A stretch of 34,944 nt of DNA from a virus. Positions 1 to 34,944 of this stretch are shown in pieces. Position 1 is the stretch's first letter. Each line of letters begins with the position of its first letter. A model generated the notes under the pieces. The model was not told the DNA's origin, made no database searches, and worked only from the letters and a program-made list of their open reading frames with translations. Where the stretch lies: positions 1-34,944 of IMG/VR virus record IMGVR_UViG_3300032291_001659. One strand, written 5' to 3'. Made by a program: the position numbers and the translations under genes.

Positions 1-156
1 GCCCCCTCCCCCCTGTGCCCAGACCCTCAAAAGCCGCCAAATCGCCTTAAAACGCACAGAACGGCGTTTGGCCAGCCATCCAGAGCACGTCTCGAACCGC
101 CCTTTGCCGTGACGGCCTCGGTCCTGCTCGGCTTTGATCTGGTCCACGTAGTTCAA
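1..156 (-). CDS. possible 52-codon small gene running to the window edge
   Basis: An open frame starts at a TTG that overlaps the stop of the upstream gene as TTGA, echoing the ATGA/GTGA overlaps used throughout this genome. It stays open for exactly 52 codons to base 1. The predicted protein is basic, with an Arg/Lys/Trp-rich second half, and ends in a Gly run encoded by the G-rich terminal string. If the two window ends are contiguous, the next codon (reverse complement of 34942-34944) is TAG, which would make this a complete 52-residue gene. I recognise no family. The TTG start and short length make it uncertain; the stretch could instead be non-coding DNA at the packaging end. Confidence 0.35.
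   Translation of the reverse strand, partial: MNYVDQIKAEQDRGRHGKGRFETCSGWLAKRRSVRFKAIWRLLRVWAQGGGG
4..14. repeat. C-rich 11-bp direct repeat shared with the opposite window end
   Basis: CCCTCCCCCCT occurs at 4-14 and again at 34925-34935, in the same orientation, 20 to 25 bases apart if the ends are joined. Surrounding sequence is also C-rich on both ends. This could be a pair of nicking or binding sites flanking a cos cut, or remnants of how the sequence was circularised. The low complexity of the string limits the weight of this match. Confidence 0.5.
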
Positions 157-563
157 GGCTGAGCCTCCCGGTCCGGCCGCTCGGCTTCATCCGTCGCCTG
201 GCGGTAATCGGTCATGAGCTGAGCAAGCGCCGGGAAGACCAGCCTGACCCGCTCAATCTCATGCGCCCACTCGTAGTGCAGCGCCTGACGTGTTCGCCCC
301 GTCTTCGCCGCCATCTCCCCGAAGCTCTGCCTGACCGCCGACACATCGCCCGACCCAAGCCGAAGCGTGACCAGGAACATCGTCGGCGAAAGGTCCGCCA
401 GCGTCCCGAGTCGCCGGCATAGGTCCGCCGCGCTCGTCAGCTTTAGTTCATTCATCTCCACAAGCCGTTCCATGATCTCAGCCGATAACCGACCCGCATC
501 CGACCGTGCGCCGTCGTAAGACGCATCGAAGGTCGCAGCGCGGTCGTATGTCGCCGTAATCAC
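153..563 (-). CDS. hypothetical protein with a possible helix-turn-helix
   Basis: A 136-residue soluble protein starting at GTG, which overlaps the stop of the preceding gene as GTGA (560-563). The C-terminal half, around TGRTRQALHYEWAHEIERVR, could form a helix-turn-helix, since 'KTGRTRQALHYEWAHEI' has the Thr-Arg-Gln-Ala pattern of a recognition helix. There is no signal peptide or membrane segment. I do not recognise the family. It ends the run of small genes downstream of the replication block, so a DNA-binding regulatory role is conceivable but not shown. Confidence 0.7.
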   Translation of the reverse strand: MITATYDRAATFDASYDGARSDAGRLSAEIMERLVEMNELKLTSAADLCRRLGTLADLSPTMFLVTLRLGSGDVSAVRQSFGEMAAKTGRTRQALHYEWAHEIERVRLVFPALAQLMTDYRQATDEAERPDREAQP

Positions 564-877
564 GTCAGGTCACCGACCGGGTTGTGAATCAGCTTTCGAA
601 GCTCCGGCGAAATCTCGACTGCGTTGATGCCGTCGATGCCGAGCTGACCGATGCTCTCGCGCTGTTGCAGAATGAGAATCAGCGCCCGAATCTTTTTGAT
701 GCGTTCGCCGTATTCCCGCGTGATGGTCTTGCGCTGCATCTCAAGCGTCGTAATGGCTCGCGCCGCCCTTGCAGAGAAGCGCAGAGCCTCAAGTTCTCGC
801 TGATCTTGGTCGTGTTTTTGTGTCGTCGTCATGTGTTGCCCCATCGCTTTTAACGGATTGCGCTGCGAGTCAATCAC
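560..877 (-). CDS. hypothetical coiled-coil protein
   Basis: A 105-residue charged protein. Residues about 22-75 are strongly helical with Leu/Ile/Ala heptad-like spacing (ELEALRFSARAARAITTLEM, then ERIKKIRALILILQQRES), suggesting a coiled coil. The GTG start overlaps the upstream methyltransferase stop (GTGA, 874-877), and its own stop overlaps the next start in the same way, so it is translationally coupled on both sides. A later ATG (at the MTTTQK segment, residue 16) is an alternative start. No family recognised. Confidence 0.7.
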   Translation of the reverse strand: MIDSQRNPLKAMGQHMTTTQKHDQDQRELEALRFSARAARAITTLEMQRKTITREYGERIKKIRALILILQQRESIGQLGIDGINAVEISPELRKLIHNPVGDLT

Positions 878-1440
878 GAACGCGTTTCTGCCTCCCGCTC
901 AATTACCGTCAGCCCGTTGTTCCGGTGCGTCCAGTAAACGACGCGCCACTCCGGCTTTGCCTCCAGCCACTCGTAAATCGCCACGTTTATCCCGCAACCG
1001 CCGTCATCGCCTATTTTCCCGAACGTCTCGGTGTCGTGGAAAACTATCCAGCGCCGTGCCGCGTCGCCATGAATTGCCAGCTCCTGCCGCACTTGGTCGT
1101 AGCGGTGCAGCGTGTCCACGAATAGCAAATCCGTCGGCTCAATCTGCGAGATTGCCAGCGTGGAGCAGATCGAAAACACCCAGTCCGTTTTTGTGTGCGG
1201 TCGCATCGTCTTAAACACGTCGAACTGGTCGTTGATGTCGTAGCTTCGCAGCGTTGCTCGCTTCGTTCGCAGCCCGTGCAGAAACGCGAGCGTTGAGCAC
1301 CCGGTCCGCACGCCGAATTCTGTCACCTGCTGGCATTGGGACGCGAGTAGCGAGAGCAAAGGCAGATGCTCGTTGATGTCGCTCGGCATTCGCGTTGCGT
1401 GTTCGAGTGCTGTTGTTAGTTGGTCGGTTGTGTTTTTCAT
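874..1440 (-). CDS. class I SAM-dependent methyltransferase (Methyltransf_24-like)
   Basis: A 188-residue protein with a Rossmann-type methyltransferase signature. Motif I is at residues 41-50 (EFGVRTGCST), where the acidic-x-Gly-x-x-x-Gly loop would bind SAM. A second acidic position lies near 68-71 (YDIN). LLFVDTLHRYDQVRQEL at about 105-121 and VFHDTETFG at 133-141 are the D/H-rich motifs of small metal-assisted O-methyltransferase-like enzymes often found in phages and polysaccharide loci. The substrate cannot be read from sequence; sugar or small-molecule O-methylation is a family-level guess, and DNA methylation is unlikely because no DPPY/NPPY motif is seen. The ATG overlaps the stop of the 53-residue gene upstream (ATGA). 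Confidence 0.75.
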   Translation of the reverse strand: MKNTTDQLTTALEHATRMPSDINEHLPLLSLLASQCQQVTEFGVRTGCSTLAFLHGLRTKRATLRSYDINDQFDVFKTMRPHTKTDWVFSICSTLAISQIEPTDLLFVDTLHRYDQVRQELAIHGDAARRWIVFHDTETFGKIGDDGGCGINVAIYEWLEAKPEWRVVYWTHRNNGLTVIEREAETRS

Positions 1441-1598
1441 GGTTTGAATTTTGAGGGAAGTTGCCCCACAAGGTCGGCGATTTTCTTTTCAACGGCTTCG
1501 AGTGCGGTCGTGCTTGCTCGGACCTTGCGTTGGATCCCTGTCCGCATCTTGAGCCAAGCGATGATCTGCGCTTCGATTTCTTCTTTGGTTTTGTTCAT
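1437..1598 (-). CDS. small helical protein (53 aa)
   Basis: A short reading frame fills the space between the MORN-like gene and the methyltransferase. It begins MNKTKEEIEAQIIAWLKM, ends LPSKFKP, and its stop overlaps the methyltransferase ATG as ATGA (1437-1440). The peptide is amphipathic helix throughout (EIEAQIIAWLK, then TTALEAVEKKIADLVGQL), typical of small phage accessory proteins. Function unknown. The exact fit between neighbours with a 4-base overlap is the main support for it being real. Confidence 0.65.
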   Translation of the reverse strand: MNKTKEEIEAQIIAWLKMRTGIQRKVRASTTALEAVEKKIADLVGQLPSKFKP

Positions 1599-1602
1599 AG
1601 GA

Positions 1603-1803
1603 TTAAATTTGAGGTGAGACGATCTCGCGGCCGTTAATCCAAAACTGCTCCTCGATTCGCCCGTCGGCGAAGACGAGCCGCACCGCTGGCCCGTCGAGCC
1701 GGTGAATCTTCCCGTGATGATACCACACGTACGAGCCGTCTGGGTTCGTGACTGCCGGTCCGCCCTCCGCGTGCAGCCGATTTTGTTCGTCGTAGAGCCT
1801 CAT
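1603..1803 (-). CDS. MORN/WG-repeat-like small protein
   Basis: A 66-residue protein made of beta-hairpin repeats of the form Y/H-x-x-x-G-x-(L/P)-H-R-x-x-G-P-A. Two clear units are seen (RLHAEGGPAVTNPDGSYVWY and KIHRLDGPAVRLVFADG), followed by EEQFWINGREI. Such units occur in small phage and bacterial proteins and resemble MORN-type antitoxin-like repeats, but no function is established by this resemblance. The ATG overlaps the DnaB stop (ATGA, 1800-1803), so it is probably translated by reinitiation after the helicase. Confidence 0.75.
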   Translation of the reverse strand: MRLYDEQNRLHAEGGPAVTNPDGSYVWYHHGKIHRLDGPAVRLVFADGRIEEQFWINGREIVSPQI

Positions 1804-3128
1804 AGTTTTTTGTGGAATGAAAAGCTGGGTTTGAAGAACTCGACCACCTTGGCGATGCCGCCCGCGCCGTTGCGGTTCTTCGCTTGGTCAATGACGACCT
1901 GCACCGTCGGCGCGTCAGGAACTGCCATCACGTCAGGGTCAGGATAGAGCAACCAGACCCGATCTGCGTCCTGCTCGATTGCGCCTGACTCGCGCAAGCC
2001 TGAGAGCTTCGGCCGGCTGCCGTCCTTCTCCGCGTCCCGGTTGAGCTGCGAGAGCAGAATCACAGCCACGTTGAAATTCAGCGCCATGAGTTTTATCCTG
2101 CGCGACATGAGCGCCACCTGTTGCTCGCGTGGTGCGCGTGAGTCCTCGGCGTGGAGCAGTTGCAGGTAGTCGATGACGACCACGTGCGGCAGAGCGTCCG
2201 CGGCCTTGAGCATCGCCACGCGGTCCTCGATGTCCGAGACCGACTTGACCTGACGCACCTCGAAGATGTGCAGCCGCTTCTCGTCCGCTTTCATCTTCTG
2301 CGCCGACGCAATCCACGAGGTCTTGGCCGATTGATACTCGGCGGCAGTGCAGCCCCGCACGATGCCGGCGCTTCGCCCCAGCCGTTGCTTGGCGAGCCGG
2401 CCGACCAAATCCCGCGCCTGCATCTCAAGGGAAACGATCATGGCCTTTCCGCCGCCGCGCACAACTGAGTCAGCCATCTGGATAGCGAGCGCGGTCTTGC
2501 CGACGCCCGGCCGGCCTGCAATCACGCAAACCTCGCCGCCTCGGATCTTCCCGAAATACTCGTCGCAGTGCGGCAATCCAGTCCCGACGACCCCGGCCTC
2601 CTTGCCGTGCATCTCGTCGTGGATGTATTCGTCCACGATGGCCGAGAGGCTTTTGGTCGAGCCTTGGATCGAGACCGCCAGCTCGGCCTCATGGATCGCT
2701 TTCCGTGCGGCCGACCAGTCCTCTTCCCATTCGCCGCCCTCGCGTGGCGTGACGGCGCCGAGAGCTTGAGCGAGCTTGGTCACGGCCTTGCGGCGCTTGT
2801 TCGCGTCGATGACTTCGATCGTAAGCTGCTTCGCAAAGATCGATGTCGGCTCAAGCGCGGCGATCTCCGCCAGTTGGCCCATGCTCTCGGCATCGATGGC
2901 CGAACCAAAGGCGCGCCGGCCGACTTTGAAAACGTGCGTGTCCTTGTCCTCGGTCGCGGTCTGCACGAGCGCCTGCCAGATAATCCCGAGCATCGGGTCC
3001 GCGAAGGTCTCGGCGCTGATGCCGTGGTTGACCGCAGCGGCCACGGTCTGCACGCCGCCGGCCATGCACGCCGCGATCAGCCGGCGCTCTGCGGGCGATG
3101 GATCAGGAGCGGTCGATGATGCTTTCAT
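1800..3128 (-). CDS. dnaB: replicative DNA helicase, DnaB family
   Basis: A 442-residue DnaB-type hexameric helicase. The N-terminal helical domain (about 10-150) is followed by the RecA-like motor. Walker A is GRPGVGKT at 205-212, the following VSLEMQARDLVGRL block is at about 233-246, Walker B is VVVIDYLQLL at 316-325, the sensor-like LLSQLNRDAE is at about 358-367, and LRESGAIEQDADRVWLL near 378-394 is the conserved arginine-finger region. It would unwind the fork during phage replication. The 5' end overlaps the replication-initiator gene by 26 bases, an arrangement typical of phage initiator/loader-helicase pairs. Length is normal for the family. Confidence 0.96.
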   Translation of the reverse strand: MKASSTAPDPSPAERRLIAACMAGGVQTVAAAVNHGISAETFADPMLGIIWQALVQTATEDKDTHVFKVGRRAFGSAIDAESMGQLAEIAALEPTSIFAKQLTIEVIDANKRRKAVTKLAQALGAVTPREGGEWEEDWSAARKAIHEAELAVSIQGSTKSLSAIVDEYIHDEMHGKEAGVVGTGLPHCDEYFGKIRGGEVCVIAGRPGVGKTALAIQMADSVVRGGGKAMIVSLEMQARDLVGRLAKQRLGRSAGIVRGCTAAEYQSAKTSWIASAQKMKADEKRLHIFEVRQVKSVSDIEDRVAMLKAADALPHVVVIDYLQLLHAEDSRAPREQQVALMSRRIKLMALNFNVAVILLSQLNRDAEKDGSRPKLSGLRESGAIEQDADRVWLLYPDPDVMAVPDAPTVQVVIDQAKNRNGAGGIAKVVEFFKPSFSFHKKL

Positions 3129-3783
3129 GCGCTCGGTTTCCTTTCGCTGCGTCCATCGGTTTTTCGATGCGGTTCAGCCATGCAACGAATCTGCGACGTG
3201 TCGGCATCTTGCGGTTCACGCTGCACCACGTCTGCATCTTCGAATACTCGCGACGAACGTCCATCAGGTTGTAAGCCGGCAGGATCTCAAGTTGTTTCAG
3301 CCAATCCTCGTCGCTGGTCACGGAGGCATCCGTGACGGAAACCGAAGCCGTTTGTTTCTCAGCTTCTGACTTCTGACTTATGACTTCTGACTTATTGCCC
3401 GTTACATCTGCGTTACCTGATTCGTTACCGGCTTTGTTACCGTGTTTCTTGCGATGGTTCTGAACGCGTAACCTAGTCTGTTCCCGCGTGATAGATTCAT
3501 TCATCATTCGGCGGCATGTAACACTTACATCGCCGTTACCGTTCCGTATCACATCGCCGACTTTCATTTCTTCGATCTCACTGAGCGCAGATTGAAAATC
3601 GGCTTCAGTCGCTCCCATGATTCTGGCCCAGCCTCGCCCCGGTAAGGTTAATGTTCCGCGCGTCGATGACTTGTGCAGCACGCAAATGATGTCGACCCAC
3701 GCTCCGCGAGCGGCCAGCGAAAGGACTCGGGTATCAACCAAATAGTCCGATGGGTAAAACTGAAGGAAAGGTAGCTTGCTCAT
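3103..3783 (-). CDS. replication initiator / helicase-loader-like protein
   Basis: A 226-residue protein. Its N-terminus (LPFLQFYPSDYLVDTRVLSL, then ARGAWVDIICVLH) matches the winged-helix YdaU/DUF1376-like replisome-organiser domain found next to phage helicases. A Ser/Thr/Asn/Lys-rich linker (about 125-160) leads to a C-terminal module with NRKMPTRRRFVAWLNRIEKP, the usual C-terminal pattern of phage initiation proteins that contact helicase. It overlaps dnaB by 26 bases. The ATG is only four bases from the T-run of a terminator-like hairpin (3787-3853), so its expression may be attenuated. No origin-type iterons were seen within the gene. Confidence 0.8.
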   Translation of the reverse strand: MSKLPFLQFYPSDYLVDTRVLSLAARGAWVDIICVLHKSSTRGTLTLPGRGWARIMGATEADFQSALSEIEEMKVGDVIRNGNGDVSVTCRRMMNESITREQTRLRVQNHRKKHGNKAGNESGNADVTGNKSEVISQKSEAEKQTASVSVTDASVTSDEDWLKQLEILPAYNLMDVRREYSKMQTWCSVNRKMPTRRRFVAWLNRIEKPMDAAKGNRAHESIIDRS

Positions 3784-3932
3784 AAATAAAAAAACCCGAC
3801 CAGCCTTCGCGGTGAAAATTGGCGCACGAAACGCCTCGCGAAAACTGGCCGGGAAATTGATCTATGATTCATGTCGTGCAGTAGGCTTTTCACGGCCTGC
3901 TCTTTGTTTATGCGATGCCTTCCACGCGTCAA
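3780..3932 (-). CDS. possible 50-aa bridging peptide containing a terminator hairpin
   Basis: One frame is open across the whole gap between RusA and the replication initiator. It begins at TTG overlapping the RusA stop (TTGA, 3929-3932) and ends at a TGA overlapping the initiator ATG (ATGA, 3780-3783). An in-frame ATG at 3870-3872 would give a 30-residue version. The peptide is Arg-rich (for example FARRFVRQF) with a hydrophobic end (GFFYL). No family is recognised. It may be a genuine coupled small gene, a leader peptide whose translation would disrupt the overlapping hairpin, or a chance frame. The TTG start is a weakness. Confidence 0.35.
   Translation of the reverse strand: MTRGRHRINKEQAVKSLLHDMNHRSISRPVFARRFVRQFSPRRLVGFFYL
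3787..3853 (-). terminator. rho-independent terminator-like hairpin abutting the initiator start codon
   Basis: Read on the minus strand, CCCGGCCAG (3845-3853) pairs with CTGGTCGGG (3795-3803), with one G-T wobble. Inside are a second stem (TTCGCG/CGCGAA) and a short GGCG/CGCC stem. The 3' arm is followed at once by seven T residues, then ATTT and the initiator ATG. This is the architecture of an intrinsic terminator, but placed directly against a start codon it may act as an attenuator of the initiator-dnaB transcript, or may limit read-through from the recombination genes. Confidence 0.7.
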
Positions 3933-4390
3933 GCCCCGCTCGGCTCGAATCGCTCAACGCTGAGGTAAACGCCAATCCTCGCGTCGGTAATCGCCCAATA
4001 CTTCTCAACGCTTAACTTCGCCACCTGCGAGTCGTCGCGCCAAATCTGCCCGCCTCGCGTGATGCGGTCCAGAACGAGCTTCGCCAAGTTGTCCGCGTCC
4101 GGCTTCGAGATGTGGCAGACCGGCGCGCTCGCCTTCACGTGACCGCCCTTTCCGTAGTGGCTTTTCGGCCTGCGGAAGAAAAACGTGAGCTTGCAGTCAA
4201 ACGCTCCGACCGGATCGAGGACGACCGGCTGCGCCTGATGCTCGCGCTCGATCCCGAGGTCCACGGCGCGCTTCCACGCGTCCGCTTCGTCCGAGTCATA
4301 CATCCGCGCGACGTGCTTTGCACCCATCTTCCGAGCGAACGCTCTCGCCCGCGGCTGTCCCTTCGGATCGCCGAAAATGAAGGTTTTCAT
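3929..4390 (-). CDS. rusA: RusA-family Holliday junction resolvase
   Basis: A 153-residue endonuclease that would resolve four-way DNA junctions made during phage recombination before packaging. The RusA signature is clear: KPDADNLAKLVLDRI at 97-110 (Asp98, Asp100, Lys104) and IWRDDSQVAKL at 116-126 (Asp119/Asp120), the acidic metal-binding set of the family. I chose the ATG at 4388-4390 over an upstream in-frame GTG/ATG because it overlaps the preceding stop as ATGA and has one of the few strong ribosome-binding sites in the window (GGAGGAGGACAA before ATG). The N-terminus MKTFIFGDPKGQPRAR also fits the family. Confidence 0.92.
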   Translation of the reverse strand: MKTFIFGDPKGQPRARAFARKMGAKHVARMYDSDEADAWKRAVDLGIEREHQAQPVVLDPVGAFDCKLTFFFRRPKSHYGKGGHVKASAPVCHISKPDADNLAKLVLDRITRGGQIWRDDSQVAKLSVEKYWAITDARIGVYLSVERFEPSGA

Positions 4391-4698
4391 TTGTCCTCCT
4401 CCCATTTGCCAATTATGCGGAGAAAAGCTTCTGCGCGTTGGGTGGCGGTGGCGTCGTGGACAAACCACCAGTTCGGAATCGCCCTGTCGTTACGACCTGT
4501 CCAAATGTAACCGAGCTCGAGGACATATTCAATCCGCTGCTGTTGCGTCAGCACCTTCTCCGCATCGTGCATCGCGTTCAGGTCGTTTAGGTAGTCGGGG
4601 GTGAACTCCGCGACGAGTTGCCCCAATTCGTGCGAGTATTCGCTACATTTGAAGCCACACGCTTCCGCGATGGCGATACGTTGTTTTTCTTGGTTCAT
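4387..4698 (-). CDS. phage ABA-sandwich domain protein
   Basis: A 103-residue protein with the pattern of the small phage 'ABA sandwich' domain: PDYLNDLNAMHDAEKVL at 34-50, then an aromatic segment NWWFVHDATATQRAEAFLRI and GKWEED at the end. Proteins of this family are common in the early regions of tailed phages and have no assigned biochemical role. It is joined to both neighbours by ATGA overlaps (4387-4390 and 4695-4698). The domain call rests on motif memory, not on a search. Confidence 0.75.
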   Translation of the reverse strand: MNQEKQRIAIAEACGFKCSEYSHELGQLVAEFTPDYLNDLNAMHDAEKVLTQQQRIEYVLELGYIWTGRNDRAIPNWWFVHDATATQRAEAFLRIIGKWEEDK

Positions 4699-4910
4699 TT
4701 CTTCGATCCCTTCCGCAACCAGACGAGATGGTCCCGCTCGGCCTGCGTGATGCGATGCAGCGCCAGTCCGAGCCTCCGCGCCCGTGCGTGGACATTGCTC
4801 AGCGTCGCGCCGCGCAGATTTCGGACAATCTCGCTCGGTGACTGCATTTCGAGCAGCCGCCGGTCGATCTCAGAGTTCGTTTTTTGGTGCTGTGATTTTG
4901 ACCTTACCAT
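4695..4910 (-). CDS. small basic helix-turn-helix-like protein
   Basis: I take the start at the internal ATG (MVRSKSQHQK, 71 residues) rather than an upstream in-frame start, because the longer form has a low-complexity N-terminus that lies wholly antisense to nothing useful and overlaps the coding part of the upstream membrane protein. The body (SPSEIVRNLRGATLSNVHAR, then ARRLGLALHRITQAERD) looks like a helix-turn-helix, with NVHARARRLGL as a plausible recognition helix. It may be a small DNA-binding regulator. It overlaps the upstream gene by 41 bases and the downstream gene by ATGA. Confidence 0.6.
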   Translation of the reverse strand: MVRSKSQHQKTNSEIDRRLLEMQSPSEIVRNLRGATLSNVHARARRLGLALHRITQAERDHLVWLRKGSKK

Positions 4911-5100
4911 ATTGTGCCTTTCGTTTTTTGAACCGTCCGAGGTTGTCTCGACCGGCGTGTGTTTTGCGTTCGTTTGCCAGGTAGTTTTCGACCCATTGCT
5001 CGTCTCGGCCTCGGCGTTTGCCGAGCGAGTGACCAAGGTAAAAACAAATGCCGCTCGTGCAGAGTGCGGTCGCAACGGTGATGATAAATAGTTCTTTCAT
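4870..5100 (-). CDS. small single-span membrane protein
   Basis: A 76-residue protein starting MKELFIITVATALCTSGICF, a hydrophobic N-terminal segment of about 20 residues that should span the inner membrane. It is followed by GHSLGKRRGRDEQWVENYLA and a very basic tail (GRFKKRKAQYGKVKITAPKN). The positive-inside rule puts the tail in the cytoplasm. The start is the ATG overlapping the preceding stop (ATGA, 5097-5100). Possible roles include a membrane anchor or superinfection/lysis accessory; nothing in the sequence decides. Confidence 0.6.
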   Translation of the reverse strand: MKELFIITVATALCTSGICFYLGHSLGKRRGRDEQWVENYLANERKTHAGRDNLGRFKKRKAQYGKVKITAPKNEL

Positions 5101-5264
5101 GTTTCGCGGGTGATGCCGACAAGGGTCACAAGCCAATTGACCTCGGTCTCAAGTTCGTCGGCTGCGATCAAAGCCTGTTCGATCGTGCAGAACTTTACTA
5201 CACTGATGGAGTGGCCCGGCGCTCCGAGCGTGATTCTCCAGTTGTATTTGAGGTTCGATTTCAT
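5097..5264 (-). CDS. small hypothetical protein (55 aa)
   Basis: A short frame fits exactly between the PDDEXK nuclease and the small membrane protein with ATGA overlaps at both ends (5097-5100 and 5261-5264). It begins MKSNLKYNWRITLGAPG and ends TLVGITRET; the centre (EQALIAADELETEVNWL) is probably helical, giving a likely beta-alpha fold. No family recognised. Double coupling and balanced composition support it as real. Confidence 0.65.
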   Translation of the reverse strand: MKSNLKYNWRITLGAPGHSISVVKFCTIEQALIAADELETEVNWLVTLVGITRET

Positions 5265-6091
5265 TTCGCATACCACGCCGGCAGTTTCAACTCATGGACG
5301 GTCGGCTCGATGTTCGGCCAGTGATTGTCTTCGAGCGACTTCTTGAGCCGCAGGAGGTCTGCGATGTTCTCGTCCTGTCCTCGCGCAATCGCGTCGTCCG
5401 AGAGCGTGTAAACCGCGCAACCGAACGGTTCCACTTTCTCGACGGCGACGTAGAAAATCCGCGAGACTGGCCGCTCGTAAATCTCGTTGATGAGCGGCAG
5501 GTAGAAACCCGCCTGTCGGTGATAGCCGTAGGAGAACGCAGCCCGCTCGAAGTTCCGGAACGCGTCGCTGTCCAAGCTCTCGACGGTCTTGAGGTCCAGC
5601 GCGTAGGGTTCGCCGTTTGTTACCTCGCAGCCGAACGAGCTGAACCAATCCGTGCGGCATTGCAGCGCGCCCAAAGCGTTCGGCTGTTCCTTGCGCCACG
5701 TCATCTCGGCGTGGCCGTCGTAGAGCAACTGCGACGCGATTGGATGCGCCGCCACCGCCTCGCGCATTGCCACGACCTGTGCCATCTCCTCGGCGTCCAG
5801 GAGCGTCTTATCCGCGTGCTGAGCCGAGAACTCGGCGAACTGGATCTTGCCTTCTTTGGTTCTGCGGTCGCAGTCCGGCCGCAGAATGTAGCGCGAGGCG
5901 AATTCCTTTTCTTCCAGCACCGCGCAATGCACCGCGCTGCCGAGGCGAAACGCGCCCGTCTCTTCCGGTTGCGGCAACGTCTTGGCGACGTATTTCTTGA
6001 AGTAGAGCGCCGGTCTGCGACGGTAGCACTCCAGCTTGCTGTGACTTATCGCCGGGTTCGCGTGATAGGCTTCAATGGTCTCGTCGCTCAT
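5261..6091 (-). CDS. PDDEXK-type exonuclease, RecE/exonuclease VIII-like
   Basis: A 276-residue nuclease of the PD-(D/E)XK superfamily (DUF3799/RecE-like). Visible motifs are GAFRLGSAVHCAVLE at 46-60 (His55), CRTDWF at 145-150 (Asp148), LDLKTVESLD at 165-174 (Asp166-x-Lys168), and AFSYGYHRQAGFYL at 185-198. It would chew 5' ends to give 3' single strands for the RecT-like annealing protein encoded four genes upstream, forming a two-component recombination system. The start at the MSDETIEAY methionine (6089-6091) overlaps the preceding stop as ATGA; the 25 residues upstream of it are not protein-like. Confident family call, gene symbol not assigned. Confidence 0.88.
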   Translation of the reverse strand: MSDETIEAYHANPAISHSKLECYRRRPALYFKKYVAKTLPQPEETGAFRLGSAVHCAVLEEKEFASRYILRPDCDRRTKEGKIQFAEFSAQHADKTLLDAEEMAQVVAMREAVAAHPIASQLLYDGHAEMTWRKEQPNALGALQCRTDWFSSFGCEVTNGEPYALDLKTVESLDSDAFRNFERAAFSYGYHRQAGFYLPLINEIYERPVSRIFYVAVEKVEPFGCAVYTLSDDAIARGQDENIADLLRLKKSLEDNHWPNIEPTVHELKLPAWYAK

Positions 6092-6315
6092 TTGGTGGCC
6101 TCCCGTGCGGCGAGCATTGAATTCGCGATTATGTAGCAAGATTGAGTAAGAGTCGCAACGGCCCATTTGTCGATTATACTTGCGTTTGCGCTGCCTAAGA
6201 TGCCCGCCAACGCCTGCCCGGCGAAGTAGTCGCGCAGGGTCATGCCGCCTTCTGTTTTTTGTGCGATCGTCGCCGTCGGAAACGCCGGCCCTCCGTCGTT
6301 GATTGGTGCGCTCAT
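6088..6315 (-). CDS. conserved small phage protein (GGPAFP...GMTLRDYFA type)
   Basis: A 75-residue protein starting MSAPINDGGPAFP and containing GGMTLRDYFAGQALAGIL, a recurrent motif of small phage proteins of unknown function found in early operons of many tailed phages. The C-terminal half (WAVATLTQSCYIIANSML) is an amphipathic helix. I chose the ATG at 6313-6315, which overlaps the upstream stop (ATGA) and removes an implausible Arg-rich extension. The family is recognisable but has no established function. Confidence 0.8.
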   Translation of the reverse strand: MSAPINDGGPAFPTATIAQKTEGGMTLRDYFAGQALAGILGSANASIIDKWAVATLTQSCYIIANSMLAAREATK

Positions 6316-6608
6316 GGTTGCACCTCCAATCCGAGCTTCGATTGCAGCGGATCGATCTCCGTTTCCGACTCGTCCTTGAAACGGACCGACCACGCGATCT
6401 TCACGCCGACCTTCGGCGCTTGCGCGAGGCTGTCCCACTCGACGGTAAACGAGGCTTTCGCCTTTGGCTCCGTCTGGTCCTCGTCCTCAATGAATCCGTC
6501 TTGCGCGGCTTTGGCGATGCTCCGGAAGTTTGTTTCGAGCAGGCTTCGGAACTGTTCCGTCGCCGCGTTGATGATAGCTTCTGCTTTGATTACGTTGTCG
6601 TTGTTCAT
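6312..6608 (-). CDS. hypothetical protein, early region
   Basis: A 98-residue acidic protein (MNNDNVIKAEAIINAATEQF at the N-terminus). The first 45 residues are helical; the second half is beta-rich (KASFTVEWDSLAQ, then KVGVKIAWSVRFKDESETE). Small phage proteins of this helix-then-strand type occur beside recombination genes, but I cannot name a function. The ATG at 6606-6608 has a modest GGAG ten bases upstream and overlaps the previous stop as ATGA. Confidence 0.7.
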   Translation of the reverse strand: MNNDNVIKAEAIINAATEQFRSLLETNFRSIAKAAQDGFIEDEDQTEPKAKASFTVEWDSLAQAPKVGVKIAWSVRFKDESETEIDPLQSKLGLEVQP

Positions 6609-6823
6609 GTTAGTTTTCTCCGTGAGTTCCAAAAATGCGCCGCGCCCTTTTCGATGTCTCGCCGGCCGATAAAGCGCCCGCGACTGTCCACTGCGATGCC
6701 GAGCTTGTTCCGGCTGTAAGTAGTTTCGTCCACGACTTCGCGGCGCTTCGGCTTTGCGATCTCGACGTGCACGTCTTTGCGACGGGTCGGAACGCCTGAT
6801 TGTCTCTCGGGTATTTTTCTCAT
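6605..6823 (-). CDS. small basic hypothetical protein
   Basis: A 72-residue, strongly basic protein starting MRKIPERQSGVPTRRKD. The centre is KPKRREVVDETTYSRNKLG, then a segment IAVDSRGRFIGRRDIEKGA that looks like a beta-hairpin (V-D-S-R-G-R-F-I). The charge suggests nucleic-acid contact; no family recognised. It is coupled to the RecT-like gene upstream (ATGA 6820-6823) and to the next gene downstream (ATGA 6605-6608), so it belongs to the recombination operon. Confidence 0.65.
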   Translation of the reverse strand: MRKIPERQSGVPTRRKDVHVEIAKPKRREVVDETTYSRNKLGIAVDSRGRFIGRRDIEKGAAHFWNSRRKLT

Positions 6824-7467
6824 TGGTTAATCGCCTCGCTCAGTCCGCCCGCGAGCTTGTCGGCCAGCGGCGTCACGTTGATCTCGGCTGGGATGTCCCG
6901 CGCTTCTTCGGCGGTGCGGAGTCCTTTCAAGATGTCGCCAAATTGGTCACGCAGTAGGAAGCCGCGTGCTCGAAACTTCATCATCCTCTTCGGATAGTCG
7001 GTCCACGGTCCGGCCTTGCCCCAGAGCTTCGCGGCCTTTGCGTGGGCGCAGGTGAACGTCTCGCTCGCTGCATCGAATCCCTTGCGCTGCACGGTGACCG
7101 TGAAGCCGTGCGTGTCCTTGCCTGGCTCGCCCACCTCGGTCTCTTTGTAGGAGACGAGCTGGCCGCTGGAGCGGACCAGCGCCAGCGCCGCGTCGCCGTA
7201 GATTGCCGGGCGACCGTTTATGACGGCCATATTTTGCAGCGCGGCCATCGGCGTCAGCCCGATCTCCATGCCGAACTGAATTGCGATCATGACGCTCTCA
7301 GGCTTCTCCATACCCTTCGGTGCCCAGCCCGAGGCGACTACGGCGCGAGCGAAGCGGAAAGCCTCGTCGATTGATTGGAGCTGCACTCCGTGAGAGCCGA
7401 ACTGAATCGGCGATTTGGTCGAAGCGGTCTCTGCGACCGCGATCTCTGTTTTTACGTTGGTATCCAT
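6820..7467 (-). CDS. recT: RecT-family single-strand annealing protein
   Basis: A 215-residue protein with the conserved RecT core: ESVMIAIQFGMEIGLTPMAA at 57-76, then LQNMAVINGRPAIYGDAALA at 77-96, and a later KRMMKFRARGFLLRDQFGDI segment. RecT proteins bind single strands left by a partner exonuclease and anneal them to homologous DNA. The partner is probably the PDDEXK nuclease downstream in the same operon. I take the ATG at 7465-7467; the frame is open further upstream but that part is not RecT-like and covers a hairpin. The leader lacks a Shine-Dalgarno sequence and is A/C-rich. Slightly short for the family. Confidence 0.88.
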   Translation of the reverse strand: MDTNVKTEIAVAETASTKSPIQFGSHGVQLQSIDEAFRFARAVVASGWAPKGMEKPESVMIAIQFGMEIGLTPMAALQNMAVINGRPAIYGDAALALVRSSGQLVSYKETEVGEPGKDTHGFTVTVQRKGFDAASETFTCAHAKAAKLWGKAGPWTDYPKRMMKFRARGFLLRDQFGDILKGLRTAEEARDIPAEINVTPLADKLAGGLSEAINQ

Positions 7468-7613
7468 GTTGTATCGTTGTGTGTGTTTCGTGTGTCCCGC
7501 CGGTCGTCGTTGGCCGGCGGGTTTTCCTTTCGGGAAAGTGTTGCTGGCGTATTTTCGCACCGCCACCAGCGGCGTCGTAGGGTTCTGGTTTACGTCGATA
7601 CCGGCGACAAAAA
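7468..7613 (-). promoter_or_regulatory. recT leader with GC hairpin and CA-rich stretch
   Basis: A 146-base gap without a convincing gene. It holds a perfect 8-bp inverted repeat, CCCGCCGG (7496-7503) and CCGGCGGG (7514-7521), with a 10-base loop. Between it and the ATG lies ACACACGAAACACACACAAC, a G-poor CA-rich leader that resembles those before 16,444 and 20,454. On the minus strand the hairpin has no T-run, so it is not a terminator in the gene direction; on the plus strand it is followed by TTTTCCTTT. It may stabilise the 5' end of the transcript or regulate recT translation. No consensus promoter is evident. Confidence 0.45.
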
Positions 7614-8030
7614 TCAGAACGGCACCTCTTCGCTTGCGCCTTCGCTCGCAAGGTCGGAGGTCTTGCTTGCCGTGACTTGCGGAGCGCCGCTCTTGCGCTG
7701 ATGCCAGAGCGTGCGGCAAGCGTTCTTGAGCAACACGTCCGCCTCGCGTGGCGCGAATGGCGTTCCGTCCTTCTTGAGCTGCGCCGGACGCTCGGTGCCA
7801 TACCAGAGGAGTTGCTTGTCGCTGAGTGCAGAGAGCGGCGTCCCAGTGTTCTTCCCGAAGTGGATCTGAACCTCGCCGGCGTTCAGGATTTCGACCGCTG
7901 GCGGCGGCAGAGTGTCCGGAGTCGCGGTCGGTGCGGTCGCGGTTGATTGCGCCGTGCGCGGCTTTGCTTCGAGAGCGGCGCGGATGGCGCGAAGCTCGGT
8001 TAATAGTTCGGTGTGTTGTTCGGTGGTCAT
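7614..8030 (-). CDS. DUF3820-like protein with SSB-type C-terminal tip
   Basis: A 138-residue protein in three parts: a helical N-terminus (about 1-22), an Ala/Thr/Pro-rich linker (23-46), and a compact domain with IHFGKNTGTPLSALSDKQLL (about 56-75), the FGKxxGxPL...LLWY pattern of small exonuclease/helicase-associated domains. It ends SEGASEEVPF. The acidic tail closing in Pro-Phe mimics the SSB C-terminal tip (typically DDDIPF) that recruits repair and replication proteins, yet no OB-fold is visible. Lying directly upstream of recT, it may act as the phage single-strand-binding or partner-recruiting factor. This role is inference. Confidence 0.7.
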   Translation of the reverse strand: MTTEQHTELLTELRAIRAALEAKPRTAQSTATAPTATPDTLPPPAVEILNAGEVQIHFGKNTGTPLSALSDKQLLWYGTERPAQLKKDGTPFAPREADVLLKNACRTLWHQRKSGAPQVTASKTSDLASEGASEEVPF

Positions 8031-8674
8031 AAAGTTGGCGTGCCTTTCATGGCGGCGTCGATTGCGGCGCGGAATGTTTCTGGGTTGAATGATTCGGTGG
8101 CCGGATAATCAAACCATGTGTCGGAAACGGCCAACCAATCCAGGCGTTCCTTGTCCTTGGCCAGCGCGTCGCGTTCCGCCTCGGCTTTCTCGGCGCGGGC
8201 TTTCTCGTCGTTGTAAGCGGCTCCCACGGCACTTAGGTTATTGCTCAACTGATCACTGAGGGCGCGGAGGCGGACGTTTTCGCCGATCAAATCGTCGGCG
8301 TGTGCGGAGTGATGCTCCACCCAGTTTTCGGCGACAGCAAGCTCGGCGCGGAGGCGGGCGAGTTCGTCGCAAAGGTGGCTGACAAAAATGTCCTCGGCTG
8401 GTTGGCGTTGGTTAGCTGTTAATCTCTCGCACTCCGCTTTCGCGGCGGTGAGTTCGGCCCGTAGCCTTCGCACATTGTAAAGCGAGTCGTCGCCGCTGTC
8501 AGGAAACGCCACCTCCACCGCCCGCGCTTCGGAGTCGGCTATCAACTGCGTCGCCGGACCTTCTGATGATTCGGCGTAGTCCTCAAAGATTTCTCTGTGC
8601 GCCAAGTTGTAGAGGGCAGTCCATAGTTTCCGGTGCGCCTCGGTCGGTTGCGTGGGTTGGTCAAATGGGTTCAT
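8027..8674 (-). CDS. coiled-coil protein, early region
   Basis: A 215-residue protein starting MNPFDQPTQPTEAHRKLW. The middle (about 75-185) is long coiled coil rich in Ala/Glu/Arg (RRLRAELTAAKAECERL, then AEKAEAERDALAKDKERLDW). The C-terminus (WFDYPATESFNPETFRAAID) resembles the tail of small phage proteins that end in 'F..aIdaam'. I chose this ATG (8672-8674) because it overlaps the lysozyme stop as ATGA and the 138 upstream codons are Arg-rich shadow sequence. No enzymatic motif is seen. It may be a scaffold or adaptor; function unknown. Confidence 0.75.
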   Translation of the reverse strand: MNPFDQPTQPTEAHRKLWTALYNLAHREIFEDYAESSEGPATQLIADSEARAVEVAFPDSGDDSLYNVRRLRAELTAAKAECERLTANQRQPAEDIFVSHLCDELARLRAELAVAENWVEHHSAHADDLIGENVRLRALSDQLSNNLSAVGAAYNDEKARAEKAEAERDALAKDKERLDWLAVSDTWFDYPATESFNPETFRAAIDAAMKGTPTL

Positions 8675-9051
8675 TTGGAAAGCGCCTTGACGCGCACGCC
8701 GTAGCCTTTTGTAGCCGGCTTGAGGTGGCCGCGTGGTCCGCCGTTGTGCACGCGAGCCAGCGTCTCGACGTCGCCCGCCTTCCACGCCGTCGGCGCGTAG
8801 CGCTTGAGGTAGGCGGTGGCGACGCGCTTGCTGTAATCTAGCTCGGAAACGCGCGAGTAGTCGCCCGCCACTCGGCTGTCCGTGTGGTAGCCGCGATGAA
8901 TCTGGAGCGGTCCCAGCGCCTTCCCGCCGTCGCCGATGATCGGCCCGGTGCGGCCGGAGGTCTCGACGAGGTGGATCGCCCGCCAGAACGAGTCTGGTGG
9001 CGCCGCGTGCGCGGTGGCCGCGAGCGCGAGGAGGAGGAGTGCGTGTTTCAT
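8671..9051 (-). CDS. exported lysozyme-like endolysin
   Basis: A 126-residue secreted muramidase/transglycosylase-like protein. MKHALLLLALAATAHAA is a signal peptide with a likely cleavage after AHA (about residue 16). The mature part begins SFWRAIHLVETSGRTG, with Glu30 as candidate catalytic acid, and continues DGGKALGPLQIHRGY, the GPLQI-type lysozyme-fold motif, then a C-terminal LARVHNGGPRGH segment. It would cut peptidoglycan in the periplasm after Sec export, without needing a holin to cross the membrane. The start overlaps the preceding stop (ATGA, 9048-9051). It lies about 14 kb from the holin-like genes, which is unusual. Confidence 0.82.
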   Translation of the reverse strand: MKHALLLLALAATAHAAPPDSFWRAIHLVETSGRTGPIIGDGGKALGPLQIHRGYHTDSRVAGDYSRVSELDYSKRVATAYLKRYAPTAWKAGDVETLARVHNGGPRGHLKPATKGYGVRVKALSK

Positions 9052-9212
9052 TTCCAGAGTTTCGCTGCGTTGCGTTTCGCTGCGGCAACCTGGCGCGCCG
9101 TGCAGCCCGCGCCGATAGATTCGGCGAGAGCGATGGCGCGGTCGGCGCGCTCTTGGTCGGGCGCGGTGAGCGCGAGGATCAGGGCGTGAGTGAGTGCGGT
9201 GGTGGTGCTCAT
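9048..9212 (-). CDS. conserved small phage protein (54 aa)
   Basis: A 54-residue protein: MSTTTALTHALILALTAPDQ, then ERADRAIALAESIGAGCTAR, ending AAAKRNAAKLWK. It is all helix. I recall very similar short proteins of the form 'THALxLALTAP...A.xLAExxAxGLT' in many Gram-negative phage early regions; their role is unknown. The ATG (9210-9212) overlaps the upstream stop, and its stop overlaps the lysozyme start, so it is translationally coupled on both sides. Confidence 0.75.
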   Translation of the reverse strand: MSTTTALTHALILALTAPDQERADRAIALAESIGAGCTARQVAAAKRNAAKLWK

Positions 9213-9634
9213 GCGGCACCTCCGACGGTGACGACCGGCTGCTTGCCAAACCGAGCGCGGAACTTGGCGGTTACTTCGGCGTCCTGCTCGACCGTTAGGC
9301 TGACGTGGACTTCGCCTGCAGTCTTGCGAAACGTCTCGGAAGATTTCAGCGCAGTCAAAAACCACGCGGACGACCCGCGAACCAGCGTAGCGGTCGAGGT
9401 GATGCGTGAGTATTTGTAAGCGTTGGCAACCGGTCGGCCGCTGTTCGCTGTGGCAATCGCGCCAGAGCGAGAACCTTTTGCTAGCTTTAAGCTTTCAAGC
9501 TGCGCCTCGGCGTCTTTTGCGGCGGCCATAATTTCTACGGCCCAGCGAAATGTGTGGGCTGTTGCGTTGCCGTTGGCTTTTTCGATAGCAGCCTGAATCG
9601 CCGCGGCGTTGGATTCGTTGATTTTGAGCTTCAT
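9209..9634 (-). CDS. conserved phage protein, first gene of the early operon
   Basis: A 141-residue protein starting MKLKINESNAAAIQAAIEKA. The N-terminal 50 residues are helical; the rest is beta-rich with TSTATLVRGSSAWFLTALKS and VHVSLTVEQDAEVTAKFRAR. Similar phage proteins exist but have no assigned function. It is the first gene after a 158-base gap and has no Shine-Dalgarno sequence; its leader is A/C-rich (ACGACCAAAACAAAAAC before ATG). Its stop overlaps the next start (ATGA 9209-9212). Confidence 0.72.
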   Translation of the reverse strand: MKLKINESNAAAIQAAIEKANGNATAHTFRWAVEIMAAAKDAEAQLESLKLAKGSRSGAIATANSGRPVANAYKYSRITSTATLVRGSSAWFLTALKSSETFRKTAGEVHVSLTVEQDAEVTAKFRARFGKQPVVTVGGAA

Positions 9635-9792
9635 GTTTTTGTTTTGGTCGTCGGGTTAATTCCCTCCGATGCGAAAACCATACACATCCGCCCCGCGATG
9701 GGAAGAAAAATGTGCGCGAAGTATCACACGCAATCCGTGCGCGTTGATAGTCAACGGCTTACGTCTGAACAAAAAACAGACTCAGCGCGGAA
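9635..9792 (-). promoter_or_regulatory. tail/early intergenic region with 15-bp palindrome
   Basis: A 158-base gap between the tail-tip gene and the first gene of the lysis-replication run, with no plausible gene. It carries a perfect palindrome, CGTTGA-TAG-TCAACG (9742-9756), the size of a dimeric repressor site. A short imperfect hairpin (GTCTG...CAGAC with a T-rich loop) follows the tail-tip stop. A direct repeat of GTGCGCG flanks the palindrome on one side. This is the natural place for an early promoter; a TTGACT hexamer sits inside the palindrome, but no -10 box at 16-18 bp spacing was found, so a promoter is inferred only from position. Confidence 0.45.
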
Positions 9793-12700
9793 TCACTGCA
9801 CGAAGTGGAGCGTGAAGCGGCGATTGCCTGCGCCGATGTTTGAGCCGTCAACGGTCGCGGCTTGAAAGACCGTGTCGTTCGAGTTGTTGCCCGCCGCCGA
9901 ATAGTCGTGCGAGATCAACAGCTCGTTTACCGGCGAGACGCACGCGGCCAAAACGTAGTCCTGCACCGTGCCGAGATTGTGTGTGAAAGTGAACGTTTCG
10001 GTCGGTGAGCCGCCCGCGAGGCTCTGCACGTGCGAGAAACGATTTATCCCGAGATTTGCGCGAGCGCTAGACGGACTGGCGACGTCGGAGAGGTTCAGCG
10101 ATTTTTGTGATGCGCCAGTAATGCGCGTGTCATCGCCCTCGGCAATCGAGCCAGCTGTCGTGCCGAAATCCAAGCCAGTTGAAATGGCTCCAAAGGTGCT
10201 CCCAATTCTCACCCATGCAGACGCCACGGTTGATCGGTTAACAGCCCGAACTCGCACGTAACCCAGCGACCCGAAAAGGTTGTAAACCATCGCCCGAGGT
10301 TCAACGAGATACTCCAAATTCGCCGTGCCGTTCGCTCCCCAGTTGTAGTCAGTTGCGGCGTCGCTGTCGGTTATAGTCACCTTGAGCTCGTAGTGATCGA
10401 AATCAATGTTTGTGTTGGCGTCCCATTTGATGACCGTTCCGAAAAGATAGGCTCCAGAAAAAAGCGCCGGGGTGATTCCATTTGCTGAAATCGTTCCTCC
10501 GGTTGGTGCAGTCGGCGCAACCGTGTCGCCCGGCGCGGTCTGACTGAGCAGCAACGAAATGGGCGACAACGCACCCGAGAACGAAACGCCTCGCGCCGCG
10601 AATTCGTAAGGCTCGCCGGTAGAAAGATCGTCGATTGAAACCGCATAGGAAACCGAAGAGTTGATTTGATTTCCCACAATGAAATCGCTCGAACCCGTGC
10701 GACGGTAAAGCACGTTTAGAGCGACCGCGCCGGATGGCAACGGCGGCGCGGTAAGCGAAATTTTGGCGAAGCTCGTCCCGTCGTTAGCGAGATAAACGGT
10801 CGTGCTGATAAGCGTCGGAGCGTTAGGCGTAGCCGGCGCAGTCGGGTCAATCGGTCCAGCCGTGATGACGGACGGCGTGGCTTGAACGTAGCTCGTAAAG
10901 CCGCTGACGTTCTCCACCGCGTCGTATGCGTTCAGCCAATAGTAATACGTCGTTCCGATGTTCACGTCGGTGTCCACGAACCGCGAGGCTCGAACCTCGG
11001 CGATCTTGTTTGTGTTCGCGTTGGCCGGCGTGACTGCCGAGGTGTTCCGATAAATGCCATACTCCGAAAAGTCCGGCTCGGTGTTGTCGTTCCAGTCGAG
11101 ACTGATGGCTTTTCCGGTGCCGATGACTGCGGTCAAGCCTGTGGGAATTGCCGGCGCGGTCGTGTCTTTTGCAACGGTGATTGAGCCGCTGAGATAGCTT
11201 GTCGAAATCCCAAAGTAGCTCTCCCCGTAAATCCGCACGTTGTAATTTAAGCCGATTTGGACGTCAGACGAAATGAAGTCCTCGGTCTGCTCGCCCTCGA
11301 CCGTATTCCAGGTCAGATAGGTCGTGCTCGCGCTCGGCTTGTATTCGATGACGACCGAGCCGCCCGACTGGATGAATTCTGCGGCCGGTGGCGTCCAGCC
11401 GACACGGATGCGCGGAACCACCGTTCCGTCAGCCTGAATAAATTGCGTCGTGCCGTCGGCCGTCAGCGAAAGGTTTGTCGGAGCACCGAGCGTGAACGGA
11501 TTTGGCAGAGTCGTGTTCGGCGAGTCCGGCACGGCGATTTGATCGCCGACGGCCCACGAGTAAACCGACGAAGCGGTCTCCCGCAGAGTCATGTCGATGA
11601 ACACCTGGGGCGGCGTGCCGTCGCTCGCAAAGTTCCATTCCATGATTTCAAAGACCTCCGACGACCATCCGAGTTTTTCGTTGGTAATCATGACCGTGTC
11701 ACCGGCGCGGACCTGCATCGCTTCGAGGCGGAAGCGAGCCGAGAACGTGATTTCCTTGCGAGCGCGGCGCAGTTCAAGCACGGCGAGCCGTTGAGCGCAG
11801 CTCGGCGAGGTCGTAAAAGGAAGCACGACGTCGCGGAAGAAGACGTTGTTGTTGTCTGCGCTGACGTAGGTTGCCGAGCTGATCGTCGGGAAGTCGGTCA
11901 CTTGCCAGTTGTTCGTCTCGCTGACATAGACGCCCTTCACCGAGTTGACCCGGTCGCGTGCGCTCGTCCGCGTCTGCACGTTGATCGGTCCGACGAAATG
12001 CTTTTCAGTCAGCGTCACGGTCGGAATCCGATAGGCGGACGCGTAGGGAACGATCCTGCCACCCGTGTAGGCGATCAGGCCGCCCATCGCCGAGAGGAGT
12101 TTTCCGATGTTCTCGTCTGGGCTCGCGCTCGTCACGATGACGCCGTTCGCTTCGTAGCGGTTTTCGTAAACGACGGGCGACGTCGGCAAGATTTGCACCT
12201 GCTCTTCGCAGATCGCCGCTGCGACGCCGAACGCGGTGTCGTCAACCTCGGCGGAGGTCATGCCCATGCCGAGCGCCGTGTCGGTCAGGTAATCGCGAAG
12301 GCAGAGCGCGGCGTTGGCCGAGTAGGCGGTGTTTCCCGTGCGAGGATCGAGCACTTTCTTGCCGCGAATGACGGCGCTGATGTTCGGAATGCCACTCGGG
12401 AATTTCTCGGCGTCCCACGTCAGGCGCACGTAGAGGTAGGCGATGCCGCGCAGGCGATGGTTCTCAGTCCATTTTCCATCGGTCAGGCTCGCGGTGTCGT
12501 CTTCCAAGTCTTCATCGACCGTCTGATAAGTCTCGCCGAGATGCTTATTGATGCGCGCCACGCCGTTGTAAAAACCTTGAGGCACGTTGCTGACCAGCGG
12601 CACCAGCTCGTCGTTGAAATACACCTCGTCAATCGCTTCGACCTCGTGGCCGGCGAGCGTAAGGACGATGTGCAGATACTCGTTCTTCGCTCCCGTCGTG

Positions 12701-12981
12701 CTGAGGTAAACGATGGTCCCGCTGACTCGGCTTTTGCCGTAAACGATCGTTCGGGCCGAGATTGGCGACCGAACCATTTGCGAACGGTCCGAGAGGGACG
12801 AATCGGCAAAGCTCGGCATCTTTGGCGCGAGCAGTTTCGACGCGGCCATTGAACCGCCGATGACCGCAGTGAAAGCCACGATGTATCCGATTGCGGTCGC
12901 AATCGCTGCCGATGTGACGCCAACGGTTAGCGCTGCGCTCGCGACTGCGTAGGCGATAGCGTAAATGATTCCTTGTGGCAT
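9793..12981 (-). CDS. tail tip / host-specificity protein, gpJ-like
   Basis: A 1062-residue protein, the last tail gene. Residues 1-60 are hydrophobic with Ala/Val/Ile-rich helices (IGYIVAFTAVIGGSMAASKL). Next comes the gpJ/GTA-type hub region with MVRSPISARTIVYGKSRVSG and IAYLYVRLTWDAEKFPSGIP. From about 500 to 830 there are fibronectin type III-like beta domains (APTNLSLTADGT..., DTTAPAIPTGLTAVIG, DAVENVSGF). The extreme C-terminus (SHVQSLAGGSPTETFTFTHN and on) is probably the variable receptor-contact part. It would form the baseplate tip and fibres that recognise the host surface. Order after the NlpC/P60-like gene matches GTA and lambda-like tails. Confidence 0.9.
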   Translation of the reverse strand: MPQGIIYAIAYAVASAALTVGVTSAAIATAIGYIVAFTAVIGGSMAASKLLAPKMPSFADSSLSDRSQMVRSPISARTIVYGKSRVSGTIVYLSTTGAKNEYLHIVLTLAGHEVEAIDEVYFNDELVPLVSNVPQGFYNGVARINKHLGETYQTVDEDLEDDTASLTDGKWTENHRLRGIAYLYVRLTWDAEKFPSGIPNISAVIRGKKVLDPRTGNTAYSANAALCLRDYLTDTALGMGMTSAEVDDTAFGVAAAICEEQVQILPTSPVVYENRYEANGVIVTSASPDENIGKLLSAMGGLIAYTGGRIVPYASAYRIPTVTLTEKHFVGPINVQTRTSARDRVNSVKGVYVSETNNWQVTDFPTISSATYVSADNNNVFFRDVVLPFTTSPSCAQRLAVLELRRARKEITFSARFRLEAMQVRAGDTVMITNEKLGWSSEVFEIMEWNFASDGTPPQVFIDMTLRETASSVYSWAVGDQIAVPDSPNTTLPNPFTLGAPTNLSLTADGTTQFIQADGTVVPRIRVGWTPPAAEFIQSGGSVVIEYKPSASTTYLTWNTVEGEQTEDFISSDVQIGLNYNVRIYGESYFGISTSYLSGSITVAKDTTAPAIPTGLTAVIGTGKAISLDWNDNTEPDFSEYGIYRNTSAVTPANANTNKIAEVRASRFVDTDVNIGTTYYYWLNAYDAVENVSGFTSYVQATPSVITAGPIDPTAPATPNAPTLISTTVYLANDGTSFAKISLTAPPLPSGAVALNVLYRRTGSSDFIVGNQINSSVSYAVSIDDLSTGEPYEFAARGVSFSGALSPISLLLSQTAPGDTVAPTAPTGGTISANGITPALFSGAYLFGTVIKWDANTNIDFDHYELKVTITDSDAATDYNWGANGTANLEYLVEPRAMVYNLFGSLGYVRVRAVNRSTVASAWVRIGSTFGAISTGLDFGTTAGSIAEGDDTRITGASQKSLNLSDVASPSSARANLGINRFSHVQSLAGGSPTETFTFTHNLGTVQDYVLAACVSPVNELLISHDYSAAGNNSNDTVFQAATVDGSNIGAGNRRFTLHFVQ

Positions 12982-12982
12982 G

Positions 12983-13405
12983 TTAGATTTTCCAGAAACG
13001 CGTTTCCGCGCCGTCGTTTAAGTCAGCGAATAAAAGTCCATCCTTCCCGACATAAGCGATTTTCGAGCCTATCACGATCGTCATCGTCTCGCCGTTGCCA
13101 CAATCACGCACCGCGATGTCTCCCCGAGCAGCGAATCCTTGGCCGATTGGCTTGAATCCTAGAGGCTCCATGTGCGCTTGGATAGTTCCGATTAGGCCGC
13201 CGTGTTTTTCGAGCACGCGCACGCCAGCAAGCGCGCTGTTGTAGGTGCCGCGCAGACGCGCCGCTGGGTCGATTCCGGTGCAAAGCTCAATCCAGTTTGC
13301 TCCAAATAGGCAGCAGTCGTTTATTCCCCACGCGAAAGGTTGATAGCGCCGCGCCTCGATGAATTGCGCCAGCAGGTCCGGCCAGTTGTCGCGGCGTGCT
13401 GGCAT
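12983..13405 (-). CDS. NlpC/P60-like tail protein (DUF6950 type)
   Basis: A 140-residue protein with FAWGINDCCLFGANWIELCT at 19-38, the F-x-W-G-x-x-D-C signature in which the Cys would be the catalytic thiol of NlpC/P60-like folds. GDIAVRD near 94-100 is the usual second motif of this family. Proteins like it sit in the tail tip and may trim peptidoglycan during entry; lambda gpK and GTA gp14 hold the equivalent map position. Here a classic catalytic His is not obvious, so enzymatic activity is uncertain. It lies one base from the tail-tip gene and two bases from the preceding tail gene. Confidence 0.72.
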   Translation of the reverse strand: MPARRDNWPDLLAQFIEARRYQPFAWGINDCCLFGANWIELCTGIDPAARLRGTYNSALAGVRVLEKHGGLIGTIQAHMEPLGFKPIGQGFAARGDIAVRDCGNGETMTIVIGSKIAYVGKDGLLFADLNDGAETRFWKI

Positions 13406-13407
13406 GG

Positions 13408-14037
13408 TTACATGTAGGAGGTGACCTCGGTTTCGCCGCCGCCCTCGCGCACCGGCGCCGCAAGCTTCGCGTTGCCCCAGTAAATTTGTTTTTCTTGAAT
13501 CGCGGTGACGAATTCTAAGCCAAGATCGGTCGGATAAAGGTTCTGCTGCTCCTCGTGCGTGTAACGCACCTCACGCGGACGGCGAAAATCAACGAGCTTG
13601 TTTTCCGCGCTCATGATAATCGTCGCGTTCTGCCCGTCGTCGTTGACCGACATAACGTCCATGCGCCCAGCGAAGATCGTGACCGGCGAAGCGACCAGAG
13701 CGCCGGTTGCGTCGAGTGCGCCGAAAAGAACGCTGCACTCCTTCCCTTGGTAGTTCTCCGTGAGCGCAAGCGAGACGTATGCACTCGGAATTCCCGAGAG
13801 CTGGAAGTTGATTCCCCGCGCCGAGAGGTCGGTCGTCTCCTCAACCGGCGAGATTGTGCCAAGCGTTCCGATGCCTTGGTAGGTCACGGCGCCAACGGTG
13901 ATCGTGCCGTAACCGCTCCAAAGCCGAACCGGCGTCGAGAACGAGAACGACGCGAGCAAGATCGGCGAGAGCTGCGACGCGCTGACCTCGGTGACCATGT
14001 TGGCCGAAAGCGACCGGCCTGCGGTAGTGATGCTCAT
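13408..14037 (-). CDS. minor tail protein (DUF2163/GTA gp13-like position)
   Basis: A 209-residue beta-rich protein beginning MSITTAGRSLSANMVTEV. It holds a repeated-looking tail-hub pattern: PVRLWSGYGTITVGAVTYQG at 37-56, ISPVEETTDLSARGINFQLS at 62-81, and FAGRMDVMSVNDDG at 122-135, then REVRYTHEEQQNLYPTDLGL at 155-174. These are typical of the distal-tail/hub protein preceding the NlpC-like gene in siphophage and GTA clusters. I take the ATG at 14035-14037, which overlaps the preceding stop (ATGA); the open frame extends upstream but that part is antisense-like Arg/His-rich shadow. Confidence 0.78.
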   Translation of the reverse strand: MSITTAGRSLSANMVTEVSASQLSPILLASFSFSTPVRLWSGYGTITVGAVTYQGIGTLGTISPVEETTDLSARGINFQLSGIPSAYVSLALTENYQGKECSVLFGALDATGALVASPVTIFAGRMDVMSVNDDGQNATIIMSAENKLVDFRRPREVRYTHEEQQNLYPTDLGLEFVTAIQEKQIYWGNAKLAAPVREGGGETEVTSYM

Positions 14038-14615
14038 GATTCGACGTCCTCCACGATCGCGAAGCCGATGCCGTAAATGCTCGCCTCGCCGATGGCCCAC
14101 TCGGTGCTCGGTGATGCTAGGCGAAAGACGCCTTTTGCGTTCGAGTAGGTGATGGCCGTGCCGCCCGCGTAGCTTTTGCGGAGAGCCGGGAAAACGTCTA
14201 CGCTGTTGCTCGCGTTCCACTTGATGACCTTGTAAAGCGAGGTGCTGATTTGCAGCCAGTCGCCGACCTCGAAGTTGCCGGTAGCTCCGCCGAACGTGAG
14301 CGTTGTGCCGTTTGCGGTCGCGCTCGAAACAGTCAGTGTCCCGGTAACATTCCCACGTGGCGACGGATTTGCGTAGTCTTGGAAATAGAACGTGCCGCGC
14401 TGCGCCGAGAGCAGGAACGCGATGACGGTCTCCGCGTCCGCTCGCTTCATCGGCGGACAATCGACCGAGCCGAGCCACGCTTGCCCTGGCCAGTTGTATT
14501 GCTGCGTTTGCAGCGTAAACGGCGAGGTGTTGCGCGAGGTCGCAGAAACGCCCGTCAACGACAAGCGAGAGAGATTGAACGGACTCGGCGGCGTGAGTGG
14601 GTAGGTGATGGCCAT
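14034..14615 (-). CDS. minor tail protein
   Basis: A 193-residue protein starting MAITYPLTPPSPFNLSRLSL. It contains WPGQAWLGSVDCPPMKRADA and FYFQDYANPSPRGNV, followed by Gly/Thr-rich beta strands (TGTLTVSSATANGTTLTFGG) and a C-terminal YGIGFAIVEDVES. Position between the tape measure and the hub-like protein, plus the 'YPLxPP' opening, match the distal tail proteins of lambda-like and GTA-like siphophages. No enzymatic motif. Its stop overlaps the next start (ATGA 14034-14037). Confidence 0.75.
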   Translation of the reverse strand: MAITYPLTPPSPFNLSRLSLTGVSATSRNTSPFTLQTQQYNWPGQAWLGSVDCPPMKRADAETVIAFLLSAQRGTFYFQDYANPSPRGNVTGTLTVSSATANGTTLTFGGATGNFEVGDWLQISTSLYKVIKWNASNSVDVFPALRKSYAGGTAITYSNAKGVFRLASPSTEWAIGEASIYGIGFAIVEDVES

Positions 14616-14620
14616 GACGA

Positions 14621-15967
14621 TTAGGCGAAGGCTGCGCGGTAGCCGCCGCCGCGTCGAACCATGTCGGGAATCTCGGCCTTGAGCCGACGCCGCTCTTGTT
14701 CAAGGATCGGAGCAAGTTCGGCCCGCGAGACGCCCGCCGCGATGTTGTAATTGACGGTGACGCTTCCGCTGCCCGAACCGCTGCCGCCGCCCATCTTGTT
14801 ATTCGGCACGATGGTGCCCGACGCGTGCGGAACGAACAGCTCCGGCCCTTGCTCGCCGACGACGTAGGGCGAGCCGCCGCTGACGGGTCCGCCGGCTGCC
14901 ATAAATGGGATTTTCAATGCGGCAGAGATACCTTTTGCAAGCGGTGCTGTCACCATTTGCTGGAAAACCAGCCGCACCAAATCACGGCCGAGCGAGCGGA
15001 CGACCTCGCCGAGCTTTTGGCCGCTGAGGATCGCGTCCTCGAAGCCTTGGGCGATCATGTCGCCGGCTTTCAAAAAGATCGCGTCGTTTTCCGCAAGAAT
15101 CTTGTTCAGCTTTAGGTTCACGTCCGTCTGCTCTTTCATGAGCTTCAGTTTTCTTTCTTCGATCATTCCGACTGCTTTGCCGTTCGCGATTGCTGTGCTC
15201 ATCTCGTTGTTGAGCTGAATCATTTGCTGATTTTGAATCCCGCGCAGTTCATTAAGTGCCCTTATATTATCCGGCCTTGAGATTTCAGCAATTTCTCCCA
15301 TGGGTTTGCTCTTCGTCAGCTCAACTTGCGCGTCCGCAAGTTGCTTCGATAAATCCAGCCCCACCTGCCGTTCGACGTTGTAGGCTCTTGCCAGCTCCAC
15401 TTCCAGCTTTGCTCGGTCAAGCGGCTTGCTTTCGTCAACGGCTGCCATCGCTTTTTCAAGTCTCTCCACATCTGCGGTAGCTTCATCAAAAGCAGCGCCA
15501 GTTGATTGTCCGATTTTGTCGAAATCTTTGCCGAGAGACTGAACCGTTTCCCCGAGCGATTTGATTTCTTTCGCCGACTGTTCTTTTCTAAATTGTCCCA
15601 GTTTTTTCTGCAAATCCGTCTCGTCTAAAATTCCGACCATTTCACCCAAAGCAAAGCCGGCACGGGTAAGTGCGGCAGGAATTTGCACAATAAAGTTGAG
15701 CAGCCCCTCGATTGCATTTTGGAAGCGCATTGCTCCAAGAATTTGCTCGTCGCTCATTCCCATCTCATCGCTCGCTGTTACGACCTGATCGATTTTGCCT
15801 TTCAGCATCGTCATCGTCGCCACAAGCGCACTGCCACCCAAAAGATTTTTGCCTAGTGTCCCGATGCTTGCGGTGGTTTTTTGCAAGCGCGTCAGACTAT
15901 TCTGAATCCCAGCAAAAGCCTTCTTCGTGTCATCGACCGCCCGCAGTGTGAATGTTGCCTCAGCCAT
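14621..15967 (-). CDS. tape measure protein
   Basis: A 448-residue, helix-rich protein. The N-terminus (VDDTKKAFAGIQNSLTRLQK) and central coiled coils (about 120-290) are typical of tape measures, and the C-terminus has the diagnostic FMAAGGPVSGGSPYVVGEQG then PELFVPHASGTIVPN, followed by a Gly/Ser run. One hydrophobic segment lies near residues 85-115. It sets tail length and is ejected on infection. At about 0.15 nm per residue, a family rule of thumb, the tail would be roughly 65 nm, short for a siphovirus. Its ATG overlaps the end of the frameshifted chaperone frame, as in lambda G-T-H. Confidence 0.9.
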   Translation of the reverse strand: MAEATFTLRAVDDTKKAFAGIQNSLTRLQKTTASIGTLGKNLLGGSALVATMTMLKGKIDQVVTASDEMGMSDEQILGAMRFQNAIEGLLNFIVQIPAALTRAGFALGEMVGILDETDLQKKLGQFRKEQSAKEIKSLGETVQSLGKDFDKIGQSTGAAFDEATADVERLEKAMAAVDESKPLDRAKLEVELARAYNVERQVGLDLSKQLADAQVELTKSKPMGEIAEISRPDNIRALNELRGIQNQQMIQLNNEMSTAIANGKAVGMIEERKLKLMKEQTDVNLKLNKILAENDAIFLKAGDMIAQGFEDAILSGQKLGEVVRSLGRDLVRLVFQQMVTAPLAKGISAALKIPFMAAGGPVSGGSPYVVGEQGPELFVPHASGTIVPNNKMGGGSGSGSGSVTVNYNIAAGVSRAELAPILEQERRRLKAEIPDMVRRGGGYRAAFA

Positions 15968-16444
15968 GGTTTTTAAGTTTTCGGTTTTGGTGTTCGATGT
16001 AGGCGAGCCAGCCCGTTAGTTCCTGAGCTGGCATCGCTAGCACCTCGTGGGCAAATTTGTGCAGACGATCCGCGAGCGCGTAAACGGCGAGGAGGTCTGC
16101 CGCCTCCCCACCGTAGATCAGTTTTTTAGGTCGTCCACCTTCGGCGAATCAGCATCCGCAAGAATGGCGTTTGCGACGCGGCCGACGACGTTGCTGTCCG
16201 CCTTGTTCAACAGCGTTGGCTTGTGCTCAATCGTGAAGAGTTTCACGCCGTGCTCGTCGGTCGCTTTCATGATCAAGATGTCCACGAGCAGCTCCATGTC
16301 GTTCTCTTTGCTGCGACGATAAAGCCGGTTCTTTTCCGAGAGCGTGACCGGCGTTGCGTGCACGACGAGCTTCCACTCCGGCACGTCGATCTTGCGCGTG
16401 CCGAGTGAGGCAAAGTGTTCTCTGACGAGGTCGATTGCGTCCAT
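15960..16444 (-). CDS. tail assembly chaperone, -1 frameshift product (G-T)
   Basis: A second frame, in -1 register to the 108-residue chaperone, is open from the slippery heptamer to a TGA at 15960-15962, eight bases inside the tape-measure gene. Slipping gives a 161-residue fusion: residues 1-107 of the G-like part, then Lys-Lys-Leu-Ile-Tyr and a 53-residue extension containing EAADLLAVYALADRLHKFAH and MPAQELTGWLAYIE, similar in style to the T part of other siphophages. The longer form is expected to bind the tape measure and the tail tube subunit during tail assembly, at a low molar ratio to the short form. Confidence 0.82.
16089..16127 (-). other. programmed -1 frameshift signal: slippery heptamer plus hairpin
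   Basis: On the minus strand the codons are CTA AAA AAC TGA, giving the heptamer A-AAA-AAC in the zero-frame phase X-XXY-YYZ (16121-16127), immediately before the stop. Eleven bases downstream of the heptamer, GGGGAGG (16103-16109) can pair with CCTCCTC (16089-16095) across a 7-base loop with one G-T wobble, a possible stimulatory stem. This matches the programmed frameshift conserved in siphophage tail-chaperone genes. The spacer is slightly longer than the common 5-9 bases. Confidence 0.85.
16118..16444 (-). CDS. tail assembly chaperone (G-like, unshifted)
   Basis: A 108-residue protein (MDAIDLVREHFASLGTRKID at the start) located between the tube protein and the tape measure, the invariant place for the tail assembly chaperone. 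It contains KLVVHATPVTLSEKNRLYRR and DMELLVDILIMKATDEHG, helical and charged. The stop TGA directly follows the slippery heptamer A-AAA-AAC, allowing a fraction of ribosomes to make the longer product. The leader is G-free and CA-rich (AAACACACAACACACAC before ATG) with no Shine-Dalgarno sequence. Confidence 0.82.
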   Translation of the reverse strand: MDAIDLVREHFASLGTRKIDVPEWKLVVHATPVTLSEKNRLYRRSKENDMELLVDILIMKATDEHGVKLFTIEHKPTLLNKADSNVVGRVANAILADADSPKVDDLKN

Positions 16445-16472
16445 GTGTGTGTTGTGTGTTTTGCCTGCGAAA

Positions 16473-16859
16473 TTAAGCCGTCAACGTTGATAGCGGACCG
16501 TTACCTTCGAAGGCAATCGAGCCTTCTATGATACCGTCAAAGCTAGCACTCACATTAAACTGGGTCACGATGGCGGCGCCCGAGTAGTAAACATCGCCGG
16601 TGGATGCGCCCTCTGGGTAAAGGTTGAGCGTGACCTGCGAGCCGATGGTGATCAGGAGTTGGCCGGCATCGCCTTCGTCCCAGTAAAGGTCACCAGAAAC
16701 CGAGAACGATTTCATGGACGCGAGCCGGGTGCGGTAGGTGTCGCCGATAACCGAATCTTCCACGGTGTCGGAGGTGTGGGTCAGAGCGTAGTTGCGCAGC
16801 TCGCCGATGGTCGTGCTGGATAATTTGATTAGGCCTTCGCGGCCGAGTTTTGTTGCCAT
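16473..16859 (-). CDS. major tail tube protein
   Basis: A 128-residue beta-rich protein starting MATKLGREGLIKLSSTTIGE. It has YALTHTSDTVEDSVIGDTYR, FSVSGDLYWDEGDAGQLLIT and FNVSASFDGIIEGSIAFEGN, the alternating strand pattern of small phage tail-tube proteins (GTA gp9 / phage tube family). It would polymerise into the tail tube around the tape measure. It lies directly upstream of the chaperone pair and downstream of the terminator-like gene, as expected. No Ig-like extension is present. Confidence 0.82.
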   Translation of the reverse strand: MATKLGREGLIKLSSTTIGELRNYALTHTSDTVEDSVIGDTYRTRLASMKSFSVSGDLYWDEGDAGQLLITIGSQVTLNLYPEGASTGDVYYSGAAIVTQFNVSASFDGIIEGSIAFEGNGPLSTLTA

Positions 16860-16868
16860 AAAATGAGG

Positions 16869-17300
16869 TTAGTCGGTTGAAAAATAGATGCAGTTGAAAG
16901 TGTGCCGAGCCGAGCCGAAGCGCCGGTCTTCGTCTGGCTCGATCGTATATTCGACGGACGTCAAATGCAGGTCTTGACACTGCCCGCCGAGCGTAACGTC
17001 CGCGAGCACCGCCGCCTCGACCGCTGCGCTGCCGGTGTCGAAAAGGTCATCGATCAGGTAGGTTCCGCTTTCGGCGGTGAAGTAATCCACCACGAGCTGC
17101 AGCTGGCGGTATTGCGTGCGGTTGCTCGGCCCGAGCGTGCGGACCTCGATCTGCTCACTGACCGCGTAAACGGCAGCGGCCGGGAAGCTGATGCTCGCAA
17201 TCGTGTTGTTGCGCCCGCGCAAGATATTCGCGGTCGGAACGACGAGAGCGCCCGTGAGCGCGGTGGCGGTGGCGTTGCGGATGTTTGTGCGGGTGCTCAT
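16869..17300 (-). CDS. tail terminator-like protein (lambda gpU type)
   Basis: A 143-residue protein starting MSTRTNIRNATATALTGALV. An N-terminal helix (TNIRNATATALTG) precedes FPAAAVYAVSEQIEVRTLGP, then YRQLQLVVDYFTAESGTYLI and a C-terminal ARHTFNCIYFSTD strand. This 'short helix, P-A-x-x-V-Y, strands' layout matches the gpU-like proteins that cap the tail tube and set its end. Position between the gpZ-like gene and the tube gene supports this. ATGA overlap joins it to the gene upstream (17297-17300). Confidence 0.7.
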   Translation of the reverse strand: MSTRTNIRNATATALTGALVVPTANILRGRNNTIASISFPAAAVYAVSEQIEVRTLGPSNRTQYRQLQLVVDYFTAESGTYLIDDLFDTGSAAVEAAVLADVTLGGQCQDLHLTSVEYTIEPDEDRRFGSARHTFNCIYFSTD

Positions 17301-18100
17301 GCTGCTGTTTTGATTGGCATCGCGCCGCCGACGCGGGTGAAGCCAAGATTGACGGCGCGGTTGGCGAGAACTGCGGCGACTTTCTTCGTGGTCGTTTTGA
17401 TCCGCGAGTTGATCGCGCCGTCGATCATGCGCTGATAATTTGGGATCTTCACGTTGTGCGCCGTCGCTTTGATGAACGGCTGCGGACCGAAGCTGGATTG
17501 CACCGAGCCGAACAGCTTGTTGCCGCTCGCCTGCGGCTTGAGCTTGTCGCTGAATTTCTTGTATCGCGCACCGGTGACTTTTGCCGATGAGTTCCAGCCC
17601 GAGACAGTCCAGCCGACGCGTCCCTCGATCTCGTTGCGATACTTTTTGAAGTCAGATCCAAATGCCAGGTGATCCGGCTTACCTGTAATTCGGCCTCGTG
17701 CGTTTGTTTTTTGTCTGCTGCGGTGGTAAAGGCGCAGCGCGTCCTCGTTCTCCAAAAGTCGCATCCCGTAATAGTGCGAAAGCTTCGGGTTGCGCAGAAG
17801 CGCCCGCAGTTTCTCGACCTGCCGGTTGCGCACGTAACGCGCCATCGATGTGTAGAATCCGCCCTTCGTGGCCTTGGCCTGCAGGTCTTGGTAAACGAGC
17901 GGCTCTGCCAGTCTTGAAAAGTCAGCCCGCACCGCGTTCGCGCCCTGCTGCTTGCTCTTGGGTGGCGTGAATTTGACGATGGTTTGAATCGCGTATTTGG
18001 CCTCCTCCTTGATGACCAGTCCGAGGTCCACTTTTGCGGCGTTGGCGAGCTTCGCCAATTGGAATTCTAGCCGCGAGAAACTGGCTTCGATTTCGATCAT
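17297..18100 (-). CDS. tail completion protein (gpZ / HK97 gp10-like)
   Basis: A 267-residue, strongly basic protein. The N-terminus (FSRLEFQLAKLANAAKVDLG) is the helical start usual for gp10/gpZ-type completion proteins; TIVKFTPPKSKQQGANAVRA contains the common 'TPP...G' motif; and the C-terminus (SFGPQPFIKATAHNVKIPNY) has the P-F-I-x-x-A pattern of the family. It would act at the head-tail joint or tail end. Longer than HK97 gp10, with an Arg/Lys-rich middle. It is joined to both neighbours by ATGA overlaps. Confidence 0.72.
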   Translation of the reverse strand: MIEIEASFSRLEFQLAKLANAAKVDLGLVIKEEAKYAIQTIVKFTPPKSKQQGANAVRADFSRLAEPLVYQDLQAKATKGGFYTSMARYVRNRQVEKLRALLRNPKLSHYYGMRLLENEDALRLYHRSRQKTNARGRITGKPDHLAFGSDFKKYRNEIEGRVGWTVSGWNSSAKVTGARYKKFSDKLKPQASGNKLFGSVQSSFGPQPFIKATAHNVKIPNYQRMIDGAINSRIKTTTKKVAAVLANRAVNLGFTRVGGAMPIKTAA

Positions 18101-18417
18101 ATCGACTTTTGCACTTCGAGTTCACATCCCGCGCCCTCGGCGTCGAGCATGACTCGGTCGATGAAATAGGTGATGCCGGCTCTGGAAAGCGTCTGCGTGA
18201 CCTGCGGAACGGCGCTTACGCTCGTCGTGAGCAGGAACACGGTGAACCGCGAATCGTCCCTGCGTTGGTCCTCGAACTCAGCAAACGCGTTGCGCGAAGA
18301 TGACCAGACGCCCGTCACCGCGATGCCCTGATACGTGAATGAAATGCCCGCCTGCGCGAGTATCGCCGAAAAGTCGGAGTTGATTTGCGTCGGGTCGAAG
18401 TCTCGAACGGCGGCCAT
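18097..18417 (-). CDS. head-tail joining / head completion protein
   Basis: A 106-residue protein (MAAVRDFDPTQINSDFSAIL) with AGISFTYQGIAVTGVWSSSR, where a beta-barrel 'i.y.g..v.gvwss' pattern resembles lambda gpFII-like connectors, and AGITYFIDRVMLDAEGAGCE in the C-terminal half. Map position, last head gene before gpZ- and gpU-like genes, agrees with a role in sealing the head and binding the tail. ATGA overlap with the next gene (18097-18100). Sequence alone makes the assignment moderate. Confidence 0.65.
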   Translation of the reverse strand: MAAVRDFDPTQINSDFSAILAQAGISFTYQGIAVTGVWSSSRNAFAEFEDQRRDDSRFTVFLLTTSVSAVPQVTQTLSRAGITYFIDRVMLDAEGAGCELEVQKSI

Positions 18418-18433
18418 ACAATTGCGCGAATCG

Positions 18434-19072
18434 TCAAACCGTGCCGAAGTGCTGCGCGTGCAGCGCCGGCCGGTTCGCTTTGATCCACGGCTCGGCGTCA
18501 GCCATGCACTTGGCCGCGTCGTTGCCGCACGTCTGAGAGCCGACGTGGTGGACGTAGGCCCGGGAAACGAAGTGCCGGCGCTTCATGTCCGCGCATTGAA
18601 CGTCATCGGAAAACCAGTTGATTGGCGGAAAATCGACCCACGCGTCTCGGTGAATCCACGCGCAAATCGGAGCGATGACCGGCGTCTCGATGATGCTGCG
18701 CTCCGACTCGAACCGCAGAAAGTCCAAGCGCCCGGTGCCGCATCGGATGTTCTGTGCGCCTCGTGCGTAGTCCGACCTGGCTGCGACGTAGCCGACGTTC
18801 TCGCAATGTTCTTTGATCAGCTTCACATCCGCGAAAAGGTCGCGCCATGTCGTCGGCGTAAACACTATGTCGTCGTTGCAGATGACGATCTGGTCGTGCT
18901 CCTTGAACGCGATCCCCGCCGCGTGGTTGTAAGCCTCGCCGAACGTCGCGCCGACGCCGTGGAAATAGTATGTGCGGACCTCTCGCGGCACGTAAGCTTT
19001 GACCGACGCCTTGAGCACGTCGAGACATCGCGCGTTGGTCGTGCAGACAACGATTGCCGGCTCGGGAATCAT
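18434..19072 (-). CDS. glycosyltransferase-like protein (family 2 type fold)
   Basis: A 212-residue protein: PAIVVCTTNARCLDVLKASV (N-terminal Rossmann-like strand and helix), GATFGEAYNHAAGIAFKEHD at 41-60, VICNDDIVFTP at 63-73 with Asp67-Asp68 as candidate metal/nucleotide-sugar site, and INWFSDDVQCADMKRRHF near 150-167. This pattern is that of small GT-A glycosyltransferases without a signal peptide, acting in the cytoplasm. It partners the larger glycosyltransferase (ATGA overlap, 19069-19072). Sitting among head genes, the likely acceptor is a virion protein, but host glycans are possible. Confidence 0.75.
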   Translation of the reverse strand: MIPEPAIVVCTTNARCLDVLKASVKAYVPREVRTYYFHGVGATFGEAYNHAAGIAFKEHDQIVICNDDIVFTPTTWRDLFADVKLIKEHCENVGYVAARSDYARGAQNIRCGTGRLDFLRFESERSIIETPVIAPICAWIHRDAWVDFPPINWFSDDVQCADMKRRHFVSRAYVHHVGSQTCGNDAAKCMADAEPWIKANRPALHAQHFGTV

Positions 19073-20454
19073 GCTTTTTTCGCCCCCAGAATTTGCTCGA
19101 TGTTCTCCGCGTCAACCAGCGTGCAGCCGCTCGCAATGATGCGCTCGTCCCAGCCGTGCGGCGCAACCATGCCGTCCTCAGCGTTGATCTGAATCACGCC
19201 CGGCTCGGCTGCGCTCGGCTCGTCTACGTCGTGCAAGAACTGCTTCGCCATGCCCATCGTCTCGGCGTCGTCGGCACGCACGAGAAAGCGGTGTTCGATG
19301 CGCTCCGGCTGCGCCGCCGTCGAAAGCCAAGCGTCGCGGAAGGCGACCGATTTGGTCGAGTTGCCGAGCGTCTTTTGCGTCAGCCGAATCTTCGGCTGGG
19401 TGTGCTTGTGGAACACGAGCTGCATCGCCGCCGCGTCGTCTAATTGGCCGGCGAGACGAAACGCACGCGCCGCGAGGTCGTGCCCGGCCCAGCCATACCA
19501 CTTGACCTCATGAGTCCACGGCCGGTCCTTCTCGGTAGGCTCGGGAAGCGCGAGCATCCGCGACGCCCAGAAGCTTGCCCGCTTGCCGTCGTTGCGCTCG
19601 AACGAGAGCAGGATGACCGAGGCGATGGCCTCGCGGCACCACGGGAAAACGCCGTGCGCCGACATCGCGAACTGCATCGCCTCGCGTCGGGAAGCGACGA
19701 GTCGCGCAAGGTTCAGCCCGACTTCGTAGCGGAAGCTGTCGTCAAGATTCGGGAAGCTCAGCGCGATGCGCCCGAACTGCTCGGCTGCGGTCTTGTTGCC
19801 GGCGCAATAATGCTCTTGGTGAATGTAGAAATACTGAGTCGCAGACTCCGCCACGCTGCGCCCTAAGATCGCCAAGTTTCGTTTGCGGTTGTCCTGCTTG
19901 ATTGCAATCGGCTGATGATGCCAGACCGGCGTTGACCAATCGAAATGCCGGTCGTTCGGAAGTAGGAGCAAGTTCTCGTGAACGTCGTGATGCCAGACGC
20001 GCCCGCTCGCAAATGCGCTGCGCCGGACGATCCGCTCGCGATGCAGCTTCTTCCCGGTCCCGCGCACGTCGTAAGGGCAACGGACCATGAGCACGTCGTC
20101 TGATAGCTCCGCGAGCCGGTCCCGCAGCTTCTCGGCGTCCGCAATCACGTCGTCGCAGTCGGCCCAGATCAGCCAATCGCCGCACGCCTGCGCGAACGAT
20201 TGATTGCGCGCACGGGCAAAGGAATCGACGTGCTTCCATGCCTGCGCCGTGGCGCCGTTCTTGTATTCCGAGAAGATAAATCCGACCGAGTGCTCCATGC
20301 ACCAGTCGCGCACGATCTGCTCGGTCGCGTCCGGTTCCTGCGAGCCGATGGCGCGCACGAGTGAGACCTCGTCAATAACGCCGTCGAAGCTCTCGAGCAT
20401 CGCGCCGATCTGTGCCGCCTCGTTTCCCGTAATTACGCAAAGCGAAAGTATCAT
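19069..20454 (-). CDS. family 2 glycosyltransferase with helical C-terminal region
   Basis: A 461-residue protein. It opens LSLCVITGNEAAQIGAMLES, the classic GT2 N-terminus (nucleotide-binding strand), and has WLIWADCDDVIADAEKLRDR with the D-x-D at 99-101. Residues about 215-370 are helical with TPR-like spacing (AGNKTAAEQFGRIALSFPNL, AGHDLAARAFRLAGQLDDAA), which could bind a protein acceptor. No membrane span or signal peptide. It is the first gene after the capsid terminator, with a G-poor CA-rich leader and no Shine-Dalgarno sequence. Probably transfers a sugar to a capsid or tail protein; the target is not readable. Confidence 0.85.
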   Translation of the reverse strand: MILSLCVITGNEAAQIGAMLESFDGVIDEVSLVRAIGSQEPDATEQIVRDWCMEHSVGFIFSEYKNGATAQAWKHVDSFARARNQSFAQACGDWLIWADCDDVIADAEKLRDRLAELSDDVLMVRCPYDVRGTGKKLHRERIVRRSAFASGRVWHHDVHENLLLLPNDRHFDWSTPVWHHQPIAIKQDNRKRNLAILGRSVAESATQYFYIHQEHYCAGNKTAAEQFGRIALSFPNLDDSFRYEVGLNLARLVASRREAMQFAMSAHGVFPWCREAIASVILLSFERNDGKRASFWASRMLALPEPTEKDRPWTHEVKWYGWAGHDLAARAFRLAGQLDDAAAMQLVFHKHTQPKIRLTQKTLGNSTKSVAFRDAWLSTAAQPERIEHRFLVRADDAETMGMAKQFLHDVDEPSAAEPGVIQINAEDGMVAPHGWDERIIASGCTLVDAENIEQILGAKKA

Positions 20455-20501
20455 GGTCGTTGTGTTGTGTGCGTCAGGTCTTGATCAACGCTCGGACCCG
20501 T

Positions 20502-20545
20502 CAAAACAAAAAAGCCCCACGCCGTAAAGCGTGAGGCTGTTTTTT
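20502..20545 (-). terminator. intrinsic terminator after the major capsid gene
   Basis: On the minus strand AGCCTCACGC (20529-20538) pairs with GCGTGGGGCT (20513-20522), 10 bp with one T-G wobble, around a TTTACG loop, followed by TTTTTTG and more T. The mirror side also has a T-run, so it could work both ways, but the mismatch on the plus strand makes the minus direction better paired. It separates the very highly expressed capsid gene from the glycosyltransferases. A second inverted repeat, AACTCAG/CTGAGTT (20548-20576), spans the capsid stop codon. Confidence 0.85.
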
Positions 20546-20560
20546 CTAACTCAGTTAAGA

Positions 20561-21526
20561 TTAGGAATACTGAGTTGCGATGAGCTGACCAGCGTTCGAG
20601 TTCACGATCTTCTCGGCGGTGTATTGCGAGGCGCGAACGATGTTCGACTTGATCTTCTCTTCGCGGTAGGTCGAGACGCCGATTGCTGGACCGTATTCGG
20701 ACCAGTTCAGCGTGAAGCCTGCGCCGCCACCAAAGTAGCCAGCCGAAGCCTGCGTGACCGAGCCCACCCAAATATAGGTGTTAGCCCAGACGTTTGCAGC
20801 AGAGAAGGCGATGCCCTCGGGTGCGCTGTCGTAGGAAGCGCGACCGATCAGAACCTCGGCGACGCCGAAGACCTCGGCGGCTGCTTGGGTGCTGGCGTTC
20901 AGGATCGTGTCAGTCGAAAGACCGGTGCCGCGCAAACGGTTTTGGAATTTCGTGGAAGCGCGCACGCGGGTCCAGACTGGATATGGAATCACGACCTTGA
21001 GGTTGGTCACGCTCTCGCCTTTTGCGAGCAGGCGATCAATGGCCTCTTGTACGTCCTGACCAGTATCGAAACTCGCCAAATTGGCCGTACTGTATGCTGT
21101 GCCGGAGTTGGTCGAGGTGAACGCGCCGGTATCGAAGATTTTGGCGGCGACGCGAAGCTCGTGCGCAAGCAAGAGTTTGCGCTTGGCGAGTTTTGCGGCC
21201 AGTACCTCGGCATCGAAGAAGCGCGCAACGTCGAGGGTCACTGTATCGTCAACAGCCTCCTCGTATCCGAACTCCAAACATTGATAGGTGTCTTGCGTGA
21301 AGGCGCGGGTGCCACGAGCGTAGTCGCTGTATGGAGCGCGGTTCTTCATGTCGCTCTTGAGGAGCTGGCCCTCTTTGAGAACAAACGATGGGTATTGGCC
21401 GGCGCGCACTGGCACGTCGAGGATTGGCATGACGGCGGTACCGATCAAACCGGCCTCGAAGTCTTTTGCCTGCTCAACTACGCCAGCGATGTCGCCACGG
21501 AAAATGGCTGCGGAATTTGAATACAT
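20561..21526 (-). CDS. major capsid protein (HK97 fold, lambda gpE-like position)
   Basis: A 321-residue protein. It starts MYSNSAAIFRGDIAGVVEQA and contains AVMPILDVPVRAGQYPSFVL, then CLEFGYEEAVDDTVTLDVAR, and QDVQEAIDRLLAKGESVTNL with VVIPYPVWTRVRAS, a layout of N-arm, E-loop and P/A-domain helices as in phage capsids. EVFGVAEVLIGRASYDSAPE and SEYGPAIGVSTYREEKIKSN near the end match common capsid motifs. It is preceded by the decoration and protease genes and followed by a strong terminator. The leader is AT-rich without a Shine-Dalgarno sequence. Confidence 0.92.
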   Translation of the reverse strand: MYSNSAAIFRGDIAGVVEQAKDFEAGLIGTAVMPILDVPVRAGQYPSFVLKEGQLLKSDMKNRAPYSDYARGTRAFTQDTYQCLEFGYEEAVDDTVTLDVARFFDAEVLAAKLAKRKLLLAHELRVAAKIFDTGAFTSTNSGTAYSTANLASFDTGQDVQEAIDRLLAKGESVTNLKVVIPYPVWTRVRASTKFQNRLRGTGLSTDTILNASTQAAAEVFGVAEVLIGRASYDSAPEGIAFSAANVWANTYIWVGSVTQASAGYFGGGAGFTLNWSEYGPAIGVSTYREEKIKSNIVRASQYTAEKIVNSNAGQLIATQYS

Positions 21527-21545
21527 GGTAATTTATTTTTAAGGA

Positions 21546-21896
21546 TTAGATGTTCTTTGGAAGCATCTCGATAATCGTGGATGCATCCGAAGCGGTGCTC
21601 AGAGATTTGCCGACCGTGATCGTGCCGGTGATGGCAACGGTTCCGTTGGCGGTTGTGAAGAGAGTATCACCTACGGTGACCGGTCCTGCGAGCAGGGTGG
21701 CTTTGACCGTGTTGCCGCCGAGGAACTGAACGGTGATGAGGTCGCCGCTTGCAGCGTCGATAGTAGCTACGCCGTCAGGCAGGGAAGCGGTGGCGGAAAG
21801 ACCGACGCCGCGGTTGCTGGAAATCGACACGAGGCGGAAGGCGGTGATAGCCGCGTTCGCGACGAATGTGCCGCTGTTTTGGAATGAAGTTGCCAT
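21546..21896 (-). CDS. head decoration / cement protein
   Basis: A 116-residue small beta protein: MATSFQNSGTFVANAAITAF, then SNRGVGLSATASLPDGVATI, FLGGNTVKATLLAGPVTVGD and NGTVAITGTITVGKSLSTAS. This Gly/Thr/Val-rich pattern with 'agpv..Gd.l....G.v' is typical of the DUF2190/gpD-like capsid cement proteins that clamp expanded capsids. Position between the protease and capsid genes, as with lambda D, supports it. It is probably displayed on the capsid exterior in about the capsid's copy number. Confidence 0.85.
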   Translation of the reverse strand: MATSFQNSGTFVANAAITAFRLVSISSNRGVGLSATASLPDGVATIDAASGDLITVQFLGGNTVKATLLAGPVTVGDTLFTTANGTVAITGTITVGKSLSTASDASTIIEMLPKNI

Positions 21897-21908
21897 GATA
21901 GTTTGGTA

Positions 21909-22850
21909 TTAGAGTTTGACGAGTTCGCCGGCTTGAACGCGTGCGCGATAGGCAGCGTAAAGATCGGCATGGTTTTTGATCGCGAAGGTGATGGCCGAGG
22001 ATTTGTCGCCCTTTAGCTCGGTGGCTTTGGCTGCAACGACGTCCTCGAACTTCTGGACCTGCACGACTGGTTTGACTGCTTCGGCCGAGGCAATCGGAGC
22101 GGCTGGCGCACCGAAGGACTTGGCAAATTCTTTGACGGCAGCGAGCGCAGCGGTGTTGGCGGCGAGCTGCACGACTTCGTTCTGCGCGCTCATGGCAGCA
22201 GATTTGTCTTCTTTTGGAGCAATAGCTGCTTCGAGCTTCGCAACCTTCTCATTCATGCTCATCATGGCAGACTGAATCATGCCTTCGATGGCTTTCTTCA
22301 TTTCGTCGTTCATAGGAATTTCGATTTTGATTTCTGCGTTCGGATACTCGCTGGCGTCGCTCTCAAATTGTTTGAGTTTGCGCGCAAAAAATCCGTTCGG
22401 GTTCGCAGCGGGTTCGCTGACGAGGTCCACCGAGTAAATTTCCGAGCACCGTTGCAAAGTCGTAAGGCTGTCCGTGCTTTTTTCCGACGGACCCGAGAAC
22501 GCGATCGAGAGCCCGAACGTGTCGGGAATTCTTTCGGCGATCTCCAAAATGTAAGCGCGATGCGGCGAGGTTTGCAGAAGGTGCAAATCCCCGAGCAGCT
22601 TTTCCCCGCTGATGCGCAGCGCGTCGATGTAGCCGACGATGTCGCCGGCTCCGCCGCTGTGGTTCAGCTTCACCTTGAGCCCGCCCGCGTATTGCTCGGC
22701 TGCGGTCTTCACCTGCTCCAGCGTCTTGTCGTCAATCATGACGCCGTGGCCCAGCGCCGGTCCTTTGGTGATCAGCGAGACGCCGCGAATGATACCGGAT
22801 TCGGCATCGATGACGCCTGCGGAGGCTGAGAAAGTAATGACAGGTTCCAT
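21909..22850 (-). CDS. prohead protease fused to scaffolding domain
   Basis: A 313-residue protein. The protease part is residues 1-155: VKLNHSGGAGDIVGYIDALR at 60-79 with His64, IPDTFGLSIAFSG at 108-120 with Ser115, and CSEIYSVDLVSEPAANPNG at 135-153 with Glu137. His-Ser-Glu at this spacing and the 'S.vDLVseP.ANP' motif match the HK97-type (S78) prohead proteases. The C-terminal part (about 165-313) is coiled coil and Ala/Lys/Glu-rich, beginning at NDEMKKAIEGMIQSAMMS, as expected for a scaffold that is digested after assembly. An internal ATG near residue 177 could give scaffold alone. A hairpin covers its start codon. Confidence 0.9.
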   Translation of the reverse strand: MEPVITFSASAGVIDAESGIIRGVSLITKGPALGHGVMIDDKTLEQVKTAAEQYAGGLKVKLNHSGGAGDIVGYIDALRISGEKLLGDLHLLQTSPHRAYILEIAERIPDTFGLSIAFSGPSEKSTDSLTTLQRCSEIYSVDLVSEPAANPNGFFARKLKQFESDASEYPNAEIKIEIPMNDEMKKAIEGMIQSAMMSMNEKVAKLEAAIAPKEDKSAAMSAQNEVVQLAANTAALAAVKEFAKSFGAPAAPIASAEAVKPVVQVQKFEDVVAAKATELKGDKSSAITFAIKNHADLYAAYRARVQAGELVKL

Positions 22851-22864
22851 CGCCTAAGCGATGG
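22847..22864 (-). promoter_or_regulatory. hairpin enclosing the protease start codon
   Basis: The sequence CCATCGC-TTAG-GCGATGG (minus strand) is a perfect 7-bp inverted repeat with a 4-base loop. The ATG of the protease-scaffold gene is in the 3' arm (22848-22850), so the start codon would be paired in the RNA. No Shine-Dalgarno sequence is seen upstream. This may limit protease translation or make it depend on ribosomes arriving from the upstream gene, whose stop lies 27 bases before the start. Confidence 0.5.
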
Positions 22865-22877
22865 CCGTCAAAACCGA

Positions 22878-23510
22878 TTAGCGCTTGGTCTTCTTTTTCC
22901 TGACCTTTGCAACGACCACGGCAGGCTTTTTGCCTTTCGCGCCGATCCACGGAGCGACGGCAAAGACCATTCCGAGTCCCGCCGCGACGCTTGCGAACCG
23001 TTCAAACGTGAGAAGCGCCCGATCCGCGGCGTCCTTGTGCGCGCGCGAAATCGTCAGCTCTTCGTGCAGCGCCTTGTTGATCAGCGCCGTCATCGGTTCG
23101 ATAACCGCGTAAAGCTCGGCGGTCATGGCCGGCGAGTTGAGCGTTTCAATTTGCCCGGCGTCGCAGGCTGACCGCGCTTTTTTGAGGTAGGCTGCAACAA
23201 GTTTGTGCTGCGCCACGAGTTCTGTCGGGTTGCCAAATTCCGCCAGCAATCGCTGCGCCTCGGCTTGGAGCTTCGCCAGCGAGTCGCAAAACTCCTTCGC
23301 GTTGATCAGTCCCTTGCTTGCCTTTGCCTGACCGTCCACGATAGCCAGCCCGTAAATGTCGAAAAGCGGACTGAGCACGTTGCTCGTCATCTCGAATTCT
23401 TTGTCACTCGCCGCGATGTGCTTCGAGACCGATTTGACCGTGACCACTCCGACGCCTGCGAAACAAACGACGACCGCGGCGAGCGCCGCCGTGATGACCT
23501 TCGGGTTCAT
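22878..23510 (-). CDS. membrane protein resembling a lone four-helix chemoreceptor sensor domain
   Basis: A 210-residue protein with an N-terminal membrane segment (KVITAALAAVVVCFAGVGVV, about 4-23), a helical region of about 150 residues, a second hydrophobic segment (FASVAAGLGMVFAVAPWIGA, about 172-191) and a very basic end (KVRKKKTKR). The core has PLFDIYGLAIVDGQAKASKG at 48-67, close to the 'Y-x-(V/I)-x-I-V-D' motif of 4HB chemoreceptor sensors, then a helix-turn pattern with one Cys pair (Cys75, Cys115). There is no HAMP or signalling domain. Both neighbours upstream are holin-like. Possible roles: lysis regulator, spanin-like protein, or a decoy of a host receptor. None is proven. Confidence 0.6.
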   Translation of the reverse strand: MNPKVITAALAAVVVCFAGVGVVTVKSVSKHIAASDKEFEMTSNVLSPLFDIYGLAIVDGQAKASKGLINAKEFCDSLAKLQAEAQRLLAEFGNPTELVAQHKLVAAYLKKARSACDAGQIETLNSPAMTAELYAVIEPMTALINKALHEELTISRAHKDAADRALLTFERFASVAAGLGMVFAVAPWIGAKGKKPAVVVAKVRKKKTKR

Positions 23511-23833
23511 TTCTTGAGCAGCTTCGTCGGGTTCTTGGAATACTTTTTTGCGAGCGTGGTCAGCCCGTCGATAATCTCAGGCGCGAGCAGCCCGGCGACG
23601 CCGTAGGTGACCGCCTTCACGAGCGAGCTGACCTCGATTTGCTCAACGATGAACCATGCGAGCGTCGAGACGATGGCCGCCATGATGACGCGCCGCACGC
23701 TGTCCCAGATCGTCCCTTGGATCGGGTTAGCTAGTAGGCGAGCAATCATGCCAGCGCCGCCGATGACCGCAGTCAGCCAGCCGGTTTCTTTCCAGAGCCT
23801 AGCGACTTCCATCAGGTCTTTGTGGTCGTTCAT
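23507..23833 (-). CDS. phage holin-like protein
   Basis: A 108-residue protein (MNDHKDLMEVARLWKETGWL start) with three hydrophobic segments: about LTAVIGGAGMIARLL, VIMAAIVSTLAWFIV and VKAVTYGVAGLLAPEIIDGL, and a basic tail (AKKYSKNPTKLLKK). This is the layout of LydA-like/phage holin families that open the inner membrane. I start at the ATG at 23831-23833, which overlaps the preceding gene's stop (ATGA). The following gene is also ATGA-coupled (23507-23510). The lysozyme is far away in the early region. Confidence 0.75.
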   Translation of the reverse strand: MNDHKDLMEVARLWKETGWLTAVIGGAGMIARLLANPIQGTIWDSVRRVIMAAIVSTLAWFIVEQIEVSSLVKAVTYGVAGLLAPEIIDGLTTLAKKYSKNPTKLLKK

Positions 23834-24228
23834 TTTTTGCGGCTCATGCGATCTCCGAACCACCACCCGATGCAGTTGAAAGCGCAAAATTGAATCTCGT
23901 CGATCATTTCGGCCTGCTCAAGTGCGGTGACGCGAAAGAAGACAATCGTCACCAGAACCAAGAGGAGCAGCGTGATGAGTGGGCGAAACAGCGTTATCAA
24001 ATTTGCTGCCCATGCCGAAGTGTTGGCCGGAGGAGTGGCCGCCTGTTGGCTCGCGGTGAACGCATCCCACTTTGCTTTGTCGCTTGCGATCTCGGCCATT
24101 GCCTTTGCCTCTTCGAGCTTTCGCTTGTGGTCCTGCCCGGCCTTGTAGTTCTCGAAAAACCCGTTGCCGATTCTGAGCAGGACGCCGAGTGCGCCGCCGC
24201 CTAGTGCGTTGGTGAGAAGGTCGAGCAT
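23830..24228 (-). CDS. holin-like membrane protein (3TM GTA-holin type)
   Basis: A 132-residue protein: MLDLLTNALGGGALGVLLRI (hydrophobic N-terminus), a charged central helix (DHKRKLEEAKAMAEIASDKA), then FRPLITLLLLVLVTIVFFRV (membrane segment near 81-100) and a second C-terminal hydrophobic stretch ending FNCIGWWFGDRMSRKK. The 'W-W-x-G-x-R' ending and the N-terminal Gly-rich helix resemble the 3TM holin of gene transfer agents and related prophages. It is coupled to the second holin-like gene by an ATGA overlap. Holin and antiholin could be encoded by this pair. Confidence 0.72.
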   Translation of the reverse strand: MLDLLTNALGGGALGVLLRIGNGFFENYKAGQDHKRKLEEAKAMAEIASDKAKWDAFTASQQAATPPANTSAWAANLITLFRPLITLLLLVLVTIVFFRVTALEQAEMIDEIQFCAFNCIGWWFGDRMSRKK

Positions 24229-24231
24229 AGG

Positions 24232-24762
24232 TTACACCCTCTTCGGATTCGTCAAACGGCGGAAAAGGAAGTAAGGAAGCCAAATCCATTTCGGCACTTT
24301 GGTTATTTTCACGTTCGTATTTCGGACAAACGGCACTTCGGCGTCCCAGACTTTGACGCGAATCGGCGAGCCGTCCGGTGAAGTGCAGTCCAGGATGGAG
24401 ACGTTCTGCGTCGGAGCGCGGCCCGGCTCCCAATAGTTGTCATATTGCCCCAGCTCAATCGTTCCGCTCACGATCGAGCCGTAAAGCGTGAAGCCGTTGA
24501 TTGCGCCCTTGATCGTAACCGACCCATGAACCGTGCAGTTCTGCACCGTGTAATTCGAGCCGCGCACGCAATCAATCGAGTCCTCGCGGCTGGCTGGAAT
24601 CGTCAGCCCACTAATCGTGAGCCCGGTGCAGTTCGAGCACTTCACCAAGTCGTCCCAGTTCTCAGGGTCGAGCGGAGCCTGCCACTCAGCCGCGTTCACC
24701 GTCAGCCCGTTGTCGGCGGGCCCAACGTAGCTGCGCCAATTCGTGTCAGAGGTTCCCGCCAT
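24232..24762 (-). CDS. right-handed beta-helix-like protein
   Basis: A 176-residue protein, MAGTSDTNWRSYVGPADNGL. From about 40 to 150 it shows beta-helix rungs with stacked Asn/Cys/Val: VKCSNCTGLTISGLTIPASR, VRGSNYTVQNCTVHGSVTIK, GFTLYGSIVSGTIELGQYDN, NVSILDCTSPDGSPIRVKVW. It has five Cys residues. Such folds occur in pectate-lyase-like tail spikes and adhesins; at this length no catalytic set is obvious. The C-terminus WIWLPYFLFRRLTNP is hydrophobic. It lies between the fibre and the holins and may be a small receptor-binding or surface polysaccharide-binding protein. Confidence 0.6.
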   Translation of the reverse strand: MAGTSDTNWRSYVGPADNGLTVNAAEWQAPLDPENWDDLVKCSNCTGLTISGLTIPASREDSIDCVRGSNYTVQNCTVHGSVTIKGAINGFTLYGSIVSGTIELGQYDNYWEPGRAPTQNVSILDCTSPDGSPIRVKVWDAEVPFVRNTNVKITKVPKWIWLPYFLFRRLTNPKRV

Positions 24763-24763
24763 G

Positions 24764-24904
24764 TTACTCGGCTTTCGGTTCCTTTGGCTTTAACGCCTCG
24801 GCGATCTGCTCAGCGCACTTGCGTAGCAAATCGTGGTCGTCGGCCTTTAACGGGGCAAGACGGGCGGCTGCGTATAGGTTCTGGAGTGCTTGTTCGGTGG
24901 TCAT
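24764..24904 (-). CDS. small hypothetical protein (46 aa)
   Basis: A short frame lies exactly between the fibre gene and the beta-helix gene: MTTEQALQNLYAAARLAPLK, then ADDHDLLRKCAEQIAEALKP, ending KEPKAE with TAA one base before the next ATG. It is a two-helix amphipathic peptide of a sort common in phage genomes. Leader TTTCTCAAACAC before ATG, no Shine-Dalgarno sequence. Function unknown. Confidence 0.65.
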   Translation of the reverse strand: MTTEQALQNLYAAARLAPLKADDHDLLRKCAEQIAEALKPKEPKAE

Positions 24905-24916
24905 GTGTTTGAGAAA

Positions 24917-27900
24917 TTAGACGTTGCTTGCGAGTAGGTAGTAGGTGACGCCGCCGATGACGATTGTTACCTTGTGCGTCGAGGCGACCGCTACGGCTGC
25001 GGCGACGGTGTTGCCGATGGCAAGTGCTCCCGTCGCGCTCAACGCCCCCGTCACGGCGAGTCCGCTTGTCCCATCAACTTGCAAAACAGTAGTCCAACTC
25101 GCGCTGTTCACGCGGCCTTGGAGTTTCCAACGAGAAAATCCTGCACCAGAGTCGTCGTCAATAGCTCGGTGCCCATAGCCTAAGCCGGATGGAGAGGCAA
25201 ACCACTCTACACCTGACAATGATCGCGAAACATCAAATTGCAGTCCCGAGCTGCCGTTCACCGTGCCGCCAATTTTAACCAGTGAGTCGCTCGACACCGC
25301 CCCTATCACGGCTAGGCCGGTGGAGGAAACGGTGGCCCGAATTGTGCCGCCTGTGTAAAAGTGCATCGGCGTTGCATTTGCGTTGTATAAAACCGCCGCA
25401 TACGCCGTAGAACCGGGGAAAAAACCGCCGCCTGTGCTGGATTCAGTCCCAACGTAAAAATCTGCTCCGGTGCTCTGAAACCGAGCAAAGCTCTGTGCTG
25501 TGCTCACCGTGTTGAGCGGGTTGGAATTGACCCCAAAGCGAGAAGAAACAAACGAGGCTGCCGACGTTTCTCCCGTCGCACTCACCGTCGTAAACGCGCC
25601 CGTGCTCGGCGTCGTGGCTCCCACCGTGCCGTTGAACGCTCCGCTCGTAATGCCGTTCAGCGTATTCGTGCTCGTGCCCGTTGTGCTGCCAATCGTGATG
25701 GCCGTGGTGCTACCTGCCAGCCCGCCCGTGCCGATGTTGAGGGTTTTGGTCGATCCGCTTGCCGTTGCGCCCGCGTCGATGTTGATGGTATTGCCCACCG
25801 TCGACTGCCCGAAGGTCAGCGTGCCCGTCGTGGCCGTGCCGCCGATAGTCGCCGTTCCAGTTGTGAGGTTAGTGCCGAGCACGTGCGTTGAGGTCGCCGC
25901 GCCAGACATCGTTGCGTTACCTTGGATTGTCGCGTTGCCGGTGCAGGTGAATGCCGTGAGCGACGGGTTGCCGTTTAGGACCACCGATCCGGTTCCGGAA
26001 AAAGTGGAAAATTCGGTGATGTTCGCTTCCCAGTCGGTGACGGCTGTGCTGCCGGTCGCAATGCATTTCACCAATGCCGTTGTGCCTATTGGCACGTTCG
26101 ATAAAAGTGCGGTTCCGGCGCTAGTTTGAATGTTAATTACCGCGCTACTATTGTTGCAGATAGAAAACGACCAGCCCGTCTCCAACGTAGAGGTGACTGG
26201 AAGGATCACGGTCTGACTGGTGGAGCCTGTAAAAATCTGATAGTTGGCCGACGTGGCTGTAAGCGTGACTGGTGATGCGCTCGTCACCGTCGTTGCAATG
26301 TTGGTTAGTTTTGCTAGCGCTTGATTGGATGTCGTGGAGTTAGTGCCTCCGTTTGCAAAATCTAGCGTGCCAGTAACGCCCGTGGTGAGCGGTAGTCCGG
26401 TGGCGCTTGTCAGCACCGCCGCAGATGGCGTCCCCAGATTCGGCGTGACGAGGGTTGGAGACGTGGCGAACACAAGCGCGCCCGAGCCGGTCTCATCTGT
26501 CACCGCCGCCGCAAGATTTGCAGAGGATGGCGTCCCTAGAAAAGTCGCAACGCCAGAGCCGAGACTCGTCAGCCCGGTGCCGCCGTTGGCGACTGCGACG
26601 GGCGAGGTGAGCGAAAAGACCGATCCGGTGAGCGTCAGCCCGGTGCCGGCCGTAAACGTGCCTGCGCCCGAGAACTGCGACCACGGCAGAGCGGTCGTGC
26701 CGAGCGTGCCGCCTGCGTTCGCTGTGCAGACGAAACCGCAATCGGCGTTGACCGTGCCCTGCTCAATAAACGTAAAAGCCGAGGTTAGCGCGTCCCACGT
26801 GTTCGCGTCAGTCGTGCGCGTCCACGATCCCGAGGCGCAGAGATAAATTCCGTTGTTCTGCGAGAGCGATTGATTCTTCACCAGCACGCGATTGCCCGCG
26901 ACGACGCTCACGTCATCGATCGTCTGCGCTCCGCTGAGCGTAATGTTCGCCGTGGTCGCTGCGACGCACGAGGCTTTCGCGTCGAGCCCCTGCGCGACGC
27001 TATCGACATACGACTTGTTTGCGATGTCGGTTGAACCGCTCGGAGCGTTTGCCACCGTGCCGGCTGTCGCGGTAAGGCTCGCAATCGTGCCGAGCGATGT
27101 CAGTGAGGAGGCGGTAACGCCGGCCGCGAGCGTGTTGCCCGAGAGTGTTCCGGCCGCCGCCGTGACTGTAATTGCTGCCGTGCCGTCGAAGTTGACTCCG
27201 TTGATCGCTCTTGCGGTCTGCAACGCCGTTGCCGTAGCCGCGTTGCCGGTCGTGGATTGGTTGAGAGTCGGGAAAGTGCAGTTCGCAAGGTTGCCGCTTG
27301 CAGGAGTGCCGAGAACCGGCGTGGTCATCGTCGGGCTCGTCAGCGTCTTGTTTGTCAGCGTATCCGTGGTCGCACGTCCGACCAGGGTGTCGGTCGCGTC
27401 GGGAAGAGTGACCACGCGGCCGGCTGTCGAAACGGCGTCAATCAGCGTCACCGCGCTTGCGGCGCTGGATGAACTGCGGAAGCGGATTCCCTTGTTGAAA
27501 TCCGTTCCGTCGCTGATCGTGAAAAGTCCGCTGCCTTTCGGCTGCAAATGCACGCCGATGTTCGTGCTTGCGCCCTCGGCGAGAACGTGAAGCGGAGCGC
27601 CCACGCCGGTCCCGTTCTTGATTTCCAAGTAATCCGTCGCGCTGGCTACGCCGGTCAGTCGCACGACGTCGTTGCCGCCGCCAACGATTCCCACCGTGTC
27701 CGCTGCCGGGCGATACATTCCGGTGTTCGTGTCGCTGACGAAGAAAAGGGATGGAGCCGCTTCGGTTCCATCGGTGAGCTCAATCTCTCCCTCGTTGCCG
27801 ATAATCGTGATGTCAGTTGAAGTCTGGTTGATCGTGATGTTAGCGCCGGCGACTAGATTCTTTGGGACGTAATTCGGACCCACGCTTCCGAGAATTTGAC

Positions 27901-28576
27901 CATCGCTCGGCGCTGGAATCAGGTCGGTAATCGACGCCACGCTCGGACCACCGCCGCCGTGTCCGCGTGCTGCGCTCAGCGTCCAGTTCGTCGCGTTCCG
28001 GCCGGGCCGCTCGCGGTTGTCGTTGATGTTCGACACGAACGAATCGCCGTTGAACGTCACGAGGTCCAACTTTTGATACGTATCGTTCGGCGTCCACTTG
28101 CCGCGAGGGTTCAGCCCGCGAGGTTCGGCGAATTCTTTCCGCAGTTGGTCGATTTCGCCGGCACGCGGAAAGCGCGAGAGTTCATCGGTGACGATGCTTT
28201 TAACTGCGTTCGGCAAAGCCGACGCCGCTTCTGCGATTCGCGCCTCGGCCTTTTCGAGCAACGTGGCGTTCTGCTCGCGCTCGGCCATGAGCACCGAATA
28301 GCGCGCTGCGGTCGTGACTTCCAGAGCCTTGCCGAGTTCGTCAACCTTGGCGGTCAGCGCTGCGCTGGATTGCGCGTGCGCGTCCTGTGCGCGGGCGATG
28401 ACCAGTTGCTCAAGCTCACTGCGAATCGCTGGCTCGATCTCTTCGAGGTTGCGCTCGATCTCCGATGACAAATGGTCGCGCAGTTGCGGCAGAGACTCCA
28501 CCAGCTTTTTCAGCTCTGCGCGCTGGATGATGGCCAACTCAACGAGGTTATCGATTTCTGTCTGGGTGTGGATCAT
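24917..28576 (-). CDS. large fibre-like structural protein with coiled coil, CBM-like and repeat regions
   Basis: A 1219-residue protein. Residues 1-145 are coiled coil (IERNLEEIEPAIRSELEQLV and on). Residues about 150-205 form a carbohydrate-binding-like segment (GKWTPNDTYQKLDLVTFNGD then SFVSN, similar to CBM5/12-type modules). From about 215 to 1100 there is Gly/Thr/Ser-rich repeat sequence such as LTNKTLTSPTMTTPVLGTPA, VAVANGGTGLTSLGSGVATF and NGTVGATTPSTGAFTT, typical of phage fibre shafts. The end (VTIVIGGVTYYLLASNV) is a short cap; no S74 peptidase chaperone is visible. Probably a side or tail fibre that binds host sugars. Position directly after the portal gene is unusual. Confidence 0.8.
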   Translation of the reverse strand: MIHTQTEIDNLVELAIIQRAELKKLVESLPQLRDHLSSEIERNLEEIEPAIRSELEQLVIARAQDAHAQSSAALTAKVDELGKALEVTTAARYSVLMAEREQNATLLEKAEARIAEAASALPNAVKSIVTDELSRFPRAGEIDQLRKEFAEPRGLNPRGKWTPNDTYQKLDLVTFNGDSFVSNINDNRERPGRNATNWTLSAARGHGGGGPSVASITDLIPAPSDGQILGSVGPNYVPKNLVAGANITINQTSTDITIIGNEGEIELTDGTEAAPSLFFVSDTNTGMYRPAADTVGIVGGGNDVVRLTGVASATDYLEIKNGTGVGAPLHVLAEGASTNIGVHLQPKGSGLFTISDGTDFNKGIRFRSSSSAASAVTLIDAVSTAGRVVTLPDATDTLVGRATTDTLTNKTLTSPTMTTPVLGTPASGNLANCTFPTLNQSTTGNAATATALQTARAINGVNFDGTAAITVTAAAGTLSGNTLAAGVTASSLTSLGTIASLTATAGTVANAPSGSTDIANKSYVDSVAQGLDAKASCVAATTANITLSGAQTIDDVSVVAGNRVLVKNQSLSQNNGIYLCASGSWTRTTDANTWDALTSAFTFIEQGTVNADCGFVCTANAGGTLGTTALPWSQFSGAGTFTAGTGLTLTGSVFSLTSPVAVANGGTGLTSLGSGVATFLGTPSSANLAAAVTDETGSGALVFATSPTLVTPNLGTPSAAVLTSATGLPLTTGVTGTLDFANGGTNSTTSNQALAKLTNIATTVTSASPVTLTATSANYQIFTGSTSQTVILPVTSTLETGWSFSICNNSSAVINIQTSAGTALLSNVPIGTTALVKCIATGSTAVTDWEANITEFSTFSGTGSVVLNGNPSLTAFTCTGNATIQGNATMSGAATSTHVLGTNLTTGTATIGGTATTGTLTFGQSTVGNTINIDAGATASGSTKTLNIGTGGLAGSTTAITIGSTTGTSTNTLNGITSGAFNGTVGATTPSTGAFTTVSATGETSAASFVSSRFGVNSNPLNTVSTAQSFARFQSTGADFYVGTESSTGGGFFPGSTAYAAVLYNANATPMHFYTGGTIRATVSSTGLAVIGAVSSDSLVKIGGTVNGSSGLQFDVSRSLSGVEWFASPSGLGYGHRAIDDDSGAGFSRWKLQGRVNSASWTTVLQVDGTSGLAVTGALSATGALAIGNTVAAAVAVASTHKVTIVIGGVTYYLLASNV

Positions 28577-28581
28577 GGGAA

Positions 28582-30750
28582 TTATTTTTTGCGCTTCGGT
28601 TTGCTCAGCTCGATGATGCTTTGGTCACCGGTCACGCTTTGCTTTGTCTCTTGGATCGTCGTCATCTGCTTCGCCCGGTATTTCTGCACCGCGTCCAGCC
28701 AGTCCTCGGCTGCGAGCGGCGTGTTGCGCGCAAACTGATGCTGCACTTCTGCGGCTGCGACTGATAGGTCTTTTTTCTCCGCTTGCTTGTTCAGCCGCTC
28801 CACGATGGCCGTGCTCCACGAATAGCCCTCGTCTCCGCCCCAGCCGTGCCACGCCTGCCAACCCTTGCCTTGCTCATCCCACGTCTCGCCCTGCTTGTCG
28901 ATTTCGTGCCGGTCAAAAAAGGCTTTCATGCGGCGCACGGTGTCCTCGGACATCGGCCGCTTGTTGATCAAGTCACGCGCCCGGGCGATTCCGACGCTCG
29001 TCATGCCGCGCTGCGAGATTGGCTTTTGCTCTCGCACGTCCAGAGCGCGGCGAGCATTTTCCGCCATCGCGTTCGTCGGAATGTAGGAATCGGTTGCAAA
29101 ATTTATCGTCACCAGATTCGCGTCGTTCTGCACTTGCTGAACCGGCTCGATTGCGGCGGGTGCCGCCGCGACGCTCGCCGCCTGCGCCTCGGCTGCGCTC
29201 GCTCCCACCGCGTCGCCTGCTGCGGCTGCGGCTGCTGGCGTGCTTGGCAGTGAGGTCGTCGTGAGGCGAATCGCCGTCTCCGGCACGCCGTATTTGACCG
29301 CGAGTTCCTTCACGAATCCGGCTTCGATGGCGATCTGTTCAAGCCGCGAGAAAGCGTCGGTGCCTTCCTCGGCTGCGATCTCTTGCAGCGACTTCGCGCC
29401 TTGCCGATTTTCGTTCATGTTCGCGGCCGACTCGCGGCCGACGTCGATGCTGAGCTTAGCCGGGAAGCGCCACTCGCCCTTGGTTGCCCGGCGCAGTGCC
29501 TGCACCATCGTCTCGCCAGCAATCAAAGTTGGTGGCGCGATCTCGCCGCGGGCGATAGCATCGAGGATGACCGCGTCCTTGATCGGATCCAGGACCTTGT
29601 CGGTCAGCACGCCTTGCTGCTTCGTGAAGACACGATCGGCCGCGGCGAATTCTGCGCGCACGCTTGGGCCCTTATAGTCTTGGGTCCCGAACAGCACGCC
29701 TTCTGGCACGCCGACGCCGAGTGCAATCTCGTGCATGAGATGCTGCACAAAGCCCGTGAACGCCTGCGATGGACGCGACGGCATGACCTCGACGCGGTCG
29801 GAGTTCTGGAAGTACCGAATCATTCCGACCTCGGTCAGCTCGTTTTTCTGTTGCTGCCCGTTCGGCAGACTCATCGTCGGATTCGGCTGGAAAAGGTTGC
29901 GCGGGTTGGCGGTGCCCCGGTCGTTGAAGATCAGCGCCGCCTGTTGCGATGAGAAGCGCACGCCGGCCTTCTCGGCCTGGAGGATCTCGTGCAGCATCCG
30001 CGCGGTCTGGATCGCACTGTGCAGATCGGTGATGCCGCGATATTGATCAACGCGGAATGGGTCGAAGTAATGGCAAAACTGATTCGCCGGGATGTCCTCG
30101 GCACCAAAGTAAACGCCGTTGCGGTCCACGCGGAAGATCCGATATGCGACCGGCTGGCCGAAGTCGTTTGTGATAATGCCCTGGTAATAATTGTTCGAAG
30201 CGACCGCGGTATCGTTCGGGTTGCCGATGCGCGTGGCCGGCACGAGTTGGAGCTTGAGACCTTCGCCGCTGCGGCGAATCACGAAGCCACAGTCACCGTC
30301 AATCGGCCGTTCCTCGGCTGCGAGTTGCACCAGTTTCTTGAAGCTGTGACGGTTGGTTACGTCGCAGTTTTTGCACCATTGATGAAAATACTCATCGATC
30401 ACTCGGTTGTAATCACGATCGCCGGTCGTCGGTGAGTATTCGTGCGGCGTCAGGTAGAGGCCGAACTTGCGCGAGATCTCCCGCGCCTCGGGAAAGTTTT
30501 CCACCAGGTCCCGCGCCTCGTACATCATGACCACGCGGTCCCGCTGATTCTGCGAGCTCTCGGCCGGCTGAGCGTACTGCTTCGGCGAATACAGTCGATT
30601 GGTGCGCGCCGCGTTGTATTCAAACAGCGACTTCGCGACGCGTGCCTCCAAACGCTTGAGCGCCCACGTCGGCGCAATGTTCTCAAGCGCCCGGTCAATC
30701 CAAGGTTTTTGCGCGACCAGTTTTGACGCGTCGAAAAAGTCGGTGCTCAT
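28582..30750 (-). CDS. portal protein (lambda gpB type) with extra C-terminal domain
   Basis: A 722-residue protein. The first roughly 500 residues match the lambda-type portal: WALKRLEARVAKSLFEYNAA, ERPIDGDCGFVIRRSGEGLK, VPATRIGNPNDTAVASNNYY, DPFRVDQYRGITDLHSAIQT, and DYKGPSVRAEFAAADRVFTK. It forms the dodecameric ring through which DNA enters the head. After an Ala-rich linker (about 512-545) comes a C-terminal segment with MTSVGIARARDLINKRPMSE, then DTVRRMKAFFDRHEIDKQ and WHGWGGDEGYSWS, a motif set of unknown function seen in some phage structural proteins. The gpW-like gene is immediately upstream. Confidence 0.93.
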   Translation of the reverse strand: MSTDFFDASKLVAQKPWIDRALENIAPTWALKRLEARVAKSLFEYNAARTNRLYSPKQYAQPAESSQNQRDRVVMMYEARDLVENFPEAREISRKFGLYLTPHEYSPTTGDRDYNRVIDEYFHQWCKNCDVTNRHSFKKLVQLAAEERPIDGDCGFVIRRSGEGLKLQLVPATRIGNPNDTAVASNNYYQGIITNDFGQPVAYRIFRVDRNGVYFGAEDIPANQFCHYFDPFRVDQYRGITDLHSAIQTARMLHEILQAEKAGVRFSSQQAALIFNDRGTANPRNLFQPNPTMSLPNGQQQKNELTEVGMIRYFQNSDRVEVMPSRPSQAFTGFVQHLMHEIALGVGVPEGVLFGTQDYKGPSVRAEFAAADRVFTKQQGVLTDKVLDPIKDAVILDAIARGEIAPPTLIAGETMVQALRRATKGEWRFPAKLSIDVGRESAANMNENRQGAKSLQEIAAEEGTDAFSRLEQIAIEAGFVKELAVKYGVPETAIRLTTTSLPSTPAAAAAAGDAVGASAAEAQAASVAAAPAAIEPVQQVQNDANLVTINFATDSYIPTNAMAENARRALDVREQKPISQRGMTSVGIARARDLINKRPMSEDTVRRMKAFFDRHEIDKQGETWDEQGKGWQAWHGWGGDEGYSWSTAIVERLNKQAEKKDLSVAAAEVQHQFARNTPLAAEDWLDAVQKYRAKQMTTIQETKQSVTGDQSIIELSKPKRKK

Positions 30751-30756
30751 GTGTGA

Positions 30757-30993
30757 TTAGTTGCCGGTGAAGCTGACGAATGTCGTATCCGTTGACGTTC
30801 CGGCCGCGTCGGTCAATGCGTCCTGCAGGTTGCCGAGCATGTTGTTGAGCGCGTTCAGGTCTGCTCGGCTCACGCTCTTGCCGTTGAGGCTGTAACTCTG
30901 GTTGAGCAGCACCGCCTGAATCGCGTCAATCGTCTTGGTCTTGAGCGCCGTCAGCGTCGCGGTGTCCAGTCCGAGAAATGGGTTGTCGAGCAT
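30757..30993 (-). CDS. gpW-like head-tail connector protein
   Basis: A 78-residue protein: TALKTKTIDAIQAVLLNQSY then SLNGKSVSRADLNALNNMLG. The 'helix, Y/V-x-x-x-G-(K/R)-x-(V/S)-x-x-A-D-(L/I)' arrangement is that of small gpW-type proteins (helix, beta-hairpin, helix). In lambda, gpW lies between terminase A and portal B; this gene is in that exact position, six bases before the portal gene. It would bind the portal after packaging and provide the tail attachment site. Confidence 0.78.
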   Translation of the reverse strand: MLDNPFLGLDTATLTALKTKTIDAIQAVLLNQSYSLNGKSVSRADLNALNNMLGNLQDALTDAAGTSTDTTFVSFTGN

Positions 30994-31020
30994 ACCACTG
31001 CTCGGAACGTCAAACCGGCC

Positions 31021-32811
31021 TTAGTCCTTCGGCGCTGCGTAGCGAATCACGTTCGCAATCGTGGCCATGCAGAGGAGCATTGCCGAGGTGTCGAGACCGT
31101 GATTCGGCGCGTTGCTCTTCACCTCGCGCCACTCCCAGACGCCGGTGCGAATCTCCACTTTGGACTCGCCCTTGAGGTGTTCGAGGTAGAGCGGGTTCAC
31201 GTCCTTCGGCAAAAGCCATTTCAAATCGCCCTTAGCCTCGAGCGCGTTCGCCAGCAGGTCTTTGAAATAGTCGCCGCTCCAGTCGTAATAAAACACGTCT
31301 CCGCCCCGGTAGTCGCTCACTCGTGGTTCGCTGAACGGGAAGTTGATGAGCTTGTCGCTGCCCTCGTCGCGCATCGTCCAAGTCTTTCGAGCGTATCCGC
31401 GCATCCCTCTCCACCCGAAGTCAGCGCAGTCCCTGTCCACGTCGGCCGGGCGGTAGCCGCGATCTTGGGCAACGCATGAGTCCTGCACCTTGTATCGGTG
31501 TTGCATCTGGCGGAGCTGATCCCGCGTCTCGATGCGCCCAAAGTAAAGCTGCCGGTAGGTCGGACCGGTCGCCGAGCTGAACGCGCCGATCTCGACCCAC
31601 CAGTGGTCCTGCTGGCGGTCCACGGCCATGAAGCGGATGACCTCGCCGTCGATGCCCTCGCCGTTGGAGAACTGGGCGACGGTGTAGTCGCTGGCCTGAA
31701 CGAAGAGGTTGACCACTTTCTTTTCGACGATCCACGGCCGCGCCTCGCGCTTGGTCCTGAACTCGATCTTCATCTTGTCGTCACCTTGGCGCACGTGGTG
31801 ATTGTCGGCCTCGCAGAATTCTTCCACGAGCAGCCTCATCGGCCGGCTGACGACCGCCTCGACGCGGAAACTTTGGATCTCGGCCGGCGCAGCTGGGTTG
31901 AGCGCAACGAACCGCCCGGCCCGCTTCCAGCCGGTGCGCGTCGTGTCGGTGTCCGGCGACTCGTGGCCGCAATGCGGGCAACGGAATCGGCACGACTCGA
32001 CCGCCCGCGCAACGTCCCACGTCTCGTCATCGCGCCGTGCCGCGGCATCCCAGACCACGCCGCCGCGCAGCCCGGTCTCTTCGTTTTTGTCCAACGCAAA
32101 GGCGATCGGGTGAACTTTGTGGCACGCCGGACATTCGGTGCTCCACTCCTGTTGCGTGCCTTGGCGGAACGAGGTGTCCTCCACGTTGCCGGTTTCGAGG
32201 TCCATTATCGGCGCTTGCGACGTGTTGTAAATTTTCGAGCGCCCGACTTCCTCGAAGCGACTGACGCGAGCGACGGCGTGACCGTAAACCTCTTGCCACT
32301 TCGGAAGCCAAATCTCGTCATTTATTTTGTAGCGGATGGACTGCGACTGCTGCGACGAAAGGTTCGCCGGGTTGAGAATGAAAAAGAAGCCGCCGAAATA
32401 AATCTCGGTCGTCGTCCGGTTCGGTCCCGGTCTCGGCAACATCGCCGCCACCGGCTTGCAGCTTTCGAAGATCGGGTTCAGCCGTGACTTGGCGTGCCGG
32501 TCAATCATCTCGTCAGTCTGCATCGTCCACGAAATGGGCCCGGCGTCGTTGCAAATAAGCCACGGCACCCAGATGTCCGCGACAAGCGTGCCTCCGATCT
32601 GCACGGCCTTGCGGAAGTGAACGCGGCGGACGAGCGGGTTTTGCAACGCGTCGAAGATCGGAATCAGCCACGGCGAAATCTTTACGTTGAACGGTCCCGG
32701 CGTCGCGTAGCTCTCCGGCAGAATGATGTGCTTCCTCGCCCACTCGTAGATCGGCGAGAGGTCGGGCTGCGGCAGTCGCAGCGTAGCGCATAGAATGTCG
32801 GAGGCGGTCAC
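31021..32811 (-). CDS. terminase large subunit, GpA family
   Basis: A 596-residue packaging motor and nuclease. Near the N-terminus are LSPIYEWARKHIILPESYAT and VHFRKAVQIGGTLVADIWVP, the GpA-type ATPase P-loop region (about 64-83, with a non-canonical loop QIGGT). Cys clusters CPACHKVHPIA and CRFRCPHCGHE are typical of GpA. RFMAVDRQQDHWWVEIGAFS and VAQDRGYRPADVDRDCADFG are nuclease-domain motifs, and GLDTSAMLLCMA is near the end. I start at GTG 32809-32811, which overlaps the preceding stop as GTGA, rather than 66 bases upstream where the frame is inside the previous gene. Confidence 0.93.
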   Translation of the reverse strand: MTASDILCATLRLPQPDLSPIYEWARKHIILPESYATPGPFNVKISPWLIPIFDALQNPLVRRVHFRKAVQIGGTLVADIWVPWLICNDAGPISWTMQTDEMIDRHAKSRLNPIFESCKPVAAMLPRPGPNRTTTEIYFGGFFFILNPANLSSQQSQSIRYKINDEIWLPKWQEVYGHAVARVSRFEEVGRSKIYNTSQAPIMDLETGNVEDTSFRQGTQQEWSTECPACHKVHPIAFALDKNEETGLRGGVVWDAAARRDDETWDVARAVESCRFRCPHCGHESPDTDTTRTGWKRAGRFVALNPAAPAEIQSFRVEAVVSRPMRLLVEEFCEADNHHVRQGDDKMKIEFRTKREARPWIVEKKVVNLFVQASDYTVAQFSNGEGIDGEVIRFMAVDRQQDHWWVEIGAFSSATGPTYRQLYFGRIETRDQLRQMQHRYKVQDSCVAQDRGYRPADVDRDCADFGWRGMRGYARKTWTMRDEGSDKLINFPFSEPRVSDYRGGDVFYYDWSGDYFKDLLANALEAKGDLKWLLPKDVNPLYLEHLKGESKVEIRTGVWEWREVKSNAPNHGLDTSAMLLCMATIANVIRYAAPKD

Positions 32812-32990
32812 CAAATCAGATTCCGCACGCAGCTTGAGAACGCTTCGCTCTGACTTATTCCGCGAGCTTTGCACCAAGCGCGAAACCGCGCCGCGACTTG
32901 CGGACGCAGGCGCACCGTCACGGCGACGGGGCGCTGGTCAGGCGAAAGCGGCTTTCGGCCTGCGCCTTTGCGTTTGCCGCCGGAGGTCAT
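32808..32990 (-). CDS. small basic DNA-binding-like protein
   Basis: A 60-residue protein: MTSGGKRKGAGRKPLSPDQR, then PVAVTVRLRPQVAARFRAWC and KARGISQSEAFSS. The 'RKGAGRKP' start, a beta strand (VAVTVRLRP) and two helices are the ribbon-helix-helix type layout common near phage terminases. It may regulate transcription or assist packaging. Its ATG overlaps the gene upstream (ATGA 32987-32990) and its stop overlaps the terminase GTG (32808-32811). Confident as a gene, moderate on function. Confidence 0.75.
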   Translation of the reverse strand: MTSGGKRKGAGRKPLSPDQRPVAVTVRLRPQVAARFRAWCKARGISQSEAFSSCVRNLIW

Positions 32991-33184
32991 GGCTCAAACT
33001 CCAAGGCTTCGTTGAGCAGTTGGATCGCATCTTGCACTTTGGCGAGCCGTTTGCCTTTCGGCCCACGATGCGACTTCACATCTTGCTCCTCGTCGGAAGC
33101 TAGTGCTTCCAGCCATCCGATGTAATGCGCGAGGTCGCCGTTTTCGATTGAGGTGCCACCGGCACCAAATGGTTTCAGTTTCAC
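32987..33184 (-). CDS. hypothetical protein (65 aa)
   Basis: A 65-residue charged protein, starting at GTG (33182-33184) that overlaps the preceding stop (GTGA). Sequence MKLKPFGAGGTSIENGDLAH then YIGWLEALASDEEQDVKSHR and a C-terminal helix KVQDAIQLLNEALEFEP. No recognisable family. It is part of the small-gene group between the two terminase subunits. Confidence 0.6.
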   Translation of the reverse strand: MKLKPFGAGGTSIENGDLAHYIGWLEALASDEEQDVKSHRGPKGKRLAKVQDAIQLLNEALEFEP

Positions 33185-33396
33185 GCCGCCACCTCCTTGC
33201 GGCTGTATTCGTGGAATTTGCCGTCCGTGTGCAGATCGTATGTGATGCGGTAGCCGTTGCCCGTGCTAGTGGCTTGGATCAGGAAGGGAGCGCGAGTGCC
33301 AAGGATGCCAGCTCGCCAACCTGAGTCTTGACACTCGATAACGGCAGCGGCAGCGGCTTTCTTGCTCCAGAATTTTTTGGCTTTGGTTGAGTTCAT
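33181..33396 (-). CDS. hypothetical protein (71 aa)
   Basis: A 71-residue protein: MNSTKAKKFWSKKAAAAAVI, then ECQDSGWRAGILGTRAPFLI and NGYRITYDLHTDGKFHEYSR. A basic N-terminal helix is followed by a small beta-sheet. It is first in the packaging sub-cluster after a 55-base gap with an inverted repeat. No family recognised. Its stop overlaps the next gene's GTG (33181-33184). Confidence 0.6.
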   Translation of the reverse strand: MNSTKAKKFWSKKAAAAAVIECQDSGWRAGILGTRAPFLIQATSTGNGYRITYDLHTDGKFHEYSRKEVAA

Positions 33397-33418
33397 ACCG
33401 AAGACAATCCCACCGCTT

Positions 33419-33448
33419 GATTGTTTGCAAGCACTATTTCAAACAATC
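33419..33448. repeat. perfect 9-bp inverted repeat in the gap after the small terminase gene
   Basis: GATTGTTTG (33419-33427) and CAAACAATC (33440-33448) are perfect complements around a 12-base loop (CAAGCACTATTT), in the only gap between the small terminase gene and the genes downstream. On the minus strand it is not followed by a T-run, so it is not a standard terminator. It could be a protein-binding site near the packaging locus, or an RNA hairpin that protects the 3' end of the terminase message. Confidence 0.55.
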
Positions 33449-33451
33449 GCT

Positions 33452-33928
33452 TCACTCCCTCGACCGGTCCAGCGCCTCGGCCTCGAAGGTCGCAATGTTC
33501 GCGTTCACCACCTCGCGTATCTCGGACAAGATCACGCCGCCCTCCACGTTCAGCTCCGCCGCGTTCATGCCGACGCCGCGCGGACCCAGTTCAATCGTCA
33601 GCTTGAGCCGAAGCAGCAGGTCCAGCTTCTGGCCGAGCGTCACGAGCATCGCCTCGACCACCTCGCGATCGATGACGTCGCCGGCCTCGCGTTCGTTCTT
33701 GGACCGGGCGAGGCGGATCTGCTCGCGCATGAGTTCGGCTTTTAGGTCGGCGAGTCCGCCGCCGCTTCCGCCTACGCGTCCAAGTCCGTGCGAGTCGGCC
33801 CACGCTTTGACTTGCTCGAAAGTGCCGTCGTGCGGAAAGCCGTCGCGTTTGCGCCAGTTGCGCAGCGTGCGGATGTCGATTTGCAGCTTTTCAGAAAGCG
33901 CGATCAGATCGGGTTCAGGCTTGGGCAT
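33452..33928 (-). CDS. small terminase subunit, Nu1-like
   Basis: A 158-residue protein. The N-terminal domain is a winged-helix-like HTH (LIALSEKLQIDIRTLRNWRK then RDGFPHDGTFEQVKAWADSH). A Gly-rich hinge (GRVGGSGGG) leads to a helical oligomerisation region (ADLKAELMREQIRLARSKNE) and VIDREVVEAMLVTLGQKLDL, ending in a helix that contacts the large subunit. This is the Nu1/phage DNA-packaging architecture that recognises the cos/pac site. The gene overlaps the HNH gene by 14 bases, and the large subunit lies 0.6 kb downstream. Confidence 0.83.
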   Translation of the reverse strand: MPKPEPDLIALSEKLQIDIRTLRNWRKRDGFPHDGTFEQVKAWADSHGLGRVGGSGGGLADLKAELMREQIRLARSKNEREAGDVIDREVVEAMLVTLGQKLDLLLRLKLTIELGPRGVGMNAAELNVEGGVILSEIREVVNANIATFEAEALDRSRE

Positions 33929-34598
33929 AGTTTGAACCTTTGCTGATATTTTCCGACGCCCACATTGGCTGGAGATTGCGCCAGTTAAAACACTGAAGCA
34001 CCTGCTCTTTGTCGTTCAAATCAAACGATGCGCACGGCCTGATGTGGTCAACGTGCCATTCGCCGTAATTTTCCCACGTCATTCCTTTCTCAAATTTGCC
34101 CTCGATGTAGCTTCTGAGAAATCCAACTTGGCACCCGACCAGAGAAAATGAGCCGATTCGGTTCACGCTCTGTCCTTTCATGGCTGACCAGATTCGACAC
34201 ATCACGCGTTTTCTGAGCCTGCGAGACGGTGCCAGCATCTCTTTGTGATATTGAACCTTTTTCAATTCATTCTGAGTCAGCGAATCGCTTGGCTTGAAAT
34301 AATTCCTTCGCTTGGTCGTGTCGATCCCAGCCTCTTTTAAAGCGTTCAAAACCGGACCGGGCGAAAGCTTGAATTCTTTGGCAATTGTTTTGACTCCCTT
34401 TCCCTCGTGGTAACGAGCCATCATGACGACGATATTTTCCCACGCTTTGCTCGCCTTTGCTTTCGACTGAATCGATTTGCTGCCATTTCTAACTGGTCCG
34501 TTTGTCAGCCAATCAATCACGTCGCCCTGAATTACTTTTTTCAAATAGGCTTCGTGCTTCCAGCCTTTAGCGGACGCACCCACGTTCCTTACACACAT
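33915..34598 (-). CDS. HNH endonuclease with helix-turn-helix
   Basis: A 227-residue protein. Around VKTIAKEFKLSPGPVLNALK (about 101-120) there is a helix-turn-helix for target recognition. The C-terminal nuclease motif is EWHVDHIRPCASFDLNDKEQ with CFNWRNLQPMWASENISKGS, the H-x-D-H...N...N pattern of HNH enzymes. I take the ATG near 34598; the frame extends upstream by 66 codons, but that part overlaps a better gene in another frame. HNH proteins next to terminases can assist cos cleavage in HK97-like phages, while similar ones are homing endonucleases; both are possible here. Confidence 0.85.
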   Translation of the reverse strand: MCVRNVGASAKGWKHEAYLKKVIQGDVIDWLTNGPVRNGSKSIQSKAKASKAWENIVVMMARYHEGKGVKTIAKEFKLSPGPVLNALKEAGIDTTKRRNYFKPSDSLTQNELKKVQYHKEMLAPSRRLRKRVMCRIWSAMKGQSVNRIGSFSLVGCQVGFLRSYIEGKFEKGMTWENYGEWHVDHIRPCASFDLNDKEQVLQCFNWRNLQPMWASENISKGSNYAQA

Positions 34599-34824
34599 GT
34601 TCCGACAAATCCTTACCGAGATTTTTTTTGATTTCGAGAATTCGCTTATCGTCTGCTCGCAGGTTTCTCCCGTAAATTGATTTCGCCATCTGTGCAGCCG
34701 AGCCACGCGCGAGAGCTGCGTTCTGCTTGCACGCCGAAAGTTTTGCGTCGGTTTTCGCACGCCCACCTTTTCGGCCCATAGCTCTTGCTGATTCATTTAA
34801 CGAAACGCTTGGTTCTGTTTCCAT
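34567..34824 (-). CDS. small basic hypothetical protein at the genome start
   Basis: An 85-residue protein from ATG 34822-34824 (a TTG nine bases upstream is possible). The sequence METEPSVSLNESARAMGRKG then GRAKTDAKLSACKQNAALAR is a motif common in small phage and plasmid proteins ('ARxMGRKGGRAK...KxxAxxxNxAxARG'). Then comes a Lys/Arg-rich stretch and CKERGCVR at the end. Basic charge suggests DNA contact. It overlaps the HNH gene by 32 bases. Confidence 0.65.
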   Translation of the reverse strand: METEPSVSLNESARAMGRKGGRAKTDAKLSACKQNAALARGSAAQMAKSIYGRNLRADDKRILEIKKNLGKDLSEHVCKERGCVR

Positions 34825-34944
34825 TTTGGTCAACTGTTTTGCCTGATTTGTAAACTGGTCTGCGGAACAATGTTAAAAAAACCAAACCCAATTTCTGGTT
34901 CTAGGTCGCTTAACCCGCGCCCCTCCCTCCCCCCTAGAAGTCTA
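34825..34944. other. terminal non-coding region, probable packaging-site side
   Basis: There is no gene in the last 120 bases. It holds a weak hairpin with AACCA/TGGTT arms followed by seven T on the minus strand (34874-34902) and a C-rich string at 34919-34935. The string CCCTCCCCCCT (34925-34935) recurs at 4-14 on the other window end. Closeness to HNH and terminase genes and the shared string make this the likely cos side of the genome. No terminase-binding repeats could be proven. Confidence 0.5.

Follow-up and report, generated by a model that had tools for sequence, protein, structure and literature searches.

The tail chaperone gene of this freshwater phage ends in a slippery sequence that runs directly into the stop codon. 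Does the phage also make a second, longer chaperone by shifting ribosomes into the −1 frame, in the manner of the lambda G/GT class?

The chaperone locus

The window, i.e., the whole 34,944-base record analysed here, carries a tailed-phage module comprising terminase, lambda-type portal, major head protein, tail terminator, tail tube, chaperone, tape measure and tail proteins, and the putative frameshift locus lies on its minus strand (Table 1); the first-pass annotation had named no strand. The chaperone gene G is sited between the genes for the major tail protein and the tape measure, as in the lambda-type G/GT class. A beta-1,4-glycosyltransferase-like gene (19069-20454, minus strand; phrog_13126, 1.5e-13) was found within the head-tail gene block, and an ORF of 1219 residues with no significant Pfam family (24917-28576, minus strand) adjoins the portal gene.

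Table 1. Positions of the genes and putative frameshift elements in the window
Feature	Positions	Strand	Remarks
Major tail tube protein	16473-16859	−	Upstream neighbour of G; phrog_1407 (6e-16), PF06199 (2e-05)
G-type tail assembly chaperone ORF, 108 aa	16118-16444	−	phrog_344, tail assembly chaperone (8e-07)
Slippery heptamer A_AAA_AAC	16121-16127	−	X_XXY_YYZ phase; touches the stop
Zero-frame stop TGA	16118-16120	−	Adjoins the heptamer
Hairpin, presumed stimulator	16084-16114	−	Arms 16114-16103 and 16095-16084
T-like −1 extension	15960-16121	−	53 codons (16121-15963) and stop TGA (15962-15960); predicted helical, conserved A-x2-L ... W core
Tape-measure gene, 448 aa	14621-15967	−	phrog_1538 (9e-11) and phrog_5062 (5e-09), both tape measure

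A Foldseek search using the structure model of G (pLDDT 84.7) revealed the HK97 tail assembly chaperone (2ob9) as the best solved match, with a probability of 1.00 and TM-scores of 0.54/0.56 at an E-value of only 0.008; among viral models, the 160-residue chaperone of phage RcRhea was matched. G models as having the HK97 chaperone fold, which supports the tail-chaperone identity that the first-pass annotation had given it. A sequence search of solved structures turned up nothing beyond designed helical repeats and one unrelated enzyme.

The 3′ end of G reads GAC CTA AAA AAC TGA, which places A_AAA_AAC in the right phase and against the stop, as had been noted before. AAAAAAC occurs nine times on this strand, about five being expected by chance, and an in-phase heptamer against a stop was found in two of the 198 ORFs with 60 aa or more, namely G and a spurious T7 run. 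A −1 shift at this site would add 53 residues and give a G-T fusion of 161 aa, the extension overlapping the tape-measure gene (ATG at 15967) by eight bases; the first-pass annotation had given the same extent. The stem that it mentioned was also borne out. The stem ACGGTGGGGAGG / CCTCCTCGCCGT (12 bp, 7-nt loop, −22.8 kcal/mol) begins after a 6-nt spacer and is one of six places of equal strength on the coding strand (11 of 17,452 40-nt windows). Downstream structural stimulators are common, though not universal, in the lambda-type G/GT class, and the hairpin is presumed to be one here. An Rfam search of the window gave no match. A Shine-Dalgarno-like AAGGTGG (16141-16135, minus strand) is located 7 nt 5′ of the heptamer and is kept in nearly all members of the window's clade; it could act as an upstream stimulator.

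Conservation of the slip site and of the −1 frame

In viral contigs, phage records and genome contigs, 290 loci with a homologous G gene were found, the window included, at identities down to about 26-28%. They comprise the window's own clade (80 loci, 95-99% identity), HTVC026P-like, HTVC112P-like, DSL-LC06-like and phi3LM21-like clades, and RcRhea. The loci are non-independent samples, yet they represent several clades with different heptamers. Searching phage records at the DNA level returned nothing; a protein search was required to bring out the relatives. A scan covering genomes of bacteria and archaea found no relative of the window's G, and a broader profile hit one Pelagibacter MAG contig there. 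The eight reference fusions had diverged too far for their joint alignment to serve in scanning.

An in-phase heptamer (A_AAA_AAC, A_AAA_AAG or G_GGA_AAC) is present at all 290 loci. In 278 of them the stop follows immediately, and in the others it is separated from the heptamer by 3 nt (nine loci) or 12 nt (three loci). Three loci that appeared to be exceptions (L164, L167 and L168) were rejected as such, their heptamer being intact and the stop lying four codons further on. An intact chaperone with a destroyed heptamer, the combination that the first-pass annotation had named as one that would speak against a shift, was sought across these relatives and was found at 0 of the 290 loci. Contact between slip site and stop is a stable trait of the family; it may also minimise the doubly coding stretch.

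The codons of the slip site depart from usage in the rest of the gene. The Lys codon of the heptamer is AAA in 52/52 distinct window-clade genes, whereas AAG is preferred elsewhere in the gene (144 AAA vs 320 AAG). In the AT-rich HTVC026P clade, the slip-site Asn codon is AAC in 69/69, as against 63 AAC vs 359 AAT elsewhere. The preceding Leu codon varies between CTA and TTA with its final A constant. The stop alternates between TGA and TAA in the window clade (TAA in three close relatives), a synonymous change in the −1 frame, where CTG becomes CTA and Leu is kept.

By chance alone, the −1 frame would stay open for 53 codons with a probability of about 0.26 in this sequence, so its openness was rejected as evidence and the case rests decisively on conservation. 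The same figure would suit a T-like part that is an unmade, chance open frame, and the GGGGAGG sequence within the stem would suit a separate protein translated from its own internal start. However, no ATG, GTG or TTG occurs in the −1 frame between the slip site and the conserved core, and in all relatives the −1 frame is continuous with G at the slip site. Furthermore, variable sites in the extension number 13, 6 and 37 of 53 at the first, second and third positions of the −1-frame codons, indicating that the −1 peptide is under protein-level constraint. The extension is predicted to be helical, and A-x2-L and the Trp are kept in nearly all members across clades. The tail-chaperone profile phrog_16513 covers G and T as one protein; it scored 42.2 bits with the fusion vs 20.6 with G alone and was matched over profile positions 8-157 of 160. 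Together with the constraint, this score supports the earlier description of the −1 segment as chaperone-like, and a separate or unmade T-like part is hardly credible. Pfam gave no match for G, T or the fusion, with nothing above the curated cut-off for the window protein; weak matches to the Pfam family Phage_TAC_13 were found in 7 of 32 relatives.

Considering that the heptamer is kept throughout, that T is conserved, that profiles and fold agree and that the RcRhea tail assembly chaperone is already deposited as a joined CDS, the locus appears to be an unannotated, ordinary member of the lambda G/GT class. We regard a lambda G/GT-type programmed −1 ribosomal frameshift as highly likely here, and two tail chaperones, one short and one long, are very probably made through −1 slippage.

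Proposed routes into the −1 frame

Most ribosomes would end at the TGA and release the 108-residue G chaperone. A minority would be held up by the 12-bp hairpin, possibly also by the A-site stop codon; tRNA-Lys and tRNA-Asn would then slip from A_AAA_AAC to AAA_AAA, and reading would continue with CTG ATC TAC to give the G-T fusion. In the lambda model, G associates with the tape measure, T brings in the tail tube protein and the −1 shift occurs at a low level (reviewed in PMC5009743). The locus agrees with this model at each point accessible to sequence analysis. By analogy, G would coat the tape-measure protein here and the T part would recruit the tail tube protein, which would make the G:GT ratio important for tail assembly. 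We infer the occurrence of the shift, its rate and the roles of the products.

The position of the stop may bear on the rate. Rous sarcoma virus and barley yellow dwarf virus also have a stop adjoining the slip site, and in an HIV-1 reporter a stop directly 3′ of the slip site lowers apparent −1 frameshifting (PMC4373837). The frameshift rate here may therefore be low. The mean distance between slip site and stop is 26 nt in annotated actinobacteriophage training data (PMC10885494).

The −1 frame might also be reached via an edited mRNA, if RNA polymerase slipped on the A run and added one A. The site is A-rich, and related genes elsewhere, such as dnaX and IS elements, can use either route (PMC5009743). 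The run is, however, only A6 in 52/52 distinct window-clade sequences, below the roughly nine or more A/T of transcriptional slippage sites, and in RcRhea it is only A3, within G_GGA_AAC. Ribosomal slippage, moreover, needs just what is seen here, a hairpin 6 nt downstream and strict X_XXY_YYZ phasing. Polymerase slippage is thus very improbable in the window. In its favour, the related HTVC026P clade has a run of exactly A9 in 72/72 distinct sequences (e.g., L082:3330-3342), and a stem was looked for there and none found (mean z −0.40). RNA-polymerase slippage possibly replaces stem-stimulated ribosomal slippage in that clade.

Returning to ribosomal slippage, the stem is strong in most members of the window clade; one sub-lineage (L054) has a weaker one (−17.8 kcal/mol including flank, z −0.6). 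Covariation of the stem is not above shuffles (411/500) and is uninformative in this clade because the sequences are too alike. The HTVC112P clade has a different 7-bp stem at about the same distance, with almost frozen arms and a varying loop; 47 distinct sequences share identical Ser, Asp, Arg and Ser codons in this stem. Covariation is uninformative there too.

A broader proposal, which we advance as speculative and rather unlikely, is that the route to the −1 frame changed within one chaperone family: the clades of the window and of HTVC112P would use ribosomal slippage with a hairpin, and the HTVC026P clade, with its invariant A9, would rely on slippage of RNA polymerase or of unaided ribosomes. 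The G:GT ratio would be set by an extra, release-factor-sensitive step that arises from the conserved contact of the slip site with the stop.

Comparison with known systems

The −1 frameshifting of tail chaperones is well established in phage lambda and in numerous other tailed phages. The lambda gpG/gpGT shift was reportedly described by Levin in 1993 and by Xu in 2004 and 2013. Lambda uses the heptamer G_GGA_AAG and has a longer T part. As in lambda, the chaperone gene of the window lies beside the tape measure, with a probable −1 slip near its 3′ end and a presumed minority fusion product, but the heptamer is A_AAA_AAC touching the stop and the T part has 53 residues.

As had been predicted, plain ORF calling misses T: four Pelagibacter phages and DSL-LC06 were deposited without it, and phi3LM21 with a short separate CDS. 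The T-like domain can now be annotated in many freshwater and marine phages deposited without T, hundreds of contigs having been matched. The HTVC112P and HTVC111P records carry a minus-strand ORF over the T part (L084:2406-2552 and L085:2406-2558, respectively), which is probably spurious. The family also offers a natural series (A6 with a stem, A7 with a stem, A9 without a stem, and G_GGA_AAC) in which to compare the ways that homologous genes fix the same ratio of proteins.

The Pelagibacter phages HTVC026P, HTVC202P, HTVC111P and HTVC112P resemble the window in a G about 39-46% identical, a heptamer that touches the stop and a homologous, unannotated T. HTVC111P and HTVC112P differ from it in having A_AAA_AAG and the 7-bp stem, and HTVC026P and HTVC202P in having A9C without a stem. 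The Rhodobacter phages RcRhea and RcCronus (KR935216) share a homologous chaperone (26% on G) and a heptamer directly before TGA, whereas their heptamer is G_GGA_AAC and the extension has 46 residues. The HK97 chaperone is alike in its fold, as judged from the model, but unlike in sequence, G being 13-16% identical to it; for HK97-like chaperone genes, 6-7% frameshifting was measured in reporter experiments (PMC3711429).
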